Below, one piece after another: positions 1 to 64,000 of a stretch of 64,000 nt of DNA. The notes under the pieces are model-generated. The model did not search any database, had not been told where the DNA came from, and saw only the letters and a list, made by a program, of their open reading frames with translations. A program made the translations under genes and the position numbers. Position 1 is the first letter of the stretch. Each line of letters starts with the position of its first letter. Origin of the DNA: a virus; the IMG/VR virus record IMGVR_UViG_3300022748_000015, positions 1 to 64,000 of that record, one strand, 5' to 3'.

Positions 1-11
1 TTTTTTGCGTG

Positions 12-28
12 GAGAAAAAATAAATACG
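12..28 (+). repeat. 18-bp left-arm repeat, copy 1
   Basis: GAGAAAAAATAAATACG, first of eight copies of an A-tract repeat (core AGAAAAAATAAATAC) that separates the cassettes of the left arm. It lies 26 bp upstream of the -35 box of the first promoter. The same core recurs near 574, 1653, 2198, 3099, 3568, 4131 and 5005. Confidence 0.85.
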
Positions 29-34
29 CGGATC

Positions 35-84
35 CAACACGGGGTGTTGTTGATTTGACTTTTGATGGAAGGGGGTGGTAGGAT
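35..84 (+). promoter_or_regulatory. Promoter of first cassette with upstream palindrome
   Basis: TTGACT (55-60), 18-bp spacer, TAGGAT (79-84). Upstream lies a perfect inverted repeat CAACAC-GGG-GTGTTG (35-49) that could be an operator. The predicted start of transcription, about 91, lies inside the longest possible ORF that begins at 62, so that early start is unlikely. Confidence 0.7.
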
Positions 85-127
85 TGAGTTATCGCTGAAG
101 AGGAGTAGGCGGAAAGGGACAGAAGAA

Positions 128-481
128 GTGAAGAAGATTGCGTTGCAGATTGCGTCTAATGGCGATGTGACAGAGTTGGACATTAGCGAGAACTCGCTCA
201 AGGTTTTGCAGACTGCCGTTGATGGATACATTGAAGCAGTAGACATTTTCGAAGACCTCACCATGTGGGTGAACGAGGAGTTTCTACTTCGTAGCGAGCC
301 AGACCCAAACGCCATTGCGTCGGTTATTTTCTCTATGGTTGGCGGAAGTTACGCTATTCATGGAACAGTCGTTCTCACAGGTGGAACTGACGAAGAGGGC
401 AACACTCTAGGGCTAAGCCCAGACATTGCCGAGGAACTAAAAGGTTTCATTGTCGAGGCTAAGGCTGAGATGATGATTTAG
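128..481 (+). CDS. DUF3846-like small protein
   Basis: 117 aa. I choose GTG 128 because it follows GGAAAGGGACAGAAGAA, the same ribosome-binding pattern (AGGGACA) used by other left-arm genes, and because the upstream in-frame start at 62 lies between the -35 and -10 boxes. The sequence resembles the DUF3846 family: a LQTAVDGYIEAV segment, a WVNEE segment and an IHGTVVLTGG strand followed by an acidic turn. DUF3846 proteins are common small phage and plasmid proteins of unknown function, so no role is assigned. It is a monocistronic cassette with its own promoter and terminator. Confidence 0.8.
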   Translation: MKKIALQIASNGDVTELDISENSLKVLQTAVDGYIEAVDIFEDLTMWVNEEFLLRSEPDPNAIASVIFSMVGGSYAIHGTVVLTGGTDEEGNTLGLSPDIAEELKGFIVEAKAEMMI

Positions 482-513
482 GTTTATTGTCCCTCAACAA
501 TAAATAAGGGAAC

Positions 514-553
514 ACGGGTTAGATGCGCAAGCGTCTAGCCCGTTTTTCTTTTG
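514..553 (+). terminator. Terminator of first cassette
   Basis: CGGGTTAGATGC-GCAA-GCGTCTAGCCCG stem with two G-U pairs, followed by TTTTTCTTTT. Confidence 0.9.
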
Positions 554-573
554 TCTGACGGTTGGTTGCCTCA

Positions 574-591
574 GAGAAAAAATAAATACGC
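574..591 (+). repeat. 18-bp left-arm repeat, copy 2
   Basis: GAGAAAAAATAAATACGC, identical to copy 1 over the core. It lies 46 bp upstream of the next -35 box and just after the terminator of the preceding cassette. Confidence 0.9.
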
Positions 592-637
592 AGCGGGGCG
601 GGCGGGGCAAACAAATGACGACACTCGTTGGAAGTTG

Positions 638-666
638 TTGAAAATGTCCGAGGTATCTGGTATAGT
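638..666 (+). promoter_or_regulatory. Promoter of second cassette
   Basis: TTGAAA (638-643), 17-bp spacer, TATAGT (661-666). A conserved block TTGGAAGTT sits just upstream (629-637) and recurs before other left-arm promoters. Confidence 0.7.
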
Positions 667-693
667 TTGATTGTTAGCAGAAAGGGACAAGAG

Positions 694-933
694 ATGCTAA
701 AGACAGAACGAAAGAATGATTACGCAGAGTTTGCGTTCGAGGAAGTTATGCGTCTTGCTGGTGGCAAGAGCGAATACTCACCTCACATACTTGCCGCTAT
801 CTGGGCAGAGTGCCACAGAAACAAGCAACTACAAACCCTAGCAGGTATGTATCTAGTTGGCTCAAGCGAGCGTGCTGATAAAAACCTAAAGGCGTTGCGT
901 GCCGAGATTTTCAAGATTTTCTTGGAGCGTTAG
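694..933 (+). CDS. Small protein of unknown function
   Basis: 79 aa starting at ATG 694 behind GAAAGGGACAAGAG. The longer in-frame start at 628 lies upstream of the promoter and is rejected. The protein looks helical, with charged N-terminal and C-terminal ends (AEFAFEEVMRLAGG, IWAECHRNKQLQTLAG). No family recognised. It is the first gene of a run of four closely packed or overlapping ORFs reaching 1589. Confidence 0.75.
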   Translation: MLKTERKNDYAEFAFEEVMRLAGGKSEYSPHILAAIWAECHRNKQLQTLAGMYLVGSSERADKNLKALRAEIFKIFLER

Positions 934-935
934 AG

Positions 936-1208
936 ATGTTCGCTTGGCTAGTTATTGTTGTAATTATTGTTGTATTCGCCAATGCGTTTTCGGAGCAAGG
1001 CAAGAACAAACAAAAACCGCAATACACACGAGCAACTAACACGGAGAAGTTTGTAATCGGCGACTTGGTCCGTATCAAGGGTGAGAGCCACGAGTGGGCT
1101 ATTGTTCAGATTTTAGATGACAATCGAGTATTGCTGGACTACAATGATGACGGTAATGACTACGAGGCATTATTGGTGGCAGGTATGGAAGAAGTGGGGT
1201 TGGCATAG
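936..1208 (+). CDS. Small membrane-anchored protein with SH3-like tail
   Basis: 90 aa. Residues 1-18 form one hydrophobic membrane helix (FAWLVIVVIIVVFANAF). The cytosolic part contains FVIGDLVRIKGESHEWAIVQIL and DNRVLLDY segments, which look like a small SH3/KOW-type beta barrel. The start lies 2 bases after the preceding stop, with GGAGCG as ribosome-binding site inside the upstream gene. Its stop overlaps the next start by one base (TAGTG). Function unknown; membrane plus barrel suggests a host-envelope target, but this is inference. Confidence 0.75.
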   Translation: MFAWLVIVVIIVVFANAFSEQGKNKQKPQYTRATNTEKFVIGDLVRIKGESHEWAIVQILDDNRVLLDYNDDGNDYEALLVAGMEEVGLA

Positions 1209-1408
1209 TGAAAACTATTTGGTATCGGTTCTGGTATAAGTTCTGGCGTAGCGTTGGGTCGGTAGCGTTCTTGGCTTTCCACACTTCGCAGACCTTGGCT
1301 CACAAGTCGTATCTCGCAGGTGGTCGCAGAGGTCGTAGAGCGAAACGCCCCCTCACGGCTATCTATCGCTTTTTCCAAAAGGTGCGTGGTTCTTTTGCCA
1401 GAGGATAA
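1208..1408 (+). CDS. Small basic aromatic-rich protein
   Basis: 66 aa starting at GTG 1208, which overlaps the previous stop by one base, so it is likely translationally coupled. The N-terminus is rich in Trp, Tyr and Phe (WYRFWYKFWRS), and the middle is very basic (GGRRGRRAKR). No family recognised. The coding case rests on the coupled start and tight packing only. Confidence 0.5.
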   Translation: MKTIWYRFWYKFWRSVGSVAFLAFHTSQTLAHKSYLAGGRRGRRAKRPLTAIYRFFQKVRGSFARG

Positions 1409-1436
1409 AACAACTGACCGAGAGGGTATCTCGGTG

Positions 1437-1589
1437 ATGTTCAAGGGCTTGGCAGTAGGTTGTTGGTTCGTTGCCGTAGGTGGCTTCATAGGCGGTGGCT
1501 ACGCTGGGCGAAACCTTGGATTGCTAGTTGCCTTGATTATCGGTGGCGTGGTTTGTCGTTTCTTTCAGAAATGGTTTGCTGACGAATAA
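1437..1589 (+). CDS. Small glycine-rich membrane protein
   Basis: 50 aa. ATG 1437 follows GAGAGGG at about 10 bases; longer in-frame starts from 1320 would overlap the preceding gene. Two hydrophobic segments (LAVGCWFVAVGGFIGGGYAG and LGLLVALIIGGVVCRF) form a glycine-zipper-like hairpin, followed by KWFADE. Glycine-zipper membrane hairpins occur in small phage membrane proteins, but no role can be assigned. Last gene before a strong terminator. Confidence 0.55.
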   Translation: MFKGLAVGCWFVAVGGFIGGGYAGRNLGLLVALIIGGVVCRFFQKWFADE

Positions 1590-1602
1590 CCCAAAGATTT
1601 GA

Positions 1603-1638
1603 CCCCTTACCTGAAAAGGTAGGGGGTTTCTTTTTTTT
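1603..1638 (+). terminator. Terminator of second cassette
   Basis: CCCCTTACC-TGAA-AAGGTAGGGG stem followed by GTTTCTTTTTTTT. Confidence 0.9.
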
Positions 1639-1652
1639 GGTCGAGGTGGCGA

Positions 1653-1670
1653 GTGTATTTATTTTTTCTT
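1653..1670 (-). repeat. 18-bp left-arm repeat, copy 3 (inverted)
   Basis: On the - strand reads AAGAAAAAATAAATACAC. It sits 15 bp after a terminator and 37 bp before the next -35 box. Its orientation is opposite to copies 1 and 2, although the flanking genes run the same way. Confidence 0.88.
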
Positions 1671-1707
1671 GAGATGAGATGATGAGCGCAACTTTCAACG
1701 AATGGCT

Positions 1708-1762
1708 TTGACTTTCGTTAGTTGTTGGTGTATGATTGAACTATCACCAAGGACAGGTGATA
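1708..1762 (+). promoter_or_regulatory. Promoter plus inverted repeat at +1
   Basis: TTGACT (1708-1713), 17-bp spacer, TATGAT (1731-1736). Five bases after the -10 box comes TATCACC-AAGGACA-GGTGATA (1742-1762), a 7-bp inverted repeat that would form a hairpin at the very 5' end of the RNA or act as an operator. Confidence 0.8.
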
Positions 1763-1784
1763 ACACAACAAACAGAGGGACAAA

Positions 1785-2138
1785 ATGAAACACTTCAACA
1801 ACGCAGGCGTGGAACTGATTTCCGTAACCGAGGCTCTAGTAGAGGCAGAAGCCTCAAAGCGTTTGGGCTACAAGTCGAACACTAACTACACTGGAACTGC
1901 CGTCTACAACTTTGTGAACTACAAGACCAAGGACTTGAAAGTTCAGGGCAAGGTTGGAACTGTAAAGTTCTTTACTGCTAGTGCTGTTCGTAAGTTGGTC
2001 GCTGACTACATCGAGTTGCACACTGCCCCGAAGATTTCAGGTCACACGGTTCGTCAGGTGAACACTCTGCTGGAAAAGGCAAAGTCAGACCCTGCTGTTG
2101 CCAAGTATCTGGTTCAGGTGCTTACCAAGGTCGCATAG
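1785..2138 (+). CDS. Left-arm protein of unknown function
   Basis: 117 aa, ATG 1785 behind CAGAGGGACAAA, a textbook left-arm ribosome-binding site. Basic, with a central AVYNFVNYKTKDLKVQGKVG beta segment and a helical C-terminal half (VRQVNTLLEKAK...YLVQVLTKVA). It may bind nucleic acid, judging only by charge and size; no family recognised. Single-gene cassette with strong promoter, 5' hairpin and terminator, implying high early expression. Confidence 0.8.
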   Translation: MKHFNNAGVELISVTEALVEAEASKRLGYKSNTNYTGTAVYNFVNYKTKDLKVQGKVGTVKFFTASAVRKLVADYIELHTAPKISGHTVRQVNTLLEKAKSDPAVAKYLVQVLTKVA

Positions 2139-2150
2139 GTTTTCAAGCAA

Positions 2151-2180
2151 GCCCCCGTCGCAAGGCGGGGGTTTTCTTTT
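2151..2180 (+). terminator. Terminator of third cassette
   Basis: CCCCCG-TCGCAAGG-CGGGGG stem followed by TTTTCTTTT. Confidence 0.88.
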
Positions 2181-2196
2181 GCCGTGCCGAAGTCGA

Positions 2197-2213
2197 GCGT
2201 ATTTATTTTTTCT
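2197..2213 (-). repeat. 18-bp left-arm repeat, copy 4 (inverted)
   Basis: GCGTATTTATTTTTTCT on the + strand, the inverse of the repeat core. It is followed at 2239-2246 by the octamer ACACGGCT and at 2253-2260 by GGGAAGTT, two blocks that recur in other inter-cassette gaps. Confidence 0.88.
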
Positions 2214-2258
2214 AGCAGCCGGCGGGAGCAATGAACGAACACGGCTATTCGTGGGAAG

Positions 2259-2308
2259 TTAGCAAAATGTCGGTGGTGCGTGCTAGTATCTAGTTACCTT
2301 TTGAAAGG
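2259..2308 (+). promoter_or_regulatory. Extended -10 promoter with RBS-overlapping palindrome
   Basis: TTAGCA (2259-2264) and TAGTAT (2284-2289), with TGC directly upstream making an extended -10. The 19-bp spacing suggests the extended -10 carries most of the strength. CCTTT-TG-AAAGG (2297-2308) follows and overlaps the ribosome-binding site GAAAGGGG. Confidence 0.6.
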
Positions 2309-2316
2309 GGTTTGAA

Positions 2317-2532
2317 ATGTTGGAGTGTATCAACTGTGGCGAGGCGTATGACGAGAACAATGTCCCGTTGTGTGCTGGGTATGATGATGGCGTAACCAAG
2401 TGCGTAGATGTTCGTATGTGCGAGGGTTGCGAGGAGAACGAGGCGCAGAGTGGTGACGACTTGTGCGAACGTTGCGAGCGTGAGTGGGCGCAGGAGCGAG
2501 CAGACCGCGAGTGGGATTATTGGCACGCCTAA
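2317..2532 (+). CDS. Small zinc-binding-like Cys-rich protein
   Basis: 71 aa, ATG 2317 behind GAAAGGGG. There are nine Cys in pairs (CINCGEAYDE, CEGCEENE, CERCERE), a pattern typical of small zinc ribbons, followed by a charged helix ending DREWDYWHA. Zinc binding is inferred from CxxC spacing. Such proteins often bind a nucleic acid or host protein; no specific family recognised. No terminator separates it from the next promoter 8 bp downstream. Confidence 0.75.
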   Translation: MLECINCGEAYDENNVPLCAGYDDGVTKCVDVRMCEGCEENEAQSGDDLCERCEREWAQERADREWDYWHA

Positions 2533-2539
2533 AAAGGAT

Positions 2540-2567
2540 TTGACTTTTTGGTTTTATCTGGTAGGCT
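2540..2567 (+). promoter_or_regulatory. Promoter of membrane-protein cassette
   Basis: TTGACT (2540-2545), 16-bp spacer, TAGGCT (2562-2567). It begins 8 bp after the preceding stop codon. Confidence 0.6.
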
Positions 2568-2610
2568 TGACTTATCAGCCAAGAGGTTGAGTAAACGAAA
2601 GAGGGACAAA

Positions 2611-2832
2611 ATGAAGTTTGTAATCCGCCGAGCAGTAGTTGCTCTAATCGCTATGCCAGTAGTTGCTGGTGCTTATGTTCTAGGCTGTGCCGTTCTAATC
2701 GGACTTGGTGCTGGTGCTAGTTTCACGGTGAATGAGGCTTGGGTAAATGGTTTTGAGATTGCTGGTGCTTGCGCTCTAGTGTTCACCTTTAGCACTCAGT
2801 TGAACAACTGGTTTGAAAAGGTAGGTGCGTAA
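2611..2832 (+). CDS. Small two-helix membrane protein
   Basis: 73 aa, ATG 2611 behind GAAAGAGGGACAAA; the in-frame start at 2548 lies inside the promoter. Two membrane helices are clear: roughly residues 7-31 (VVALIAMPVVAGAYVLGCAV and following) and 46-62 (GFEIAGACALVFTFS). A basic N-terminus (MKFVIRR) suggests N-in topology. Function unknown. The stop overlaps the next start by one base (TAATG). Confidence 0.75.
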   Translation: MKFVIRRAVVALIAMPVVAGAYVLGCAVLIGLGAGASFTVNEAWVNGFEIAGACALVFTFSTQLNNWFEKVGA

Positions 2833-2987
2833 TGTCGGGCATCGAGATTACTGTCTACAACGCAGACCAAAGCATAGTTTGCCAGCCCTCGTATGAGGCT
2901 CACACTATCGAGCGTGCCAGCGAGATTATTCAGGCAACCAAAGGATTGCTAAAGGCTGGGCAGACCATTAGCGTCAGAGCCTACTAG
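2832..2987 (+). CDS. 51-aa protein coupled to membrane protein
   Basis: 51 aa, beginning at ATG 2832 in a TAATG stop-start overlap, which indicates translational coupling. Sequence runs MSGIEITVYNADQ, then a helix HTIERASEIIQATKGLL, then a strand QTISVRAY. It has an alpha/beta look with no known family. The terminator begins 12 bases after its stop, which supports it as the last gene of the cassette. Confidence 0.7.
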   Translation: MSGIEITVYNADQSIVCQPSYEAHTIERASEIIQATKGLLKAGQTISVRAY

Positions 2988-2999
2988 GTTTCAAGAAAA

Positions 3000-3030
3000 G
3001 ACCCCTTGCTTCGGCAGGGGGTTTTTCTTT
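3000..3030 (+). terminator. Terminator after two-gene membrane cassette
   Basis: ACCCCTTGC-TTCG-GCAGGGGGT stem with a UUCG tetraloop, then TTTTCTTTT. Confidence 0.93.
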
Positions 3031-3066
3031 TGTCTGAAGTTCGTGGGAAGTTGAACACGGCTGATT

Positions 3067-3088
3067 TCGTGCGAACGCACGATTTTTT
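3067..3088 (+). terminator. Second, orphan terminator hairpin
   Basis: TCGTGC-GAAC-GCACGA followed by TTTTTT. It lies 37 bp after the previous terminator, with no ORF between them. It may be a back-up terminator or the remnant of a lost cassette. ACACGGCT (3055-3062) and GGGAAGTT (3045-3052) lie just upstream, as if a promoter block had been left without a gene. Confidence 0.7.
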
Positions 3089-3097
3089 GAAAGGGGA

Positions 3098-3115
3098 GCG
3101 TATTTATTTTTTCTT
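3098..3115 (-). repeat. 18-bp left-arm repeat, copy 5 (inverted)
   Basis: GCGTATTTATTTTTTCTT, inverse orientation, 26 bp before the next -35 box. Confidence 0.9.
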
Positions 3116-3141
3116 GGCAGACCCGCTGGGCGTGCCAGGAT

Positions 3142-3196
3142 TTGACTTCAGGCGATTTAGAGGGTATGATTGTTGTATCAATCAGGTTGGTTGATA
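3142..3196 (+). promoter_or_regulatory. Promoter plus inverted repeat at +1
   Basis: TTGACT (3142-3147), 17-bp spacer, TATGAT (3165-3170). Again five bases later comes an inverted repeat, TATCAA-TCAGGTTGG-TTGATA (3176-3196). The geometry is the same as at 1708-1762. Confidence 0.8.
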
Positions 3197-3222
3197 GCAC
3201 CACCAGATAGAGGGACAACAAG

Positions 3223-3492
3223 ATGAGCAACTACCTAAACCCAAACGAGGCAACCGTTGGTATGCCAGCAACTTACTGTATTGGCAGTGACCGTTACGCA
3301 ACTGCCGTGACCGAGATTTTCCACTTCAAGACTGGCGCAAAGGCTGGACAGGTAAAGGCAATCCTCGCAGGAACTCGTATGTTCACACTTCGCACCAAGG
3401 GTCGCAAGGCTGGCTACCTTGTTCGTGAGGGCGGGGACTATGGCGTGCTCCACCTCGGCTGGGCTGAGGACTATCGTGACCCCCACTTCTAA
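3223..3492 (+). CDS. Small phage protein of the SDRYA...YRDPxF type
   Basis: 89 aa, ATG 3223 behind AGAGGGACAACAAG. It has the features of a small protein family seen across phages: an early GMPATYCIGSDRYATAVTE segment, a central beta-rich core with a TFTLR-like strand (here MFTLRTKGRKAG), and an LHLGWAEDYRDPHF ending. Members have no assigned function that I know of. Single-gene cassette. Confidence 0.8.
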   Translation: MSNYLNPNEATVGMPATYCIGSDRYATAVTEIFHFKTGAKAGQVKAILAGTRMFTLRTKGRKAGYLVREGGDYGVLHLGWAEDYRDPHF

Positions 3493-3509
3493 AGAGTAGG
3501 ACAGAGGAG

Positions 3510-3538
3510 GCTCACCCGAAAGGGTGGGCTTCTTTTTT
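3510..3538 (+). terminator. Terminator of fifth cassette
   Basis: GCTCACCC-GAAA-GGGTGGGC stem followed by TTCTTTTTT. Confidence 0.92.
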
Positions 3539-3566
3539 GTCTAGGGGGTCTTGATTTTTTTGCATA

Positions 3567-3584
3567 GCGTATTTATTTTTTCTC
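3567..3584 (-). repeat. 18-bp left-arm repeat, copy 6 (inverted)
   Basis: GCGTATTTATTTTTTCTC, inverse orientation, followed by ACACGGCT at 3597-3604. Confidence 0.9.
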
Positions 3585-3642
3585 GCACGGTAGATGACAC
3601 GGCTATTCCAAAAACTTTTTTCAACTTTTTTCGTGTTTCGAT

Positions 3643-3684
3643 TTGACATTAGGCAAATACCCCTGTAATGTTGGTATTACCAAC
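3643..3684 (+). promoter_or_regulatory. Promoter plus perfect palindrome at +1
   Basis: TTGACA (3643-3648), 17-bp spacer, TAATGT (3666-3671). GTTGGTA-T-TACCAAC (3670-3684) is a perfect 7-bp-arm palindrome overlapping the end of the -10 box. Confidence 0.65.
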
Positions 3685-3724
3685 AAAGGTTGGATAAATA
3701 AAAAAGACAAAAGGACAAACCGAA

Positions 3725-4054
3725 ATGGCAGTAGCAACCAAGAGCAACAAGACCACCAAGACCGCAAAGACCACCAAGGTCGAACTAACCGAGGCTGGCG
3801 TAAAGGCTCTCAACGCTTTCAACAAGGCAAAGCAGGCAGAGGCTAAGGCAAAGGCTCTCAAGGCTAAGGCAGAGGCTATGCTTCGTGCCGAGTTGGGCGA
3901 GGCAACCGAGGCAACTGTTCAGGGCGTAGTTGCCGTCAAGGTAATCGCAAGCAAGACTTCTTCGTTTGACCGCAAGGCTCTGCTGGAGAACTACCCAGAG
4001 GCTTATGGCGCAACCTACCGTGAAACCGAGTATGACTACCTAAAGACCCTCTAA
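3725..4054 (+). CDS. Lys/Ala-rich protein with phage C-terminal module
   Basis: 109 aa, ATG 3725 behind AAGGACAAACCGAA. Residues 1-60 are Lys/Ala/Thr-rich and strongly helical (NKTTKTAKTTK..., AKQAEAKAKALKAKAEAM), like a histone-tail or coiled-coil. Residues 75-109 (SSFDRKALLENYPEAYGATY...) resemble a short module seen in other phage proteins. DNA or RNA binding is likely from charge. The gene has its own promoter, palindrome and terminator. Confidence 0.78.
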   Translation: MAVATKSNKTTKTAKTTKVELTEAGVKALNAFNKAKQAEAKAKALKAKAEAMLRAELGEATEATVQGVVAVKVIASKTSSFDRKALLENYPEAYGATYRETEYDYLKTL

Positions 4055-4070
4055 GGGTCGCTAGGTTCAA

Positions 4071-4107
4071 GCCCACTCACCCGCAAGGGCGGGTGGGTTT
4101 TTCTTTT
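4071..4107 (+). terminator. Terminator of sixth cassette
   Basis: CCCACTCACCC-GCAA-GGGCGGGTGGG imperfect stem, followed by TTTTTCTTTT. Confidence 0.88.
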
Positions 4108-4130
4108 GCCGTGGGTCGGCTAGGGGGTTG

Positions 4131-4148
4131 GAGAAAAAATAAATACAG
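4131..4148 (+). repeat. 18-bp left-arm repeat, copy 7
   Basis: GAGAAAAAATAAATACAG, direct orientation, followed by ACACGGCT at 4164-4171 and TTGGAAGTT at 4175. Confidence 0.88.
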
Positions 4149-4216
4149 ATAGCACGGCAGGTAACACGGCTTCATTGGAAGTTTGTTGGAAGTTTGCTAG
4201 GTTTTGGTGTTTTGAT

Positions 4217-4259
4217 TTGCTTTGATTTGGTTACCCTGCTATGCTTGCTCTTACAAGCA
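4217..4259 (+). promoter_or_regulatory. Extended -10 promoter with inverted repeat
   Basis: TTGCTT (4217-4222), 17-bp spacer, TATGCT (4240-4245) preceded by TGC. The inverted repeat TGCTTG-CTCTTA-CAAGCA (4242-4259) overlaps the -10 box. Confidence 0.6.
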
Positions 4260-4286
4260 GTTCAAACCAACCCAAGGAGTTTCCAG

Positions 4287-4532
4287 ATGTCAGCAGTAGT
4301 TACCACCCCAGCAGTTGCCGTAGAGGTTCTAGGTCAGAGCGTGACTATCGCAGACCGCCACTTCACTTTCGCAGAGTTGTCTGCCGTTCTATCCCCTGCC
4401 GAGATTGTGCTTATCTGCCGTGCCTTGTCGCAGGCTTCCTACGACAACCGTGACTTCGAGGAGGGCTGGGCAATGGGAGTGCTTTCCAATAAGTTTGACC
4501 CAGCCTATGCCGAGGCAGTAGCCAGCCTCTAG
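4287..4532 (+). CDS. Small acidic-ended protein, last left-arm gene
   Basis: 81 aa. ATG 4287 is chosen because CAAGGAG lies at the right distance and because the longer ORF start at 4194 lies upstream of the promoter. It has an N-terminal beta region (VAVEVLGQSVTIADRHFTF), then helices with LSPAEIVLICRALSQASYD and GWAMGVLSNKFD. No family recognised. The last small cassette before the gene-free region. Confidence 0.75.
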   Translation: MSAVVTTPAVAVEVLGQSVTIADRHFTFAELSAVLSPAEIVLICRALSQASYDNRDFEEGWAMGVLSNKFDPAYAEAVASL

Positions 4533-4550
4533 CGCAGGCATACCGACAAG

Positions 4551-4580
4551 CCCTCTGCCGATAGGCAGGGGGTTTTTGTC
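4551..4580 (+). terminator. Terminator closing the left arm
   Basis: CCCTCTGCC-GATA-GGCAGGGGG stem followed by TTTTTGTCTT. Confidence 0.92.
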
Positions 4581-4589
4581 TTGCCGTAG

Positions 4590-5003
4590 GTGTTTGCCGT
4601 AGCCCAACCATAGCCAAGGCGTTTGCCGTGGCACACCCTAGGCAGGCTTCTAGAGGGGCATAGAGGGCTTTAGGTATTCATTCCTAGCGACTTATCAAGA
4701 ATGTAGGCAAAGGCTTCCTAGGGGCTTCTAGGGGCTTTCTAGGCTATGTTCGCTTATCTAAGCACTCATAGACCTCGCCTAACCCAGCCCAGCCAGCCCA
4801 GACCAGAGTCTAGGCAAGTAGACCCAGCCCAGCCTCTAGCAACTTCTAACCAAGCCCAGCCCAGCCTTAGACCAACCTAGGCAGACCTAGAGCCTTGACT
4901 TAGTTAGTCAAGCCCACCTAGATAAACAAGAGCCTAGACCTAGATAGACAAGACCCTCTTTACTTAGTCAATGACTATCAACCAGCCAGCCAACCAGCCA
5001 GCC
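4590..5003. other. Gene-free region with short repeats and palindromes
   Basis: No credible ORF on either strand. By eye there are about thirteen CTAG tetramers between 4635 and 4945. GGCTTCCTAGG, GGCTTCTAGG and GGCTTTCTAGG stand in tandem at 4712-4743, with degenerate copies upstream. CCCAGCCCAGCC-type repeats recur near 4784, 4823 and 4853, and CCAGCCAGCC near 4981-5003. There are two palindromes sharing AGTCAA: CTTGACT-TAGTT-AGTCAAG (4894-4912) and TAGTCA-A-TGACTA (4965-4977). The first overlaps a possible promoter, TTGACT-18-TAGATA (4895-4924). Replication origin, packaging site or regulatory hub are all possible. Confidence 0.6.
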
Positions 5004-5004
5004 A

Positions 5005-5022
5005 AAGAAAAAATAAAGACAG
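5005..5022 (+). repeat. 18-bp left-arm repeat, copy 8 (diverged)
   Basis: AAGAAAAAATAAAGACAG, with one core change (TAAAGAC for TAAATAC). It sits directly beside the CIRCE-like element. Confidence 0.75.
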
Positions 5023-5027
5023 AGGCG

Positions 5028-5054
5028 CTAGCACTCGACAGACAGGAGTGCTAA
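5028..5054 (+). promoter_or_regulatory. CIRCE element (HrcA operator)
   Basis: CTAGCACTC, nine bases, GAGTGCTAA. The consensus CIRCE is TTAGCACTC-N9-GAGTGCTAA, so 17 of 18 defined bases match and the spacer is exactly nine. CIRCE is the binding site of the heat-shock repressor HrcA, normally found upstream of groEL or hrcA-dnaK operons. No chaperone gene is in this window, and the nearest downstream gene (5479) has its own promoter 250 bp away. On the - strand the site is preceded by GGTTGGAAGTTGTG, which resembles the conserved block before left-arm promoters. Confidence 0.85.
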
Positions 5055-5307
5055 CACAACTTCCAACCAGAGAGGCAAGCCCAGACCCCCCACCTCGATT
5101 TAGGAAACAATCCGAGGGGTCACCACATATAGCAGCTGCCCTCTCGCACCCCAAAAGCAGTCAGCGTCCACTATACAACACTATGCCGTTTCTGCAAATA
5201 CCTCCGAATCTCCAGGGAAATAGACCCCCCTTTTCTAAAATCCGGCTCCACAAATTTTCAAAAAAATCGTCCAAACTCTAAAAAATAGACGCCCCTATTT
5301 TTACTAC

Positions 5308-5384
5308 TTGACAACGTTCCCACCCCCATGTGATACTCTTTTAAGACGGAGAGCATCCCAGACGCTAAAGGTTTAGGGTGCTCT
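5308..5384 (+). promoter_or_regulatory. Strong lysis promoter and structured leader
   Basis: TTGACA (5308-5313), 18-bp spacer, GATACT (5332-5337) with an extended TGT just upstream. The RNA would begin near 5344 and fold AGAGCA-CCC (5350-5359, one bulged T) against GGGTGCTCT (5376-5384). A competing inner pairing CTAA/TTAG (5365-5368 and 5373-5376) is possible. The leader to ATG 5479 is about 135 nt, the longest in the window apart from the left arm, so the hairpin may regulate expression. Confidence 0.7.
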
Positions 5385-5478
5385 TTCGTGTACCGTGACA
5401 ATACAACTGAAAAAGAAAACGAAAACAAGTCCCCAGGACAATAAACGACCTACTAACCAATAGAAAGGCGGTCGCTAA

Positions 5479-6108
5479 ATGAAATGGCTAATTGGAATAG
5501 TCAGCATGCTACTGGTAACGGGATGTGCAACACCCCTGAGCCACACAGCAAGCACTCAGTTTGTATTTGCTGACAATATGAAATCGCACATTGAAAATTC
5601 AAACGTGATGAATATTGTCAGAGGTGAGACAATTACAAACAAACTTAAGGTAACATCTCTAGACTCGCTCGCAGCTTCTGCAGCGAAAAAAGCGATGCTC
5701 CGTAAGTTAGAAACAAATGCATCGAAAATCAGTACCACAGTCCTCGCTCTCAAAAAGACAGTAGGACATACCTTCTATGCATTCTCTGGTGCCAGCCCCT
5801 CAGGCTGGGACTGCTCGGGGTTGGTTATGTGGGCGTACCAGCAAATGGGTGTCGAACTCGAACACCGAGCATCTATGCAACAACTAGCAGGGCCTATGAC
5901 AACCAAGCCTAAGGTCGGCGATATTGTTGCATTTACCTATAAAGGTAAAGGATCCCGATATGGTGCCTACCACGTGGGGATCTATCTAGGAGAGGATAAG
6001 ATGATCAACGCTCCTAGACCCGGTGCATCAACTGCTATAGAGTCCATCTCTAAGTTTGCCGGTTCTTATAGCACGGTCACTTACACCCGAATCTTGGAAA
6101 CTTTATAA
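5479..6108 (+). CDS. NlpC/P60 lipoprotein peptidoglycan hydrolase
   Basis: 209 aa. Residues 1-16 are a lipoprotein signal peptide with lipobox LVTGC (lipidated Cys16). The C-terminal half is an NlpC/P60 cysteine-peptidase fold: nucleophile Cys112 in WDCSGLVMWAY, His165 in AYHVGIYLG and Asn177 as the third polar residue. Such enzymes cut peptide bonds in peptidoglycan stems. The start at ATG 5479 follows GAAAGGCGG. Followed by three small membrane proteins, so it is the likely endolysin. A lipid-anchored lysin is unusual: it could be exported by the host Sec system and held at the outer face of the membrane. Host-wall remodelling or superinfection exclusion are alternatives. Confidence 0.85.
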   Translation: MKWLIGIVSMLLVTGCATPLSHTASTQFVFADNMKSHIENSNVMNIVRGETITNKLKVTSLDSLAASAAKKAMLRKLETNASKISTTVLALKKTVGHTFYAFSGASPSGWDCSGLVMWAYQQMGVELEHRASMQQLAGPMTTKPKVGDIVAFTYKGKGSRYGAYHVGIYLGEDKMINAPRPGASTAIESISKFAGSYSTVTYTRILETL

Positions 6109-6138
6109 ATCAAAGCCCAAGATATTGAAAAACGACCT

Positions 6139-6170
6139 GAGCCACGTCGAAAAACTGGCTCTTTTAATTT
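6139..6170 (+). terminator. Terminator after lysin gene
   Basis: GAGCCA-CGTCGAAAAAC-TGGCTC stem followed by TTTTAATTTTT. Confidence 0.75.
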
Positions 6171-6175
6171 TTCAC

Positions 6176-6204
6176 TTTCAATTCCAAAACCTTTATGCTA
6201 AGAT
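6176..6204 (+). promoter_or_regulatory. Promoter giving a leaderless start
   Basis: TTTCAA (6176-6181), 17-bp spacer, TAAGAT (6199-6204). ATG 6211 lies six bases after the -10 box with no ribosome-binding site, so the RNA should begin at or next to the start codon. Confidence 0.65.
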
Positions 6205-6210
6205 AACGAC

Positions 6211-6438
6211 ATGATACTTAATGACCTAGGCACCGCAGTCCTAATTACTGCGATCATCATCTACGGAATCGCTATGATTTCGCTTTGCGTCTACGCACTC
6301 CGACTATCTAAGAAGATCCATGATCACGAGGAACTACAGAAGTCACTCCGCATCCGTCATCTTCTTGACCACCACGCCCAAACCCCTCTACTGGGAGTTG
6401 TAACCCCCCAAAACACCAAGGATTACGATGTTGCTTAA
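6211..6438 (+). CDS. Small membrane protein, holin candidate
   Basis: 75 aa. One membrane helix at residues 7-31 (AVLITAIIIYGIAMISLCVY and following), then a charged cytosolic tail (RLSKKIHDHEELQKSLRIRH). Probably translated from a leaderless RNA. It lies between the lysin and two further membrane proteins and overlaps the next gene by 11 bases. Position and topology fit a holin or anti-holin, but size and sequence match no holin family I recognise. Confidence 0.7.
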   Translation: MILNDLGTAVLITAIIIYGIAMISLCVYALRLSKKIHDHEELQKSLRIRHLLDHHAQTPLLGVVTPQNTKDYDVA

Positions 6439-6601
6439 AGTTCTTTTCTTCCTACGCTTTCTCAACTGGACTGCAGTTTCATCCTTGCTTGCTGCAATTG
6501 CTGCAGTAGTAGTGGCGTTTATTTCAACAAACTCCATTGCTCCCGCCATCTCCCTAACCGGATTATCCATCTCTCTAGCCCTTCTGGCATTAAGTGATTA
6601 A
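6428..6601 (+). CDS. 57-aa two-helix membrane protein, holin candidate
   Basis: 57 aa from ATG 6428, overlapping the previous gene by 11 bases. It has a basic start (MLLKVLFFLRFLNW), then helix 1 at about 14-35 (VSSLLAAIAAVVVAFIS) and helix 2 at about 39-56 (APAISLTGLSISLALLALSD). A short two-helix hairpin with a basic N-terminus is the classic shape of a class II holin. Of the three membrane genes here, I think this is the best holin candidate. Confidence 0.7.
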   Translation: MLLKVLFFLRFLNWTAVSSLLAAIAAVVVAFISTNSIAPAISLTGLSISLALLALSD

Positions 6602-6609
6602 ACCTGGAG

Positions 6610-6813
6610 ATGTCTGCATTTCTACATAGTCCCGTTTTAGTGATAAGCACTTTAGTTTGCTTTATTGGCGTAACACTGCTAGCTTTATTTTCACTGGCTT
6701 TCTTAATTACCCTAATTGGAGAGCCTGTAGACCGATATCAAGATATAAATGACGAAGAAGGAGCCCACCACCACTATGAGCACAAAGATAAAGCTCGACG
6801 TAGAAACAGCTGA
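6610..6813 (+). CDS. Small single-helix membrane protein
   Basis: 67 aa, ATG 6610 directly behind CCTGGAG. One long hydrophobic segment at residues 7-36 (VLVISTLVCFIGVTLLALFS and following), then an acidic and His-rich tail ending KDKARRRNS. The 3' end overlaps the next gene by 38 bases. Possible lysis accessory protein; inferred from position only. Confidence 0.65.
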   Translation: MSAFLHSPVLVISTLVCFIGVTLLALFSLAFLITLIGEPVDRYQDINDEEGAHHHYEHKDKARRRNS

Positions 6814-7105
6814 AGATTTCCGAGAGGCACTGCCCTCTTCAGGTCTTTTCGATATGCTCGACTGCGCCCTCTCGGTGCGCTCCAATGCTCTTGCAACTGT
6901 TGACGATATTGATCTCATTGTTACCCTTGTTGAGTCCGCCATAAATGTTGTTGACGTTAATATCTCGGCTGACTACGATACCCAGGGATTTCATATCGAA
7001 ATAATCGAGGTCCCTATTTCCATTGCCGAAGGTAAAAAGAATAAGCCAGCCTCTAAACCAAAACCAGCCCCTGCTATTGAAGACGAAGACGACTTCGATT
7101 TTTAG
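6776..7105 (+). CDS. Protein with acidic C-terminal tail
   Basis: 109 aa. ATG 6776 follows AGAAGGAG; the in-frame ATG at 6749 has no such site. Residues 1-80 look alpha/beta (STKIKLDVETAEDFREAL, IDLIVTLVESAINVVDVNI). Residues 83-98 form a Lys/Pro/Ala linker, and the last ten residues are AIEDEDDFDF. An acidic tip ending in Phe resembles the protein-recruiting tail of single-strand DNA-binding proteins. No family recognised. Confidence 0.7.
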   Translation: MSTKIKLDVETAEDFREALPSSGLFDMLDCALSVRSNALATVDDIDLIVTLVESAINVVDVNISADYDTQGFHIEIIEVPISIAEGKKNKPASKPKPAPAIEDEDDFDF

Positions 7106-7134
7106 TTGACACGAAAAATAAACCACAGTAAGGT
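7106..7134 (+). promoter_or_regulatory. Promoter with near-leaderless start
   Basis: TTGACA (7106-7111), 17-bp spacer, TAAGGT (7129-7134). ATG 7144 is nine bases after the -10 box, so the untranslated leader is about three bases at most. The -35 box overlaps the preceding stop region. Confidence 0.75.
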
Positions 7135-7143
7135 AAAGACATT

Positions 7144-7704
7144 ATGACTACCCACATCAAAAAGAATCAGCAGCTTCCGGAATACATCAACGAAGAGTTC
7201 AACATGCTCACAAGCACGGATACTCGTGATGAACTTATTCGCCAACTCCGTAATGCCGGGTGGACCTTGGAGTCCATCTCATCCGCAGCTAAGGTAACCC
7301 GTGAGCGTGTTCGACAGATCTCGAAGACCGCATACGTCACCCCTGAGCTAGCTCCTAAGCTTCTAGTTGAAATCCCAACTCCTCCAGTTAAGGCAGAGAA
7401 GCCAAAGCCAGAGTACATCGAGCCTCACCCAGATACCCTCGCACGTCTACTCGAGCTTCAGCCGTACGCTCAACAGGTTCGTGCTAATGGAACCAAGTAC
7501 CGCGAGGAAGGCGAGGAATATACAGCACTTGTTAACCACGCCCACACTGTTGAAGGTGTTACCCTTTACCGCCTTGCAAAGCGTCTCGGTGTTACTCACG
7601 GTGCTCTGCGCTTCCGCCTTGTCCGCTACGGCTACAAGAAGCCAGTAACTGCTAAGTCAAAGGTATACACCCCGATTGTTGCGGAGAATAGAGTTTCCAA
7701 GTGA
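7144..7704 (+). CDS. Two-HTH DNA-binding regulator (sigma region 4-like)
   Basis: 186 aa. The first helix-turn-helix is at about 26-62 (LIRQLRNAGWTLESISSA, VTRERVRQISK). The RERVRQI recognition helix is characteristic of sigma-70 region 4 and related proteins. A Pro/Lys linker follows (about 76-92). A second HTH sits at about 137-166 (GVTLYRLAKRLGVTHGALRF), next to a basic tail. It likely binds DNA at two half-sites. Expressed from its own promoter ahead of the redox genes and terminase, it is a good candidate for the early-to-late switch. It shares GTGA overlap with the next gene. Confidence 0.75.
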   Translation: MTTHIKKNQQLPEYINEEFNMLTSTDTRDELIRQLRNAGWTLESISSAAKVTRERVRQISKTAYVTPELAPKLLVEIPTPPVKAEKPKPEYIEPHPDTLARLLELQPYAQQVRANGTKYREEGEEYTALVNHAHTVEGVTLYRLAKRLGVTHGALRFRLVRYGYKKPVTAKSKVYTPIVAENRVSK

Positions 7705-8009
7705 CCGGATTCAGCTTTAAGAGCACTCACACCCTAAACATCGAGCGTCCAGAGCGTTACGTTAAGCAGTTAAACGCACATCTAGCTAATAAAGCAGAGC
7801 TTTACGAGGGTTTTCTACTCTTCCAAGACCTCGGAGCTGGAGAAGCTGAACCTCTAGATAATAAGATTCAGCTCACTGCTTACTCGGATTCCGAAGAAGG
7901 TCTTAACAAGATCCAAAATATTCTTGCTAAGCACCTCTACAAATTTGCAAAAGTGACTGACCAAGACCCTATCTGGAATCTGGAGAAGAAAAATGTTAAC
8001 AATAACTAA
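7701..8009 (+). CDS. DUF2218 family protein
   Basis: 102 aa, GTG 7701 overlapping the previous stop (GTGA). The conserved DUF2218 signature is present: RPERYVKQLNAHLANKAE near the N-terminus, a beta strand IQLTAYSDSEEGL, and KIQNILAKHLYKFAK at the C-terminus. In bacteria DUF2218 genes often sit near siderophore or iron-uptake genes; the biochemical role is not settled. Here it precedes and overlaps thioredoxin reductase by 17 bases, pointing to an iron or redox role. I am fairly sure of the family, not of the function. Confidence 0.75.
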   Translation: MTGFSFKSTHTLNIERPERYVKQLNAHLANKAELYEGFLLFQDLGAGEAEPLDNKIQLTAYSDSEEGLNKIQNILAKHLYKFAKVTDQDPIWNLEKKNVNNN

Positions 8010-8940
8010 CTCAGCAGGACAACTTGTAGAGCTTGAAGATGTAGTAATTATTGGTTCCGGCCCTGCCGGTTACACCGCCGCTATCTATGCAGCACGTGCT
8101 GGACTGAGCGTTACGGTTGTTGCAGGCTCCCTCGAGCCGGGTGGCGAGCTAATGAAGACCACTGAAGTAGAGAATTACCCCGGCTTCCAAGTGGGAATTC
8201 AGGGTCCAGAGCTCATGGCAAACCTTCAGGAGCAGGCAGAACGCTTCGGAGCCAAGATTATCTATGAAAATGCTATAGATCTTCTCAAAACTGACGATCC
8301 AGCCTACACGGTATCCCTTGAATATGGAGAATTTATCCATACAAAGGCCGTAATTGCCTCTACTGGGGCTGCGTACCGCAAGCTAAACGTTGATTACGAG
8401 GCAGAAAACCGCCTTGCAGGTCATGGAATTAGCTACTGCGCCACTTGTGACGGCTTTTTCTTTAAGGATAAGTACGTTGCTGTCATCGGAGGTGGAGATT
8501 CTGCCCTTGAAGAGGCCAACTTCCTCACTAAGTTTGCTAAGAAAGTCTTCCTAATCCACCGCCGAGACTCATTCAAGGCCTCTAAGGCAATGCAGGATAA
8601 GGTTTTCAACAACCCAAAGATTGAAATCATCTGGAATGCAGAGGTGTCGGAGTTTATTGGCGAGGAAAAGCTAGCCGGAATCACCCTTTCTAATGGCGAT
8701 GCCCTAGCAATTGACGGTCTTTTCGTTGCAATTGGATCAATTCCACGTGCTGATCTCTTTGATGGCTTGGTTGAACTCGATGATCAAGGTTTTATCAAGG
8801 TTAAAGGACGTAGCTCACTCACCGGAACCGACGGTTTATTTGCTTGCGGTGATGTAATTGACCCTAAATACCGTCAAGCAATCACTGCTGCAGCCTCTGG
8901 CTGTGTTGCTGCGCTTGATGTTGAAGAGTATCTAGGGTAA
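7993..8940 (+). CDS. trxB: Thioredoxin reductase
   Basis: 315 aa, the normal length of bacterial low-Mr thioredoxin reductase, which passes electrons from NADPH through FAD to thioredoxin. All key motifs are intact: FAD-binding GSGPAG (21-26), redox pair CATC (149-152), NADPH-binding GGGDSA (166-171) with HRR for the 2'-phosphate (189-191), and the second FAD motif GDV (286-288). The start at ATG 7993 has CTGGAGAAG upstream. No thioredoxin gene is in this window, so it would act on host thioredoxin. Likely effects are boosted ribonucleotide reduction or peroxide defence during infection. It sits between a DUF2218 gene and the terminase. Confidence 0.95.
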   Translation: MLTITNSAGQLVELEDVVIIGSGPAGYTAAIYAARAGLSVTVVAGSLEPGGELMKTTEVENYPGFQVGIQGPELMANLQEQAERFGAKIIYENAIDLLKTDDPAYTVSLEYGEFIHTKAVIASTGAAYRKLNVDYEAENRLAGHGISYCATCDGFFFKDKYVAVIGGGDSALEEANFLTKFAKKVFLIHRRDSFKASKAMQDKVFNNPKIEIIWNAEVSEFIGEEKLAGITLSNGDALAIDGLFVAIGSIPRADLFDGLVELDDQGFIKVKGRSSLTGTDGLFACGDVIDPKYRQAITAAASGCVAALDVEEYLG

Positions 8941-8946
8941 ATTTAA

Positions 8947-8954
8947 GGTAGAAT
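8947..8954 (+). promoter_or_regulatory. -35-less late promoter, leaderless
   Basis: GGTAGAAT followed by six bases and then ATG 8961. No -35 box stands at 16-18 bp. It is one of several GGTANAAT boxes that precede structural genes. No ribosome-binding site precedes the terminase ATG, as expected for leaderless translation. Confidence 0.65.
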
Positions 8955-8960
8955 AGCCGT

Positions 8961-10376
8961 ATGGGCAAATCAATTATGGAGATTTTGGCTGCTTTGCCGC
9001 CAGATGAGCGTGCTCTTGCACTCCAAGACATGGATCCAGACCAACTTCTATGGGACTGGTCTGTCTGGGGTCGCCCGGAGCAGCAAGCTCCTGAAGGTGA
9101 TTGGAATATTTGGCTTGTTCTAGCTGGTCGTGGTTTTGGGAAGACTCGCCTAGCATCTGAATGGGTTCGTGAGCAGGCAAAATACACCACCACTGGCCAA
9201 CGTCGTTTCGCTTTAGTTGCTCGTACCGCAGCTGACGTACGTGACGTTATCGTTGAAGGTGAGTCTGGCATCATGAATGTTAGCCCTCCTAGCGAAAAAC
9301 CTCTATACGAGCCTTCAAAACGTCGTCTAACGTGGCCAAATGGCAATACTGCCTCGCTTTTTACTGCTGATGAACCTGACTCACTTCGTGGTCCTCAGTT
9401 CACACACGCATGGGGTGATGAGATTGCAGCCTGGAGACAGACTCCAGATGCCGCAGGTATGACCGCGTTTGATAACTTACGTGTTGGTACTCGTCTTGGC
9501 GCTCAGCCAAAGATCCTTGTAACCACTACGCCTAAGCGAACTCCACTTCTTTATAAGCTAATTGAAGAAGAAAAGACCGGTCGAGTAGCAATTACCCGTG
9601 GTTCTACTATGGATAATGCTGGAAACCTTGCTTCTGCCTATCTTGACACCATGCTTGGCGTTTACGAAGGTACTTCCCTGGCTCGCCAGGAGCTTTATGG
9701 TGAAATGTTGGAGGCTCAAGAAGGCGCTATGTGGACTGAAGAGTCCATTGAAGCCGGACGAGAGAGCTACTACCCACTTTCAACTCCTCTACGAGTTATT
9801 GGTGTTGACCCTTCGGTTGCCGAGAACCCTCGAGATGAGTGCGGTATCGTTGTCTGTGCTTCGACCTCGGAGTCTGACCTATATAAGCGCAACGCCTGGG
9901 TTCTAGAAGATGCTTCAATCCACGGTTCTCCAACCGTTTGGGCACAAAAAGTTGTAGAAATGGCTCGCAAATGGGGCTGTCCAGTTGTCGCTGAGGTTAA
10001 TCAGGGTGGTGCATTGGTTAAAAATGCTATCCATACCATCGATCCAAGCATTAAAGTGCTTGAAGTTCACTCAAAACAGGGTAAGCAACTGCGTGCAGAG
10101 CCTATTACCCTTGCTTACGAGCAGCAACGTGTTCACCACGTAGGGTATTTGTCTGATCTAGAGACTCAGATGATCTCATGGGTACCTGGAGAAGGTAAAT
10201 CACCGGACCGAGTAGATGCTTTGGTGCATGCTTTGACCGCACTTCTCATCAAACCTCCTGCTGGATTTACTGGCGGTAAGATCCGAGCTCGTTCTATGTC
10301 CGACAGAAAGATCGGATTACCTCAAACTGGACGCGGATCTACTGGCCGCGGGGCAGGAATCTTCCGAGTACGATGA
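8961..10376 (+). CDS. Terminase large subunit
   Basis: 471 aa. N-terminal packaging ATPase: Walker A AGRGFGKT (55-62), Walker B with catalytic Glu in HAWGDE (149-154) and coupling motif TTTP (188-191). C-terminal RNase H-like nuclease: Asp283 in GVDPS, Glu345 in AEVNQGG and an Asp pair in DRVDALVHAL (416-419). The protein cuts and pumps the genome through the portal. No small terminase subunit is obvious next to it; the two-HTH protein at 7144 or the small HTH protein at 54643 could serve. Confidence 0.95.
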   Translation: MGKSIMEILAALPPDERALALQDMDPDQLLWDWSVWGRPEQQAPEGDWNIWLVLAGRGFGKTRLASEWVREQAKYTTTGQRRFALVARTAADVRDVIVEGESGIMNVSPPSEKPLYEPSKRRLTWPNGNTASLFTADEPDSLRGPQFTHAWGDEIAAWRQTPDAAGMTAFDNLRVGTRLGAQPKILVTTTPKRTPLLYKLIEEEKTGRVAITRGSTMDNAGNLASAYLDTMLGVYEGTSLARQELYGEMLEAQEGAMWTEESIEAGRESYYPLSTPLRVIGVDPSVAENPRDECGIVVCASTSESDLYKRNAWVLEDASIHGSPTVWAQKVVEMARKWGCPVVAEVNQGGALVKNAIHTIDPSIKVLEVHSKQGKQLRAEPITLAYEQQRVHHVGYLSDLETQMISWVPGEGKSPDRVDALVHALTALLIKPPAGFTGGKIRARSMSDRKIGLPQTGRGSTGRGAGIFRVR

Positions 10377-10726
10377 AAATACTTCTAGATGTTTTTCCAG
10401 CGCACGTAGTTGCTGCTGCACCAGGCCAATTCGAGTCCGTAGAGGATATTAAGTCAGATCCCCCGACTCCAGGAACGCACTATGTAGGCACCACCCGCGT
10501 AATCATCACCGAAGATATGATTCTGGTTGCTCAGGATAGCCCAGAAGGCGCTAAGATTGTATTTCGGGAGAGATATCACACACTCATCAATGGCGTTGAG
10601 AATAGAGTAATTACCGATTCAGGCAAGATGTTGGCCTTTAAAAAGGACACAAATTGTGGCTGCGGGTCTAGATTACGTGGTTGGAACCCATATAAGACCA
10701 TAAACTCTATAAAGGACCCAGACTAA
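10373..10726 (+). CDS. Conserved hypothetical with CGCG motif
   Basis: 117 aa, overlapping the terminase by four bases (ATGA) and the next start by one. Mostly beta: VVAAAPGQFESVEDI, YVGTTRVIITEDMILVAQD, KIVFRERY. The end carries TNCGCGSRLRGWNPY, a compact Cys/Arg motif that could bind metal or nucleic acid. Position between terminase and portal suggests a packaging or head role. No named family. Confidence 0.75.
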   Translation: MKILLDVFPAHVVAAAPGQFESVEDIKSDPPTPGTHYVGTTRVIITEDMILVAQDSPEGAKIVFRERYHTLINGVENRVITDSGKMLAFKKDTNCGCGSRLRGWNPYKTINSIKDPD

Positions 10727-11013
10727 TGCTAGATCTATTCCCATTCCTACTTTTGACCTTAGCCGCGTTCAGAGTTACCCGTTTAATCACAACTGACACC
10801 ATTCTGGAGCCAGTACGTAATAAAATCTGGTCTAAATGGCCGCCAAGTACTCAGTTTGGATACCTTTTCACCTGCAACTGGTGTACGGGAATGTGGGTAG
10901 CAGGCGCAACTATAGGATTCTACGCACTCTTTCCATATCAGACGCTTATGGTATCATTAGTACTGTCGATATCTGCACTCGTTGGGATTATCTCAACCCA
11001 CCTAGATCGCTAA
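10726..11013 (+). CDS. DUF1360 membrane protein
   Basis: 95 aa. The N-terminus LFPFLLLTLAAFRVTRLITT followed by DTILEPVRNKIW, and the central YLFTCNWCTGMWVAG, are the hallmarks of DUF1360. A second and third hydrophobic segment complete a small membrane protein (about 55-70 and 75-90). DUF1360 occurs in Firmicutes, Actinobacteria and many phages; function unknown. It overlaps the upstream gene by one base. Confidence 0.8.
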   Translation: MLDLFPFLLLTLAAFRVTRLITTDTILEPVRNKIWSKWPPSTQFGYLFTCNWCTGMWVAGATIGFYALFPYQTLMVSLVLSISALVGIISTHLDR

Positions 11014-11028
11014 GCACAGGGAGATCCC

Positions 11029-12753
11029 TTGGGAATTTTCAAGAAGAACCAGAACCAGATGCCAAGAGTGGCACCTGGTCCTCAGATTAGAGCAGCTGCG
11101 CCTCGCAACACGACTCCAATCGCACCTGGCGTTTCCATGGACTCGTTCGGAATCATCTACGCAGAGCCTGCTGCATTCAACTCTCCACGTCCACTGACTG
11201 CTGCTGCAGCTCAAATGAAGATTGGCGATGCAAACGAGGCTACCCAGTTCAAGCAACGCCGTCAATCAGCTGCAGCTAGCTGGCAAGCAGAGGCCTGGGA
11301 GTACTACGACGCCATTGGTGAAATTAAGTACGCCTTCAATCTAGTTGCAAACGTTGTTTCTCGCATCCGCCTATACGCTGCTGTTGTTGATGACCCAGCC
11401 GAGGCTCCGGTTTCAGTAAAGAAGTCTTCGACCGTTTCTCAGGAACTAGCAACTGCTGCAGAGCGTGCACTTACTCGTCTTGATTCAGCTTATGGAGGCC
11501 AGGCAGGTCTTCTTAAAGATGCAGCTCTAAACCTTCAGGTTACTGGAGAATGCTACCTTGTTCAGGTTCCAGAACGTATCGGCTCACGCTTGCCCGAGTC
11601 ATGGGATATCCGTTCGACAGATGAGCTCCAGGTCGATGCTCGTGGTAACTATGTAATCAGCCCTATGCGTGATGTTTCTGGTGGATCTTCAAGCCAGACC
11701 AGCAAGAATGCAATCAAGCTTCCTTCAGATGCTTTCATTGGTCGCATTTGGAAGTCTCACCCTCGCTACTCTTTGGAGTCTGACAGCTCGCTACGCGGCC
11801 TCTTAGACCTCTGTGCAGAACTACTGCTTCTTAACCGTACTTTCCGTGCTACGGCCCGTTCTCGCCTCAATGCGGGTGCACTCTACCTACCTGATGGTCT
11901 ATCGGTTGCAGCGTCTCCAGACCCTGACTACCCATACGACGAGAATGGCGAGTATAACGAGCTTTACAACGCTGAAGAAGCAGCTGATGATTTCGAGGAT
12001 CAACTCCTCGACGCAATGACTACTCCGATTAAAGACGAGGATTCTGCCAGCGCTGTAGTTCCACTGATTATCCGTGGTCCATCAGAGCTTGGTGACAAAA
12101 TCAAGCAGTTCAAGTTTGAGCGTTCATTCGACGACTCGCTGGTTGCTCGTGCTGACCGAGTTCTTGACCGCATCATGCAGGGTCTGGATGTTCCAAAGGA
12201 CATCGTTTCTGGTCTTGCCAACGTTAAGTACTCTAATGCTCTGCAGATCGACGAGTCACTCTACAAGGCCCACATCGAGCCAATGATGCTTCTAATTGCA
12301 GATGCTTTGACAGTTGTCTATCTGCGTCCATATCTAATCTCAATTGGCTATGAAGAGCAGGAAGTAAACCGCCTCAACGTTTGGTATGACCCAAGTCTGA
12401 TTGCCACTCGTAACGACCGTGCAGCAGATGCTGACGCTGGTTTCGATAAGATGGCAATTTCATATGATACCTGGCGTCGTACTCATGGATTCTCTGACCA
12501 GGATGCACCAACTCCAACTGAAGTTGCTCTACGCCTGATTATCGAGAAGGGTGCAGTTGATCCTCAGACTACTGCATCAATTCTTGGTGGTATTGCCCCT
12601 GAACTTATGCAGAAGGCATTCAACGCCAACCAAGAAGCCTCTAAGGCTCCAATGCCTCAGGATGTTCTAGATGCTCTATCTGGAAATCCAGGAGCACCAG
12701 CAGCGACAGAAGCTACACCAACATCACCACCACTAGCAGAACCAGGGGCATAA
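11029..12753 (+). CDS. Portal protein
   Basis: 574 aa. The start is TTG 11029, with AGGGAG six bases upstream; no better start is in frame. The protein has the actinophage portal pattern: an early AEAWEYYDAIGEIKYAFNLV helix and VSRIRLYAA strand, a wing, then IWKSHPRYSLESDSSLRG, a stem and crown region with LDRIMQGLDVPKDIVSGLAN (about 376-395), and a Pro/Ala-rich tail. It forms the dodecameric ring through which DNA enters. It follows the terminase by two small genes, the normal order. Confidence 0.88.
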   Translation: MGIFKKNQNQMPRVAPGPQIRAAAPRNTTPIAPGVSMDSFGIIYAEPAAFNSPRPLTAAAAQMKIGDANEATQFKQRRQSAAASWQAEAWEYYDAIGEIKYAFNLVANVVSRIRLYAAVVDDPAEAPVSVKKSSTVSQELATAAERALTRLDSAYGGQAGLLKDAALNLQVTGECYLVQVPERIGSRLPESWDIRSTDELQVDARGNYVISPMRDVSGGSSSQTSKNAIKLPSDAFIGRIWKSHPRYSLESDSSLRGLLDLCAELLLLNRTFRATARSRLNAGALYLPDGLSVAASPDPDYPYDENGEYNELYNAEEAADDFEDQLLDAMTTPIKDEDSASAVVPLIIRGPSELGDKIKQFKFERSFDDSLVARADRVLDRIMQGLDVPKDIVSGLANVKYSNALQIDESLYKAHIEPMMLLIADALTVVYLRPYLISIGYEEQEVNRLNVWYDPSLIATRNDRAADADAGFDKMAISYDTWRRTHGFSDQDAPTPTEVALRLIIEKGAVDPQTTASILGGIAPELMQKAFNANQEASKAPMPQDVLDALSGNPGAPAATEATPTSPPLAEPGA

Positions 12754-12754
12754 C

Positions 12755-13216
12755 ATGGCCGATTTTGAACAGAATATTCCACTAGCCGAGCAGCTTGCTC
12801 ACGTTCTAGGCGATACAGTTGTAGCCAAGTTCTTGGCACACGGTTATCACTGGAACGTAAAGGGCTTTGACTTCAAGGAGTTCCACGCTTTCTTTGAAGA
12901 GATCTACAGCGAGTTCGATGATGCAATCGACCCGCTAGCAGAGAACATTCTCAAGCTTGGTTTTGATGCACCATACCTTCTGGAAGATTTCACTACTCTT
13001 ACTTGCATCCAGCAAGAGCGCATTGAGAATGGCTCAGCTAACGAGATGGCTCAGTCGCTACTGAAGATCAACAATGGTGTTGTCGACCACTACAAGGAAA
13101 TCTTCACTACCGCAAATAGTATGAACGAGCAGGGAATTGCAAACTTTGTTGCAGACCAGATCGATCGTCACCAGAAGATCTCGTGGCAGCTACGTGCAAC
13201 CCTAAGCCTGCAATAA
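12755..13216 (+). CDS. dps: Dps-family ferritin-like protein
   Basis: 153 aa, within the Dps size range. The inter-subunit ferroxidase site has the Dps spacing: His32 (HWNVKG), His44, Asp59 and Glu63, which match E. coli Dps His51, His63, Asp78 and Glu82 at intervals of 12, 15 and 4. Dps 12-mers oxidise Fe(II) with peroxide, store iron and shield DNA. It starts two bases after the portal stop and is followed by a terminator, so it is co-transcribed with terminase and portal. The N-terminus is too short to supply the Lys-rich DNA-binding tail of E. coli Dps, which argues for iron and peroxide detoxification rather than DNA compaction. Confidence 0.92.
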   Translation: MADFEQNIPLAEQLAHVLGDTVVAKFLAHGYHWNVKGFDFKEFHAFFEEIYSEFDDAIDPLAENILKLGFDAPYLLEDFTTLTCIQQERIENGSANEMAQSLLKINNGVVDHYKEIFTTANSMNEQGIANFVADQIDRHQKISWQLRATLSLQ

Positions 13217-13230
13217 CTCTTAAAAAGTTA

Positions 13231-13280
13231 AGACCCGCCACGCCTATCAACGATGCGCACCAGGCGGGTCTCTTTTTATT
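13231..13280 (+). terminator. Terminator after dps
   Basis: AGACCCGCC paired with GGCGGGTCT around a 23-base loop, then CTTTTTATT. Confidence 0.8.
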
Positions 13281-13289
13281 CAAATAAGA

Positions 13290-13295
13290 TATAAT
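13290..13295 (+). promoter_or_regulatory. -10 box before large structural gene
   Basis: Consensus TATAAT with no recognisable -35. A 58-base leader leads to ATG 13354 with GAAGGA as ribosome-binding site. Confidence 0.5.
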
Positions 13296-13353
13296 CCCGT
13301 ACTATAAACTAATATAGACGCCTTTTACGGATAAGTTTACTCGAAGGATTTTT

Positions 13354-16300
13354 ATGTCCAAGCTTTCATTTGCACAGAAGACCGCTTTAGTTGCAGCAGC
13401 TGGTTTTAATGACGGTGCTAACAAGGGATTCTGGCGCAAGCAGTGGCGTGATCGCCTCGGCAAGTGGGCTGAGATGGGCCGTGGCATTGATTTCAAAATG
13501 CAGACCAAGAGTGGTGTTGTAGATGGCCACGGTGTTTTTATTGGTGGAACCGATAAGCCAGGCTTTGGACGAGTAATGGTTGAAGGCCAAGAGAATAATG
13601 GCCTCCCATCTGGTGTCTATCACATTGCCTCGGCTAATGGTCAGGAATACGCAGCTCGCCTACCAGAGGGTGCACTTAAGGACCAGGGCATCGAGCTCAA
13701 AGACACTATGGGTAACAATGTTGGTGACCGTCAGGCCAGCGACATTCAAAGCCTAGAAGGTACTCAGATTGATCCGATTACCGAGGAAGACCGAAAGCTT
13801 TCTAAGGAAGCTCCAAACCCTGAACAGGCAAAACTCATCCAACAAGAGCGTGATAACTCTCCTGTTGCTAAACTTCCTGCTGGATCAGAGAGCCGCCTAT
13901 CTTCTGAAGAGCTACAAAACCTTATGCAGGGAGACTCTACTGCTACTGATGCCAAAGATTCTCCAGAAGCTTCTGGATGGTCCAAGGGAGAAGCTGGACG
14001 TAATCGTCCTGGCCAGACATACTACTACACCAAGGTTGGAAATGTTCGCCTAGGCGCTTACACCTATCAAGGTGAAAATACTGTTCAGGTTAATGGCGAG
14101 AACTTCACTAACTATTATGACAATTGGTCAGACTTCCAAAAGGATCTCCCTAACTTCCTAGAGCAAGACAAGAAGATGTCTATCGCCGAGGCAAAATCTC
14201 TTCTTAAGCCTTACGACACCGATGGCTCTTTGTCAAAGATGATTGATAACGGTGCTAATGGTACTGATATCGCAACTGCTCTTCTTTCCAATGAAGACTG
14301 GAAAAAAGATTCGCAGATTGCATTTGACTCCAACTGGGCCGATAATCGCACCCGCGAAGAAAATGCAGCTCATAGCCGCACTGGAAACGCTCGCTCAGCT
14401 CAGTTTGTCCTTGACCGTTTTGCTCCAGAGCAGAATAAGGGATCTAAGGAAGATGCTATTGCTGCAGACCTATTCAAGGCAGCCATAACTGGAAATGATC
14501 TTCCTACTATTGACTCTCTAGAGTCAAAGCTCCAGGATAAGGGTTCAGAGCCAGATGATAAGTTCCAGATGGATCCATGGCTATATCAAATCACTCCTGG
14601 ATCAGAGATTGACTACAATGACTACGTTGTTAATCCAGAGAACTCAGATCAAATTCTTAAGGTTAAGGACTTCAACCCTAGCGACATGGATGGAGCTACC
14701 GAAGTTCTCAATGTTGTTGGTGTTGATGAAAATGGAAATGAAGTAACCTTTAAGCTTCCAGAAAATAAAGAATTCCGTAAGGTAATGGAATGGAAGGCAA
14801 AGCCAAATTCCACTCAGGTGGATTCGACTCCAAAGGATATTGCACCAGAGAATGCCGTTTATGTAGCGCTTAAGGATCTCCAAGCTGGAGATAAGTTCTA
14901 CAACGAGAGCGGCGACCTCATGGGAACCGTTGACTCAACTGAGCCTGCTAAGGATCCAGAGAAGATCAAGGTTAACTACACTAATGCATCTGGCGAGAAG
15001 AAGTTAGTCGTCAGCTATGGTGAAAATACCTATGCAACTGACCGTAAGCCAGAAGATAATGCTCAGGCTCCGGAAGCTGCACCTGCAGAACAGCCAACCC
15101 CTACCGAGACCCCCGCAGTAGAGGCCCCGGCTGAACCTACTCCAGCGGTAGAGGCTCCTGCAGAGCCAACCCCTATCCAGGAAGTTGCCCCTACTCCGGA
15201 AGCCCCGGTAGAACCTAAGCCAACACCAACTAACGTAAAACCAAAGCCTCGTGCCAATGATACCGGTAAATTAATCCCTCGCCCTAAGTTCACTGAAGGC
15301 CAGTTGAATCAGCTTCGTAAGACAAAGCTTGAAGGTTTAGTTGATGATACTGGTGCTGCTGTTCTTGAATACGATTCAAATGGCAAGCCTTACCAGCCTA
15401 AGGATCCTAACGCCATGCTTAACTTCTTGGCTAAGGTATATCCAAACGCTAAGTTCAATGATCAAGGCCAACTAGTGCTCATGCGCCAGGTCTCGAACGA
15501 GAATGGCAAGAAGATCCAATGGGAAATCCGTGCAGCAAACTCGGGTGACAAGAAGATCATCTACATGTTTAACTTCAAGGATCTAAATACTGGTCAGGAA
15601 GAGACTCTCATCCACAAGGATGCCCGTGACTCTGTTCAGGCTCTACTAGGTAAAACCAATAGCCCTGAAATGCTTGCTGATATTCTGACTGGAATTGAAA
15701 CCCGAAAGTTTGGTCGTTTTGATACAGCCAATGCTAGAGATATTCTAGAGCGTGCTCATTACTTCACTCTTCAAGGTCGTACCAAGAATATTCGCGATCT
15801 AGTGAATCACTATGCAAATGGTTTTGCTGCCAGATTCAATCCTAAAAATGGTACTCAGCTAGAGGCCGAGGTTAAATCGCTATTCGACTCATTCTGGGCC
15901 GGAGATAGTGAAACTACTAGACAACGTATGCTGGCTGTGTTCGGCAGAATCCCTATGGACAAGCAGTCACACGCAATTGCCCGCAAGGCTCTACGCGATA
16001 TGTTCCGTGATCGTTATCCTCACGAGTCTGGTCGTAAATTCGGTGCTCTTGTATCTACTGCTTCTGCAACAGTTCGCGGGCAGCAGTTTGACACCCCCGA
16101 GACCAGAGCAATTCCTTATTCATCTGCAAATAAAGTTGATGCAGTAGAAGAGGGAATGACCGTTGAGTATACCAACAATATTGGAGAGAAGTCTGTTCTT
16201 AAGGTTATTGCTCGTCAGAAGGTAAATACTGCCAACCCTACTCAGAGTGGCGATATTTTTGATTACGGTGACTACGTAACAGTTCAAGATATGAATGGTG

Positions 16301-17778
16301 TACAGAGCTCACTTCCAACAACTAAGTTAGCTATCCTGAAGGATCAGAAAACCCCTCTAACTGCATACAAGGGACGTGTCCAAGGTCGACGACTTCGTGA
16401 AGCACGTGGATTTACTTACAACCCGACTCAGTTGCGATTCCCTGATCAGCCATCTATCCCGGACCGTGTCATGCTTGTTGACGACCTAACTCCTGGAGAT
16501 AGCTTCTATGGCAAGGGTGGAAATAACCTAGGTCACATCGTTGAAGTAGTTCCAATCACTGGTAAGGATGACAAGCCAGGTTATGGAATTATGTATATCG
16601 ATGGCAATGGTGACATCCACAAGGTTGCTGTAGCTTCGGGCGAGAAGCGTGGACCTAATGTACAGATTAGCGATGCTAAAAAATCCTCTATAGCAGAGCC
16701 AACTCCTGCAGCAGAAACACCTGTAGGTAAAGTTATTAATAGTAACACCGATGAGTCTGATCCTGATTTTGATCTAGAGTCAATTCAGTTCACTACTGAC
16801 CCTAATACAGTAGAGAAGCCTAAGTCTGTTGGTCTTGACTTCAATCTTCCTTCTAACGCAGTACGTCGTTCAGAGGAGCAGCTACAGTTAAACGAGCAGA
16901 TCCAGGCAGAGATTGACCAGATGACTGCCGGACTAACTACTGCCATGGGACCAAACTGGACTTATGACAAGAGCTCATTCCAGGCTTCTTCGTTCTATAG
17001 CGCAGCGGCTTTCGATGAACTAGTTGCCAAGGCTAAGGAATCACACCCTGACCTCTCGGAAAGCCAGATTAGAACCCTTCTTGAACTCCAGCATGCTAAG
17101 GCATCTGGTTACTTTGCTATGAGCAAGGACCAGATTATGGATCGTATATTCCAGGAAGCTGCTACATACAGTAAGGCCGATGGTGTAGTTCAAAAGCTTC
17201 AAATTGATGTAGCTAAAACTAAGGATGGCCAGATCGAGCTAGCTGTAACTCCTGAAGAGAAGGCTAAATATGACCAGGCACTTTCTGACATCGAAAACTT
17301 TGCATCAAATGCCAAGATGGGACCACTATTTGACCCACAGAAGCACAATATCCGCATTGTAAATGGATCTGGTAAGTTTGCAGACCTATATAAGTCAGCT
17401 GGGTGGACCACCTCAACTAGAGGCCAAATTGCAAACCAAGTGCTTGGTGTAAATATTTCGATGCCTACAAAGGATGATAAGAAGACTGTATCGATTCTGA
17501 TCAATAACAGTCTGCTTAGAAGTGGTGCAGGTCCAGAAGGATTCGTTAATCCAATTGGTGACACCCTAACTCACGAGTTTGGGCACACTGTACACCGAAC
17601 CTTAGAGGATTCGAGCTTCTATGGCGGTCCTTACGCTAAGGCATTCAAGGAATACATCACTCGTTATGGAAAGTCTAAGCAGGAAGAACACTTTGCCGAG
17701 TCCTTCTCTAAGTACATCCAGACCGGCCAATCAACTCCAACATTCTTCCAGTTCCTACAATCTGTTGGCTTAGCGTAA
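13354..17778 (+). CDS. Giant head protein with C-terminal zinc metallopeptidase
   Basis: 1474 aa. The N-terminus has WRDRLGKWAEMG (about 31-42), a motif shared with two other head genes. Residues around 565-640 are a Pro/Glu/Ala linker with repeated PAEPTPAVEAP. Two related modules flank the centre: VALKDLQAGDKFYNESG (about 507-523) and MLVDDLTPGDSFYGKGG (about 1046-1062). The last 70 residues hold HEFGH (1407-1411) and a later EEHFAESF, where Glu1449 is a plausible third zinc ligand, as in gluzincins. The gene occupies the usual place of the MuF-type minor head protein after the portal. It may be a structural protein that carries an injected protease. The peptidase fold is well supported by motif; virion location is inference. 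Confidence 0.75.
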   Translation: MSKLSFAQKTALVAAAGFNDGANKGFWRKQWRDRLGKWAEMGRGIDFKMQTKSGVVDGHGVFIGGTDKPGFGRVMVEGQENNGLPSGVYHIASANGQEYAARLPEGALKDQGIELKDTMGNNVGDRQASDIQSLEGTQIDPITEEDRKLSKEAPNPEQAKLIQQERDNSPVAKLPAGSESRLSSEELQNLMQGDSTATDAKDSPEASGWSKGEAGRNRPGQTYYYTKVGNVRLGAYTYQGENTVQVNGENFTNYYDNWSDFQKDLPNFLEQDKKMSIAEAKSLLKPYDTDGSLSKMIDNGANGTDIATALLSNEDWKKDSQIAFDSNWADNRTREENAAHSRTGNARSAQFVLDRFAPEQNKGSKEDAIAADLFKAAITGNDLPTIDSLESKLQDKGSEPDDKFQMDPWLYQITPGSEIDYNDYVVNPENSDQILKVKDFNPSDMDGATEVLNVVGVDENGNEVTFKLPENKEFRKVMEWKAKPNSTQVDSTPKDIAPENAVYVALKDLQAGDKFYNESGDLMGTVDSTEPAKDPEKIKVNYTNASGEKKLVVSYGENTYATDRKPEDNAQAPEAAPAEQPTPTETPAVEAPAEPTPAVEAPAEPTPIQEVAPTPEAPVEPKPTPTNVKPKPRANDTGKLIPRPKFTEGQLNQLRKTKLEGLVDDTGAAVLEYDSNGKPYQPKDPNAMLNFLAKVYPNAKFNDQGQLVLMRQVSNENGKKIQWEIRAANSGDKKIIYMFNFKDLNTGQEETLIHKDARDSVQALLGKTNSPEMLADILTGIETRKFGRFDTANARDILERAHYFTLQGRTKNIRDLVNHYANGFAARFNPKNGTQLEAEVKSLFDSFWAGDSETTRQRMLAVFGRIPMDKQSHAIARKALRDMFRDRYPHESGRKFGALVSTASATVRGQQFDTPETRAIPYSSANKVDAVEEGMTVEYTNNIGEKSVLKVIARQKVNTANPTQSGDIFDYGDYVTVQDMNGVQSSLPTTKLAILKDQKTPLTAYKGRVQGRRLREARGFTYNPTQLRFPDQPSIPDRVMLVDDLTPGDSFYGKGGNNLGHIVEVVPITGKDDKPGYGIMYIDGNGDIHKVAVASGEKRGPNVQISDAKKSSIAEPTPAAETPVGKVINSNTDESDPDFDLESIQFTTDPNTVEKPKSVGLDFNLPSNAVRRSEEQLQLNEQIQAEIDQMTAGLTTAMGPNWTYDKSSFQASSFYSAAAFDELVAKAKESHPDLSESQIRTLLELQHAKASGYFAMSKDQIMDRIFQEAATYSKADGVVQKLQIDVAKTKDGQIELAVTPEEKAKYDQALSDIENFASNAKMGPLFDPQKHNIRIVNGSGKFADLYKSAGWTTSTRGQIANQVLGVNISMPTKDDKKTVSILINNSLLRSGAGPEGFVNPIGDTLTHEFGHTVHRTLEDSSFYGGPYAKAFKEYITRYGKSKQEEHFAESFSKYIQTGQSTPTFFQFLQSVGLA

Positions 17779-17799
17779 AGAATAGGATAGGATTTATTC

Positions 17800-17979
17800 A
17801 TGGCAGATAGCACTAACGAAAATATCGTAACCGTAATCATTGATACCCCTGAGGGTGCAGAAGAGAAAGAGATTGACCTAGAGTCGCTCTCTCTCGAGGA
17901 GCTTGCTCAGCTTGCTCAGTTTGCTCCCGGTATCAAGGACTACTACGGTACTCGACTTATCGCAGAGCTCGGTAAGTAA
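17800..17979 (+). CDS. Small acidic protein
   Basis: 59 aa from ATG 17800, with AGGATAGGA upstream. Acidic, ending in helices (SLSLEELAQLAQFAPGIKDY, then TRLIAELGK). It begins 22 bases after the giant head gene and is probably co-transcribed with it. No family recognised. A promoter box at 17991 follows it. Confidence 0.7.
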   Translation: MADSTNENIVTVIIDTPEGAEEKEIDLESLSLEELAQLAQFAPGIKDYYGTRLIAELGK

Positions 17980-17990
17980 TTTACTACTAT

Positions 17991-18020
17991 GGTAAAATAA
18001 TAGTTAGCGCTAGCTAGCTA
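17991..18020 (+). promoter_or_regulatory. -35-less late promoter with 5' hairpin
   Basis: GGTAAAAT (17991-17998), then TAGTTAGC-GCTA-GCTAGCTA (18001-18020), an 8-bp stem with one G-U pair and a tetraloop at the predicted start of the RNA. No -35 box. Confidence 0.6.
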
Positions 18021-18035
18021 TAGACTAGGAATGCA

Positions 18036-18434
18036 ATGGCTGAACAAATTCAAGATCAACCGAGTGACCTTATCACTCTATACTGCTACGTCAACAAGAA
18101 GACAAATCTTGTAGAGGCGATAGTTGCATACAGCCTTTTTGGTATGAATATCCGAGTAAACAGTGACTGGGAGATTCTAAAGCGCACTGATCCAAAGCTT
18201 GCTGAATATTTAAATAGCGATGACTACCGCACCTTCCGCGTTGACTGGGACCTAGAGCCAACTCCTGCAGCTGATCTCGATCCTGAAAATGATGAAGAGT
18301 GGGAGCACCAGCTCGTTCAGATGTGGGACAAGGGAGAACCTATCTCCACCAATGACTTGACCAAGTATAGTCATGAAGTAAATACCTCTGCAGCCGTGGA
18401 TAGAACTCCCGAAGCAGACGACTCCGAGGAATAA
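18036..18434 (+). CDS. Hypothetical acidic head-region protein
   Basis: 132 aa, ATG 18036. The first half looks alpha/beta (LITLYCYVNKKTNLVEAIVA, MNIRVNSDWEIL, DYRTFRVDWDLE). The second half is very acidic and disordered (DLDPENDEEWEHQ, ending EADDSEE). It is followed at two bases by the next head gene. The ribosome-binding site is weak (ACTAGGAATGCA). Function unknown. Confidence 0.75.
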   Translation: MAEQIQDQPSDLITLYCYVNKKTNLVEAIVAYSLFGMNIRVNSDWEILKRTDPKLAEYLNSDDYRTFRVDWDLEPTPAADLDPENDEEWEHQLVQMWDKGEPISTNDLTKYSHEVNTSAAVDRTPEADDSEE

Positions 18435-18435
18435 A

Positions 18436-20007
18436 ATGATCGAGTTCATTGGAAGAGACGGAGATCTTTCTCTGTTTGGTGGAGACTCTAAGGGAGTTAT
18501 TGTCAACACTTCACTAAGTATTGTTGTACAAGTTGGCGACCTAGATACCCTTTCCACGGCATTCCAATGGGATAAGAGAGGAACCTCCTTCTCTAACAAT
18601 GATCTTGATCTGGCTACTGATGCTGCTGTAGAACTTAACGCTAAGGCAATTATTGCTGCGGCTAGCCGTATGTACACTATCCCTGGTGGAGTACAGGCAG
18701 AAGCTAAAAAAGCGCTTAAGTGGCATGCAGACGAGCACCGAGGTGGTACTCCTGTTGGTATGAACACTGCTCGCACGCTTGCAAAGGGCGGACAGATCGG
18801 CCTTCACAAGATTCGCCACATTGCTAAGTACTTCCCTCGTCACGAGGTTGACAAGAAGGGTCCGGGTTGGAATCCTGGAGAAGATAACTTCCCTTCAAAT
18901 GGCCGCATTGCTTGGGCCCTCTGGGGTGGAGACGCTGCGCAACGCTGGGCATCTGCAATCGTAGAGCGTGAGAACAAGAAGGCTATCACTGCTGGTGGTT
19001 ACGAACTTCCTGGATATGACAACTACCTAGAGCCATCAGACTTACCTGAAACCTACGATCCATTTGTTGATGCAAATGATTTTGATATTGACAATGGTCC
19101 AGAGTTTATGATCCGTGTTCGCATGGATGGTACTGGAATCGATCGTCTTTACAAGGTAGAAATTGATGGAACCGTTTGGCTCTGGGATGGTTCGGCATGG
19201 GATAACCTAGGCCATGTTGATGGTGATGTCTATATGTACGACATGGAACTAGATGATCCATACGATACCTGCGATAAAGACCACTTTATTATTGATGCGA
19301 GCTCAGCTGTAATTGTCTCTGCTCTATTCAAGGAAACACCATATGGTCGTATCTCCGTTGATGCCATCGACGAGTTTGAAGCCAACTTAGCTGCAGATGC
19401 ATTAGGTGAGATTGACGTAGAGTTTATCGATCGAGTCATTACTGCTGCTGCTCCTGGAGCAGCCGGGTATACCTCACTTCCTTCAACGACTACCGATGGT
19501 AACTACACCCCTGCAGAGCGTTCGGCTAATACTGCTAAGCAGGTTAGAGATGCAAACGGGCGTTTTGCTAACCAGGGTGACCGTGTTGTAGTTGGTGGAG
19601 ATCGAGCTAATGGTTCTGGAACTGTAACTAATACTGACAATGGTAAGGCTACAGTTAAGTTGGACAATGGAAATACTATTTCTATCGATGGTAAGTTCAT
19701 GCAAAATGAGTCTGAGTTCATGAAAAACCACACCATGCCCCAGTCTTCCGGCATGCCTCTAGATCTTTCTGGGATTCTTGGAAAGCCTAGAATGCCAGAG
19801 GGTTCTAAGGCTCAACTGCCTGGAACTCTGAAGCCTTATTCGAGCGGCGATCTAAAGCAGATGCTTAGCAGCTGGCCAAAGTATGTAAGCAATATGCGTG
19901 CTGGATATAGAGCTGTTACTCAGAAGGACGTAGCTCAGTGGGCTCGACAGTCTGGAAAGAATGTTGCTCCTGGTGGTTTAGACCTGAAGCAGATCAATAA
20001 CTCATAA
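18436..20007 (+). CDS. Head morphogenesis protein with PSxGRIAW-LWGGD domain
   Basis: 523 aa. Residues about 80-180 form a phage domain recognisable by KKALKWHADEHRGGTPVG, KYFPRHEVDKKGPGW and FPSNGRIAWALWGGDA. It is found in many phage head and protease-region proteins; biochemical role not established. Residues about 215-330 are acidic, and RDANGRFANQGD (about 369-380) matches the shared RDxxG(K/R)(W/F) motif. The region after it has a small beta repeat (VTNTDNGKATVKLDNGNTIS). It sits among capsid-assembly genes. Confidence 0.72.
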   Translation: MIEFIGRDGDLSLFGGDSKGVIVNTSLSIVVQVGDLDTLSTAFQWDKRGTSFSNNDLDLATDAAVELNAKAIIAAASRMYTIPGGVQAEAKKALKWHADEHRGGTPVGMNTARTLAKGGQIGLHKIRHIAKYFPRHEVDKKGPGWNPGEDNFPSNGRIAWALWGGDAAQRWASAIVERENKKAITAGGYELPGYDNYLEPSDLPETYDPFVDANDFDIDNGPEFMIRVRMDGTGIDRLYKVEIDGTVWLWDGSAWDNLGHVDGDVYMYDMELDDPYDTCDKDHFIIDASSAVIVSALFKETPYGRISVDAIDEFEANLAADALGEIDVEFIDRVITAAAPGAAGYTSLPSTTTDGNYTPAERSANTAKQVRDANGRFANQGDRVVVGGDRANGSGTVTNTDNGKATVKLDNGNTISIDGKFMQNESEFMKNHTMPQSSGMPLDLSGILGKPRMPEGSKAQLPGTLKPYSSGDLKQMLSSWPKYVSNMRAGYRAVTQKDVAQWARQSGKNVAPGGLDLKQINNS

Positions 20008-20072
20008 TCCCCTGTATATTTTCAAAGTATACTGTTAATAGCGACTATACGCGTATTCCTAGGAGATTCAAC

Positions 20073-20687
20073 GTGAGCGAAGCCGTAACTTCTACAACAA
20101 ATGTTGATGGAAAAGACGCTGCTCTTACTCCCGAGACTTCGGATGTCCCACCAAAATATCTGGCTGTAGTTTCTCCAGATGATTTAGGTGCTGTTATGGA
20201 TCTACTGGCTATTGTTCCAGCAAGTGCAACTAGCACTGAACCAATGGTGTATCAGCGTAAAGACCAAAAATGGGTTCCGTCAGATCAATATCTCCGTGAC
20301 CTAACCTCTCCAACCCCACCTCTTGTAGTTAAACTGCAGGGGGAGGACCTTAATTCAGTTCTAAAGCAGGTAGATGGCCTAGAAGCTGTCCAATCTAGTG
20401 CATTTGATCTAGATTCACATCTACTTTCCTTCTGGGTGGACTCGCTAACTGCAGCTGGAGGGCTAGACCGCAACCGTGGTAACGCAGAGAAGCTACGCCG
20501 CTACTGGGTACACGGAGAAGGTGCTGCAAAGATCCGCTGGGGTACCCAGGGTGACTGGGCAAGATGTGTTCGCCACTTAGAAAAATACCTTGGTGAAAGA
20601 GCTAAGGGTTATTGCCAACTACGTCACAAGGAAGCTATGGGAGTCTATACAGCTACCCACGCTAAGGAAGATCGTAAACATGGATAA
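20073..20687 (+). CDS. Head protein with C-terminal Cys/His domain (copy A)
   Basis: 204 aa, GTG 20073 behind AGGAGA. The N-terminal 125 residues have no known match. The last 75 residues are a compact domain: LDRNRGNAEKLRRYW, GAAKIRWGTQGDWARCVRHL, GYCQLRHKE. Conserved Cys and His suggest a zinc site. The same domain appears near the start of the next gene with about four of five residues identical. The gene overlaps the next by eight bases. Confidence 0.75.
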   Translation: MSEAVTSTTNVDGKDAALTPETSDVPPKYLAVVSPDDLGAVMDLLAIVPASATSTEPMVYQRKDQKWVPSDQYLRDLTSPTPPLVVKLQGEDLNSVLKQVDGLEAVQSSAFDLDSHLLSFWVDSLTAAGGLDRNRGNAEKLRRYWVHGEGAAKIRWGTQGDWARCVRHLEKYLGERAKGYCQLRHKEAMGVYTATHAKEDRKHG

Positions 20688-23520
20688 CCAAGAATTTATT
20701 ATGGAAGAAGTTCTTACCAAGAACTACGGCACTCCTACTATCGTAACCGACGAAGATATGCTTATGCCTATCGAAGATATCATCAAGGCTCATCAGGATG
20801 ATGATATTTATGATGAAGACTTCACTCCCGAGCCAGAGATCCACAATCTCATGGAAGATGATGCCTGCAAGAAGGCTATGACGGCTGCTGGTGGCCACGA
20901 TCGCAATCGCGGCAATGCTGAAGAACTCCGCCACTACTGGACTCACGGTGAGGGTGGCGCAAAGATTCGTTGGAATACTCCTGGAGACTGGAAGCGTTGC
21001 GTACGCCACCTCGAGAAGTACCTCGGCCCTCGTGCAAAGGGTTATTGCCAACTCCGCCACAAGGAGATGGATGGTGTTTACACTGGTAGCCACCTAAACC
21101 CAGGTGGTAATGGTCACCACGGCCATTTCTCAGCCGAGGAATTCAACCAAAACGTTATTGAAGCATCAATCCTAGCTGCTAGAGTTGCTGATGCCAAGGA
21201 ACGTATGTCTCTGGTTGCATCATCTGGTGCAGATACAGGTGCTGCATTTGTTATTCCTCTACTAATTCCAGAGCAATTAGAGTCTGGCGACGGTAGAAGC
21301 TTTACTAAGGATGCAATCTCATTTAGAGAGCTCCCACTTCCGCTCATGTGGCAAATCAAGACTGGTGAAGGCCATTCTGGTTCCGTAGTTGTAGGTCGTA
21401 TTGACAACATGGAACGTCTAGAAAACGGTATTGGAAACGTTACAGGAGTCTTTGATACTGGACCATATGGCCGCGAAGCTCAACGTCTAGTGCAGAATGG
21501 CTTCCTGCGTGGAGTTTCTGCAGACTTAGATCAGTTTGAAGCTACTGAAGTTGATGCAGAAAATGCAGACGACACTTCAGATGCCACTAAGCCAAAGCTT
21601 TCCATAAATCACGCACGCGTGATGGCTGCTACAATTGTAGCTAAGCCTGCATTCCAAGAATGCACTATCACTATTCCCGCTGCAATTGCAGATACCCAGG
21701 AGGAAGACTTGATTCCTAATGACGGAATCTACGAAGAATCAGTTGATTCTTTCGCAGATATGCAAGCTATCACAGCCTCCGGGTTTCTAGAATCAGAGAT
21801 TCCGGTAGCTCCTCCTACAGAGTGGTTCAAGAAGCCAGCACTAACTAAGGCTACTCCGCTCACCGTGACCCCTGAAGGAAAGATCTTCGGTCACATTGCC
21901 GCTTGGCACGTAAACCACATTGGTATGCCACGTGCAACCCGTCCTCCTCGCTCACGTAGCAAGTATGCATACTTCCACACTGGTGTTGTTCGTACCGCTG
22001 AAGGCACCGACATGCCTGTAGGTCAGCTGACTCTTGCTGGCGGTCACGCTTCGCTTCAAGCAGATGCTCGTGCAGCTGCTAAGCACTACGATGACACTGC
22101 ATCTGCAATCGCTGACGTTCACGCTGGTGAAGATGACTACGGTATTTGGGTAGCAGGTTCGCTACGTCCAGATGCCACTGAGGCTCAGATCCGTGCACTA
22201 CGTGCATCTGCTCCTTCAGGAGACTGGCGTCCAATCGGCGGCTCACTCGAGCTTGTTGCAGTTTGCCAGGTTAACGTTCCTGGATTCCCTATCGCTCGTG
22301 CGATTGTAGCCGGTGGCCAGGTTATGGCCCTAGTTGCAGCTGGTGCATATGATATGGCAATTCTAAAGAGCGAAGCAGTAGCATCCCTCACCATGCGTGC
22401 TCAGGGGCTGAACGAGCTTGCAGCATCGGCACCTACTGACCTCAAGGCACGTGCTCGTAATGCAAAGAATAGCCTTAAGAAGAAGAACCTAGAAAGCCTA
22501 ACTGCTTCTGTTGGTTCTCTTAAGGATCGCGTAGCTGCCGCACAAGCCGAGGCTGAGTTCACATATATTCCTGAAGAAGTTCGTATGGAAGCCGCTAAGA
22601 AGGGCCACGCTCTTCCAGATGGATCATTCCCTATTGAAACCAAGGATGATGTAAAGGCTGCTATCCACGCTTATGGCCGAGCAAAGGCTTCTAAGAAGGC
22701 GGATGTTCGTAAGCACATCATCAAGCGTGCCCGTCAGCTCAAGGTGTCTGACCTAATCCCCGAAACTTGGAAGACTGCTGCATCATCAGAAGCTTCTGAC
22801 AAGGTTGCCAGCATGCGTGCCATGATTGCTTCGGTTTCAGAGTTTGCTGATGCTAAGGAAGCTACTCCAGAGCAGATCCAGAAGCTAGCTGAAGCTAAGG
22901 GCGCTGCTGATAAGCAGACTGAAGAAGAAGTTAAGGCAGCTAAGGAAGTAGCAAAGCTTAAGTACGCTACCCCTGAGCAGCGAGCCAAGGCTGATGAAGC
23001 TCGTCAGAATGGTCGCTACACCCCTAAGACTCAGCCACGTGATGACCGCGGAAAGTTCCGTGAAGTTCTTGCCCACTTGAAGCAGAACCTTGGTGTGGCA
23101 GGTCTTCAAGATGCCTTGAAGCAAGTACAGCACGTAGAGAAGCTTGACTTCGCTGGTAACTATGAAGAATCAGCAAAGGCTAGTTCAGAACTACTAAACC
23201 AACTTGACAGACTAGATTCAAAGGCCCTGAACCCTCAGGACCTAGCTAACGTCAAATCAACTGCTGCAGAGTTAGGTAAAGTTATTTCTAACCTACCTCT
23301 ACCTTTTGGGCAGGATGCTCAGAAGCTTAGATTTAGCGATCTTCCAGCCGGACTCAAGGAACTCATGGGTGACATGATTGACAGAGTTGGAAAGAAGATC
23401 GGTAAAAAGGATGGAGACATTGCTACGGCTAGTCTTAAGTCCTTTATGTCGGGTGGAGATGTTTATTCTCAGGGAGAAATCCAGTCTGAGATGAGCAAGC
23501 TTCTTCGACTCCTTACCTAA
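20680..23520 (+). CDS. Capsid maturation protease-type multidomain protein
   Basis: 946 aa. I choose ATG 20680 (MDNQEF) because it overlaps the previous stop; the track of open codons upstream to 20590 lies inside that gene. Order: Cys/His domain copy B at about 65-138; a prohead-protease-like domain at about 172-345 (FVIPLLIPEQLESGDGR, LPLPLMWQIKTGEGHSGSVV, VFDTGPYGREAQRLVQNGFL); a second region with IFGHIAAWHVNHIGMPRATR and ASAPSGDWRPIGGSLELVA; then a DUF6582-type module (HALPDGSFPIETKDDV and KHIIKRARQLK); and finally RDDRGKFREVL and a helical tail. This architecture is typical of actinophage capsid proteases. I cannot point to the catalytic residues with certainty. Confidence 0.8.
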   Translation: MDNQEFIMEEVLTKNYGTPTIVTDEDMLMPIEDIIKAHQDDDIYDEDFTPEPEIHNLMEDDACKKAMTAAGGHDRNRGNAEELRHYWTHGEGGAKIRWNTPGDWKRCVRHLEKYLGPRAKGYCQLRHKEMDGVYTGSHLNPGGNGHHGHFSAEEFNQNVIEASILAARVADAKERMSLVASSGADTGAAFVIPLLIPEQLESGDGRSFTKDAISFRELPLPLMWQIKTGEGHSGSVVVGRIDNMERLENGIGNVTGVFDTGPYGREAQRLVQNGFLRGVSADLDQFEATEVDAENADDTSDATKPKLSINHARVMAATIVAKPAFQECTITIPAAIADTQEEDLIPNDGIYEESVDSFADMQAITASGFLESEIPVAPPTEWFKKPALTKATPLTVTPEGKIFGHIAAWHVNHIGMPRATRPPRSRSKYAYFHTGVVRTAEGTDMPVGQLTLAGGHASLQADARAAAKHYDDTASAIADVHAGEDDYGIWVAGSLRPDATEAQIRALRASAPSGDWRPIGGSLELVAVCQVNVPGFPIARAIVAGGQVMALVAAGAYDMAILKSEAVASLTMRAQGLNELAASAPTDLKARARNAKNSLKKKNLESLTASVGSLKDRVAAAQAEAEFTYIPEEVRMEAAKKGHALPDGSFPIETKDDVKAAIHAYGRAKASKKADVRKHIIKRARQLKVSDLIPETWKTAASSEASDKVASMRAMIASVSEFADAKEATPEQIQKLAEAKGAADKQTEEEVKAAKEVAKLKYATPEQRAKADEARQNGRYTPKTQPRDDRGKFREVLAHLKQNLGVAGLQDALKQVQHVEKLDFAGNYEESAKASSELLNQLDRLDSKALNPQDLANVKSTAAELGKVISNLPLPFGQDAQKLRFSDLPAGLKELMGDMIDRVGKKIGKKDGDIATASLKSFMSGGDVYSQGEIQSEMSKLLRLLT

Positions 23521-23527
23521 AAAGTAA

Positions 23528-23555
23528 GGTACAATTAGTGATAGGTGGAGCGCCT
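23528..23555 (+). promoter_or_regulatory. -35-less late promoter before capsid gene
   Basis: GGTACAAT (23528-23535), seven bases, then AGGTG-GAG-CGCCT (23543-23555), a short hairpin at the predicted 5' end of the RNA. Confidence 0.6.
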
Positions 23556-23648
23556 TGCATCTTTATGATTTAAGTCCCTCGGCCTGAACTGTTCACCAAT
23601 AGATAAGACAACTTATCTATCAAACCAAAACTGGCCTTAGGAGGTACA

Positions 23649-25775
23649 GTGTACGACCAGATCAATGCTCAGCTTGACGGTCTCGCGGACCTCACTGATG
23701 AACAAATCAGTGAGCTTCAGAACGAGATCGTAAGCCAGTTTGAGATGGTTGAGGGTAATGACCCAACTCCTGAAACAGTTGATGCTATGACGTCTCTTGC
23801 AGACTCTCTTGACATCGTTCGTGGTGAGCTAGCTCGCCGAGAGGCACAAGCCGAAGAGCTAGCTGCCAAGGCAGCAGATGCTACCGCTCGTGTTAAGGGT
23901 ATGTCTCAAGAGACTGGAGAGGAATTAGCTATGGCTGATGACGCAACTAACCCAGAGGAGGCTCCTGTAGAGGAGACCACCCCTGCCGAAGAAGCTCCAG
24001 CTACCGACGCTGCCCCAGCAGAGGAAGCCGCCGCAGCTGCAGATGAGGAAACTCCTGCAGAGACCACCGTTGAGGGTGGTCAGGAGGAGCCTGCTGATGC
24101 AGCTCCTGCTATTGAGGACGCAGCCCCTGCAGATGCAGCTCCAGTAGACGAGACCCCAGCCGAGGCCCCTGGCCAGGCTGAGGAGGGTTCTGCTGAAGAG
24201 GAAGCTAAGGAAACCCCAGAAGAAGAGAAGAAGGAGCCTGTAAAGGCTTCCGCTGAGCCAGAGGAAGAGACTGCAGAAGTTGCAGAACCAACCGAGGCCG
24301 CAGCTTCAGATGAGACCGCATCAATTGATCAGGTAGAAGGTTCTGAACTTTCGACCGAAACCGCAGTAACCGAAGACCTTGCAGCAGATGCTGCCGAGGG
24401 ATCAGAGGCTTCTGCAGAAGAAACCACTCCAGAAACAACACCTATTGCTGACGAAGTTCAGCAGGAAGAGCAGGCAACCGTGACCGCCGCAGCAGAAGGA
24501 ACCTTCGAGGCTCCAGCTGACCGTCAGCCTGTAGTTCAGGTAGTAGAGGCAGCTCCAGTGGCAATCACTGCGGGCGCTGACATTCCTGGCTACACCGCCG
24601 GCAGCACAATCAACGACATGTCAGAAGTAGCTTCGGCTATGGAGAAGCGCATCCACTCGCTACGCCGTGTAAACGGTGGCGATGGTGAGCAGCACATCGT
24701 TGCATCTATCACTACCCAGTACCCAGAAGAGCGCACTCTTTCGACTGACGCTCTGTCGAACGCTGCCAAGATTGAGGCTGTAATCGGCCAGGACGCACTT
24801 GTTGCTTCTGGTGGACACGCTGCCCCATTCGAGGTTAAGTACGACATCTTCTCGCAGGGTTCAACCACTATCCGCCCAGTTCGCGATGCACTGCCTCGCT
24901 TCCAGGCTGACCGTGGTGGTATCCGCTTCGTGACCCCACCTTCATTTGCTGCTGGTACCTATGCTGACGCTGTTGGTGTATGGACTGCTGCTGTTGATGC
25001 AGACCCACAGAGCGCTACCAAGACCAGCTACACCGTAACCGCTGCTGGCGAGAACACTGTATCAACTGATGCAGTTACTCTACAGCTACAGTTCGGTAAC
25101 CTTATGACCCGTGCTTACCCAGAGCTTATCGCTCGCCACAACGAGCTAGCTCTTGTACAGCACGCTCGCGAGGCAGAGCAGAACCTTCTGGCTAAGATCG
25201 GTGCTGGTTCAACCGCTGTTACCACCTCGTCGCTCATTGGTTTCGGCCGTGACTTCTTGGTTCAGATCCGTCGTGCAGCTGTTGCTTACCGTAGCCGTCA
25301 CCGCATCGACCCTCAGACCACTCTGAAGGCAATCATCCCTACTTGGGTTTACGATGCAATGGCAGCTGACCTCACCCTAAGCATGCCTGGTGACAACACC
25401 CTTTCGGTTTCGAAGTCTGAAATCGATGGTTACCTTGCAACCGTTAACGTTGACCTCGTAGCTTCGCTCGATGCAAACGTATTCGGTACCCAGGGCGCTG
25501 GAGCTCTTCTCGAGTTCCCAGACACCTTCGACTGGTTCCTCTTCGCAGAGGGTACCTTCCTGTTCCTCGATGGCGGAACTCTTGACCTTGGTATCATCCG
25601 TGACTCATCACTGGTTGGCACCAACGACTACAAGATGTTCACCGAAACCTTCGAGAACGTTGCGAAGGTTGGTATCGAGGCTCTTAAGATCACCTCGACC
25701 ATCTCGGTTAACGGTGTGGCTGCTGCCCTCCGTGACACCACTGGTGGCGCAACTGCAGCTGCTATCGAGCTCTAA
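23649..25775 (+). CDS. Major capsid protein with long acidic N-terminal region
   Basis: 708 aa, GTG 23649 behind a perfect TAGGAGG. Residues 1-95 are helical. About 95-290 is a low-complexity Ala/Glu/Pro/Thr region with repeats such as PAEEAPATDAAPAEE. The HK97-fold coat domain occupies roughly 300-708, with VKYDIFSQGSTTIRPVRDAL, FGRDFLVQIRRAAVAY and a typical late LFAEGTFLFLDGGTLDLG strand. An N-terminal region of this length usually acts as a built-in scaffold (delta domain) removed by the head protease encoded just upstream. A late promoter precedes it. Confidence 0.9.
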   Translation: MYDQINAQLDGLADLTDEQISELQNEIVSQFEMVEGNDPTPETVDAMTSLADSLDIVRGELARREAQAEELAAKAADATARVKGMSQETGEELAMADDATNPEEAPVEETTPAEEAPATDAAPAEEAAAAADEETPAETTVEGGQEEPADAAPAIEDAAPADAAPVDETPAEAPGQAEEGSAEEEAKETPEEEKKEPVKASAEPEEETAEVAEPTEAAASDETASIDQVEGSELSTETAVTEDLAADAAEGSEASAEETTPETTPIADEVQQEEQATVTAAAEGTFEAPADRQPVVQVVEAAPVAITAGADIPGYTAGSTINDMSEVASAMEKRIHSLRRVNGGDGEQHIVASITTQYPEERTLSTDALSNAAKIEAVIGQDALVASGGHAAPFEVKYDIFSQGSTTIRPVRDALPRFQADRGGIRFVTPPSFAAGTYADAVGVWTAAVDADPQSATKTSYTVTAAGENTVSTDAVTLQLQFGNLMTRAYPELIARHNELALVQHAREAEQNLLAKIGAGSTAVTTSSLIGFGRDFLVQIRRAAVAYRSRHRIDPQTTLKAIIPTWVYDAMAADLTLSMPGDNTLSVSKSEIDGYLATVNVDLVASLDANVFGTQGAGALLEFPDTFDWFLFAEGTFLFLDGGTLDLGIIRDSSLVGTNDYKMFTETFENVAKVGIEALKITSTISVNGVAAALRDTTGGATAAAIEL

Positions 25776-25794
25776 ATCGATAGAAATTAGTAGA

Positions 25795-25820
25795 GGGGGA
25801 GCCGGGCAACCGGCTCCCCT
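25795..25820 (+). terminator. Strong hairpin after capsid gene, no T-run
   Basis: GGGGAGCCGG-GCAA-CCGGCTCCCC, a perfect 10-bp GC-rich stem with a GNRA-type loop. It is not followed by a T-run, so it may be a processing or RNA-stability hairpin that raises capsid mRNA level rather than a full terminator. Confidence 0.65.
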
Positions 25821-25860
25821 AATACAAAAAATTTAGACTTTAAATATTAAGGATTAAAGA

Positions 25861-26757
25861 ATGGCTTTCAAGGGTATTTTCCCGGCTCCCAAACTGACTC
25901 CAATGGAGTTCGGTCTATTTAGTGCAGCCAAGCCAGAAGTCACTGGAACCTCGGATGTTGATTCCCGCTGGGTTCGTGGCTTTGAGGTAGACCTAGAGTC
26001 CCGTCCTAACTACGTTCGCTCATGGAGCGAAACCAGTGCAACCTCTGATGTTGCTTACGAAGATGTATCAGCCCCACGCTACCTAGAGGTTAAGCCTTGG
26101 TTCATTGAGGTTGAGGACCACGCAACAACCCTAGGTCTTCTTGGATTAAACCGTTTTGATCGCGTACTTCGCCAACTAGAAGCTGTAACTCAGCGTACCG
26201 TTGAGCGTGAGTTTTGGGAGGGCAATATTGCTCAGGGCGAGGGACTTCCAAATACTTACCTAACTAACCCAGACACCGTTACCATTCTTAATGGTGGAAA
26301 TGCTCTTCCTCCTCACCACGCTATTGCCTATCTAGAGGCTGCAATTGCTCGTGTGTCGGCTGCCGGTGAGCAAGGTGTTCTCCACATGACTCGTGACGTA
26401 GCAACTCTTCTTGGTTCACAATATATGCTTACCCGTGTTGAGGATGACCCAGGCCACATCCACATCGAGACAAATGGTGGAACAACCGTTGTTCTTGGTG
26501 CAGGTTATACTGGAAATGGACCTGTTGGTGCAACTGGAGCTACTGCTACAGATACCTCCAAGTGGATTTACGCAACTGGCACAATCGGTGTTTACCTGGG
26601 AGAGTCAGAAGTAGTAAACGACAACCTAGCGCAAGCTTACGATGTCGCAGGAAACCAGAATGACATGAGAATCAAGGCAACTCGCCCAGTGGCGGCTTAC
26701 TTTGACACCTCGATCCACCTAGCTGTCAAGGTTGACTTGTCAACCACAGCTATCTAA
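25861..26757 (+). CDS. Second capsid-like or head structural protein
   Basis: 298 aa. MAFKGIFPAPKLTPMEFGLF start, then WVRGFEVDLESRPNYVRSW and LNRFDRVLRQLEAVTQRTVE. A late QYMLTRVEDDPGHIHIETNG and IYATGTIGVYLGESEVV give the general look of an actinophage head protein. Several actinophages encode a second coat protein next to the main one (a pentamer or minor capsid type), and this gene has the right place and size. Virion role likely, exact role uncertain. Confidence 0.65.
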   Translation: MAFKGIFPAPKLTPMEFGLFSAAKPEVTGTSDVDSRWVRGFEVDLESRPNYVRSWSETSATSDVAYEDVSAPRYLEVKPWFIEVEDHATTLGLLGLNRFDRVLRQLEAVTQRTVEREFWEGNIAQGEGLPNTYLTNPDTVTILNGGNALPPHHAIAYLEAAIARVSAAGEQGVLHMTRDVATLLGSQYMLTRVEDDPGHIHIETNGGTTVVLGAGYTGNGPVGATGATATDTSKWIYATGTIGVYLGESEVVNDNLAQAYDVAGNQNDMRIKATRPVAAYFDTSIHLAVKVDLSTTAI

Positions 26758-26786
26758 CCAATAAGATACCAAGGAGAAATAGCTAA

Positions 26787-27896
26787 ATGGCTACTCAAGA
26801 ATATGCAGCTAGCATCCAGGGTGTGTCGATTCGTGTCACCCGCCTGGACGCCGCTGGAAACCTGATGACAGGTCCAGCAGACAGCTACACTACTTCTGCC
26901 TTCATGCGTGTCTCGTTCACCCCTGAATATGAAGAGGGCGACGAGATCACCGAAAAGGGTGCGAATGGTGTTGTCTGCGTAACATACAAGGCTCCAGACA
27001 CTCTGAAGCGTATCACCATGGAGCTCGCAATTTGTGAGCCAGATCCAGAGCTTTCAGCTCTGATCTCTGGTGGTCTTCTGCTTCGCAAGAATGTTGGAAG
27101 CTCGACTGACCCTAACCACAAGTCTGTTGGTTGGGCTGCTCCAGGTGTTGGCGATGACCCTGCTGGTAACGGTGTTGCCATCGAGGCTTGGTCACACGCT
27201 GTGAAGGATGGAAAGCGTGCAGGCGTTCTTCCTTACTTCCACTGGGTATTCCCTTACGTGAAGATGCGTCAGTCAGGTGACCGTGTTATTGAAAACGGTC
27301 TGATGGCTAACACCTTCGAAGGTTACGGTCTTGGAAATGCAAACTTCCAGGGCGGTATTGATGGTCGTTGGGAGTTCCCTGTTGCTGCAGAGCGTCCATA
27401 CGCTTATGCACGTACCGACTGGGCCCCAACCGGTCTTTCCGGGTTCTACACCTGGACTGACAATGCAACTGACCAGGTTGTATTCACCTCATCTACAGCT
27501 AAGCAGCCTACTGCAATCACTATTTCTAGTGCTGAGGCTACTGTAACTGACACCAAGGCAACTCTTGGATTTAGCGCTAACCCTGCCATCCAGGTTGGTG
27601 ACACCATCTACGTTCAGAACATTGGATCACTATTCAATGGAACTCAGACTGTTGCTAGTGTATCTGCTAACACTGTTAGCTTCATCAATGCAGCCATTAC
27701 TGCAGATGCTACTGGATCAATCACCTCTGGTTCACGTGTTACCGTCGCTAATGCAGTTACCGAGAGCCACCCAGCTCCGATTGCCACCACAACCACTCAA
27801 ATTGGTGAGGGTGGAGCAAGCTTCAACGTTCCTGGTAACTTGAAGTACAACGCTGACAATGCAATTGATAACATCATTGCATCGAACGAAAACTAA
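26787..27896 (+). CDS. Major tail tube protein with C-terminal add-on domain
   Basis: 369 aa, ATG 26787 behind AAGGAGAAA. Residues 1-215 match the tail-tube fold pattern: an early VSIRVTRLDAAGN strand, ITEKGANGVVCVTYKAPDTL, a middle CEPDPELSALISGG loop and WVFPYVKMRQSGDRVIENG. After about 245 comes a small beta module (VTDTKATLGFSANPAIQVGD, FNGTQTVASVSANTVSFI) of the same type as modules in the tail hub and fibre genes. Add-on domains on tail tubes decorate the tail surface. A strong hairpin follows the gene. Confidence 0.82.
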   Translation: MATQEYAASIQGVSIRVTRLDAAGNLMTGPADSYTTSAFMRVSFTPEYEEGDEITEKGANGVVCVTYKAPDTLKRITMELAICEPDPELSALISGGLLLRKNVGSSTDPNHKSVGWAAPGVGDDPAGNGVAIEAWSHAVKDGKRAGVLPYFHWVFPYVKMRQSGDRVIENGLMANTFEGYGLGNANFQGGIDGRWEFPVAAERPYAYARTDWAPTGLSGFYTWTDNATDQVVFTSSTAKQPTAITISSAEATVTDTKATLGFSANPAIQVGDTIYVQNIGSLFNGTQTVASVSANTVSFINAAITADATGSITSGSRVTVANAVTESHPAPIATTTTQIGEGGASFNVPGNLKYNADNAIDNIIASNEN

Positions 27897-27909
27897 ATAA
27901 GTATCTAGT

Positions 27910-27953
27910 AAACGGGTGGCAGACTGGTCTAATCACTAGTCTGTCACCCGTTT
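27910..27953 (+). terminator. Long hairpin after tail tube gene
   Basis: A 16-bp stem: AAACGGGTGGCAGACT pairs with AGTCTGTCACCCGTTT around a 12-base loop. It is followed by AAACTTA rather than a T-run, so termination may be partial. Confidence 0.7.
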
Positions 27954-27975
27954 AAACTTATAGAGAGGTATATTT

Positions 27976-29085
27976 ATGACTAACAACTTATGGATTCAGC
28001 CAGAAGAGCTTGGCGACTTTGGATATACAGAGTTCTCTGAAGAGGCAGCTAGAGTTGCGTCATACCTCCTCTGGGCCATGTCCGGTAGAAAATATACCGG
28101 AGAAACTATAGTAACCGAGCGTTACACATGTACCTTACGTAATAACCGAATGGGGCCATCAAGGAAGACTACTTCTCCTGTTCTTTTTGGTGGAGATGTC
28201 TATAACATCCCGTCGGGTGACTATGATGAGTACTCTGAGCTTACTGCTGACGGTATGTCACCAGACTCCCGCATTAAACTACGTGGCCGCCCTGTAACTA
28301 AAATACACTCTATCCGTAACCGCACTGGTAAGGTTCTGGACCCGTCGAGCTACTACTTGGTAGATCACTCTACAATTCAGATCAAAGCTGGAACTCCTTG
28401 GACCCCGTGCAACACCGAGATCACTTATTCTTACGGAACTCCAGTACCGCTAGCTGGAAAGATGGCAGCTAGGACTCTTGCTATGGAGTTTGCAAAGCTT
28501 TGGGGTGGAGATGACGACTGCTCGCTACCACAGCGTGTTACTTCAGTGGCTCGTCAAGGTATTTCATATACAATCCTCGATAATCAGGAGTTCATCGATG
28601 AGCTCCGTACTGGTTTGTATGCTATTGACCTGTTCCTAAAAACTACTAACCCGGACAATGCTCGTCGTAAGTCGAAGGTATTTAGCCCAGACCAGCCACG
28701 TGCCCGTCGTTATACGCCTAAATCAGTTGTATTTCCTGTAAATGCAGAGCTAGATATAACCCTGGTTAAGGATACAACTACTTCTTGGAGCTCAGAAGGT
28801 CTTAACCTAGACTTAAGCAACTTCTTCTTAGACTCTGGATGGTCTCCAATAGTTGCACTGCGCAACTATAGCCAATCAAAGACTCTAAACCTAGACTCTT
28901 CTAATATCGTACTTGATTCGGGAACTGGAAATATCTCGATTGATTTCACCTATCAGCCAGTTATGAATGCCATAGGCATGGTTGATCCGGGAACATGGTC
29001 TCTATATGCAACAAAAACAATTGATGATGTAGAGAATATAGTTGAAATTGCTACCGGCAATCTTCAAATAAAGATGTATAACTAA
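27976..29085 (+). CDS. Head-tail adaptor with C-terminal beta domain
   Basis: 369 aa, ATG 27976 behind AGAGAGG. Residues 1-225 have head-tail adaptor features: an N-terminal helix AARVASYLLWAMSGRKYTGE, a beta block IKLRGRPVTKIHSIRNRTGK, and AARTLAMEFAKLWGGDDDCS followed by TSVARQGISYTILD. Residues about 255-369 are an extra beta region with two related segments (LNLDLSNFFLDSGWSPIV and LNLDSSNIVLDSGTGNIS) and are not needed for an adaptor. Inferred role: ring joining portal and tail. The fused C-terminal domain is unusual. Confidence 0.7.
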   Translation: MTNNLWIQPEELGDFGYTEFSEEAARVASYLLWAMSGRKYTGETIVTERYTCTLRNNRMGPSRKTTSPVLFGGDVYNIPSGDYDEYSELTADGMSPDSRIKLRGRPVTKIHSIRNRTGKVLDPSSYYLVDHSTIQIKAGTPWTPCNTEITYSYGTPVPLAGKMAARTLAMEFAKLWGGDDDCSLPQRVTSVARQGISYTILDNQEFIDELRTGLYAIDLFLKTTNPDNARRKSKVFSPDQPRARRYTPKSVVFPVNAELDITLVKDTTTSWSSEGLNLDLSNFFLDSGWSPIVALRNYSQSKTLNLDSSNIVLDSGTGNISIDFTYQPVMNAIGMVDPGTWSLYATKTIDDVENIVEIATGNLQIKMYN

Positions 29086-29100
29086 TAAAGAGAGGCATAT

Positions 29101-29340
29101 ATGTCAATCCAAACTAATTTCCGTGCATCAGATATGCTCGGAGTTAAGAAGCCAGCCGCTAAGGCCGCAGCTCCAAAGGCTGCTGCTAAGCCTACTGCTC
29201 ACAAGCCATCACTGGCTGACATTGTCAACAAGATTGAGGATGTAGTAGAAGCTGTAGTTGAAGCAGCTCCAGTAGTTGAAGAGATCGTTGCTGAAGCTGC
29301 TCCAGTAGTTAAGAAGATCAATAAGGCTGTAAAGGGCTAA
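29101..29340 (+). CDS. Lys/Ala/Val-rich small helical protein
   Basis: 79 aa, ATG 29101 behind AGAGAGG. It has a short folded start (SIQTNFRASDMLGVKKPA), a Lys/Ala/Pro spacer, then an amphipathic valine-rich helix with repeats VEAVVEAAPVVEEIVAEAAPV. No family recognised. Sits among head-tail connector genes. Confidence 0.65.
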   Translation: MSIQTNFRASDMLGVKKPAAKAAAPKAAAKPTAHKPSLADIVNKIEDVVEAVVEAAPVVEEIVAEAAPVVKKINKAVKG

Positions 29341-29344
29341 TAAT

Positions 29345-29851
29345 ATGGTTATCGCTATAGATGTTTCTGGTGTTGCCGAAGATGCTACGCATCTTCGTGA
29401 TTTGATGCAGGGTGTTCTAGAGCGTGTTGAGTCCGTATTCCAGTCCTACAACGTAGAACTACCTAAACGCCGTTACTGGACAATGGGGCAACCGGCTGTT
29501 GACTGTGAACAGCTGGTTGTCACCTTTGTTCAGATGTACCTAGGAACTCCGGGGGCACAAGCTTCCGAACCGCAGCGTTGTCATGTCCCTCGTAGCGTTA
29601 CTTTGGCTATTTCAATTTCCAGAGAAATACCTATTGTTGGTCAAAATGGTAGACCACCAAGCCCTGAAAAACTTCTTCAAGCTGCCGAAGTAACAGCAAT
29701 TGACTCATGGACCCTCATGGACTCGGTTAACCTACTAGATCAATGGGACGATACCGGGTATGGTATTGGTGTTATTGCAACTATGGAGACTGCAGAGCCA
29801 GAGGGTGGTTACCAAACTATTACCCTTCAAGTAACTATGGCGGTTCCATAA
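29345..29851 (+). CDS. Tail terminator-like protein
   Basis: 168 aa. An N-terminal helix (DATHLRDLMQGVLERVESVF), a Cys-containing QPAVDCEQLVVTFVQMYLG segment, then VPRSVTLAISISREIPIVGQ, a helix with AAEVTAIDSWTLMDSV, and a final strand YQTITLQVTMAVP. Order, size and alternating helix/strand pattern fit the tail terminator genes of actinophages, which cap the tail tube. Family assignment is from context and pattern. Confidence 0.65.
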   Translation: MVIAIDVSGVAEDATHLRDLMQGVLERVESVFQSYNVELPKRRYWTMGQPAVDCEQLVVTFVQMYLGTPGAQASEPQRCHVPRSVTLAISISREIPIVGQNGRPPSPEKLLQAAEVTAIDSWTLMDSVNLLDQWDDTGYGIGVIATMETAEPEGGYQTITLQVTMAVP

Positions 29852-29852
29852 A

Positions 29853-30257
29853 ATGACAGCTGAATTCGAGGTAACTAGCTCTAAACTAGTTTTAAACTAC
29901 CCTAAACTCAATGCTTACTTAAACACTCCCGCTGGAGATTTATGGAAGTGGATGGACCGTCGAGGTGACCGAGTAGTTAAGTCAGCCAAACGGCAGGTAG
30001 GTGTTAGGACTGGAAGGCTACGCAGCTCCATCCATATGAGACATGGAGTCTATATGCGTGGCCAAGAACTTTGGATTGGTGCCAATATTAGTTATGGCTA
30101 TATGCACCATGAGGGGACTCGTCCTCACATTATTGCTCCTAAAAATGGTGGAGCTCTGGTTCTCCGTAGTGGGGCGGTAGTTCGAGGTGCAGTACGCCAT
30201 CCAGGCACTAAGGCCAATAAATTCCTGACTGATAATATTCATCATTTTCGATATTAG
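29853..30257 (+). CDS. HK97 gp10-like neck or minor tail protein
   Basis: 134 aa, one base after the previous stop. Features of the gp10-like family: a basic helix MDRRGDRVVKSAKRQV, the signature VRTGRLRSSIHMRHG, and SYGYMHHEGTRPHIIAPKNG followed by VVRGAVRHPGTKANKFL. These proteins help join head and tail. The family signature is strong. Confidence 0.8.
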   Translation: MTAEFEVTSSKLVLNYPKLNAYLNTPAGDLWKWMDRRGDRVVKSAKRQVGVRTGRLRSSIHMRHGVYMRGQELWIGANISYGYMHHEGTRPHIIAPKNGGALVLRSGAVVRGAVRHPGTKANKFLTDNIHHFRY

Positions 30258-30283
30258 TCAAATAATTAAGTATTTCCACATAG

Positions 30284-30318
30284 GGTAAAATATATCTAGA
30301 GCATTGCTCTATACCCTA
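30284..30318 (+). promoter_or_regulatory. -35-less late promoter with nested palindromes
   Basis: GGTAAAAT (30284-30291), five bases, then TAGAGCA-T-TGCTCTA (30297-30311), a perfect palindrome at the predicted 5' end of the RNA. It is enclosed by TAGGGTA (30281-30287) and TACCCTA (30312-30318). The flank ATATATCTAGAG is shared with the promoter at 35059. Confidence 0.7.
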
Positions 30319-30342
30319 TGACATTAAGGAAATTAATTACAA

Positions 30343-30666
30343 ATGACTAATAGATTCAAAGATTTTGGTTCGGGTCTAGGAAATACTTCACTAGAGCCTA
30401 TCACCTTCATGCTTCACGGCGAAGAATTCCACTGCGCACCGGCTCTGCAGGGTAAGGTCTTACTTGGCTTTGTTGCAGAGTCGCAGTCGGAGAATTCAGC
30501 TACTCAGGCTGCAATTATTGAAAAGTTTTTTGAAAAAGTCCTAGTTGAAGAGAGCCTAGAGCGCTTCAATGCACTTCAGGAAAGCAAAGACAAAATTGTA
30601 TCGGTTGATACTCTAAGCGAGATTATCAGCTGGGTAGTAGAGCAGTATACTGACCGCCCAAATTAA
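30343..30666 (+). CDS. Tail assembly chaperone, short form (G)
   Basis: 107 aa. The protein (PITFMLHGEEFHCAPALQGK, a helix EKFFEKVLVEESLERFNAL, then SEIISWVVEQYTDRPN) has the length, position and all-helical core of actinophage tail-assembly chaperones directly before the tape measure gene. It chaperones the tape measure during tail assembly. The stop codon lies immediately after the frameshift heptamer, so this is the zero-frame product. Confidence 0.85.
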   Translation: MTNRFKDFGSGLGNTSLEPITFMLHGEEFHCAPALQGKVLLGFVAESQSENSATQAAIIEKFFEKVLVEESLERFNALQESKDKIVSVDTLSEIISWVVEQYTDRPN

Positions 30667-31076
30667 TAGCCAGGGGTCTACTGACATGGGCAGTGGATCT
30701 CTGGCCCTATGTGAATGGTAAAGCCTTGACTCTTGGATTGAAATTAGCAGATATGGATGCAGTCGACCTGCTCGATGTGCTGCACTATTTCTTTGAAGAG
30801 GATTCTGCTCGGCTCAGCACGGCGGAGCAGTCGGAGGCTGTTAGTGATTTAAGAACTAGCCTATATAGAAGCTATAACATTAGCTATAAATATGCTACTA
30901 AAAAATCATCATCAGGCCAAACATATGGTGGACATGCTTATGTATCGGATGATAACTCTGATTTAACACCATTAGATCCTATGAACCAAGAGACTAAACC
31001 ATTCGTACCAGCTACTGAGTTCAACCCAGATTCTAGTAATCCTTTTGGCTCCGTACTAGATGCACCATTAGGTTAG
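30343..31076 (+). CDS. Tail assembly chaperone, frameshifted long form (GT)
   Basis: 244 aa when the ribosome slips -1 at C-CCA-AAT (30657-30663). After the slip the reading continues at 30663 (KLIARGLLTWAVDLWPYVNG) into the frame that is open to 31076. The T part has a helical core (LKLADMDAVDLLDVLHYFFE, SDLRTSLYRSYNIS) and an acidic, disordered end. Part of that frame also has a GTG at 30693, but no ribosome-binding site precedes it. Frameshifted G/GT pairs are conserved in siphoviruses, which supports the reading. Confidence 0.87.
30657..30705 (+). promoter_or_regulatory. -1 ribosomal frameshift signal
   Basis: Slippery heptamer CCCAAAT (30657-30663, XXXYYYZ type), a 5-base spacer, then a 15-bp stem: 30669-30683 pairs without a break with 30691-30705 (four G-U pairs) around the 7-base loop ACATGGG. 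The zero-frame stop codon TAA (30664-30666) lies in the spacer. Confidence 0.9.
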
Positions 31077-31086
31077 GAGATAGCTT

Positions 31087-34000
31087 ATGGCTGGCGGCAG
31101 TGTAGGTAGTGTATATATTACAGTCCGTGCAATTACGGATAAAGTGTCAGCTGACATTGAAAAAGCTTTTGCTGGTGTTAATACTGGATCTGTTGCTGCC
31201 AGTGGTGAAGGCGTGGCTAAGGCTTTTAATAGTGCTGTAAATAAGGGAGTAAATGCCAATATCTTCAATAAGGTTGGAGAGTCTCTCTCCAATTTTGGTG
31301 GAGAAGCTGGTAGCGCAAGAGAAAAACTCTTTGAACTAACTAGAACTGGATATATCACCGGAACAGCTCTAGCTAGTCTACTAGGAGCAGTTTCATCCTT
31401 AATTGGAGGCCTGGGTGGCCTTATCGGCGCTGTAGGCGGGGCTATCCCCGCCATGATGGGGCTACTTGGGGCTGTTATATCTGTAAAAGCTGGTATGGCA
31501 GTTGGACAGCTTGCGCTTGAAGGAGTGTCTCAAGCTGTTCAGAAGGCAATAACTCAGACCCAGCAGTACACCATGACGCAGGCTCAGCTGCAAAAGCAAA
31601 CTATAGATTTAGCTTTTGCCTCCGAGAATGCGTCCAATGCGGTTGGTAGGGCTGGTCTTGATCTAGAGAAGGCTAGAAATAATCTTCTTAGGATGCAGGA
31701 TCTCCCTCCTAACTCACTACAACGCCGCGAGGCGATGCAGTCTTATAAGGAAGCAGAAACTGCTTACCGTCAAGCTAAGGCACGTGCAGCAGATGCTAAA
31801 AAAGAAGCCAAGAACCCTATGGCGTTCAAGACTCCTAAGTCTGATCCATATGCCGGACTAACCCCTGCTCAAAAGGATTTTGCTAAATGGTTAGTAAGCA
31901 TGCACAGCCAGTTCCAGGATCTCAAGGACGCCGCGGCTAGTGGATTCTTACCAATCCTTAAGACTAACCTAGAAACAATTATTGCTAAAGTACTTCCTAC
32001 TTTTAAAGCTGGAATACATGATATTGCAGTTGGCCTAGGAGGGCTCACAACTAATCTAACTGCAGCAATTACTGACCCTGGAAATGTGAAGCTTCTTGGG
32101 CAGGTGATGCACAACATAGCTGGTGATCTCCCTCTAATCGGTAAGATCCTAGGTAGCGTATATGGTGTATTTCTCTCTATTCTGGATGCATCACATCCTC
32201 TTGTAACTGACTTCCTAAAGTTCTTAAACACTAAGGTCAAAGGTCTTGACGAGTGGATGAAGACTGAAGAAGGCAAGAAGAAGATGAAAGACTTCTTCGC
32301 TGGATCTGAGCGCATCATGAAGGATCTAGGTACTATCTTCGAAAATACTCTTGGTGGTATCGGTGCCATTATTGGAGCTAACTTCGAGCCAGGGTCTGGT
32401 GGAGATATTATGCTCCAGTGGCTTAAGAAAGTAACCGGCAACTGGGCCGCTATGGATGACACTGTTAAGGGTAAAAATGCTCTTAAGCAGTATTTCATTG
32501 ACACAGCTAATAATTCAACAAAAATTCTTGATGCTGTCGGTGCGCTTGTAAAAAACTTCCTTGCCCTTGGTGCTAATCCAAATATTGGAAAAACCTTCGA
32601 GGCGCTATCTAATCCTGATGCTGTAAAAGCTGCTCAGAATATTGGTACATCTTTAGTTGATGCTGGACCATCACTAGGGAAACTTGTAGCAGATCTTACC
32701 ATCTTTATTGATAAGATGACAGACAGTAAGGCTATTAGTAATTTCTTTGACACTATTGATGGTGCAGTCAGAGGTTTGAATGATCTTTTCAAAAATCCTG
32801 CTATTGATAATTTCTTCAAGCTTCTAGGGCAAATTCACGGAGTAATCTTTGGAATTGTTGGAATTTCTAAGGTAGCTGGCTTTGGCTTTAAGGTCATGGG
32901 AGATACTTATAAAGCATTCGGCGATGCTGTTGGTGCTGTACCTAAATTCTTCCAATCAACTAAGATCGGAATACAGGACACTAGTAATGCTCTAGGTATG
33001 ATCCGCTGGCCTGAAAAGAATAAGCTAGCTGATGCCTTTGCTATTGGAAAATCTGGTGGAAGTTTTAAGCAAGGATTAACTAGCCTTGGAAATGAACTAG
33101 ATAGCCAGATGAGCAGAATGGTTGGCACAACTAAAACTGCATTCGGAAACATGGGGCAGAGCACTAATATATTTACTAGTGCTATTGGCAAGGCTGGGCT
33201 ATTCTTAATGGCTAACCCTATGGTTGCCGCCATTGGTCTTATTGTTGGTGCAATGGTTCTGCTATACAACAATAGTAAAGAGTTCCGCGACTTTGTTGAT
33301 ACTGCATTTAAACAGATCGGTCAAATATTCAGCGACACATGGGGTGCCATCCAAGCTGCTCTCAAGCCGGCTATGGATGCTTTCGATGAGCTATTTAAGA
33401 CCCTAGGTATAGATACTGCTGGAGCTAAGGGAAGTCCACTAGTTGTATTCTTTGAGGCTATTGTGAATATAGTTAAGGTAGTTATTGCTGCACTAGCTGC
33501 TGTAGTTACTTATTTAGTAGGTCAATTTGCTAGAGGCATAACTGCAACAGTATCCATCTTCAGCGGGTTTATCAAGATCATTAAGGGAATTACCGACCTC
33601 ATCGGGGCTTTCTTTAAGGCTCTGACAACTGGCAAGTGGGATGATTTTGCAAAGGCTGCTGATAAGGCTTTCCAGGGTATGAAAGCCGGAGCAATGCAGA
33701 TTTTTGCTGGTATTGTTAATTTCTTTATTGATGGTATCAATAATGGAATCAAACTTGCTAACGATATCAGCAAGAATATCTCTACTGCTACCGGTGGAGC
33801 TGTTAAGCTTGGAACTATACCACTAGTACCTAAATGGGTACCAAAGATGGCAAAGGGTGGAACAGTTCTACCGTCTCCAGGTGGATCGCTCATTAACGTA
33901 GCTGAAGCTGGCCGCCCTGAGCGTATTGAACCTTTGGATTCCAATGGCCTTTCAAACCGTGATAAAGCCTTAATCGACTTCCTATCTGGCGGTGCAGCTG

Positions 34001-34110
34001 GAAAGTCGATTCAAATGAATATATATCCATCAGCTGGTATGGATGAACGTGAGCTAGCTGCTGCAGTATCACGCCAGCTGGCCTTCGAACTCCGTAAGGG
34101 TGGAATCTAA
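31087..34110 (+). CDS. Tape measure protein
   Basis: 1007 aa, ATG 31087 behind TTAGGAGA. A long, mostly helical protein with hydrophobic segments at about 93-150 (LASLLGAVSSLIGGLGGLIG, VISVKAGMAVGQLALEG), 700-720 (GLFLMANPMVAAIGLIVGAM) and 790-815, followed by KWVPKMAKGGTVLPSPGGSL near the C-terminus, a feature often seen before the tape measure end. It sets tail length; from its size the tail would be roughly 150 nm by the usual rule of 1.5 Angstrom per residue. It starts 10 bases after the chaperone and its stop overlaps the next start. Confidence 0.92.
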   Translation: MAGGSVGSVYITVRAITDKVSADIEKAFAGVNTGSVAASGEGVAKAFNSAVNKGVNANIFNKVGESLSNFGGEAGSAREKLFELTRTGYITGTALASLLGAVSSLIGGLGGLIGAVGGAIPAMMGLLGAVISVKAGMAVGQLALEGVSQAVQKAITQTQQYTMTQAQLQKQTIDLAFASENASNAVGRAGLDLEKARNNLLRMQDLPPNSLQRREAMQSYKEAETAYRQAKARAADAKKEAKNPMAFKTPKSDPYAGLTPAQKDFAKWLVSMHSQFQDLKDAAASGFLPILKTNLETIIAKVLPTFKAGIHDIAVGLGGLTTNLTAAITDPGNVKLLGQVMHNIAGDLPLIGKILGSVYGVFLSILDASHPLVTDFLKFLNTKVKGLDEWMKTEEGKKKMKDFFAGSERIMKDLGTIFENTLGGIGAIIGANFEPGSGGDIMLQWLKKVTGNWAAMDDTVKGKNALKQYFIDTANNSTKILDAVGALVKNFLALGANPNIGKTFEALSNPDAVKAAQNIGTSLVDAGPSLGKLVADLTIFIDKMTDSKAISNFFDTIDGAVRGLNDLFKNPAIDNFFKLLGQIHGVIFGIVGISKVAGFGFKVMGDTYKAFGDAVGAVPKFFQSTKIGIQDTSNALGMIRWPEKNKLADAFAIGKSGGSFKQGLTSLGNELDSQMSRMVGTTKTAFGNMGQSTNIFTSAIGKAGLFLMANPMVAAIGLIVGAMVLLYNNSKEFRDFVDTAFKQIGQIFSDTWGAIQAALKPAMDAFDELFKTLGIDTAGAKGSPLVVFFEAIVNIVKVVIAALAAVVTYLVGQFARGITATVSIFSGFIKIIKGITDLIGAFFKALTTGKWDDFAKAADKAFQGMKAGAMQIFAGIVNFFIDGINNGIKLANDISKNISTATGGAVKLGTIPLVPKWVPKMAKGGTVLPSPGGSLINVAEAGRPERIEPLDSNGLSNRDKALIDFLSGGAAGKSIQMNIYPSAGMDERELAAAVSRQLAFELRKGGI

Positions 34111-35057
34111 TGGTTGATTTAACCAATGTAAATCCAGTAACCCAGTCAGAAGAAAATAAGGCTGTAAATAGAGGTCTTACAAAAGCCCCCTACCCATACG
34201 TAACGGGATTAGAGTTAAAGGGAGATATCTCTCTAGGTAACTTAACCCTAAATACTATCGATGAGAATGGTGTTGTGTGGGTATGCACCGACCTTGAGGG
34301 TTGGTGGCAACATCCGGAACCAGTATTTAATGACCTACCACGTGGTCTTGGTGATGGTTCATACGATGTCAGAGGTCGCTATTCGGCTAGAGTTATTACT
34401 TTGAATGGTGTATTCCTGACTCCAGACGCCTCGTATGTACAAGCTGCCAGAGATAAGCTCGCTATGGCTGCCAACCTTGTATATTCTGGTGCATGGCTTG
34501 TTGCCAAAGAAGGTCCAGATAAGGCCGCCTGGGTCCGCCTAAGTGGTCAACCAAAGATTACTACTGTAAATGCACGTGGTCGCACCGAGTTCACCATCGG
34601 GCTTAAAGCCGGTGATCCGATTAAGTATGAATGGTTTGGAGCAGCTGACCTATACGACGATACTCCTGCACCATTGTATGCAAAGAACACCTCTGCAGGG
34701 CATACGGGATCCGTAACTGTAATTAACAAAGGAAATGTAAAAGTACCAGTTTCTTTTGAAATCAATGGGACTCTAACTTCTAGCGCATCATCCCCTGCAA
34801 AGATAAAAAATATTACTCGCAATGAAACGATAGAAATTGTGTCTGCCCAGGGCGGGAGCGATGTACTATCTGTCGATACCTACAACCGAGAAGTTCTTTT
34901 CAATGATTCCGCGTTAAATGCACGATCGAGAGTTGGCATTCTAGCTGAGTGGATCTATCTAGATCCGGGTGAAAATATTCTAACTTTTGAAGATACCAGT
35001 AATTCTGGTAGCTCGGCCGTATGCAATATTTTCTTCAGATCCGGCTGGATTGCTTAG
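34110..35057 (+). CDS. Distal tail (Dit-like) protein
   Basis: 315 aa, ATG 34110 overlapping the tape measure stop by one base. Contains the distal tail pattern LKGDISLGNLTLNTIDENGV, WWQHPEPVFNDLPRGLGDGS, YSARVITLNGVFLTPDASYV, and a late SVTVINKGNVKVPVSFEING strand typical of Dit C-terminal domains. It forms the ring at the tail tip to which hub and fibres attach. Identification from order and pattern. Confidence 0.8.
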   Translation: MVDLTNVNPVTQSEENKAVNRGLTKAPYPYVTGLELKGDISLGNLTLNTIDENGVVWVCTDLEGWWQHPEPVFNDLPRGLGDGSYDVRGRYSARVITLNGVFLTPDASYVQAARDKLAMAANLVYSGAWLVAKEGPDKAAWVRLSGQPKITTVNARGRTEFTIGLKAGDPIKYEWFGAADLYDDTPAPLYAKNTSAGHTGSVTVINKGNVKVPVSFEINGTLTSSASSPAKIKNITRNETIEIVSAQGGSDVLSVDTYNREVLFNDSALNARSRVGILAEWIYLDPGENILTFEDTSNSGSSAVCNIFFRSGWIA

Positions 35058-35058
35058 T

Positions 35059-35095
35059 GGTACAATATATCTAGAGACAAATACTGAACTAGATA
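35059..35095 (+). promoter_or_regulatory. -35-less late promoter with 5' inverted repeat
   Basis: GGTACAAT (35059-35066), then TATCTAG (35068-35074) and CTAGATA (35089-35095), an inverted repeat with a 14-base loop at the predicted start of the RNA. It shares ATATATCTAGAG with the promoter at 30284. Confidence 0.68.
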
Positions 35096-35107
35096 GTTAA
35101 GGACGAA

Positions 35108-37171
35108 ATGCCATCTCAGCGGGATAATGTATCAATCTATAGGTATTTCCTATATGATTTGATATCTAATACCTTCCTTGCCGAGGTCCCTTTCAAAGGT
35201 GTATCTTACGGAAGAGCCCTAAAAGAAGCTGGAAGCTTTAGCGGCTCGATTCCTGTCGTAGATGATACTGCAAGTTTAGATCTTTACAACTCGACAATGC
35301 CAGGTAAGACGGCACTATTTATCGTAAGAAACGATACATGTGTGTGGGGTGGTATGGTTTGGTCCCGTAGCTATAACATAGTAACCCGTTCATTGAGTGT
35401 AAATGCCAGCGAATTTACTAGCTACCTCCACCACCGGGTTATCTGGCAAACTTGGTCGGATGCTTATCCTTGTACTATTACCATAAATAATGGTATTGGC
35501 TCTGTAGTTCTAACCAATGGTACCTATGAGTTTGCTGCTAATATGCCTGTAGCCCTGAGCTTCAGCAATGAGAATGCCATGAAGTATGGTGGCTTCTATA
35601 GTATTGTAAGCTCCCCTGCTCCAACCACTACATCCTTCTCGTTTGATGCATCTAAGTGGTTTAATCCAGATCTAAATGATGGTCTCGGTGGAGAGGATAC
35701 TATCCCGAATCTAGTAGACCTAGAGTGCACCACCGAGGTGCGAGCGGATACATACCACTACATGCGAGAAATGCTAGAAGAGTTGATGATCGACTTTTCT
35801 AACCTAAACTTTGCAACCATTGATATAGAACCAGGAATCTCTAGAAAGTTTGTAGTTCAGTCTGTAAATAGAATCAACAATAAGGCTACCTTCACTGTAG
35901 ATGACAACCACTGGCTAGTTGCTGGTCAGAAGATGAAAGTGACTAACGTCGGTAGCGGGTTCGATGGCATCTACAATGTATCTTCCATACCTGCAGGAAA
36001 CCAAATCACTATTGAAAGTCCAGGATCGGATCTTGCAGTAAGCGCTGTTCCAGCTAGAACTGCTTCAATTATTGCTAAAGAAGTTTCAGAGACCTACGCA
36101 GTAGTCCTAACTACTAGCTCCGCTCATGGGTTCAATACCGATGACGTTGTAGATATTTCTGGTGTAGATACCTTTATTGATGGTACATACCTAATAGACA
36201 CTGTTACAGCAGACACATTCACCATCACAACCCCTGCAACTATTACCAAGAAAACAGCAGTTGTTGGTGGTATGGCCTACGTTAAGCCACTAGTGATTTA
36301 TGGTGAATACGGAAGCTTCTCTAAAAACTCCAATATTGGCTTAAAATTCTCTAATCTAGGCTATAGCGGATACAATACTACGAATGCAGCAATTCGAGGA
36401 TACACTCTAACCTCTGCTGGTGAATACCTGGATGCGTTTTCTAGCAGACTTAATGGATTTGAATATCGAATTGACTGTGACTACGATAAAAATACAAATT
36501 CCTTCTCTAAGACCTTTATATTTCTACCATACAAGCCTCAGTCGTATACTGACTACATAGATAGTCTTCCTAACGGTAAATTACCACTAGGCCAGTCAGT
36601 ACCTCCTTCTGCATTAGGTGCGGATAAGATTGTCTTCGAGCATCCTGGAAATATTTTGGATGCAGCCATGGAGGAAAGTGCTGAAGACGGTGCTACCCGT
36701 GTTTGGTACAGCGGAGCTGATAGTAGCCTAGGTGCAGATGCTAGCCAGCCTTATTCTGGAGCTTCAGCTAACGACTACTTAGGCGGGCTTGATTTCCCAT
36801 GGCCGATTCTTGACTCAGTTCAGAAGCCGCCAGTACAAAATCTCGGTGAGCAGAGCTTATATGACTATGCTCAGTCATACCTATATGACTCGTTGCCTCC
36901 AATATCAACTTTCACTATCTCGGTGAATGGGTCTATATCACCTGAAGTAGGTACATATAAGCCAGGTGATTGGTGCTCGATTCGACTTGATGATCCGTTT
37001 GTTCAGGAAAGACTAAATAGTCACCTAGAGCCACGTACTGATATTTTAGTTCGCAAGATTGACTCCTATACGGTATCTGTCCCGGATACTCCTACTTTCC
37101 CCGAGAAGGTAGACTTACAACTAGTTACGGAAGCGCAGGTGGACAAGGTTGGGTCTTCGAAGACGGCGTAA
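35108..37171 (+). CDS. Tail hub / minor tail protein with inserted beta modules
   Basis: 687 aa. The first 120 residues have the hub pattern (IYRYFLYDLISNTFLAEVPF, GVSYGRALKEAGSFSGSIPV, VWGGMVWSRSYNIVTRSLSV), and the last 190 complete it (FEHPGNILDAAMEES, STFTISVNGSISPEVGTYKP). Three small beta modules are inserted between: about 121-184, 252-305 and 323-376 (SSAHGFNTDDVVDISG, FIDGTYLIDTVTADTFTI). The same module type occurs in the tail tube and fibre genes. The hub carries the fibres at the tail tip; inserted modules could bind host-surface sugars. Confidence 0.8.
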   Translation: MPSQRDNVSIYRYFLYDLISNTFLAEVPFKGVSYGRALKEAGSFSGSIPVVDDTASLDLYNSTMPGKTALFIVRNDTCVWGGMVWSRSYNIVTRSLSVNASEFTSYLHHRVIWQTWSDAYPCTITINNGIGSVVLTNGTYEFAANMPVALSFSNENAMKYGGFYSIVSSPAPTTTSFSFDASKWFNPDLNDGLGGEDTIPNLVDLECTTEVRADTYHYMREMLEELMIDFSNLNFATIDIEPGISRKFVVQSVNRINNKATFTVDDNHWLVAGQKMKVTNVGSGFDGIYNVSSIPAGNQITIESPGSDLAVSAVPARTASIIAKEVSETYAVVLTTSSAHGFNTDDVVDISGVDTFIDGTYLIDTVTADTFTITTPATITKKTAVVGGMAYVKPLVIYGEYGSFSKNSNIGLKFSNLGYSGYNTTNAAIRGYTLTSAGEYLDAFSSRLNGFEYRIDCDYDKNTNSFSKTFIFLPYKPQSYTDYIDSLPNGKLPLGQSVPPSALGADKIVFEHPGNILDAAMEESAEDGATRVWYSGADSSLGADASQPYSGASANDYLGGLDFPWPILDSVQKPPVQNLGEQSLYDYAQSYLYDSLPPISTFTISVNGSISPEVGTYKPGDWCSIRLDDPFVQERLNSHLEPRTDILVRKIDSYTVSVPDTPTFPEKVDLQLVTEAQVDKVGSSKTA

Positions 37172-40100
37172 AAAGCTCACTACAGTAATTACTAGCATTG
37201 ATCGCAGACTAAGGTCTATGGAGTCATATACGATTCCAACTCGTATTGCTAGAAAGACAATTACCGCAGCCGAGATTGCTGATGGTGTTATTCCACCGTC
37301 AGACCCCAAGGATTCTGGTGCTACTGGATCAACTTCCGGAACTTCTGCGCCCACAGAATTTGCTGTAATTTCGGCAGCAACCTATTCTGCAAAAAACCTT
37401 ACTGGAAGTGCCGACTGGGTAGAGGTCACTACTGCAACACCCCATGGGTATGCGAAGGGTGATAAGGTCACTATCTTCGGTCTAAATAATAATTTAGTAA
37501 ATGCTGATGGTACTTTCACGGTGTCCGAGCAGATTTCCGATACTGTATTTAGATACAGCCCCTCTTTGAATGGGTTCTATTCTTCAGTAGTTACATTAGC
37601 TACCTCGGCTACTGTCACCCAAAGATCGAGAACTACTGCTGTAGCCACTCTTAAACTCTCTTCTACTTCTCATGGCTTTAATGTCGGTGAGGTTGTCACT
37701 GTTTCGGCAGTTGATGATGCTTACAATGGAACCTTCTTTATTGCTTCTGTTTCTGGTGATACCATCACCTATAAGTTCGAGTCAGAGACTACTTCATCAG
37801 AAGCCACTACAACCTCCACCGGATCTGTAAATGCTGTAACTCACAAGTTTGCCATCATTGGTGATACTTGGATTGATACATCAGCAACTCCTAGTTCATA
37901 TAAGGTCTGGAATGGTCTTAAATGGACCGATTCGTCTAATGTTCCTGCAGGAACCATCGTAAATGATGGTGTAGCACCATCAGCACCGACTGGATTATCC
38001 GCCACGCAAAATGGTTACTATGATGAATCTAGCGGTGGCCCAAAAATTGCTATCTCCCTTAAGTGGAATGCCCCAACTACTAATGCTGACAATACTCCAT
38101 TAAGGGATCTCGGTGGTTATAAGGTATTTTATAAATATGCTGCCGGAGTAGTTGATACTGGGTCAGCGGGAGATGGTAGTACTAACACTACAACTCTAAA
38201 TTCAGATGGAACTCTCACTGGTACTTTTTCATACGCTGCCAATGAGCGGGGATCGGCTAGCACTGTTACCCTGACAACTAGTGCTGGTACTATACAACCT
38301 AGTACTTACTCTATTGCTGCGGGTGCCTCTGGAAATCTTTCTTGGACAGTTTCAGGTCTGTCTGATGCTCAGGAAGTTACCGTATCATGGAGTACTTCAG
38401 TAAATGGCTACGGGGATATAACTGGAACAACTGGATCTACTAATGTAGTTAGTAAAAACAACTATCCAGCTGCTGACTGGCGTTATGATATTTTTGGTAA
38501 TACGTCTATAACAGATACGACTAACCCTACTGCAGCAGACCCGGTTGGTGGCGGACCCGCAGCTGCGGCTACTGATTGGAACGTTGCTGGAGAAGTATCT
38601 GCTGAAGTAGCCTCATATGTAATCAGAGATATAAACGTATCATCTAGTGTGATTTTTGCAGTACAAGCATTTGATTCATCGAAGCTTAACTATTCAATTA
38701 AATCGGATGAGCTAACTGTCTCTACAGGCAAGCCAGCACTAGTTTTAGGTCCATTATCTAAGCCAGATGTAGTAGTCCGACTAGGAACTGCAACTATTAC
38801 ATGGAATGGTAGTGATTCCGGTGGCAATGCTACCCCTCCATCACTTGACCACGTAGAAGTCCATATAGGATCTACTTCAGGATTTACTCCTGGCGATAGC
38901 ACATACAAAGGTGCAATCACGGCTACGGGGGCGGCTACAGGTAACTTTATTGTAGTTGATGGCCTAGCATATAATTCTCAATGGTATGCAAAGTTTGTAG
39001 CAGTTTCCACTACTGGTGTTAAAGCTTCTCCTTCACCAGCCAGTGATCTTTTCACTATCACTCCTCTAGTCGATACAGACCTGATTGCCAATACACTAAC
39101 TACTTGGCCTTTTGCTGGAAAAGTTGTTAGCGCTGGGTCATTAGCCGATGGGTCAATTAATGCATCATCCCTCCTTGGTCCAAATGTAGTTACTCAGGCG
39201 GCTATTTCAGCAAATGCTATCGGTGCAGATCAAATTGCAGCTGGTGCCATTATTGCTGGAAAAATTGGTGCCAATGCGATCACGGCAAACACTATTGCAG
39301 CTGGCGCTATTACGGCTGGAAAAATTGATGCAAATGCTATTACGGCAGATAACATTCAGGCTGGTGCAATTAGTGCATCTAAAATAACAGCAGATGCTAT
39401 TGATGGAAAAATTATCACTGGTGCTACTGTTCGTACTGCAGCAGCAGGTGCTAGGGTTCTTTTAGATTCTTCTGGATTCTATGCCTATAATTCTGGTGGT
39501 ACTCAGACATTCAAAATTGACTCATCTACTGGAACCGTAACAATTGGAAGCTATGCTCCTGCTACATCTAATGATTTGGCTGGAAAGATTAGTAATGGTG
39601 GTGCAGCAGCAGATGTCAATAATCCTGCATACACTACTACAATTACTGGCACAAAAATTACACCTAATTCGGTAACTGCAAGTCAAATAAATGCTGATTC
39701 TGTTGCAGCAGCTGTAGTAACTGCAAATACTGTCACTTCTCAGGTAATGTCTGGATCCAAGTATGTAGAGTTTAGCGGCGCAGGCGGAACTGACATTGTT
39801 CGTCTAGGGTATGGCACCGGTTCCTATGCGGGTGCTCCTGGTGTAGCTATTATTGCTGGTGGCACGTACGTAGGCTGGGCTGGAAGCTGGGGTAGTGGTG
39901 ATTTAGAGGTTGGTACCAACTATTACGACTGCTACTTAGACTTCTTTAGATCAGATAATAGCATTATTATGCGTGGACAGACTGTAACTCTATCCGCAAG
40001 CCCTCTCTCTACTGGTGTTACAGGGTATATGAATCTCGATTCTTTGCGCCTAACGCAGACTGGTGCAATGACTGTTAAATCAAGCAACTCTTCAGCCTTT

Positions 40101-40568
40101 AGGGTTGAAAGTCTTGGTGGTGCATATCATATGTCATTGAATGCTGCTGTTGGTGGTGTTGCTGATTACGCTCGACTCTATGTAGATCCAAAGAACACCG
40201 CTCGAGTTGGGTTACAGGTAGAAGGTGTTATCAATCACTATGGAACAGTAAACCTATCCAGCCGTAGATTCAAGGAAGATATAAAACCATATGAATCTAA
40301 AAAAGCAAATGATTTAGTTTTGGATGTCGGGCTAGTTACTTATAAATATCTAAATAAAGATGGAACCTCCAACCCTGAAGCTGCCTCTCAGCTAGGTGTT
40401 ATTGCCGAGGAAATTCTAGATCTTGGGCTAGATAATGTAGTATTGTTTGATGATGATGGTGTAACTCCTAAGGGAGTTGATTACACTAAGTTTGGGCTTC
40501 TACTTATTCCAGTAGTACGTGACCTAAAAGCTCAGATTTTAGAATTGCAGAATAGATTAGGAGCCTAA
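37149..40568 (+). CDS. Tail fibre with FN3-type domains and S74 chaperone
   Basis: 1139 aa. TTG 37149 is favoured because AGGTGG lies six bases upstream and the N-terminus (MGLRRRRKKLTTVITSIDRR) looks like the virion-attachment end of other actinophage fibres; ATG 37218 is the alternative. Two beta modules (about 84-136 and 161-212) precede FN3-like domains (APSAPTGLSATQNGYYDES and on) and a repeat of type ANAIxAxxIxAGAI at about 678-755. The C-terminus (1035-1139) is a Peptidase_S74 chaperone: LSSRRFKEDI with Ser1037/1038 and Lys1042, and LGVIAEEIL. S74 domains trimerise the fibre and then cut themselves off. Confidence 0.85.
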   Translation: MGLRRRRKKLTTVITSIDRRLRSMESYTIPTRIARKTITAAEIADGVIPPSDPKDSGATGSTSGTSAPTEFAVISAATYSAKNLTGSADWVEVTTATPHGYAKGDKVTIFGLNNNLVNADGTFTVSEQISDTVFRYSPSLNGFYSSVVTLATSATVTQRSRTTAVATLKLSSTSHGFNVGEVVTVSAVDDAYNGTFFIASVSGDTITYKFESETTSSEATTTSTGSVNAVTHKFAIIGDTWIDTSATPSSYKVWNGLKWTDSSNVPAGTIVNDGVAPSAPTGLSATQNGYYDESSGGPKIAISLKWNAPTTNADNTPLRDLGGYKVFYKYAAGVVDTGSAGDGSTNTTTLNSDGTLTGTFSYAANERGSASTVTLTTSAGTIQPSTYSIAAGASGNLSWTVSGLSDAQEVTVSWSTSVNGYGDITGTTGSTNVVSKNNYPAADWRYDIFGNTSITDTTNPTAADPVGGGPAAAATDWNVAGEVSAEVASYVIRDINVSSSVIFAVQAFDSSKLNYSIKSDELTVSTGKPALVLGPLSKPDVVVRLGTATITWNGSDSGGNATPPSLDHVEVHIGSTSGFTPGDSTYKGAITATGAATGNFIVVDGLAYNSQWYAKFVAVSTTGVKASPSPASDLFTITPLVDTDLIANTLTTWPFAGKVVSAGSLADGSINASSLLGPNVVTQAAISANAIGADQIAAGAIIAGKIGANAITANTIAAGAITAGKIDANAITADNIQAGAISASKITADAIDGKIITGATVRTAAAGARVLLDSSGFYAYNSGGTQTFKIDSSTGTVTIGSYAPATSNDLAGKISNGGAAADVNNPAYTTTITGTKITPNSVTASQINADSVAAAVVTANTVTSQVMSGSKYVEFSGAGGTDIVRLGYGTGSYAGAPGVAIIAGGTYVGWAGSWGSGDLEVGTNYYDCYLDFFRSDNSIIMRGQTVTLSASPLSTGVTGYMNLDSLRLTQTGAMTVKSSNSSAFRVESLGGAYHMSLNAAVGGVADYARLYVDPKNTARVGLQVEGVINHYGTVNLSSRRFKEDIKPYESKKANDLVLDVGLVTYKYLNKDGTSNPEAASQLGVIAEEILDLGLDNVVLFDDDGVTPKGVDYTKFGLLLIPVVRDLKAQILELQNRLGA

Positions 40569-40569
40569 T

Positions 40570-40917
40570 ATGGCATGGGATTTTAGAGCAGTAGAGGAGA
40601 CTCCGGCTGATTCGGTAGGGGTTTGGGTCCCTATGGGGTTGAAGATCGTTAAAGCCTTAGTTGATGATGCCGGAGTTGATGTTGTTGTAGTAGATACAAC
40701 CATAGATGATGCCTTATCAAATGCTGGCCCCGGGTTCTCGGCTGAATATTACCTAGCTGTTAAAGAACTATTTTCTAGACAATTAGATCAAATTTTTACG
40801 CTAGGCGACGGAGGAAACATTAACTTCGCTCTAGCCGGTATTTATGGCAGAAAACTCGAGCAATGTCTAGCAACGGCTAAATATTTAAGTGAAGGGGCAC
40901 CTACAGCTAATGTCTAA
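40570..40917 (+). CDS. Hypothetical tail-region protein
   Basis: 115 aa, ATG 40570 one base after the fibre stop, behind TTAGGAG. Features WVPMGLKIVKALVDDAGVDV and an FSRQLDQIFTLGDGGN helix. Acidic with helical end. Probably a fibre accessory or assembly protein by position; no family recognised. Confidence 0.7.
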   Translation: MAWDFRAVEETPADSVGVWVPMGLKIVKALVDDAGVDVVVVDTTIDDALSNAGPGFSAEYYLAVKELFSRQLDQIFTLGDGGNINFALAGIYGRKLEQCLATAKYLSEGAPTANV

Positions 40918-41089
40918 TAATAAATTTAGTGAATCCATTGAACTAGAGCTGGAAGCTACTAGAAAGCTTTTAGACCTAACTAGAGAACGCTTGGCAGCCG
41001 CGATTTTTACAATTACGGAATTAGAAACACTACTAGAGCTATCTAGATCTGCATCCGTAGATACTACTAATACATCTAATGGTAATTAG
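40910..41089 (+). CDS. Small coiled-coil protein
   Basis: 59 aa, ATG 40910 overlapping the previous gene by eight bases, with AAGGGG upstream. Almost entirely one amphipathic helix (SIELELEATRKLLDLTRERL, FTITELETLLELS), likely a coiled coil. Last gene of the late block. Function unknown. Confidence 0.65.
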   Translation: MSNNKFSESIELELEATRKLLDLTRERLAAAIFTITELETLLELSRSASVDTTNTSNGN

Positions 41090-41090
41090 T

Positions 41091-41098
41091 TATAAAAT
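41091..41098 (+). promoter_or_regulatory. Possible -10 box, start of DNA-metabolism block
   Basis: TATAAAAT followed by ATATG, similar to the GGTANAAT boxes of the late genes but lacking the GG. ATG 41126 follows with AGAGAG upstream. Confidence 0.4.
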
Positions 41099-41125
41099 AT
41101 ATGTAAGTAGATTTTAGAGAGACAT

Positions 41126-41596
41126 ATGTTAGAAGTTAAAGACGGATCAAGAACTTTACAGTTCAACGGACATTTATTGGCAGAATCATCCTCTTTTCGT
41201 AGAGGGTCCACTCGTTGGATTGAGTTTAAGCTTTATAAGACTGAGAGTGGTTCATACATCCTAAGCCGCATCGGGGTATCTTTAGTGTTCCATGCCCCTG
41301 TGTGCCAACTAGTGAAACGATATGGGCTAACTGAGGTTGACTACCAAGATATCAATTCAAATTCAATTCCGTGTATAGAATGCGATCCAGATGAGAGCGC
41401 CTCTCTAGTCTTCCCTGAAAAGGATCGCTACTGGGCTCAGGTGAGCGACTCGCCGATTGCTGTTTTAGATGCTTTATATAAATATGACGATGGCGGTGCT
41501 CGCTATTTGACTAATGTAGCTCAGAGATTATTGGAGGATGCTTCTAAGGTTGATGATGCAATTCTTCATGTATACAAGGTAGAAATTATTCCATAA
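41126..41596 (+). CDS. Hypothetical protein preceding DNA polymerase
   Basis: 156 aa. Beta-rich start (LEVKDGSRTLQFNGHLLAES, WIEFKLYKTESGSYILSRIG), then a CIECDPDES segment with two Cys, and a helical end (YLTNVAQRLLEDASK). This arrangement recurs upstream of replication genes in other actinophages, where the function is unknown. It has its own weak promoter; polymerase has another. Confidence 0.7.
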   Translation: MLEVKDGSRTLQFNGHLLAESSSFRRGSTRWIEFKLYKTESGSYILSRIGVSLVFHAPVCQLVKRYGLTEVDYQDINSNSIPCIECDPDESASLVFPEKDRYWAQVSDSPIAVLDALYKYDDGGARYLTNVAQRLLEDASKVDDAILHVYKVEIIP

Positions 41597-41601
41597 TCAG
41601 C

Positions 41602-41630
41602 TTGCATTATTAAAAACTGTCTAGTACAGT
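41602..41630 (+). promoter_or_regulatory. Promoter of DNA polymerase gene
   Basis: TTGCAT (41602-41607), 17-bp spacer, TACAGT (41625-41630). ACTGT-CTAGT-ACAGT (41616-41630) is an inverted repeat covering the -10 box. Confidence 0.65.
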
Positions 41631-41658
41631 AAAGTGAAGTAAAGACGTAAGGACAATA

Positions 41659-43473
41659 ATGGCTGGATTAGACGGCATCAAACTCGAGTTAGTTAACTCA
41701 GTTGATAAGGCTCAGGAATTTTTACATTGGCTGGGGGAACGCCGTCCGCACAACGCTATAGCAATTGACACGGAAACCGGGGAACTCCCTGGTAATCACA
41801 AGGATCATGCGCTCTCTCCTTGGCATGGCCGTCTGCGCCTAGTTCAGGTTGGGGATGGCATGACTGGGTGGTCTATTCCCTGGGATAACTGGAAGGGCGT
41901 ATTCTACGAGGCAATGAATAAATTTGATGGACCCCTTGTCTGTCACAATATTGCCTTCGAAGCTAAGTGGTTTGAGATTCAATCTGAATGGAAAATGCCT
42001 TGGCATCGCTCCCATGACACTATGATTATGGCTCAGCTGCTTGATCCTCTAGGCTCTGGTGCTCTAAAAGTTTTAACTAAGCAGTATGTAGATGCAAATG
42101 CTGCACGTATGCAAGACCTACTTAGCGATGGTATGGCTAAAAATGGCTGGACCTGGGGTACCGTCCCCGTAGAATATCAACCATATTGGGCATATGGTGC
42201 TCTTGACCCCATCTTAACCATGCGCCTGTGGGAGCAGTTTTGGGAGAAATGCGGCCCTGGTCGTCCGTACTCTCAAGCGTATGAGCTTGAGATGAATACT
42301 CGCCGTATCGTTACTCGCATGGAGCTGAATGGCGCTCGACTTGATCTCAACTATTCCAAGAAAAAGTATCAAGAACTTATTGACTATACTGAACAGGTGA
42401 AGCAATGGGGGCAGGATAGCTACAATGCTTCCATTACTAGTAATGCTCAACTTGTTCGTGTATTTGAACGACTTGGTGCCGAGATCACTCAATTAACACC
42501 GTCTGGAAATAAGTCCGCATCTGCTGATCAGCTAAAAATGCTTGCTCGTGATGGTTCTCCAGAAGTCAAGCAGCTTGCCGAGACTGTACTTAAGCAGCGT
42601 AAGGCTGACAAGCTTGCATCTACCTACTTCTCGAATTTCATCAATGATAATGTCAATGGGTTCGTGCATCCATCTGTAAAGACCATGGGTGCTCGTACCG
42701 GGCGTATGTCGATTCAGAATCCAGCACTTCAGACTCTGCCAAAGGGTGATGACACTGTTCGTCGTGCATTCCTACCTAAAGATGACGATCACGTGATTAT
42801 TACCTCGGACCTTGATCAGGTCGAGTTCCGTATGTTTGCATCTCTGTCTCAAGACCAGAATCTAATTAGCCTATTCAATAATGCTGATGCATCTGGTTCT
42901 GACCCATTCACCGAGATTGGTCGTGAGGTCTACAATGATCCCACCATGGTCAAATCAGATAAGCGCCGAGGACTTATCAAGGGAGTTGTCTACGGACGTC
43001 TCTACGGGGCTGGAGTGGCTAAACAGGCCCTAACTGCAGGTGTTCCAGAAGAGCAAATGCGTGCTGTATCTGATGCTTTTGACCGCAACTACCCTGGTAT
43101 GGCACTTTTCCAGAAGAAGGTTGAAGATACTGGAATGCGCCGCCTCAAGAATGAAGGTCAGGGTTATGTCCATACCTGGACTGGACGTCGCCTACCTTGC
43201 GACGAGGACCGTGTATATACGCTTACTAACTACCTAATTCAGGGCGGTGCAGCTGAGATCTTTAAATCAAACCTAGTGAAGTTAGATCAAGCTGATCTGA
43301 CTGAGCTACTTATTGTTCCGGTGCATGACGAAATTGTTCTAAATGCTCCACGTAAAGATGCAGAGGAAGTTAAGAAACTTGTCCAGGAATGCATGACCAC
43401 ACGCGAGGGTTGGGCTGTACCATTAACAGCTGATGCTGACGGGCCTCTAGAAAACTGGGGTCAAAAATACTAA
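41659..43473 (+). CDS. polA: DNA polymerase I family (PolA)
   Basis: 604 aa, lacking the 5'-nuclease domain, as usual in phages. 3'-5' exonuclease: DTET (Asp37, Glu39) and YGALD (Asp183). In the middle exo motif HNIAFEAKW, Glu101 takes the place of the usual Asp. Polymerase: motif A SDLDQVEFR (Asp384, Glu389), motif B KRRGLIKGVVYGRLYG (Arg437, Lys441, Tyr445) and motif C VHDEIV (Asp557). Tyr445 aligns with Phe762 of E. coli Pol I; Tyr there removes discrimination against dideoxynucleotides and, in phage surveys, is linked to lytic lifestyle. The gene is followed at once by a resolvase. Confidence 0.95.
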   Translation: MAGLDGIKLELVNSVDKAQEFLHWLGERRPHNAIAIDTETGELPGNHKDHALSPWHGRLRLVQVGDGMTGWSIPWDNWKGVFYEAMNKFDGPLVCHNIAFEAKWFEIQSEWKMPWHRSHDTMIMAQLLDPLGSGALKVLTKQYVDANAARMQDLLSDGMAKNGWTWGTVPVEYQPYWAYGALDPILTMRLWEQFWEKCGPGRPYSQAYELEMNTRRIVTRMELNGARLDLNYSKKKYQELIDYTEQVKQWGQDSYNASITSNAQLVRVFERLGAEITQLTPSGNKSASADQLKMLARDGSPEVKQLAETVLKQRKADKLASTYFSNFINDNVNGFVHPSVKTMGARTGRMSIQNPALQTLPKGDDTVRRAFLPKDDDHVIITSDLDQVEFRMFASLSQDQNLISLFNNADASGSDPFTEIGREVYNDPTMVKSDKRRGLIKGVVYGRLYGAGVAKQALTAGVPEEQMRAVSDAFDRNYPGMALFQKKVEDTGMRRLKNEGQGYVHTWTGRRLPCDEDRVYTLTNYLIQGGAAEIFKSNLVKLDQADLTELLIVPVHDEIVLNAPRKDAEEVKKLVQECMTTREGWAVPLTADADGPLENWGQKY

Positions 43474-43484
43474 TGGAGATTCAA

Positions 43485-43949
43485 ATGAAATACGTATTAG
43501 CCGTTGACCCGGGTAAGGCTACTGGAATGGCTTTCTTTACTCGTGAACCAGGTCAAGATCCTGTGTTGGTCTGGTCTGGAGAATATCAACAAGAAGAGTA
43601 TGCTAAGCCAATTCGTCAAACACTAGGTGAAGTAATTATGTCTGGCAATTCTATAGACATTGTTTGCGAACGATTCACTATCAATGCCCAGACTGTGCGT
43701 AATTCTCAAGCTCCGTTCTCATTGGAGCAGATTGGCATCCTTAAGCAGTGCATGATGGATATTGGTATGGCTCCAGATGATATTAATTTCCAGAGTCCAG
43801 CTAACGCTAAGGCTATGTTCACTAACGAGAAGCTGAAGAAGCTGGGATATTGGCATAAAGGTGGGGAAGGACACGCACTTGACGCAATCCGTCATGGTCT
43901 GCTACACTTGGTCAGCAACGGTTGGAAACCAATTAATTTGCTAAATTAA
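43485..43949 (+). CDS. RuvC-like Holliday junction resolvase
   Basis: 154 aa. ATG 43485 follows GGAG at six bases; ATG 43473, overlapping the polymerase stop, is an alternative. RNase H fold acidic residues: Asp8 in LAVDPGKATG, Glu in IVCERFTI, and the last Asp in HALDAIRHGLLHL. Such enzymes cut branched DNA before packaging or during recombination. A large inverted repeat follows the gene. Confidence 0.85.
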   Translation: MKYVLAVDPGKATGMAFFTREPGQDPVLVWSGEYQQEEYAKPIRQTLGEVIMSGNSIDIVCERFTINAQTVRNSQAPFSLEQIGILKQCMMDIGMAPDDINFQSPANAKAMFTNEKLKKLGYWHKGGEGHALDAIRHGLLHLVSNGWKPINLLN

Positions 43950-43956
43950 AAAGTTA

Positions 43957-43995
43957 TTATCAGAAAAAGTTGTTGCATTTACTTTTTTCTGATAA
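43957..43995. repeat. Large inverted repeat before helicase gene
   Basis: TTATCAGAAAAAGT (43957-43970), ten bases, ACTTTTTTCTGATAA (43981-43995); the arms match except for one extra T. It could terminate the polymerase-resolvase transcript, or serve as an operator, since a possible promoter (TTGCAT 43973-43978, 17 bp, TATATA 43996-44001) lies within and beside it. Confidence 0.75.
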
Positions 43996-44026
43996 TATAT
44001 AAATACGAAACGACGAAAGGAATCAA

Positions 44027-45841
44027 ATGAGTGTCTTTGTAGAACTCGATGATTCTGGTGAGCACATCATCATTAACGCTGAGTGGCGTTTAAAAGAACT
44101 GTGCAAGAGTCTTCCTGGTGCTTCTTGGAGTGCTAAGGAGTCTATCTGGCGTATTCCGGCATCCTGGGCTGGTTGTCTAGCTCTACGTTCTACCTTTAAG
44201 TCTGATCTGGTCCTAGGACCTCACCTTACTGAGTGGGCAAAGCACGAGAAAACTACTCGAGTTGACCCGTCTAATGATCTACGTGATGTGGATGTTATGG
44301 AGGAGGGCGATCAGGATCTTTTCCCTCATCAGCGTGCTGGCGTAAAGTTCCTCTCTACGGCTCGTAGAGCCCTTCTAGCAGACGAACCAGGACTTGGTAA
44401 GACTGCTCAGGCTATTCGCTCCCTAAAGGCCATGCATGACCAGGGGGAGGCTGTTTTTCCTGCTCTCATTGTCTGCCCGAACACCCTTAAGAAGAACTGG
44501 GAACGTGAGTTCGATAAGTGGTGGCCTGGGGTTAATGTGACCGTTATTGGTGGAACTGCAACAAAGCGTCGTGCCTTGTTTGATCAGGACTCCGATGTGG
44601 TTGTAGTGAACTGGGAGTCTCTGCGCAGCCATTCTCGCCTATCACCATATGGCTCGATTTCTTTAGCTCGTTGTATCGAGTGTAAGGGCCACGATTCCCG
44701 TATCACTCCAAACCGCTGTGAAGTTCACCAACGTGAGCTAAATACCATTGGTTTCAAGGCTGTAATTGCTGACGAGATTCACCGTTCAAAAGATCCAAAG
44801 TCAAAGCAGACCCGTGCTCTTTGGGCCGCTACTGGCGATGCGGATATCCGCTTTGCGCTTACCGGTACTCCTATTGCTAAGGATGTTGTTGATCTTTGGC
44901 CTATTCTTCACTGGATTTCTCCAGAAGAATGGCCTAGTCGTACCAAGTGGATTGACCGCATGATTGATACCATGCTCAATGCTTTTGGTGGCATGATGGT
45001 TCTAGGTGTGAAGCCTCACATGGAGCAGGAGTTCTATGCTGCTATTAACCCACGCATGCGACGCATGCTGAAGGCTAAGGTACTTCCTTGGCTTCCAGAG
45101 GTTATCAATGACCGCCGTGATGTCGAGATGGGTGCTAAGCAGCAAAAGGCTTACAATCAGATGCTAGACAATATGATTGCATTGATCGAAAAGGAAGACG
45201 GGACTGTTGGGGATGCTGTTGTAGCTCCTAACCCGCTTACTCAAATGCTGCGCCTTCTCCAGCTCGCTAGCTCATACGCTGATGTGACTATTGATCCTGT
45301 TAGCGGTGAAGAAGTTGTAGTTTTGTCAGACCCATCGTGTAAGGTTGATGCTCTGATGGATGACATGAAGAATGGTGACTTCGGTGATGATAGCGTAGCT
45401 GTCTGTGCCGTATCTCGCCAGCTCATCGATCTCCTTAGCGCACGCCTAACTAAGGAGGGTATCGCTCATGGTCTGATTACTGGAGCAATCGATGCTGATG
45501 AACGTCAACGTCATATCGATGAGTTCCAGTCTGGCAAGACTAAGTGGATTCTATTTACTGCCCAGGCTGGCGGTGTGGGTGTTACCTTGACAACTGCACG
45601 CAGACTTGTTATGCTACAAAGACCATGGTCACTTGTCGACTATAAGCAGGCTCTTGACCGTGTACACCGTATTGGTTCTGAAATCCATGATTCCGTAATC
45701 ATTACAGACTACGTAACTGAAAATACTGTTGAAGAGCGTGTAATTCAGGCTCTAGACACCAAGGCTGACAACTTTGAGCAGATTGTGCGTGACAAGGATG
45801 CACTTCTCAAAATGCTTAAGGAAAGCAAGGGAAAGAAATAG
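44027..45841 (+). CDS. SNF2-family helicase-like ATPase
   Basis: 604 aa, ATG 44027 behind CGAAAGGAA. Residues 1-85 are a small N-terminal domain (IINAEWRLKELCKSLPGASW) like those before phage SNF2 proteins. Helicase motifs: Walker A DEPGLGKT (about 122-129), DEIHRSKDPKSKQT (about 248-261, Walker B DEIH), LTGTPI (about 284-289), and C-terminal VCAVSRQLIDLLSARL, GGVGVTLTTARRLVML and LDRVHRIGS (about 545-553). Between Walker A and B sits CIECKGH...NRCEVH, a likely zinc-binding insertion. Role in replication fork or recombination remodelling. Confidence 0.92.
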   Translation: MSVFVELDDSGEHIIINAEWRLKELCKSLPGASWSAKESIWRIPASWAGCLALRSTFKSDLVLGPHLTEWAKHEKTTRVDPSNDLRDVDVMEEGDQDLFPHQRAGVKFLSTARRALLADEPGLGKTAQAIRSLKAMHDQGEAVFPALIVCPNTLKKNWEREFDKWWPGVNVTVIGGTATKRRALFDQDSDVVVVNWESLRSHSRLSPYGSISLARCIECKGHDSRITPNRCEVHQRELNTIGFKAVIADEIHRSKDPKSKQTRALWAATGDADIRFALTGTPIAKDVVDLWPILHWISPEEWPSRTKWIDRMIDTMLNAFGGMMVLGVKPHMEQEFYAAINPRMRRMLKAKVLPWLPEVINDRRDVEMGAKQQKAYNQMLDNMIALIEKEDGTVGDAVVAPNPLTQMLRLLQLASSYADVTIDPVSGEEVVVLSDPSCKVDALMDDMKNGDFGDDSVAVCAVSRQLIDLLSARLTKEGIAHGLITGAIDADERQRHIDEFQSGKTKWILFTAQAGGVGVTLTTARRLVMLQRPWSLVDYKQALDRVHRIGSEIHDSVIITDYVTENTVEERVIQALDTKADNFEQIVRDKDALLKMLKESKGKK

Positions 45842-46404
45842 TGACTCTCCTTAACTCGATGCCGTGTAGTTTTTGTGGAGAATATTTTGTTCCAGGCGGG
45901 GCACTATATTCTCACGAGAAAGCCTGCGCTAATGGTGGAGCTAAAAGAAGACGTAGAACTAAATATCGAGAAATATTTTTTGCTAATAATGGTCCTGGGC
46001 CCTATACTTGCAGTTTTTGTGAAAAGCCTGCAATATTTGATGAGGTAATAGTTCATCACCAGGATCACGACGAGACAAATAATGATTTGACAAATCTAAA
46101 AGCTTGTCATAGGATTTGCCATAATAGCCATCATTTTAAAGATCTTTGGTCGGAAAAATCTGATGAACTATTAGCCAGTAAAACTAGAGGGCATAGAGTC
46201 CCTCATAGTGAAGAAACAAAACGGCGCATGAGTGCTGAAAATAAGACAAAAGGATATAGACCTAAACCAGAAGCAATAGCTAAAGCAGCTGAAGTAAATA
46301 GAGGAACCCCTCGTTCTGCTGAAACTAGAGCAAAAATAAGTGAAGGTCATAAGAGAAGAAAAGCAGCTAAGGCTGCTCAGGAGGTGATGCCACATGACGA
46401 TTGA
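45841..46404 (+). CDS. HNH homing endonuclease with NUMOD3-like repeats
   Basis: 187 aa, GTG 45841 overlapping the helicase stop by one base. An N-terminal CSFCGEYF...HEKAC zinc knuckle leads to a basic stretch (KRRRRTKYREI), then the HNH core with CSFCEKPA, VHHQDHDETNNDLTNL and ACHRICHNSHH. The C-terminus has three NUMOD3-type DNA-recognition repeats (HSEETKRRMSAENK, and SAETRAKISEGHKRRK). This is a free-standing mobile endonuclease. Codon use appears more AT-rich than that of the genes on either side, pointing to transfer. It overlaps the damaged start of the next gene by 11 bases. Confidence 0.88.
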   Translation: MTLLNSMPCSFCGEYFVPGGALYSHEKACANGGAKRRRRTKYREIFFANNGPGPYTCSFCEKPAIFDEVIVHHQDHDETNNDLTNLKACHRICHNSHHFKDLWSEKSDELLASKTRGHRVPHSEETKRRMSAENKTKGYRPKPEAIAKAAEVNRGTPRSAETRAKISEGHKRRKAAKAAQEVMPHDD

Positions 46405-47337
46405 ATCTGTACGAATTAGTAATTCCGAGATCCAAACGTTTAAGTGAAGGACTGTCGTCGTCGTTGGTGGCTGACTTACTATCGTCGCCTTAAGCCAAAG
46501 CTACAAAACTATACTGGAGCTCTTGCTCTAGGTTCTCGTATCCACGAGGCACTAGATCGCTACTACACCTCCGGTATGGAGCGTGATCTTCTTGAGATCC
46601 ACGCTGAGCTTGTCAAGGAAGATATCGATAAGCTAAACAAGGAATACCGTGATACTACAGAGCTTGAAACAGAAGCTGAGCTCGGTCGTGTAATGCTCGA
46701 GGGGTACCTTGAGTGGATTGAGCTCGAAGGTATCGATGCAGAGCTCGAGATGATCTCTACTGAAGAGATTATCGAGCGTCCAATGCTTGACGGTAAGGTT
46801 ATCCTACAAGGTAAGATCGATATGCGTGTCCGCCGTAAGATTGACGGTGTACGTATGTTCCGTGACTTCAAGACCGTTGGTGGCTCATTCGCTGAGTTTG
46901 GGTCTATTGCTCACATGAACGAGCAGGTTCTAACCTACATGACCTTGGAAGAGGCTCAGAACCAGAACGGTGAACGTTCCGAGGGCGGTATATTTACAAT
47001 GCTTCGTAAGGTTAAGCGTGGTGCTTATGCAAAGCCACCATTCTATGACCAGATCGAAGTTCGCCACAATCGTTTTGCACTACGCTCGTTCTACCAGCGC
47101 CTAGAGGGTGTCCTGGAAGACATGATGCGAGTTCGTGAGGGTCTCGATGCTGGCGAAAGCCATTATAAGCTTGCCTACCCAAAGCCTTCTCGTGAATGCA
47201 AGTGGAAGTGCCAATTCTTCGCTATTTGCCCGCTTATTGACGACGGTTCTGCCGCCGAAGCAGCAATTAGTGATGCGTTTGAGTCATCCGACCCATACGG
47301 TTATTACGGAATCGAAGAGAAGAAAGGAAGTGAGTAA
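46394..47337 (+). CDS. Cas4-like Fe-S exonuclease, reading frame broken near start
   Basis: The start codon ATG 46394 sits eight bases after a perfect AGGAGGTG. It reads MTIESVRISNSEIQTFK and then hits TGA at 46445. The rest of the protein, starting DCRRRWWLTYYRRL, is open in the -1 frame from 46444 to 47337 (297 codons). Joined, the two parts give the typical family start SNSEIQTFK-DCRRRWW. Catalytic PD-(D/E)xK residues lie in GKIDMRV and RDFKT. One Cys follows the junction and three form CKWKCQFFAIC, the four-Cys pattern of a Cas4/AddB Fe-S cluster. Role: 5' end resection for recombination with the Sak4-like ATPase. Translation may be rescued by bypass, by -1 slip, or by re-start at GTG 46444 (GTGA overlap). 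Confidence 0.85.
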
Positions 47338-47339
47338 GA

Positions 47340-48107
47340 ATGTCGGAAGTCGATCGCAGTCTAACAATTATGGTTTATGGCGAATCGAAGGTTGGTAAGT
47401 CAACCTTTGCCGTTACAGCACCTTACCCACGCCTAATGCTTGACGTAGAGGGTGGACACCGCTTCCTCCCTATCAATGTAAAGTATTGGGATCCAATTCG
47501 CGAAGAGCCGCCTCAGGCGGACGGTACTTGGGACACTGTTGTGGTCCAGGTTCGCGACTATGAAGTCGTTATGAAGGCCTTCCAGTGGCTTCAGAGCGGC
47601 AAGCACCAGTTCAAGTCTTTGATCATCGACTCGATCTCTGAGTTGCAGGTCAAGTGCATGGACAACATTGCAGGAACCGAACAGATGAAGATGCAGCAGT
47701 GGGGAGAGCTTCTCCGCCACATGGGTGCCCTACTTCGTGACCTTCGCGACCTTACAATGCATCCAACTCAGCCGCTAGAAGCTGTAGTCCTAACCGCAAT
47801 GGCACGTAAGGGTCAGGATGGCGTATATCGTCCCTACCTACAGGGCCAGCTTGCAATCCAGGCTCCCTACTTCTACGACATTCTTGGCGCAATCACCGTG
47901 GAGCAGGTACCAAACCCTGACCCACTACAGCCACCGTATAAGGTGCGACGCATGTATGTAGAGCGTACGCCTGACTATGAGGCTGGAGAGCGTGTCCAGG
48001 GCCGTCTAGGTAAGGTAGTTGAGCAGGGAGACCTTGGCGTCGAACGTATGCTCGATATCGTCTTCGGTGAAAAGAAGACACCAGCAACAAAGAAAACAAC
48101 TAACTAG
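47340..48107 (+). CDS. Sak4-like recombination ATPase
   Basis: 255 aa, ATG 47340 behind AAAGGAAGTGAG. RecA-type core: Walker A YGESKVGKST (14-23), a DVEGG segment, Walker B-like hydrophobic strand SLIIDSISELQ (about 93-103) and LTAMARKG. Sak4 proteins bind single strands and help annealing with SSB. It sits between exonuclease and SSB-like genes, so the three form a recombination module. Confidence 0.85.
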   Translation: MSEVDRSLTIMVYGESKVGKSTFAVTAPYPRLMLDVEGGHRFLPINVKYWDPIREEPPQADGTWDTVVVQVRDYEVVMKAFQWLQSGKHQFKSLIIDSISELQVKCMDNIAGTEQMKMQQWGELLRHMGALLRDLRDLTMHPTQPLEAVVLTAMARKGQDGVYRPYLQGQLAIQAPYFYDILGAITVEQVPNPDPLQPPYKVRRMYVERTPDYEAGERVQGRLGKVVEQGDLGVERMLDIVFGEKKTPATKKTTN

Positions 48108-48125
48108 TAAAAGGAAAATGATACT

Positions 48126-48701
48126 ATGTCTCTAAATTGGAGCGATCTCATCAAGGAAGCCGGAGAGGCTACCAACAGCTTCGAGCCACTGCCAGACGGT
48201 GACTACGAGTTCAAGGTGGTAGAGGCTAAGGCCACCACCTCACAGTCGGGTAAGGTAATGTTCAAGACTACCAACGAGGTAATTAGCGGTCCATACGCTA
48301 AGCGTCGCGTCTGGGACAACCTTGTTATCTCGCCAGAGAACAGCAAGGCTCTTGGAATGTTCTTCATGAAGATGGGTGCCCTTGGTCTTAACAAGGACTT
48401 CTTCAACGCAAACCCAACCAACGCTCAGATCGAGCAGGCTCTATTTGGTCGTGGTTTCCGTGGAACTCTTGCTACCCGTACCTACAATGGCAACCAGAGC
48501 AACGAGATCAGCAAGTACTTTGCTGCTCCTGCCGTAGCTCAGGCTGCTTTCTCAGCTCCAGCTGCTCCAGCACCTGCTGCAGCACCTGCACCGGCTCCAG
48601 CAGCCCCTGTAGCTGCAGCACCAGCTCCGGCTGCTGCTCCTGCTCCAGCACCGGCCCCTGCCCCTGCTGCCCCTGTAACCTCGGACGACACTCCGTTCTA
48701 A
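48126..48701 (+). CDS. SSB-like single-strand DNA-binding protein
   Basis: 191 aa. Residues 1-135 match the DUF669 type (FEPLPDGDYEFKVVEAKATT, KRRVWDNLVISPENSKALGM). Residues 140-183 are an almost pure Pro/Ala linker. The last six residues, SDDTPF, mirror the DDIPF tip by which bacterial SSB recruits partners. This supports an SSB role beside the Sak4-like ATPase. The gene is followed by a strong terminator. Confidence 0.85.
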   Translation: MSLNWSDLIKEAGEATNSFEPLPDGDYEFKVVEAKATTSQSGKVMFKTTNEVISGPYAKRRVWDNLVISPENSKALGMFFMKMGALGLNKDFFNANPTNAQIEQALFGRGFRGTLATRTYNGNQSNEISKYFAAPAVAQAAFSAPAAPAPAAAPAPAPAAPVAAAPAPAAAPAPAPAPAPAAPVTSDDTPF

Positions 48702-48716
48702 ATTACAAAATAGAGG

Positions 48717-48747
48717 AGGCGGGGCACATCGTGTCCCGCCTTCTTTA
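48717..48747 (+). terminator. Terminator after SSB-like gene
   Basis: AGGCGGGGCAC-ATC-GTGTCCCGCCT stem, followed by TCTTTAT. Confidence 0.85.
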
Positions 48748-48758
48748 TAGGAGATTTA

Positions 48759-49760
48759 ATGCGAATCCTTTTTACTGGCATGGCTTCATCCCATGTTAAA
48801 GAATCTTCAAATACTACGTTCTTTGGAACCATGTTCCAGGTTGCAAAGCAATTCTCTGACTCTGTAGATATACTTCCACCTAGTGTTGAGTGGACATCAG
48901 AGATACTAGATAAGTACGATGCTGTCTTTGTTGGTGTAATACCTCCAACAAGCCCTAGTGCTAATAAACTCTATGGTGCTCTTAATGTTATATCTCTACT
49001 TGCTGATTCAAAGAAGCTGTTCTTTGTAGTTGACCACCCGCAGGTGTGGCAATTTAAGTCGAGCATTTCATCTGTATCGAAGAATATTGATTCGATTTTT
49101 ACACCGTTCTATAGAACTAAGTCTGAGTATAGATCAGCTGTGCTTAAAAAAGATAAATTTGAAGGTGCTATAAAGTTATTGTCATCCACTAATTGGCCTA
49201 CCACTATCTACCCGGAACTCCCCTGGAGAAATTCGGAACTTTTACATGAGTTTTTACCGTGGGTCTCTCCGGAAAACCTAGTTGGAGTCAATCTAGATGC
49301 TCACCTGCTCTCGGAGGAGCCAACTATAGAGCTATCAAGAACAAGTTCCTGGTCTGTGGAATATCCAAATACATCCTGGGTACAAAAGATTAGTAAGCTA
49401 ACTACCTACCCTCTAGAAAAGGCTAAGGCATCTATAAGAACTACAGATGAGGATGTTATGTCTTGTATCTCGTCTAGTGCTGGCCTAGTTCTTCCCGCTC
49501 AGGATAGAGGTGTTGGGACTTGGTGGTCTTACCGGATACTTCAAGCTTTGGACTCAGCCACTCCAGTAATTACAGAGTGGAAAGAGTCTAGAACAATTTC
49601 CGACTCTTGGGCAGTACTAATTGGGGAAGTAGAAGATATGGATTTGGCTGATAGAATTGCGTTAGCTATGTCTCAACGAAGAAGTTATATGGATTCAATT
49701 CCCTCGAAGCAAGAATCCACCAACCTACTAGAGGCTCTAGTAAAGACAAATAAGGAATAA
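48759..49760 (+). CDS. GT-B glycosyltransferase-like protein
   Basis: 333 aa, ATG 48759 behind TAGGAGA. N-terminal half opens with MRILFTGMASSHVKES and has an FFVVDHPQVWQF strand-turn, like a Rossmann domain. The C-terminal half has GTWWSYRILQALDSATPVIT and DLADRIALAMSQRRSYMDSI. The arrangement is like that of T4 beta-glucosyltransferase, a GT-B enzyme with a similar length and a C-terminal nucleotide-sugar site. The similarity is by eye and modest. It could modify DNA bases, but no base-hydroxymethylating enzyme is visible here, so protein or wall targets are equally possible. Confidence 0.55.
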   Translation: MRILFTGMASSHVKESSNTTFFGTMFQVAKQFSDSVDILPPSVEWTSEILDKYDAVFVGVIPPTSPSANKLYGALNVISLLADSKKLFFVVDHPQVWQFKSSISSVSKNIDSIFTPFYRTKSEYRSAVLKKDKFEGAIKLLSSTNWPTTIYPELPWRNSELLHEFLPWVSPENLVGVNLDAHLLSEEPTIELSRTSSWSVEYPNTSWVQKISKLTTYPLEKAKASIRTTDEDVMSCISSSAGLVLPAQDRGVGTWWSYRILQALDSATPVITEWKESRTISDSWAVLIGEVEDMDLADRIALAMSQRRSYMDSIPSKQESTNLLEALVKTNKE

Positions 49761-49762
49761 AG

Positions 49763-50191
49763 ATGCCAGATGTAAACTACGAATGGATTAGACAGCAGCT
49801 TCAAGATGCTAAAGCTAAGGTTGGATCCGGAAATGCTGTCTTGGAATTATTGGCTGTGTGGGAAAAGCAAACTAAACTCAGCCCTAATTTAGCTAAAGAG
49901 GCAGTTGAACTATTCTCTAAGCTTGCCCTAGGTCATGCTATTAACGCAGTTGAAGAAAAAACTGATGAAGTTTGGATTCCTCTGCAGCCGGGCCAGATTC
50001 GAGTTGGCGATGAGGTACGTGTATTTAATGATGCTTTCTCTGATGAAGCAGGGACTGTTCACAATGGTAGACGTGGTAAGGTAGTTGCTGTGCGTTATGG
50101 TGACGTAATCTTCACATCTACCGATGCTAAGGAACCTAAGTTAAATGGTGTTCACTATTCACCATACAAACTAGAGAAGCGAGTAAAATAA
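49763..50191 (+). CDS. Hypothetical protein with SH3/KOW-like domain
   Basis: 142 aa. A helical N-terminal half (WIRQQLQDAKAKVGSGNAVL and EAVELFSKLALGHAI), then a small barrel: PGQIRVGDEVRVFNDAF and RRGKVVAVRYGDVIFTS. The barrel resembles KOW or phage SH3-like modules that bind nucleic acid or protein. The next gene starts within its stop codon. Function unknown. Confidence 0.7.
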   Translation: MPDVNYEWIRQQLQDAKAKVGSGNAVLELLAVWEKQTKLSPNLAKEAVELFSKLALGHAINAVEEKTDEVWIPLQPGQIRVGDEVRVFNDAFSDEAGTVHNGRRGKVVAVRYGDVIFTSTDAKEPKLNGVHYSPYKLEKRVK

Positions 50192-50424
50192 TGCGTGTTG
50201 CTTTTGAACTAAAGTTTAGTGCCGATACCTTGGAGTCAGCTAAAGCTACAGCTTATGAAGAGGTCGCTAAGTTTCTAAATATCACGGAGTCTGCTGTTGC
50301 AGATTCTGTTGATTTAGAGCTCAAGGTTGGGATTCCTGACCCTGAGAAAAACCTGTATTCTGGCCATTTTGTTATTACAGCCTATGGTTCGCTAAAAAAG
50401 ACACTTTTACATCCAGGTTTATAG
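50191..50424 (+). CDS. Hypothetical alpha/beta protein
   Basis: 77 aa, ATG 50191 overlapping the previous stop by one base. A strand MRVAFELKFSADTLESAKAT, a helix EEVAKFLN and closing strands (DSVDLELKVG, HFVITAYG) suggest a ferredoxin-like fold. Followed by a strong terminator. No family recognised. Confidence 0.7.
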   Translation: MRVAFELKFSADTLESAKATAYEEVAKFLNITESAVADSVDLELKVGIPDPEKNLYSGHFVITAYGSLKKTLLHPGL

Positions 50425-50434
50425 CAAAAAATTA

Positions 50435-50480
50435 AATAATGGCATATTCATTTATATGGATATGCCGTTATTTTTTATTT
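50435..50480 (+). terminator. Terminator before WhiB cassette
   Basis: A 13-bp stem AATAATGGCATAT / ATATGCCGTTATT with one G-T pair around a 12-base loop, followed by TTTTATTT. Confidence 0.9.
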
Positions 50481-50533
50481 GACTTTTTCATCTTTATAGC
50501 CTAAAATCCAATAGTTAGTGATATAGACTATTG
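50479..50533 (+). promoter_or_regulatory. Strong promoter of WhiB cassette with 5' inverted repeat
   Basis: TTGACT (50479-50484), 17-bp spacer, TAAAAT (50502-50507), followed by CAATAGT (50509-50515) and ACTATTG (50527-50533). The -35 overlaps the T-run of the preceding terminator. Confidence 0.82.
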
Positions 50534-50536
50534 CAT

Positions 50537-50881
50537 ATGAAAGATTCTCGCATAGGTGAGTCCCTGTGGTTCTCATGGGAAGGTGATGGGTACCACCCTT
50601 CATCCGATGAGGCTATGGTCTACTACACTGAAGGTCACGTTGATCTTGATAATGATATTGTTAAAAAAGCTTTGGCCTCTTCTCTGCAAAGAGATGGTTT
50701 AGTTCATTCACTTAATCTTGGATTTTCTGCAGTAGAAGCTGCAGATTTTTCATATCTATATATTGGTATATTGGATAGTGAAATGTTCCCATCTATATGT
50801 AAAGAATCAGGCGAAACTGAATATGGGGATCTACTAGATTCAGTAGTTGAAGCAACTCTAGTAGAGGTTATTACTGAATGA
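50537..50881 (+). CDS. Hypothetical acidic protein upstream of WhiB
   Basis: 114 aa from ATG 50537, about 23 bases after the predicted RNA start and with no clear ribosome-binding site; the 5' inverted repeat ends four bases before the ATG. Features: SLWFSWEGDGYHPSSDEAMV, SLNLGFSAVEAADFSYLYIG and an acidic end. It overlaps WhiB by four bases (ATGA). Function unknown; coupling suggests a partner in regulation. Confidence 0.65.
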   Translation: MKDSRIGESLWFSWEGDGYHPSSDEAMVYYTEGHVDLDNDIVKKALASSLQRDGLVHSLNLGFSAVEAADFSYLYIGILDSEMFPSICKESGETEYGDLLDSVVEATLVEVITE

Positions 50882-51336
50882 TTTTTGATTCACCAGAGTG
50901 GCATGAAGACGCCGAATGTGCAAAAACTTCTAATGAAGAATATAAAGATAACTTTTTTTCAAATAAGTCTTCTCAGCAAAATCCAGCTCTAAGACTGTGC
51001 CAACAATGTCCTGTTAGGCAAGAATGCCTAAAGTGGGGTCTAGAGACTAAGCAAACCTGGGGCATTTGGGGCGGTCTAAACTACAAAAAAATTAGACGCA
51101 CTCTCTCCATAAACTGGGAGGGGCAGGAGATGCGCCATAAAAGATTTCCTCTTTGCCCTAACTGCAATGCTAAAACCTCTAGCTTAGCTACAAAAACTGT
51201 AGATAGACCTACCGCTGGTCGTTGGTCAACAATGAAGGTAGTCGAGTGTGTTGATTGCAAATTTAGTTGGCAAAGCAGAACTAGTGCAAATGCTGTAGAA
51301 GCATACCATTCGCAGCAAACTAGGAAGAAGCGCTAA
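50878..51336 (+). CDS. whiB: WhiB-family regulator fused to a zinc ribbon
   Basis: 152 aa. The WhiB domain is intact: four Fe-S cysteines Cys14, Cys41, Cys44 and Cys50 (CxxC 41-44) and the GIWGG turn (62-66) with a basic segment after it. WhiB proteins bind region 4 of the housekeeping sigma factor and steer RNA polymerase. Residues 90-130 add a second metal site, PLCPNCNAK and ECVDCKFSW (Cys93, 96, 124, 127), which usual phage WhiB proteins of 75-110 aa lack. The gene is the best candidate for control of the late -35-less promoters. Its end overlaps the convergent gene by 17 bases. Confidence 0.92.
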   Translation: MIFDSPEWHEDAECAKTSNEEYKDNFFSNKSSQQNPALRLCQQCPVRQECLKWGLETKQTWGIWGGLNYKKIRRTLSINWEGQEMRHKRFPLCPNCNAKTSSLATKTVDRPTAGRWSTMKVVECVDCKFSWQSRTSANAVEAYHSQQTRKKR

Positions 51337-52411
51337 TAGTATAGAACTTTAGATTATTTACTAGTCTATCGTTAGTTGGTTCTAGATCTACTGCAACCCT
51401 ACCGTAGCTAGCTGCATATCGATATTCACCTAAATTATATGCTGATATTGCAGCTAAATCATATGGCAGTGATCCCCAGGCGAAATCCTCGCAGAGGTAG
51501 TCAAGTGGTTTTTCTTTTGTTTCTAGTGCCTTAATTGCAGCAAAATAGCATAGTTGCCAGTCCTGCTGATTGTAGGCATGCTGAGCTAACTCAACCAGAG
51601 CTTCTCTACGTCCAGGTGCTTCTGCAGTAGCTTTTTCTAGCCAGTCTCTAGTATGTTCTTTATCTATTTTTGCTAAAAATCTCATTGAAGCAGCTCGTTC
51701 TGCTGGCCAAGTTGCACTAGGAATACTTAGATGACGAATGAACTCAGCTTTAGCTTCTTCATATTGTCCATAAAAATAAAGCTCACGGGCATAGTAGAAG
51801 GCACTGCGATCATCATTAGGTGACTCGGTAACTGCTAATTTAAGTAGCGGTAGGTATTGAGAGCGGCTCTTAGTTGGATCAGCTCGATGATGTAGAACAA
51901 CCTTCGGAACGGTCACTCTATTTTCTGGACCATCGCCCTCCCAATAGAGAGTCTCGTGACAAGGTTGACGCCAGCGATATCCAAAACGTGAGTGTACTTT
52001 ATCTGCATAGAACTGGATTCCAGGTGTCACCCCATCTTCTTTCCAGTTCCAGATATAGTCATAAGCAATACGTTGAATGTTACCATTATGCTCATCCCAG
52101 GCTTCCTGAATAGCCTCTACCCAACCGGGCTGAAGGTACTCATCTAGGTCGATACTGAGACAAACATCAATATCAGCTGGGATAAGACTAAGAGCAGTAT
52201 TGCGAGGCACATCAAAACGCCAAGGTCTTTGAGTAATTGAATATACCACCGCACCACGTTCACGCAGCCTTTCTACGGTTCCATCAGTTGAGCCAGTATC
52301 GCAGACTAAAACTAGATCTGCTCCTTCATTGGCATCCATAAACTTATCTACATGCTTAATCTCATTGAGGGAGATAGCGTAAACGCAAGTTTTTACTTTA
52401 TTCTTTTTCAT
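51320..52411 (-). CDS. GT2 family glycosyltransferase with TPR-like tail (copy 1)
   Basis: 363 aa. A GT-A domain at 1-170: early SLNEIKHVDKFMDANEGADL, CDTGSTDGTVERLRE, and acidic SIDLDEYLQPGW giving the DxD-type metal site. The C-terminal half is helical with repeat-like helices (SAFYYARELYFYGQYEEAKA, ALVELAQHAYNQQDW), as in TPR domains. Its start overlaps the stop of the neighbouring paralogue by 14 bases, so the two are a coupled pair from a tandem duplication. Sugar and target unknown. Confidence 0.87.
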   Translation of the reverse strand: MKKNKVKTCVYAISLNEIKHVDKFMDANEGADLVLVCDTGSTDGTVERLRERGAVVYSITQRPWRFDVPRNTALSLIPADIDVCLSIDLDEYLQPGWVEAIQEAWDEHNGNIQRIAYDYIWNWKEDGVTPGIQFYADKVHSRFGYRWRQPCHETLYWEGDGPENRVTVPKVVLHHRADPTKSRSQYLPLLKLAVTESPNDDRSAFYYARELYFYGQYEEAKAEFIRHLSIPSATWPAERAASMRFLAKIDKEHTRDWLEKATAEAPGRREALVELAQHAYNQQDWQLCYFAAIKALETKEKPLDYLCEDFAWGSLPYDLAAISAYNLGEYRYAASYGRVAVDLEPTNDRLVNNLKFYTISASS

Positions 52412-53438
52412 ACCAGTCCATATTTGCTAGTAGTCGTTTATTTGTTGGATCAAACTCTAGTGCTTGTTTTCCATACTTTATAGCTTCAGATTTATTTCCT
52501 AAATAGTAACAAGATAGGGCTGCTATATCGTAAGGACCTGATCCCCAGGCTTCTTCACTATATGTAAAACCGTCTCTTCTATCTTCTACTGATATGCAGT
52601 AATCTGCTGAAAATAGGGCTTCAGCATGTTCACCTATTGCAGAGAAAAACTTAGCAGCTTCATAGAGAGTTTCTCGTTCCATACCATCATCTATGGCTGC
52701 TTTAAACCATTTACGAGCCATATCAATATCACCTATAGCAAAGTAATTACTTGCAATATTTCTAGCTATATATGATTTAACTACTCCACCATCTTTGCAA
52801 GCAAAGTAGCTCTCATATCTCCAATGAATTGCTGATTGCATATCGCCAATAGTTTGGTAATCATTGGCTAAGAAGTAGCGAGTCCTCCAGTCCGAATCGC
52901 CTTCTAAAATCTTCTTGTGAAGAAGATTTAAGTAGCTGCGTCTACTTTTCTGCGTATCCTGCCATTCATCTAAAAAGATAGAATCAGACCAAATTGCTTT
53001 TTCAGGTATAGCCCAGGATAAGGTCTCATGTACCGGGCCTACCCATTTACATCCGTGACGTGCATGTATTTTAGAGTGCCACTGCCACTGACCACCGTTA
53101 TGGCGATATTTGTGGTTAAGTGTGGTTGCGTCATTTTTCCAGGCCACCTCTAGCATTTCTCGCCACCCAGGGAGCAATACTTCATCTATGTCTAGAGAAA
53201 TTGCTACATCTATATCCTTAGGTAAAAGATTTAGAGCAGCATTTTTTGCATCATCAAATCGCCATGGAGATACTTTTATTTTGTAGGTAGTTATTCCCAA
53301 TTCTTCAGCATATTCTGCAGTTCCATCAGAAGATCCAGTGTCCGCTAAAAGAATGTAGTCAGCCTCGGCGGCTGACTCAAACCATCGGTCTAAGAACTGC
53401 TTCTCATTTAGGGCTATTGAATATACCGCTACACGCAT
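52398..53438 (-). CDS. GT2 family glycosyltransferase with TPR-like tail (copy 2)
   Basis: 346 aa. Same layout as its neighbour: IALNEKQFLDRWFESAAEAD, DTGSSDGTAEYAEELG, SLDIDEVLLPGW, VHETLSW, then helical repeats (TRYFLANDYQTIGDMQSAIH, ALSCYYLGNKSEAIKYGKQA). It likely adds sugars to a phage or host protein or wall polymer. The pair is convergent with WhiB and lies downstream of the phosphoesterase gene on the same strand. Confidence 0.87.
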   Translation of the reverse strand: MRVAVYSIALNEKQFLDRWFESAAEADYILLADTGSSDGTAEYAEELGITTYKIKVSPWRFDDAKNAALNLLPKDIDVAISLDIDEVLLPGWREMLEVAWKNDATTLNHKYRHNGGQWQWHSKIHARHGCKWVGPVHETLSWAIPEKAIWSDSIFLDEWQDTQKSRRSYLNLLHKKILEGDSDWRTRYFLANDYQTIGDMQSAIHWRYESYFACKDGGVVKSYIARNIASNYFAIGDIDMARKWFKAAIDDGMERETLYEAAKFFSAIGEHAEALFSADYCISVEDRRDGFTYSEEAWGSGPYDIAALSCYYLGNKSEAIKYGKQALEFDPTNKRLLANMDWYEKE

Positions 53439-53440
53439 GA

Positions 53441-54640
53441 TTACTTAGTTGGAAGTACGCTAATGAATTCTCGTGGATCGAAGTCTCCACCAAATACCAT
53501 AGTAAGTAGTCCTGGATTTGATTCATGCCCAGCACGATCACGGAACCACTCAGATCCTGGGTCTGTAGTTGGACACTGAAGCCATAGGCGGTCGCTTACG
53601 TCCATGGTACGGAAGTTATGGTAATGGCCAGATACCCAGATGTCGGCGAGCCCAAGAGCGGTCTGCCCGAGGGATTGACCGGATAGATATTTTTCAATAC
53701 CATTTTGGCTGCTCTGGTGTCCGTGGAAAATTCCAAGGTGGACTCCGCAAATCTCGGTCACTAGTGTCTGGTGCCCCGAGGAAGGGAAACGGAACTGGAT
53801 ATGCTGTAGGGCAGGGTTCTCGGCACAGGCATCTTGAACAGCAGAGGCAATCTCTACGTTCCAACCATCAGCCGGATCTGCAGCTACTTGGCGAGTAACC
53901 TCGTCGTGGTTTCCATTAATCACTGGAACAATCATATGCTCGGCTAGAGGAGCCAGAGCCTTAATCTGAGCCATAAGAAGACGACGTGCAACACGCACCT
54001 GTTCGGTCAAGCCTAGGTCAGATGCAGCAAGACCCTGTAGACGTCCATTCTGAGATACGTTACCTTCAACGTGATCTCCAGGAAGTCCCAGGGTTATGGT
54101 TCCAAGATCTAGGCCCATCTTTTGATAGCCCTTGAATCTATTCACTGCTTTTTCAGTTAAATCTAGAACACGATCAATAGATTGCTGAGACCCGCCGTTG
54201 CTAGTCTTTTTTCCAATCTGCTGATCGCTAGGGAATGCTGCAAATGATCCCTTGCCGGTAGCTTGCTTAATCCCTGCTGCTGGACGCCACTTCTTAATCT
54301 CATCAATGAGCTTCTCGGCATCTAGGTTATCCTCGTAAATAGTCCCCGCTGGCAGTAGGTTGACTCGTACGGACTCTAGGAATTCTCCATCATACTTCTG
54401 CCACTTTCCTCGTCTCATGGACGCTACGGTCCATTCACGGGGATCCAGACCAAAGTCCTCTAGTACTGCAGTAGCATCTTGGACTTCTGATGTAGGGGCT
54501 GGCTTAGATATGACAAAACCGCCCTTGGCGGTATCGATATCCATGCGAGGACGCCAATCTTCAGGAATATTCATCGCTTTAATGTCTGAACCCTGCGGAC
54601 CAGCTGAAGCTAATTTTTCTAATTTTTCTGAGAAACCCAT
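53441..54640 (-). CDS. Calcineurin-like metallophosphoesterase
   Basis: 399 aa. The start at ATG 54640 (MGFSEKLEKL) is preferred to an upstream TTG because it lies just after the preceding stop. Metal-binding motifs in order: GLPGDHVEGN, VINGNHDEVT and SGHYHNF, the three blocks of the Mre11/calcineurin phosphoesterase fold; the first block is reached only after an unusually long 190-residue N-terminal region. Possibly a DNA exonuclease or nucleotide phosphatase. It is transcribed with the two glycosyltransferases. Confidence 0.82.
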   Translation of the reverse strand: MGFSEKLEKLASAGPQGSDIKAMNIPEDWRPRMDIDTAKGGFVISKPAPTSEVQDATAVLEDFGLDPREWTVASMRRGKWQKYDGEFLESVRVNLLPAGTIYEDNLDAEKLIDEIKKWRPAAGIKQATGKGSFAAFPSDQQIGKKTSNGGSQQSIDRVLDLTEKAVNRFKGYQKMGLDLGTITLGLPGDHVEGNVSQNGRLQGLAASDLGLTEQVRVARRLLMAQIKALAPLAEHMIVPVINGNHDEVTRQVAADPADGWNVEIASAVQDACAENPALQHIQFRFPSSGHQTLVTEICGVHLGIFHGHQSSQNGIEKYLSGQSLGQTALGLADIWVSGHYHNFRTMDVSDRLWLQCPTTDPGSEWFRDRAGHESNPGLLTMVFGGDFDPREFISVLPTK

Positions 54641-54642
54641 GT

Positions 54643-54906
54643 TTAGTTGGCTCTCTTTCCGCAACCGCAGTCGCCTCGACGGTGTCGGTCTATGGTGCTA
54701 TTACTAATATCAAACCCCTCGCCTCGTAAGATGCGTCCTAGTTCAGCACTTGCTACATGGGTAGGATCTTCTTTACTAGTTTTTACAATTGCTAGTAGAT
54801 TTGCTTGATCCTGCTTTGAAAGTTTTGGATCAATAAATAGCTTTGCCAATACACACAGTTGATTTGATTGCGTGGATGCAGCTTGAAGCTTGTCTGACAG
54901 CGACAT
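54643..54906 (-). CDS. Small HTH-like protein with Cys motif
   Basis: 87 aa behind GAGGGAGAAC on the - strand. Helices (SKQDQANLLAIVKTSKEDPT, AELGRILRGEGFDI) lead to SNSTIDRHRRGDCGCGKRAN, a pattern seen in small actinophage DNA-binding proteins. It may serve as the missing small terminase or as a replication accessory. First gene of the - strand operon. Confidence 0.7.
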   Translation of the reverse strand: MSLSDKLQAASTQSNQLCVLAKLFIDPKLSKQDQANLLAIVKTSKEDPTHVASAELGRILRGEGFDISNSTIDRHRRGDCGCGKRAN

Positions 54907-54961
54907 AGTTCTCCCTCGTACGTCTATAGTGTCATTAAGTAGTATAGTACTAAATTTTCAG

Positions 54962-55294
54962 TTAACTAGCTTTTCTTTGCCTTGGTTTTGAAGATACTGA
55001 AGTTGGTCTAGTTCTAGAGGTAATCATAAAATCTTTAATCAACTCTACTTCAGCCGATGTCTTGATACTGTGAGCTTCAATTATATTAACTCTATCGGCT
55101 AATGAGCTACCGCCATTCTCCCAGAGTTGGTGTTCAACTCGGTCTAGACGCTCTGCAAGGGTTCGTCCTTTGCTATCAACTCCAATAGAGTCGCTAATCT
55201 TTCTTACAAAGCGGTAGATGGCTACAAGCCCTCCGACGATGACGCCGATTGCGGTAATTACCGCGGCGATTGTTAGAATAATCTCTAGTTGCAT
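54962..55294 (-). CDS. DUF2746-like membrane protein, possible holin
   Basis: 110 aa. One membrane helix at about 4-28 (EIILTIAAVITAIGVIVGGL, AIYRFV), then RTLAERLDRVEHQLWENGGS and SLADRVNIIEAHS, a pattern like DUF2746 phage membrane proteins. The rest is a coiled helix and a basic tail. A late-acting holin or spanin-like role is possible, but it is far from the lysin gene. It is divergent from the primase gene. Confidence 0.7.
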   Translation of the reverse strand: MQLEIILTIAAVITAIGVIVGGLVAIYRFVRKISDSIGVDSKGRTLAERLDRVEHQLWENGGSSLADRVNIIEAHSIKTSAEVELIKDFMITSRTRPTSVSSKPRQRKAS

Positions 55295-55486
55295 GGCCTA
55301 TAATGGATTCTACGGGGAGCGGTTAGATTCGTTCTTCTATTGTACCCTAGAAGGGTTTTCCTTATTTGACGGGCTGTTAGGTCGAGCCGTTGATGAGTTT
55401 GTTCAGTCAATCTGAATTATTTATTAATGCGTGACTTGCAGCATCTTCGAGTATGGGTGTATGCTGTCAATAACTTTGGAGAGCAT
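55295..55486. promoter_or_regulatory. Divergent intergenic region and primase promoter
   Basis: Separates a - strand gene from the primase. On the + strand TTGCAG (55436-55441), 18-bp spacer, TATGCT (55460-55465) is the probable promoter. The hexamer pair CAGCAT (55439-55444) and ATGCTG (55461-55466) makes an inverted repeat across it, suggesting an operator. A further TATAAT stands at 55299-55304. No ORF seen between 55305 and 55486. Confidence 0.55.
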
Positions 55487-55522
55487 ATGTATGTTTTTAA
55501 TGACGGAATGGTGGACAACTAA
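55487..55522 (+). CDS. 11-codon leader peptide
   Basis: ATG TAT GTT TTT AAT GAC GGA ATG GTG GAC AAC TAA, encoding MYVFNDGMVDN. GGAGAG lies just upstream (55478-55483). The stop overlaps the primase start (TAATG, 55520-55524), so ribosomes could pass directly to the primase. The primase ATG itself has only a weak GGTGGA site inside this ORF. Likely a coupling leader. Confidence 0.5.
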   Translation: MYVFNDGMVDN

Positions 55523-58164
55523 TGGCTAACTGGGAGTCTGCGGCTGGCCGCCTTGGCCCTGCTGCTGTATGGTACGCAAAAAATGGCTGGTATATCCTTC
55601 CCGTTCATGGCATCACGAAGGATGGACGTTGCACCTGTGGTAAGCCACACTCTGATCCACGTGAAATTGGTAAGCACCCAGCGCTTTATAACTGGAATAC
55701 CGAAGCTTCGAATGATCCGATTAAGGTCGCACAGTGGTGGGAAGAAAACCCCGACTACAACATCGGAGTATTCTGTAAGCCATCTGGCTTCTTCGCAATC
55801 GATATCGATCCACGCTCCGGCGGCGATGATTCTTTCCAGGTTCTAGAAGAGCGTTCTGAGGGCGCAATTATTGCCACTACTGAAGCTATTACCGGTGAAT
55901 ACACTGTTAAGGGCAAGGTAGTTCGTGGACGCCACCTTCTATATAAATGTGACCCAAACGAGAAGTTCCTGGGTAACCTTTCGAAAGAGGGGCTTGGTGG
56001 TATTGACATCAAGCACAATGGTTACATTCTTCTTTCCCCGTCTCGCCACTTCTCTGGCATGACATATGACTGGAAGCCAGGCCATGAGCCATGGAAGATG
56101 GAAGTATCTGAAGCTCCAGAAGAACTTTTAAACGCCCTTCGAGCAAAATCACTTCGTCGTTCGGGCGGAGCAACCACTACATATAAAGAGGGTGAGTGGG
56201 GCTGGCTTGGGGACTTAGAGTTTCGTGGAGAAAAGGTTGATGTCCAGGCAATCCTTGAAGAGGGGATTGATGAGGGTGGTCGTGCTGTTGGTGTCTACCA
56301 ACTCGCATGCGCTCTAGCAAATAAGTTTGGTACTAGCCCTGAATCACGCATGCTCATCGAGTCAATGATGATTCGATTTAATGGGGAGAAGATTCGTCCT
56401 CCAATGGAGCTTGAAGGTCAGAATTCGATTCTGATGCATACTCATCGAGCTATTGATTTTGTTGCCAATAACCCAAAGATTGATAAGTCTTGGCCTGGAA
56501 TTTCTGAATGGGTTGAGAATCAGGGTAAATCCTGGGCAGAATCTGCCCATGAAGAGGGTGTACCTGTATTCTTACCGGATGTGCCTACGGTAGTAGAGCC
56601 AACTCCTGCTGCAAATAATGTTGGAACTACTGTTACCGCCTTAGTTGAGAGCGGTATGTCTGTTACGGATGCCGCTAGTGGTGGAAATATGGACATTCCT
56701 AAGGATGCTGATGCTCTTGAAGCCGAGGGTGGAGGAACTCCAGGCCGTCGCACCCTTACTGATGTCGGTAACGGTCGTCGTATTATTGATACTTTTGGTT
56801 CCGCTCTTCGCTATACTCCAGGTCTTGGTTGGTTTCACTGGACTGGCAACTTCTGGAAGCCAGATGTAGAAGAGCTAGGCATTAATGAACTTGCTAAGCG
56901 AATCTCTCCCGTAATCGCCAGTGAGGTAGTTAACTACGGCGATGGCGATGAGCAAAAGAAGCAGGATATTGTTAACTGGGCTAAGCAGGCAAAATCTAAT
57001 AGCCGTATTGCAAATATGATTAATCAGGCAAACTCTGACACTCGAGTTCAGGTAAGCGTTGAGCAGTGGGATGGTTCGCACCACTTACTCGGCGTTATGA
57101 ATGGTGTTATTGATCTTAAGACTGGAGAGCTTCACAAGGGGCGTCCAGATCTTTATATCACTAAGCGTGCTCCTGTTTCTTATACTCCAGGACTTCGCAA
57201 TGTACGCTGGGAGCAGTTTATTGACTTCGCTACTGGTGGCGATAAGGAGCTTCAGGACTGGGTTCAGCGTGCAGTTGGCTACACCTTAACTGGCCTTAGC
57301 AACCAGGATGTTCTATTCCTTGTCTATGGTCCGGCTGGTTCTGGTAAAAATACTTTTGTCGAAACCATCGTTGAAGCACTCGGCACTGAGCAATATGCAG
57401 GAACCCTACCATCTGACCAACTTGCAGCTGGTAACGGTAATAACTCTTCTCAGCAGTACTATATGGCTGAGCTGCGTGGTAAGCGTATGATTTGGGTTGA
57501 TGAGTTGCCAGAGTCTGAGCGTATCAATGAGAACCAAATTAAGCAGATGACTGGTTCATCAACCATCTCTGCTCGTTCTCCCGGTGAGAAGCCGTTTACA
57601 TTTAAGGCTCAGGGTAAGCTATGGATTACCACTAACCACCGCCCTATCATTAATGATGATGCCATGTGGCGTCGTCTACGTCCAATTCCATGGTCAAAGG
57701 TAGCTGAGAAGCCTGATCCCGATTTAAAGGCCTATCTATCTGATCCTGATGGTGGTCTTCCAGCTGTTCTTTCATGGGCAGTAGAGGGTGCTATTAAATA
57801 CCTTGGTTCTTCAGAAAAAGATCCACTTGGTTGGTGTACTGCTGTTAAGGAAGCTGCAGAAGTTTATCGCAAGAACGAGGACCGAATTGGTATTTTTCTA
57901 GAAGAAGAGACTACTAAGTCTGAAGGCGCTGCAGTTTTAGTTGGAGATATTTACTATGTATACCGCTCGTGGAGCGATATGCGTGGTGAAAAGCCTATGA
58001 CTCAGATTGCATTCCAGCGTAAAATTTCTGACCGTGGTCTAGAAGTAGTTGGCCAGGGAGCTAGAGCAGAGATTCGTAACTATATGCGAACCCCGAAGGC
58101 TGTTCCTCAGCAGGTCAGCGAAGTCAACTGGAACGATATGACGCGTTTTGCAAAGAATATCTAA
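55522..58164 (+). CDS. Primase-polymerase / SF3 helicase fusion
   Basis: 880 aa. The N-terminal 230 residues are a bifunctional primase-polymerase: WYILPVHGITKDGRCTCGKP, FFAIDIDPRSGG with the catalytic DxD (Asp93, Asp95), and RGRHLLYK. A middle linker holds low-complexity Ala/Thr/Pro. The C-terminal half is a D5-type SF3 helicase: Walker A VYGPAGSGKNT (about 601-611), Walker B MIWVDELPE and sensor KLWITTNHRP (about 694-703), followed by WRRLRPIPW. It makes primers and opens the fork. Confidence 0.93.
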   Translation: MANWESAAGRLGPAAVWYAKNGWYILPVHGITKDGRCTCGKPHSDPREIGKHPALYNWNTEASNDPIKVAQWWEENPDYNIGVFCKPSGFFAIDIDPRSGGDDSFQVLEERSEGAIIATTEAITGEYTVKGKVVRGRHLLYKCDPNEKFLGNLSKEGLGGIDIKHNGYILLSPSRHFSGMTYDWKPGHEPWKMEVSEAPEELLNALRAKSLRRSGGATTTYKEGEWGWLGDLEFRGEKVDVQAILEEGIDEGGRAVGVYQLACALANKFGTSPESRMLIESMMIRFNGEKIRPPMELEGQNSILMHTHRAIDFVANNPKIDKSWPGISEWVENQGKSWAESAHEEGVPVFLPDVPTVVEPTPAANNVGTTVTALVESGMSVTDAASGGNMDIPKDADALEAEGGGTPGRRTLTDVGNGRRIIDTFGSALRYTPGLGWFHWTGNFWKPDVEELGINELAKRISPVIASEVVNYGDGDEQKKQDIVNWAKQAKSNSRIANMINQANSDTRVQVSVEQWDGSHHLLGVMNGVIDLKTGELHKGRPDLYITKRAPVSYTPGLRNVRWEQFIDFATGGDKELQDWVQRAVGYTLTGLSNQDVLFLVYGPAGSGKNTFVETIVEALGTEQYAGTLPSDQLAAGNGNNSSQQYYMAELRGKRMIWVDELPESERINENQIKQMTGSSTISARSPGEKPFTFKAQGKLWITTNHRPIINDDAMWRRLRPIPWSKVAEKPDPDLKAYLSDPDGGLPAVLSWAVEGAIKYLGSSEKDPLGWCTAVKEAAEVYRKNEDRIGIFLEEETTKSEGAAVLVGDIYYVYRSWSDMRGEKPMTQIAFQRKISDRGLEVVGQGARAEIRNYMRTPKAVPQQVSEVNWNDMTRFAKNI

Positions 58165-58171
58165 TATTTAT

Positions 58172-58181
58172 GGTATAAGAT
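58172..58181 (+). promoter_or_regulatory. Possible late-type promoter
   Basis: GGTATAAGAT, related to the GGTANAAT boxes, right after the primase stop. No -35. Confidence 0.4.
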
Positions 58182-58202
58182 AGAACTGTACCGGGAGAGG
58201 TA

Positions 58203-58239
58203 TAGACGGGGACTAGGAGTTATTTCTAGTCCCCGCAGT
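58203..58239 (+). terminator. Strong hairpin before glycosyltransferase gene
   Basis: CGGGGACTAG (58207-58216) pairs perfectly with CTAGTCCCCG (58226-58235) around a 9-base loop, and AGAC/GTCT may extend it. No T-run follows, so it may be a leader hairpin or a partial terminator. Confidence 0.6.
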
Positions 58240-58255
58240 CTTATTTAGGATAATA

Positions 58256-59014
58256 GTGAAAATTTGTATTGCAACACCTATGTATGGTGGTAATGCCAAG
58301 AGTGTATTCATTACGAGCCTTGCCAATCTAACAATAAGACTTGCTCAGCGTGGTCACTCCGTTGTACAGACCAACCTCACCAACGAAAGTCTTATAACTA
58401 GAGCTCGAAATACTCTTACTTATTCTTTCCTAACATCCGACTGTGATGCTCTGCTATTTATTGATGGTGATCATGGATTTGATGCTGATGATATTGTAAA
58501 AATGGTTGAATCTGGTAAAGATTTAATTGGTGCAATTTACCCTATGAAGTCAATCAACTGGCAGGCTGTTAGAAATGCAGCACTGCTTGGTAAAGAAAAT
58601 TTAGAAGAATATTCTGGAATCTTTGCTGTAAATATGTTAGACACATCTCAGCATTTTGATGCCAATGAGCCATTTAGAGTTATGGATATTGGTACCGGTA
58701 TGATGTTTATTACTCGTAAAGTATTTAATGATCTTAAGCCATTGTGCAAAACATATAAGAGTAATAGTTATGGAAGTACTATTCCTTTTGGTGAAGATGT
58801 TGTTGAGTATTTTACTACCGCTATCAATGAAAAAGAGATTCTTTTGTCAGAGGACTATGCCTTCTGTGCAATGTGGAGATCTCTAGGTAATGATGTTTGG
58901 GCCGCCCCCTGGGTGAAGATTTCTCACGCTGGCGAATATAGTTTTTCTGGTCAGTTTGCAAAAACTGTAGAACTTCAGGCTGCAATAGCTGAGCATAATA
59001 GTAAAAATAACTAA
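58256..59014 (+). CDS. GT-A fold glycosyltransferase
   Basis: 252 aa, GTG 58256 behind TTTAGGA. MKICIATPMYGGNAKSVFIT start, then SLITRARNTLTYSFL and the acidic metal motif LLFIDGDHGFDADDIV. Later VMDIGTGMMFITRKVF and EDYAFCAMW complete the usual acceptor-side motifs of phage GT-A enzymes. Convergent with another glycosyltransferase, overlapping it by four bases. Target unknown. Confidence 0.82.
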   Translation: MKICIATPMYGGNAKSVFITSLANLTIRLAQRGHSVVQTNLTNESLITRARNTLTYSFLTSDCDALLFIDGDHGFDADDIVKMVESGKDLIGAIYPMKSINWQAVRNAALLGKENLEEYSGIFAVNMLDTSQHFDANEPFRVMDIGTGMMFITRKVFNDLKPLCKTYKSNSYGSTIPFGEDVVEYFTTAINEKEILLSEDYAFCAMWRSLGNDVWAAPWVKISHAGEYSFSGQFAKTVELQAAIAEHNSKNN

Positions 59015-59964
59015 TCCCTAGTTGTTATAACTTTTTTATTTTTAAAGTCAAGTCCAGCGAATACTCCAAACTCACTTAAAGTTCGTACGGAGCCTAATGC
59101 ATCTTCTCCAATTCTTTCTAATTCGAATATAGATTTGACTTCTAGGCGTGATTCTTTATCTAAAGTTGGCCAAAGGTCGGGCCAGTCTGCCCAGGCGTGG
59201 TGTCTTCTTGCTAAGTGGTAGGGCTGCCCGCTGTGATATAGATGCCATACTAAGTGATTTCTGGCAGTCACAATATTAAAACCGTGAGTAAATGCTCTGG
59301 CTGCAATAAGAATTTCTTCACCCCAGAAGGCTACTTTTTTATTAGGTTTAATTTTTGCAAAAGATCCATCAGTAAAAATCATGCCGCCAGCTACTGAAGA
59401 TGTGTATTGACACCCGGGTGGTGTTGTTATAGCTAACTGACTAGGTATAAATCCTAATTCAAAGGAGTCAATTCGTTCTTTAAAAGAGACTCGTGTATTT
59501 TTTTGTTCGAAGTGATCCTCTAATATTACACTTCCGTTTTCTATATACCTATAGTTAGGCGGGTACATAGTTATTAGTGGTTTTGCTATTCCAATATTTT
59601 CATACCATCTATAGTCTTGTATAGCAAGTTCATCCCAGTTCTTTTGGAATCGCATGTGTGCATCTGTTTGAAGATAGAAGTCTTCGTCTATATACAATTC
59701 ATTTGCCATATACCTAGATAGTTGTACTCCAATATTATCTGGAGCTATGCTTTCTATATACCTAATCTCTACATGCTCCGGTGTATTTACATGAGAAATT
59801 GATATAGAGTCTTGTTCTAGCGTGCAGTTGTGCACCCCAAAAACAATTTTATTATTTCCTGATGACATTTCTATGGCATTTTTTATTGTCTCAGGGAGCT
59901 CTAAATCCCTATAGGCGGGGAGCTGAACAAATATGCTATTAGTCACCATTTGTTGGTTGGACAT
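59011..59964 (-). CDS. GlcNAc-transferase-family glycosyltransferase (PF11397 type)
   Basis: 317 aa. It begins SIFVQLPAYRDLELPETIKN and has a central FYLQTDAHMRFQKNWDELA. These are the diagnostic blocks of the PF11397 family, known from UDP-GlcNAc:hydroxyproline transferases. Later VAGGMIFTDGSF and WGEEILIAARAFTHGF fit the same fold. Known relatives sugar-modify hydroxyproline in Skp1, so a Pro/Thr-rich collagen-like fibre nearby is an attractive but unproven substrate. Codon use is more AT-rich than in the head genes. Confidence 0.83.
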   Translation of the reverse strand: MSNQQMVTNSIFVQLPAYRDLELPETIKNAIEMSSGNNKIVFGVHNCTLEQDSISISHVNTPEHVEIRYIESIAPDNIGVQLSRYMANELYIDEDFYLQTDAHMRFQKNWDELAIQDYRWYENIGIAKPLITMYPPNYRYIENGSVILEDHFEQKNTRVSFKERIDSFELGFIPSQLAITTPPGCQYTSSVAGGMIFTDGSFAKIKPNKKVAFWGEEILIAARAFTHGFNIVTARNHLVWHLYHSGQPYHLARRHHAWADWPDLWPTLDKESRLEVKSIFELERIGEDALGSVRTLSEFGVFAGLDFKNKKVITTRD

Positions 59965-60188
59965 GTTGAATCTTTAAATTCTACTCTTGTAGGCATAAAG
60001 CATCCACACTGGGAACATTGGCTAGTGTAGTTCACAAATAGTGGGCAATCTCGGCAAATATCTAATCTAGCATTGCTGATGTCTTGGTCTATCTTCTCTA
60101 GAGATAGGATATCTGTTGATTTAGGTGATATCTCCGTACCCCGTGTGCTGACTACTTTCTCTTTATAGAGCTGCCAAGCACTAGGCAT
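59943..60188 (-). CDS. Small Cys-rich zinc-binding-like protein
   Basis: 81 aa overlapping the glycosyltransferase by 22 bases. The second half has ICRDCPLFVNYTSQCSQCGC followed by FMPTRVEFKDSTCPTNKW: two CxxC pairs and a further Cys. Small proteins with this ending are common next to virion genes of diverse phages. Function unknown; zinc binding inferred. Confidence 0.75.
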   Translation of the reverse strand: MPSAWQLYKEKVVSTRGTEISPKSTDILSLEKIDQDISNARLDICRDCPLFVNYTSQCSQCGCFMPTRVEFKDSTCPTNKW

Positions 60189-60516
60189 TCTGTAGTACCT
60201 CTACAAATTTTGGATCACTAGAGTATGCTGCCACTAGCATTTCATTTTCATTTGCTATTTCTTGAACTAGTGCTACTGAATCTCCTAGCAAGAATGCAAA
60301 TTTAGTAGCCATAGGATTAATGTCTATTTCGGCTACTGGAGATCCATCCATATAGAATGTGCCTTCAGCATATGTAGACCCTACTACTACATCCAACCCA
60401 TCGCAGATAACTATTGAAGGATTTGATCTTAGGGTGTCATAAAATCCGTCGTTGAGCTCTACTATCTCTAAATTAAATGCAAATGCATTATCAATGATTA
60501 ATGAAAAAGTTGCCAT
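60181..60516 (-). CDS. Hypothetical fibre-region protein
   Basis: 111 aa. Beta-rich beginning (TFSLIIDNAFAFNLEIVELN), SIVICDGLDVVVGSTYAEGT, then VAEIDINPMATKFAFLLGD and a helical end. No family recognised. It overlaps the next gene by eight bases and is six bases from the large fibre gene, so it is probably a fibre accessory. Confidence 0.65.
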   Translation of the reverse strand: MATFSLIIDNAFAFNLEIVELNDGFYDTLRSNPSIVICDGLDVVVGSTYAEGTFYMDGSPVAEIDINPMATKFAFLLGDSVALVQEIANENEMLVAAYSSDPKFVEVLQNA

Positions 60517-60522
60517 AGCTAA

Positions 60523-62640
60523 TTATAATTCCTCTTCCATCATACTCGGATCAATAGAGAAGATTCCAAAGCGTGGTGGGAATGAAGGTGGTGTTGCTGT
60601 CGTTGTTGTAGTTGGAGCAGCAGTAGTGGTAGTTGGAGCGGCTGTAGTGGTAGTCCCTCCTACTCCACTTCCACCAGTACATTCGTAATATGCTGTTGAT
60701 CCGGTAGATCCATCAGAACACTTATAGTAAAACTGTTGTACATAACCGCTACCGCAGATAGTTCCTGTATATCCGTTTGTACTATACCCTACATAGAATA
60801 AATTACCATTCACTCTGCCATAACTAGGGCCACACGTCACCCCTGCGGTAGTGGTAGTGGTTGTAGTAGTAGTTGTAGTGGTAGTTGCTGCTCCTGACAT
60901 TGTTATTCCGGCTGAATTTGATGCCAGAGTTGCAAATGAAGAGCTTAATGCTGAGACAGACAAGCTATATGAATTGCCAGGAGATACTGCCCAGCTTACG
61001 CTTGTTCCACCATATCCAGATGATGAGTCTATAGTAACTCCCCCGGAACTCAAGGTGTATGAGTATAGTGCTGTTCCAGATGGTGGATTAGACCAACTAC
61101 CTGTAAGTGAGGTAGATGAGTTTTCAGTTAGAGTTACTGTAAATGGTGCTGATGCAGGAGTAGTTACACTCGCGGAGTTTGATGCTAGAACTGTAAAAGA
61201 TGAGCTTTTCGCTGAAACAGTTAGGGTATAGCTTGTTCCTCCGGCTACAGTCCATGAGCCAGAGGTAGCACTCGTAGCATTTCCAGACGCAATAGTCGTG
61301 CCTCCAGATGAGAGTACATAGTCATATATTGCAGTACCAGCTGGAGGATTTGACCAACTTCCACTAACTGATGTAGCAGAGTTAGCGGTTAAACTTACTG
61401 AAAATACTCCAGGTGGGTTTGTCGTGGTAGTTGTAGTAGTGGTAGTTGACCCTACTGTCGCTGTTCCAGAGAGAAGTACTACACCGCCAGCTCCAATTGC
61501 TTGAACTGTAAACGTATAGCTATGGCCCGAAACTAGTCCAGTAAAGTTATAGAAGTTAGCCGCTGAGTTTGAATAAGATGATCCATTGTAGGACACTCCG
61601 CCTGGATCTGTATTATCAACCAACGAGAAACTAAAATAGGATGTCCCCGTTGGGCCCATGGTCCATGTGGTATTTATTTGAGTATCTGAGGCTGCTACTG
61701 CTGTCACATTTAGACTACCTACTGTAGTCACGTAGGAACTGGAACCTTGATCACCAACACCGTTTATATTAGTTCCAACTACTGTAGCATAGTAGATACC
61801 ATCAGCAACTCCAGTAAATGTTGTACTAGTATCGGTAGCACCTATTCCAGAGGCGGTATATGCTAGAGCACCAGTATTACCGTTATATAGCTTGACTGCT
61901 ACTGCTGATAGCGGAGCACCTCCCTCGTGACCATAGAAATTCCAGGTTACGGATATAGTTCCGGCTGCAGTTACACTTGCATTTACAGCTGGGCCTGCTG
62001 GCTTAGAGGTAATTAGCGCTGAGTTTGACCAATCTGACTGTAAGGATAGTCCGTTAGCATTTCTAACTGCAACTACAAATGAAGTATTGTATCCAGGAAT
62101 TAGGCTATTTGCGGTTACTGGTGAAGAAGATCCTTCTCCAACCTTAACTGTTGAGTTTAGGCTTGAGTATACTTCATAAGTAGAAACAGTTTTACCACCA
62201 GTAGCTCGAGGAACGAATCCAACAGTAGCTCCCGGGTTTCCGTAACTTCTATCAGTACCGATATTAGTTGCTGTACCAATAATTGGAGCCTGAGGCACGG
62301 TTGTAGCCACTACTGCAGCCGAAGGTGCTGAAGGAGCTGAATCTCCGTTGGTCCAATAACCAATGGCTTTAATGGTATAAGTATAAGAAACACCACTCTG
62401 TAGTCCAGTAATATTGATTGGTGAAGTAGAGCTTATAGCTGTAAAATTTCCTGGACTAGATGTTGCTTGGTAGTAAAGTGTGGGACCGCTAGTCGGATCT
62501 GGAGTAAAACTTATATCAACTGATCCATTATTATATTGACGGTTAAGTCCTACGTCTGTAGCAGAGATATTTGTTGGAGCTTTTGGTGGAAGATATGTCC
62601 ACACATTTGCTGAAGCTCGTCCTCCCAGGAATGGCTTCAT
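60523..62640 (-). CDS. FN3-repeat fibre with poly-Thr linkers
   Basis: 705 aa. ATG 62640 (MKPFLGGRASANVW) is chosen because the previous gene stops at 62643; the TTG further upstream lies inside it. About three classical FN3 domains come first (APTNISATDVGL, SYTYTIKAIGYWTNGDSAPS). Then come Ser/Thr/Gly-rich beta repeats, two of them closely related (VSGSWSNPPAGTAIYDYVLS and LTGSWSNPPSGTALYSYTLS). Runs of 9-13 Thr separate the blocks, and TTTTAAPTTTTAAP repeats lie near the end. A Cys-containing region (ICGSGYVQQFYYKCSDGSTG) may be a small disulfide domain. It is probably a host-binding fibre; the Thr runs are candidate O-glycosylation sites. Confidence 0.8.
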   Translation of the reverse strand: MKPFLGGRASANVWTYLPPKAPTNISATDVGLNRQYNNGSVDISFTPDPTSGPTLYYQATSSPGNFTAISSTSPINITGLQSGVSYTYTIKAIGYWTNGDSAPSAPSAAVVATTVPQAPIIGTATNIGTDRSYGNPGATVGFVPRATGGKTVSTYEVYSSLNSTVKVGEGSSSPVTANSLIPGYNTSFVVAVRNANGLSLQSDWSNSALITSKPAGPAVNASVTAAGTISVTWNFYGHEGGAPLSAVAVKLYNGNTGALAYTASGIGATDTSTTFTGVADGIYYATVVGTNINGVGDQGSSSYVTTVGSLNVTAVAASDTQINTTWTMGPTGTSYFSFSLVDNTDPGGVSYNGSSYSNSAANFYNFTGLVSGHSYTFTVQAIGAGGVVLLSGTATVGSTTTTTTTTTNPPGVFSVSLTANSATSVSGSWSNPPAGTAIYDYVLSSGGTTIASGNATSATSGSWTVAGGTSYTLTVSAKSSSFTVLASNSASVTTPASAPFTVTLTENSSTSLTGSWSNPPSGTALYSYTLSSGGVTIDSSSGYGGTSVSWAVSPGNSYSLSVSALSSSFATLASNSAGITMSGAATTTTTTTTTTTTTAGVTCGPSYGRVNGNLFYVGYSTNGYTGTICGSGYVQQFYYKCSDGSTGSTAYYECTGGSGVGGTTTTAAPTTTTAAPTTTTTATPPSFPPRFGIFSIDPSMMEEEL

Positions 62641-62642
62641 GA

Positions 62643-64000
62643 CTATGCCATCAAATCGCCAACAGCAATCCAGGAGTTGGTTCCTGGACGCTTGATAAGA
62701 GTTGCTGACGCCCAACGGGTGCGAATTCTAAGACCAGGAACTCCCTGGATTGTTACGTTTCCATTAGCTGGAGTTAGGGTTACAAAACCAGTTCCAGTAC
62801 TAATTACTGTAATTTGTGCACCAGTAGTAAATCCAACGGTTGCCTCATCGGGGACATATAGGTTGGTATCCGAACTACTTGATATCTCTACGATTTGACC
62901 ATCATCAGATAGCGCAAGTGTATAGCTAGTGGCTAGCTGATTAAACGAGTAGTGATACGAAACAGGTCCGGTTGGTCCAGTCACTCCAGGCCCTGTAGGT
63001 CCTGTTACGGTGGATGCTGGTCCGGTTGGTCCAGTCACTCCAGGCCCTGTAGGTCCTATTGCTCCTGCAGTTCCTTGAATTCCTTGCACACCCTGAGGTC
63101 CGGTTGGCCCCTGCACACCCTGAGACCCTGCGGTTCCAGTTGGACCAGTCGCTCCCTGGATTCCTGCACCAGTTGCGCCAGTAGGACCGGTTGGTCCCTT
63201 AGTTCCTGTTGGACCAGTAACCGAAGGTCCAGTTACAGAAGGTCCGGTAGCACCCGTTGGGCCGACTCCACCCTGCGGTCCAGTTGGTCCAGGATTACCC
63301 TGCACACCCTGGACACCTTGAGTACCTTGCGGCCCGGTTACACCGGTGGCACCTTGTATACCAGTTGGGCCAGTTACGGAAATACCTATAGGTCCGGTGG
63401 CTCCAGTAGGGCCCACTACATTTGAAGGAGCACCAGTCGGTCCAGTTGCACCGGTCTCACCCTGAGCACCTGTTGGTCCAGTTGGTCCTTTATCTCCAAC
63501 ATCTCCAGTACGAGCAAAGGTGATGTAGATACCAGCTGTATTTGAAATTGAAGTAACCGAGCCAGAAACATAGGCAATAGGTACTTCAAAATAGGTGTCA
63601 TGGTGGTAGTGATTGCCAACTATTGAATAGTAGATATAGTTTTCTGGAGCATTTATCTCCGAAATTTTAAAAGTTCCCTTGATGGCAGAAGATGAGTCAT
63701 CAATAGTTTGTAGGAAGCTTGAGATATCTGTATCAGATAGGTCGTACCAAGAAATATACATTTCTGTAGCACTAGTTAATAGATTATTGAAGCTTAGATT
63801 ACCGTGCCCTGGGTTTTCATCAATAACTGATGTTAGGTAGTGGTATTCATATGTTGCTCCACCAAAAGTACCCTGAGGACCTTGCGGTCCAGTCGCACCA
63901 GTTGGTCCAGTTACAGTAGAGTCAGCACCAATGGGACCTTGATCACCCTGAGGACCAGTTGGTCCCGTAGGACCATGAGCACCAACAATTACCGGCTCCC
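62643..64000 (-). CDS. Collagen-like tail fibre, 5' end outside window
   Basis: Open to the right edge on the - strand, so the N-terminus is missing; at least 452 codons are visible. From the edge: Gly-X-Y repeats, a globular insert (about 120 aa, including [20 protein letters not shown] and [18 protein letters not shown]), a second Gly-X-Y stretch of about 160 residues dominated by GPT, GAT and GVQ triplets, and a C-terminal beta domain ending WIAVGDLMA. The ATG at 63761 lies inside the insert and is not the start. Triple-helical fibre trimer expected. The repeats produce long direct repeats in DNA around 62970-63480. Confidence 0.85.

Follow-up and report, generated by a model that had tools for sequence, protein, structure and literature searches.

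The window, i.e. the whole stretch of 64,000 nucleotides analysed here, opens an IMG/VR virus record of 124,826 bp (G000). This record is that of a tailed phage, which encodes a large terminase, a portal protein, a major tail protein, a tape measure protein and a primase, and also a ribonucleotide reductase, PhoH and ten tRNAs. The features of the locus are the following:

4287–4532, plus strand: small gene (81 aa) 5' of the strip, without family match
4533–5478, no strand: gene-free strip rich in short repeats, without convincing ORF, separating the small genes on its 5' side from the structural/packaging module
5028–5054, no strand: CIRCE-type inverted repeat CTAGCACTC-N9-GAGTGCTAA, candidate host HrcA operator, extending to 5027–5055
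5094–5150, plus strand: conserved noncoding motif, putatively packaging (cos)-like, with the core AGGAAACAA at 5102–5110, then ...GCAGCTGCC
5308–5337, plus strand: sigma70-like promoter TTGACA-N18-GATACT (10/12, TG before the -10), facing the NlpC/P60 gene
5479–6108, plus strand: NlpC/P60 gene (209 aa), first gene 3' of the strip
8961–10376, plus strand: large terminase gene, with the CIRCE-type repeat 3.9 kb upstream
11029–12753, plus strand: portal protein gene, used as the anchor for relatives

The site at 5028–5054 reads CTAGCACTC GACAGACAG GAGTGCTAA. It carries 17 of the 18 CIRCE bases, a single mismatch separating it from TTAGCACTC-N9-GAGTGCTAA, and its spacer is exactly 9 bp long; sequence and coordinates are as the first-pass annotation had given them. 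In the degenerate form YTRGCACTC-N9-GAGTGCYAR the match is exact, and it is the only one in the entire record. One further pair lengthens the palindrome (GCTAGCACTC / GAGTGCTAAC, 5027–5055, one mismatch). Across the window this is the single match at up to 3 mismatches, for 0.06 expected. When the local 946 bp were shuffled 3000 times with their dinucleotides preserved, no shuffle came within 2 mismatches of CIRCE, and at 1 mismatch or less the strip gave 0/1000 with dinucleotide and 0/1000 with trinucleotide shuffles. By its sequence, the window element is confirmed as a real CIRCE-type operator.

The same annotation had placed the operator in a gene-free region of a phage, with no chaperone gene nearby, and both points hold: 4533–5478 contains no convincing gene in a virus that has terminase, portal and tail genes, no Cpn60 was found in G000, and probes for GroES, DnaK and DnaJ gave no convincing match there. 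CIRCE would be looked for in front of a chaperone operon, in its promoter or 5' UTR; this site has no such surroundings, and the closest good promoter begins 253 bp downstream. In the same strip a second palindrome, GCCTTGACT-N5-AGTCAAGCC (4892–4914), matches no known operator. A replication origin in the strip was considered and rejected, DnaA boxes being absent there.

Relatives were collected by their large terminase: a related one is present in 522 contigs, of which the best 80 were kept, every record being metagenomic. Over the family loci and the whole records, CIRCE at 2 mismatches or less was found in the window, L046 (perfect), L163, L135/L139 and G010 (perfect), and a decayed copy with 3 mismatches in L140. 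These five sites compare with 0.03 expected when the arms are shuffled, and arms set at spacings 6–8 or 10–12 gave zero sites in the family. At least four further sequence contexts thus hold CIRCE in relatives. The 9-bp spacing is exact in all family sites and the arms are constrained, while spacers (GACAGACAG, TCGTGCGGT, TCTATTGGT, TGCCGGGGC and ACGCAACAC) and flanks vary by lineage, as expected for a protein-binding site. A chance match, or a host chaperonin promoter contaminating the assembly, is very improbable: the large number of windows scanned speaks for it, and nothing else does, against the 0/3000 shuffles, the recurrence of CIRCE in relatives and a record without chaperonin gene. 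Chance was rejected by the shuffles, the expected counts and the shuffled-arm and spacing controls; contamination, as well as the promoter of a phage chaperonin, was rejected on the lack of Cpn60 and of convincing GroES, DnaK or DnaJ in G000.

CIRCE had also been expected at the same place in related phages. This did not hold, the majority of relatives having no CIRCE and the carriers having it in different intergenic spots: ahead of small genes that point leftward in L046 and L163, ahead of one that points rightward in the L135 group, and ~22 kb upstream of the terminase in G010. Absence from close relatives, which the annotation would have counted against its proposal, is therefore true of most of them, but some carry the element and others have, in the equivalent strip, boxes for IdeR or LexA (see below).

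The sole relative found in GenBank is the Actinomycetia phage DSL-LC01. It matches a portion of the portal gene at 74% and has no CIRCE, and its predicted host belongs to the Actinomycetia (PMC10611076). A search for the host through homologues of the large terminase in genomes returned distant alphaproteobacterial matches only. Tyrosine integrase (Phage_integrase, PF00589), the integrase family searched for, is absent from G000 and 17 relatives, and G000 is an uncultured, probably lytic actinophage. A role of the operator in prophage induction is therefore unlikely, and prophage heat induction was rejected on this ground.

No HrcA was found in G000 nor in 44 phage records, which rejects a phage-encoded HrcA as the partner of the site. 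With HrcA missing from the phages and Cpn60 from G000, the partner would be the HrcA of the host. The chaperonin (groE) genes of actinobacteria are indeed controlled by HrcA and CIRCE (PMC5904260). The phage site has the same TTAGCACTC-N9-GAGTGCTAA arms and spacing as the bacterial regulon, but it differs in lying far from any chaperone gene and from a good promoter, in a genome without hrcA. On these sequence grounds we consider it likely that host HrcA binds the window CIRCE.

Strips equivalent to 4533–5478 are present in relatives, and we surveyed them for recurrent perfect palindromes and with a panel of sites of known regulators, the consensus sequences being those that we assumed for each regulator. 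Exact or near-exact IdeR/DtxR iron boxes appear in the equivalent gene-free strip of relatives, two to three per genome. At 1 mismatch or less there are three in L142 (494, 707, 961), three in L144 (5925, 6147, 6296) and two in L188 (13298, 13382), for none expected and 0/1000 local shuffles. In L291, L294, L303 and L309 two textbook IdeR boxes stand 85 bp apart (4047–4065 and 4132–4150 in L291), and an HTH-like gene lies 155 bp downstream of the nearer box. The exact TTAGGTWAGSCTWACCTAA box occurs in 20 IMG/VR stretches, about half of them from the family of the window phage. Other relatives (L181, L184, L187, L189, L200) have one or two exact SOS (LexA) boxes each, TCGAAC-N4-GTTCGA, e.g. at 13512 and 13544 in L181, 13051 in L187, 3701 in L189, and 13508 and 13540 in L200. 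Sites of HspR, CRP/GlxR, Rex, NrdR, DosR, Zur-like and AmtR-like regulators showed no enrichment among family members, and these seven consensuses serve as an internal negative control for the panel.

These positions suggest that the family places operators of host regulators in the gene-free strip 5' of the conserved motif, HrcA in the window and IdeR/DtxR or LexA in relatives, and that these phages would exploit stress regulators of the host or sequester them. The palindrome could instead be bound by another protein, phage-encoded or of the host, whose site resembles CIRCE, or be a functionless remnant. The abundance of short repeats in the strip and the palindrome at 4892–4914, which has no known owner, are consistent with such a reading. 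We nevertheless regard it as quite unlikely, given that the exact half-site and the 9-bp spacing recur amid different spacers and flanks, that operators of well-known host regulators share the strips, and that other phages have CIRCE in front of chaperone genes.

The conserved noncoding motif that adjoins the strip, AGGAAAC...(about 35 nt)...TGCC, is found in many relatives; it is a candidate cos site, called packaging-like because of its location and conservation only. Its core begins 47 bp after the window CIRCE. The distance from operator to motif is ~15–25 bp for the iron boxes of L188 and L291 and 1–2 bp in L181 and L187, the SOS boxes of the L181 group, of actinobacterial type, touching the motif. 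Since operators abut the motif in some lineages, a host-assisted role in packaging is conceivable: proteins of the host that bind DNA might dock there and assist or hinder the terminase at cos/pac, by analogy with IHF, which acts at lambda cosB. The concentration of CIRCE upstream of the terminase in unrelated phages, described below, would fit. Against this, CIRCE is 0.5–1.9 kb from the motif in L046, L163 (~0.5 kb in both) and the L135 group and ~20 kb from it in G010, so that a rule by which CIRCE always adjoins the motif fails; moreover the regulators differ by lineage and the motif is a candidate cos only. We judge this packaging role improbable, even more so than the binding of another protein.

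CIRCE is also present in other viruses. A relaxed CIRCE pattern matches at least 120 IMG/VR stretches, compared with 17 for an arm-reversed control, i.e. at least 7-fold more. Among the matches listed, Cpn60 was found in 4 of the 50 CIRCE records examined, and GroES occurs in about a dozen CIRCE loci. Some phage Hsp20 genes have a CIRCE 25–35 bp upstream, and another CIRCE adjoins the promoter of an HtpG gene, these gene names being assigned by reading the translations. The genes that have a CIRCE just upstream are the Hsp20-like ones of L001, L012, L065, L075 and L078 and the HtpG-like one of L053. Phages thus appear to employ HrcA sites of the host, their Hsp20 and Hsp90 chaperones being apparently under the control of host HrcA, judging from the position of the operators. 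The window resembles these cases in having CIRCE on phage DNA and differs from them by the lack of a chaperone gene at the site.

Among the 21 records in which a large terminase could be recognised, that of the window included, 16 have CIRCE at most 5 kb upstream of this gene (7.5 expected, P ~3e-5, noncoding-matched null); without the window the figure is 15 of 20 (7.4 expected, P ~1e-4). The 5-kb limit was picked after seeing the data, as were several of the tests, including those of clustering, and the noncoding nulls rest on simple longest-ORF gene calls. Two or three CIRCE in tandem occur in phage contigs without nearby chaperonin genes: at 5424, 5473 and 5522 in L068 (a 49-bp period), 4885 and 5217 in L083, 7037 and 7074 in L099, and 3068, 3200 and 3257 in L028.

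Such locations raise the possibility of control in cis, in which HrcA, or LexA or IdeR in relatives, would gate a phage promoter, much as some temperate phages are gated by LexA boxes, and make transcription, early or late, depend on the stress state of the host. Ordinarily HrcA binds across the promoter or the transcription start. In L046, L163, L135/L139/L140 and G010, CIRCE is ~30–90 bp upstream of the sigma70-like promoter of a small gene, which makes cis control a strong rival. The CIRCE that closely precede Hsp20 and HtpG genes and the 15 of 20 other phages with CIRCE close upstream of the terminase point the same way, a good promoter towards the structural genes follows the window strip, and the operators that hug the conserved motif in several lineages also suggest a role in cis. 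In the window, however, the promoter 253 bp downstream is too far for ordinary HrcA repression, the genes adjoining CIRCE are not conserved across carriers, and prophage induction is unlikely for the reason given above. On balance we hold control in cis to be unlikely for the window site, though much less so than a role in packaging.

Operators of unlike regulators are also stacked in unrelated CIRCE phages. Within 400 bp of CIRCE there are 16 Fur-like and 9 NtrC-like sites and none in the remaining ~1 Mb of the same loci, many of which are closely related, the independent lineages being about three (A, C and L032). No IdeR box was found near the CIRCE of other phage loci. In the nine contigs of family A the Fur-like box AATTGAGAATGATTCTCATT is invariant (9/9) with variable flanks. 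In L032 (483–705) NtrC-like sites, three copies of AGTGAGTACTCACT, CIRCE and Fur-like sites are stacked in ~220 bp, and in L051 (40–140), ahead of a sigma70-like promoter, a CIRCE has an SOS-type box on either side, all within 100 bp. Mixed arrays were also seen near CIRCE sites in L062, L070 and L008, as in L032 in unrelated terminase-proximal strips, their components being NtrC-like TGCACC-N5-GGTGCA, Fur-like boxes, CIRCE and the repeated AGTGAGTACTCACT.

The reading that we prefer, tentatively and at somewhat less than an even chance, is that the window element is a genuine operator of host HrcA, one of the family's set of host operators, and most likely titrates HrcA in trans. As the phage genome replicates, the operator copies would multiply and titrate host HrcA; GroES and GroEL would then rise and serve capsid folding. 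The iron or SOS boxes of relatives would likewise de-repress iron uptake or SOS genes. We infer the presence of HrcA in the host, its titration and the benefit to the phage. Titration is favoured because unlike operators are stacked, because tandem copies occur, because the regulator differs by lineage at the same place, and because the window has no promoter near enough for ordinary repression; stacks of unlike operators fit it better than they fit the control of one promoter. As for the features of a decoy, the window strip is gene-free and has one CIRCE, relatives have tandem IdeR or LexA boxes and other phages have mixed arrays. Counted against titration are the single CIRCE per genome in the family of the window phage and the majority of relatives without any.

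The decoy idea, which the first-pass annotation had put forward beside heat-shock control of a phage promoter and a packaging switch, may plausibly be broadened, on the arrangement of these sites, to arrays of host operators. In its widest form, unrelated phage families would carry operator sponges, i.e. terminase-proximal gene-free strips with sites for global regulators of host stress and nutrient responses (HrcA, LexA, IdeR/DtxR, Fur, NtrC and a AGTGAGTACTCACT-factor), whose titration upon replication would reprogram chaperonins, SOS, iron and nitrogen functions without any phage protein, the window CIRCE being the HrcA member. We consider this generalisation possible but doubtful. NtrC is an activator, and sponging it de-represses nothing, which fits simple de-repression poorly.

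Titration by noncoding DNA is familiar from datA, which titrates DnaA, and from multicopy operators, which titrate repressors in the laboratory. The strips would similarly soak up a DNA-binding protein, with the differences that they are phage-borne, concern host stress repressors and vary in regulator by lineage, and that their titration is a proposal. LexA (SOS) boxes occur in temperate phages and plasmids, e.g. coliphage 186, CTX and GIL01. As in those phages, the operator of a host stress repressor is present in phage DNA, and relatives of the window phage carry exact SOS boxes; unlike in those phages, HrcA and IdeR sites are found instead of or beside LexA, in a gene-free strip, with tandem or mixed operators and no tyrosine integrase found. 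Sites of host regulators in phages are thus already known in general. In the part of the literature that was searched, we found no report of CIRCE/HrcA sites, IdeR operators, mixed operator strips or host-operator decoys in phages.

The need of capsids for GroEL has long been known. If host HrcA binds the phage sites, this need would gain a cis-encoded control and phages would manipulate or read the chaperonin switch of the host directly. Mixed operator strips, if true, would amount to a protein-free takeover of the host, or to a sensing of host state at the packaging/late boundary. Known host operators in terminase-proximal gene-free strips could also hint at the hosts of uncultured phages.

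Two further observations were made. A 19-bp Fur-like palindrome, AATGAGAATNATTCTCATT, occurs in at least 120 viral stretches of IMG/VR (L311 onwards), far over naive expectation. Elsewhere in the record of the window phage (L214 16466–19576, i.e. G000 80466–83576), near collagen-like tail-fibre genes, a large protein is encoded that contains an Mtd_N (major tropism determinant) domain; it is a possible diversity-generating target.
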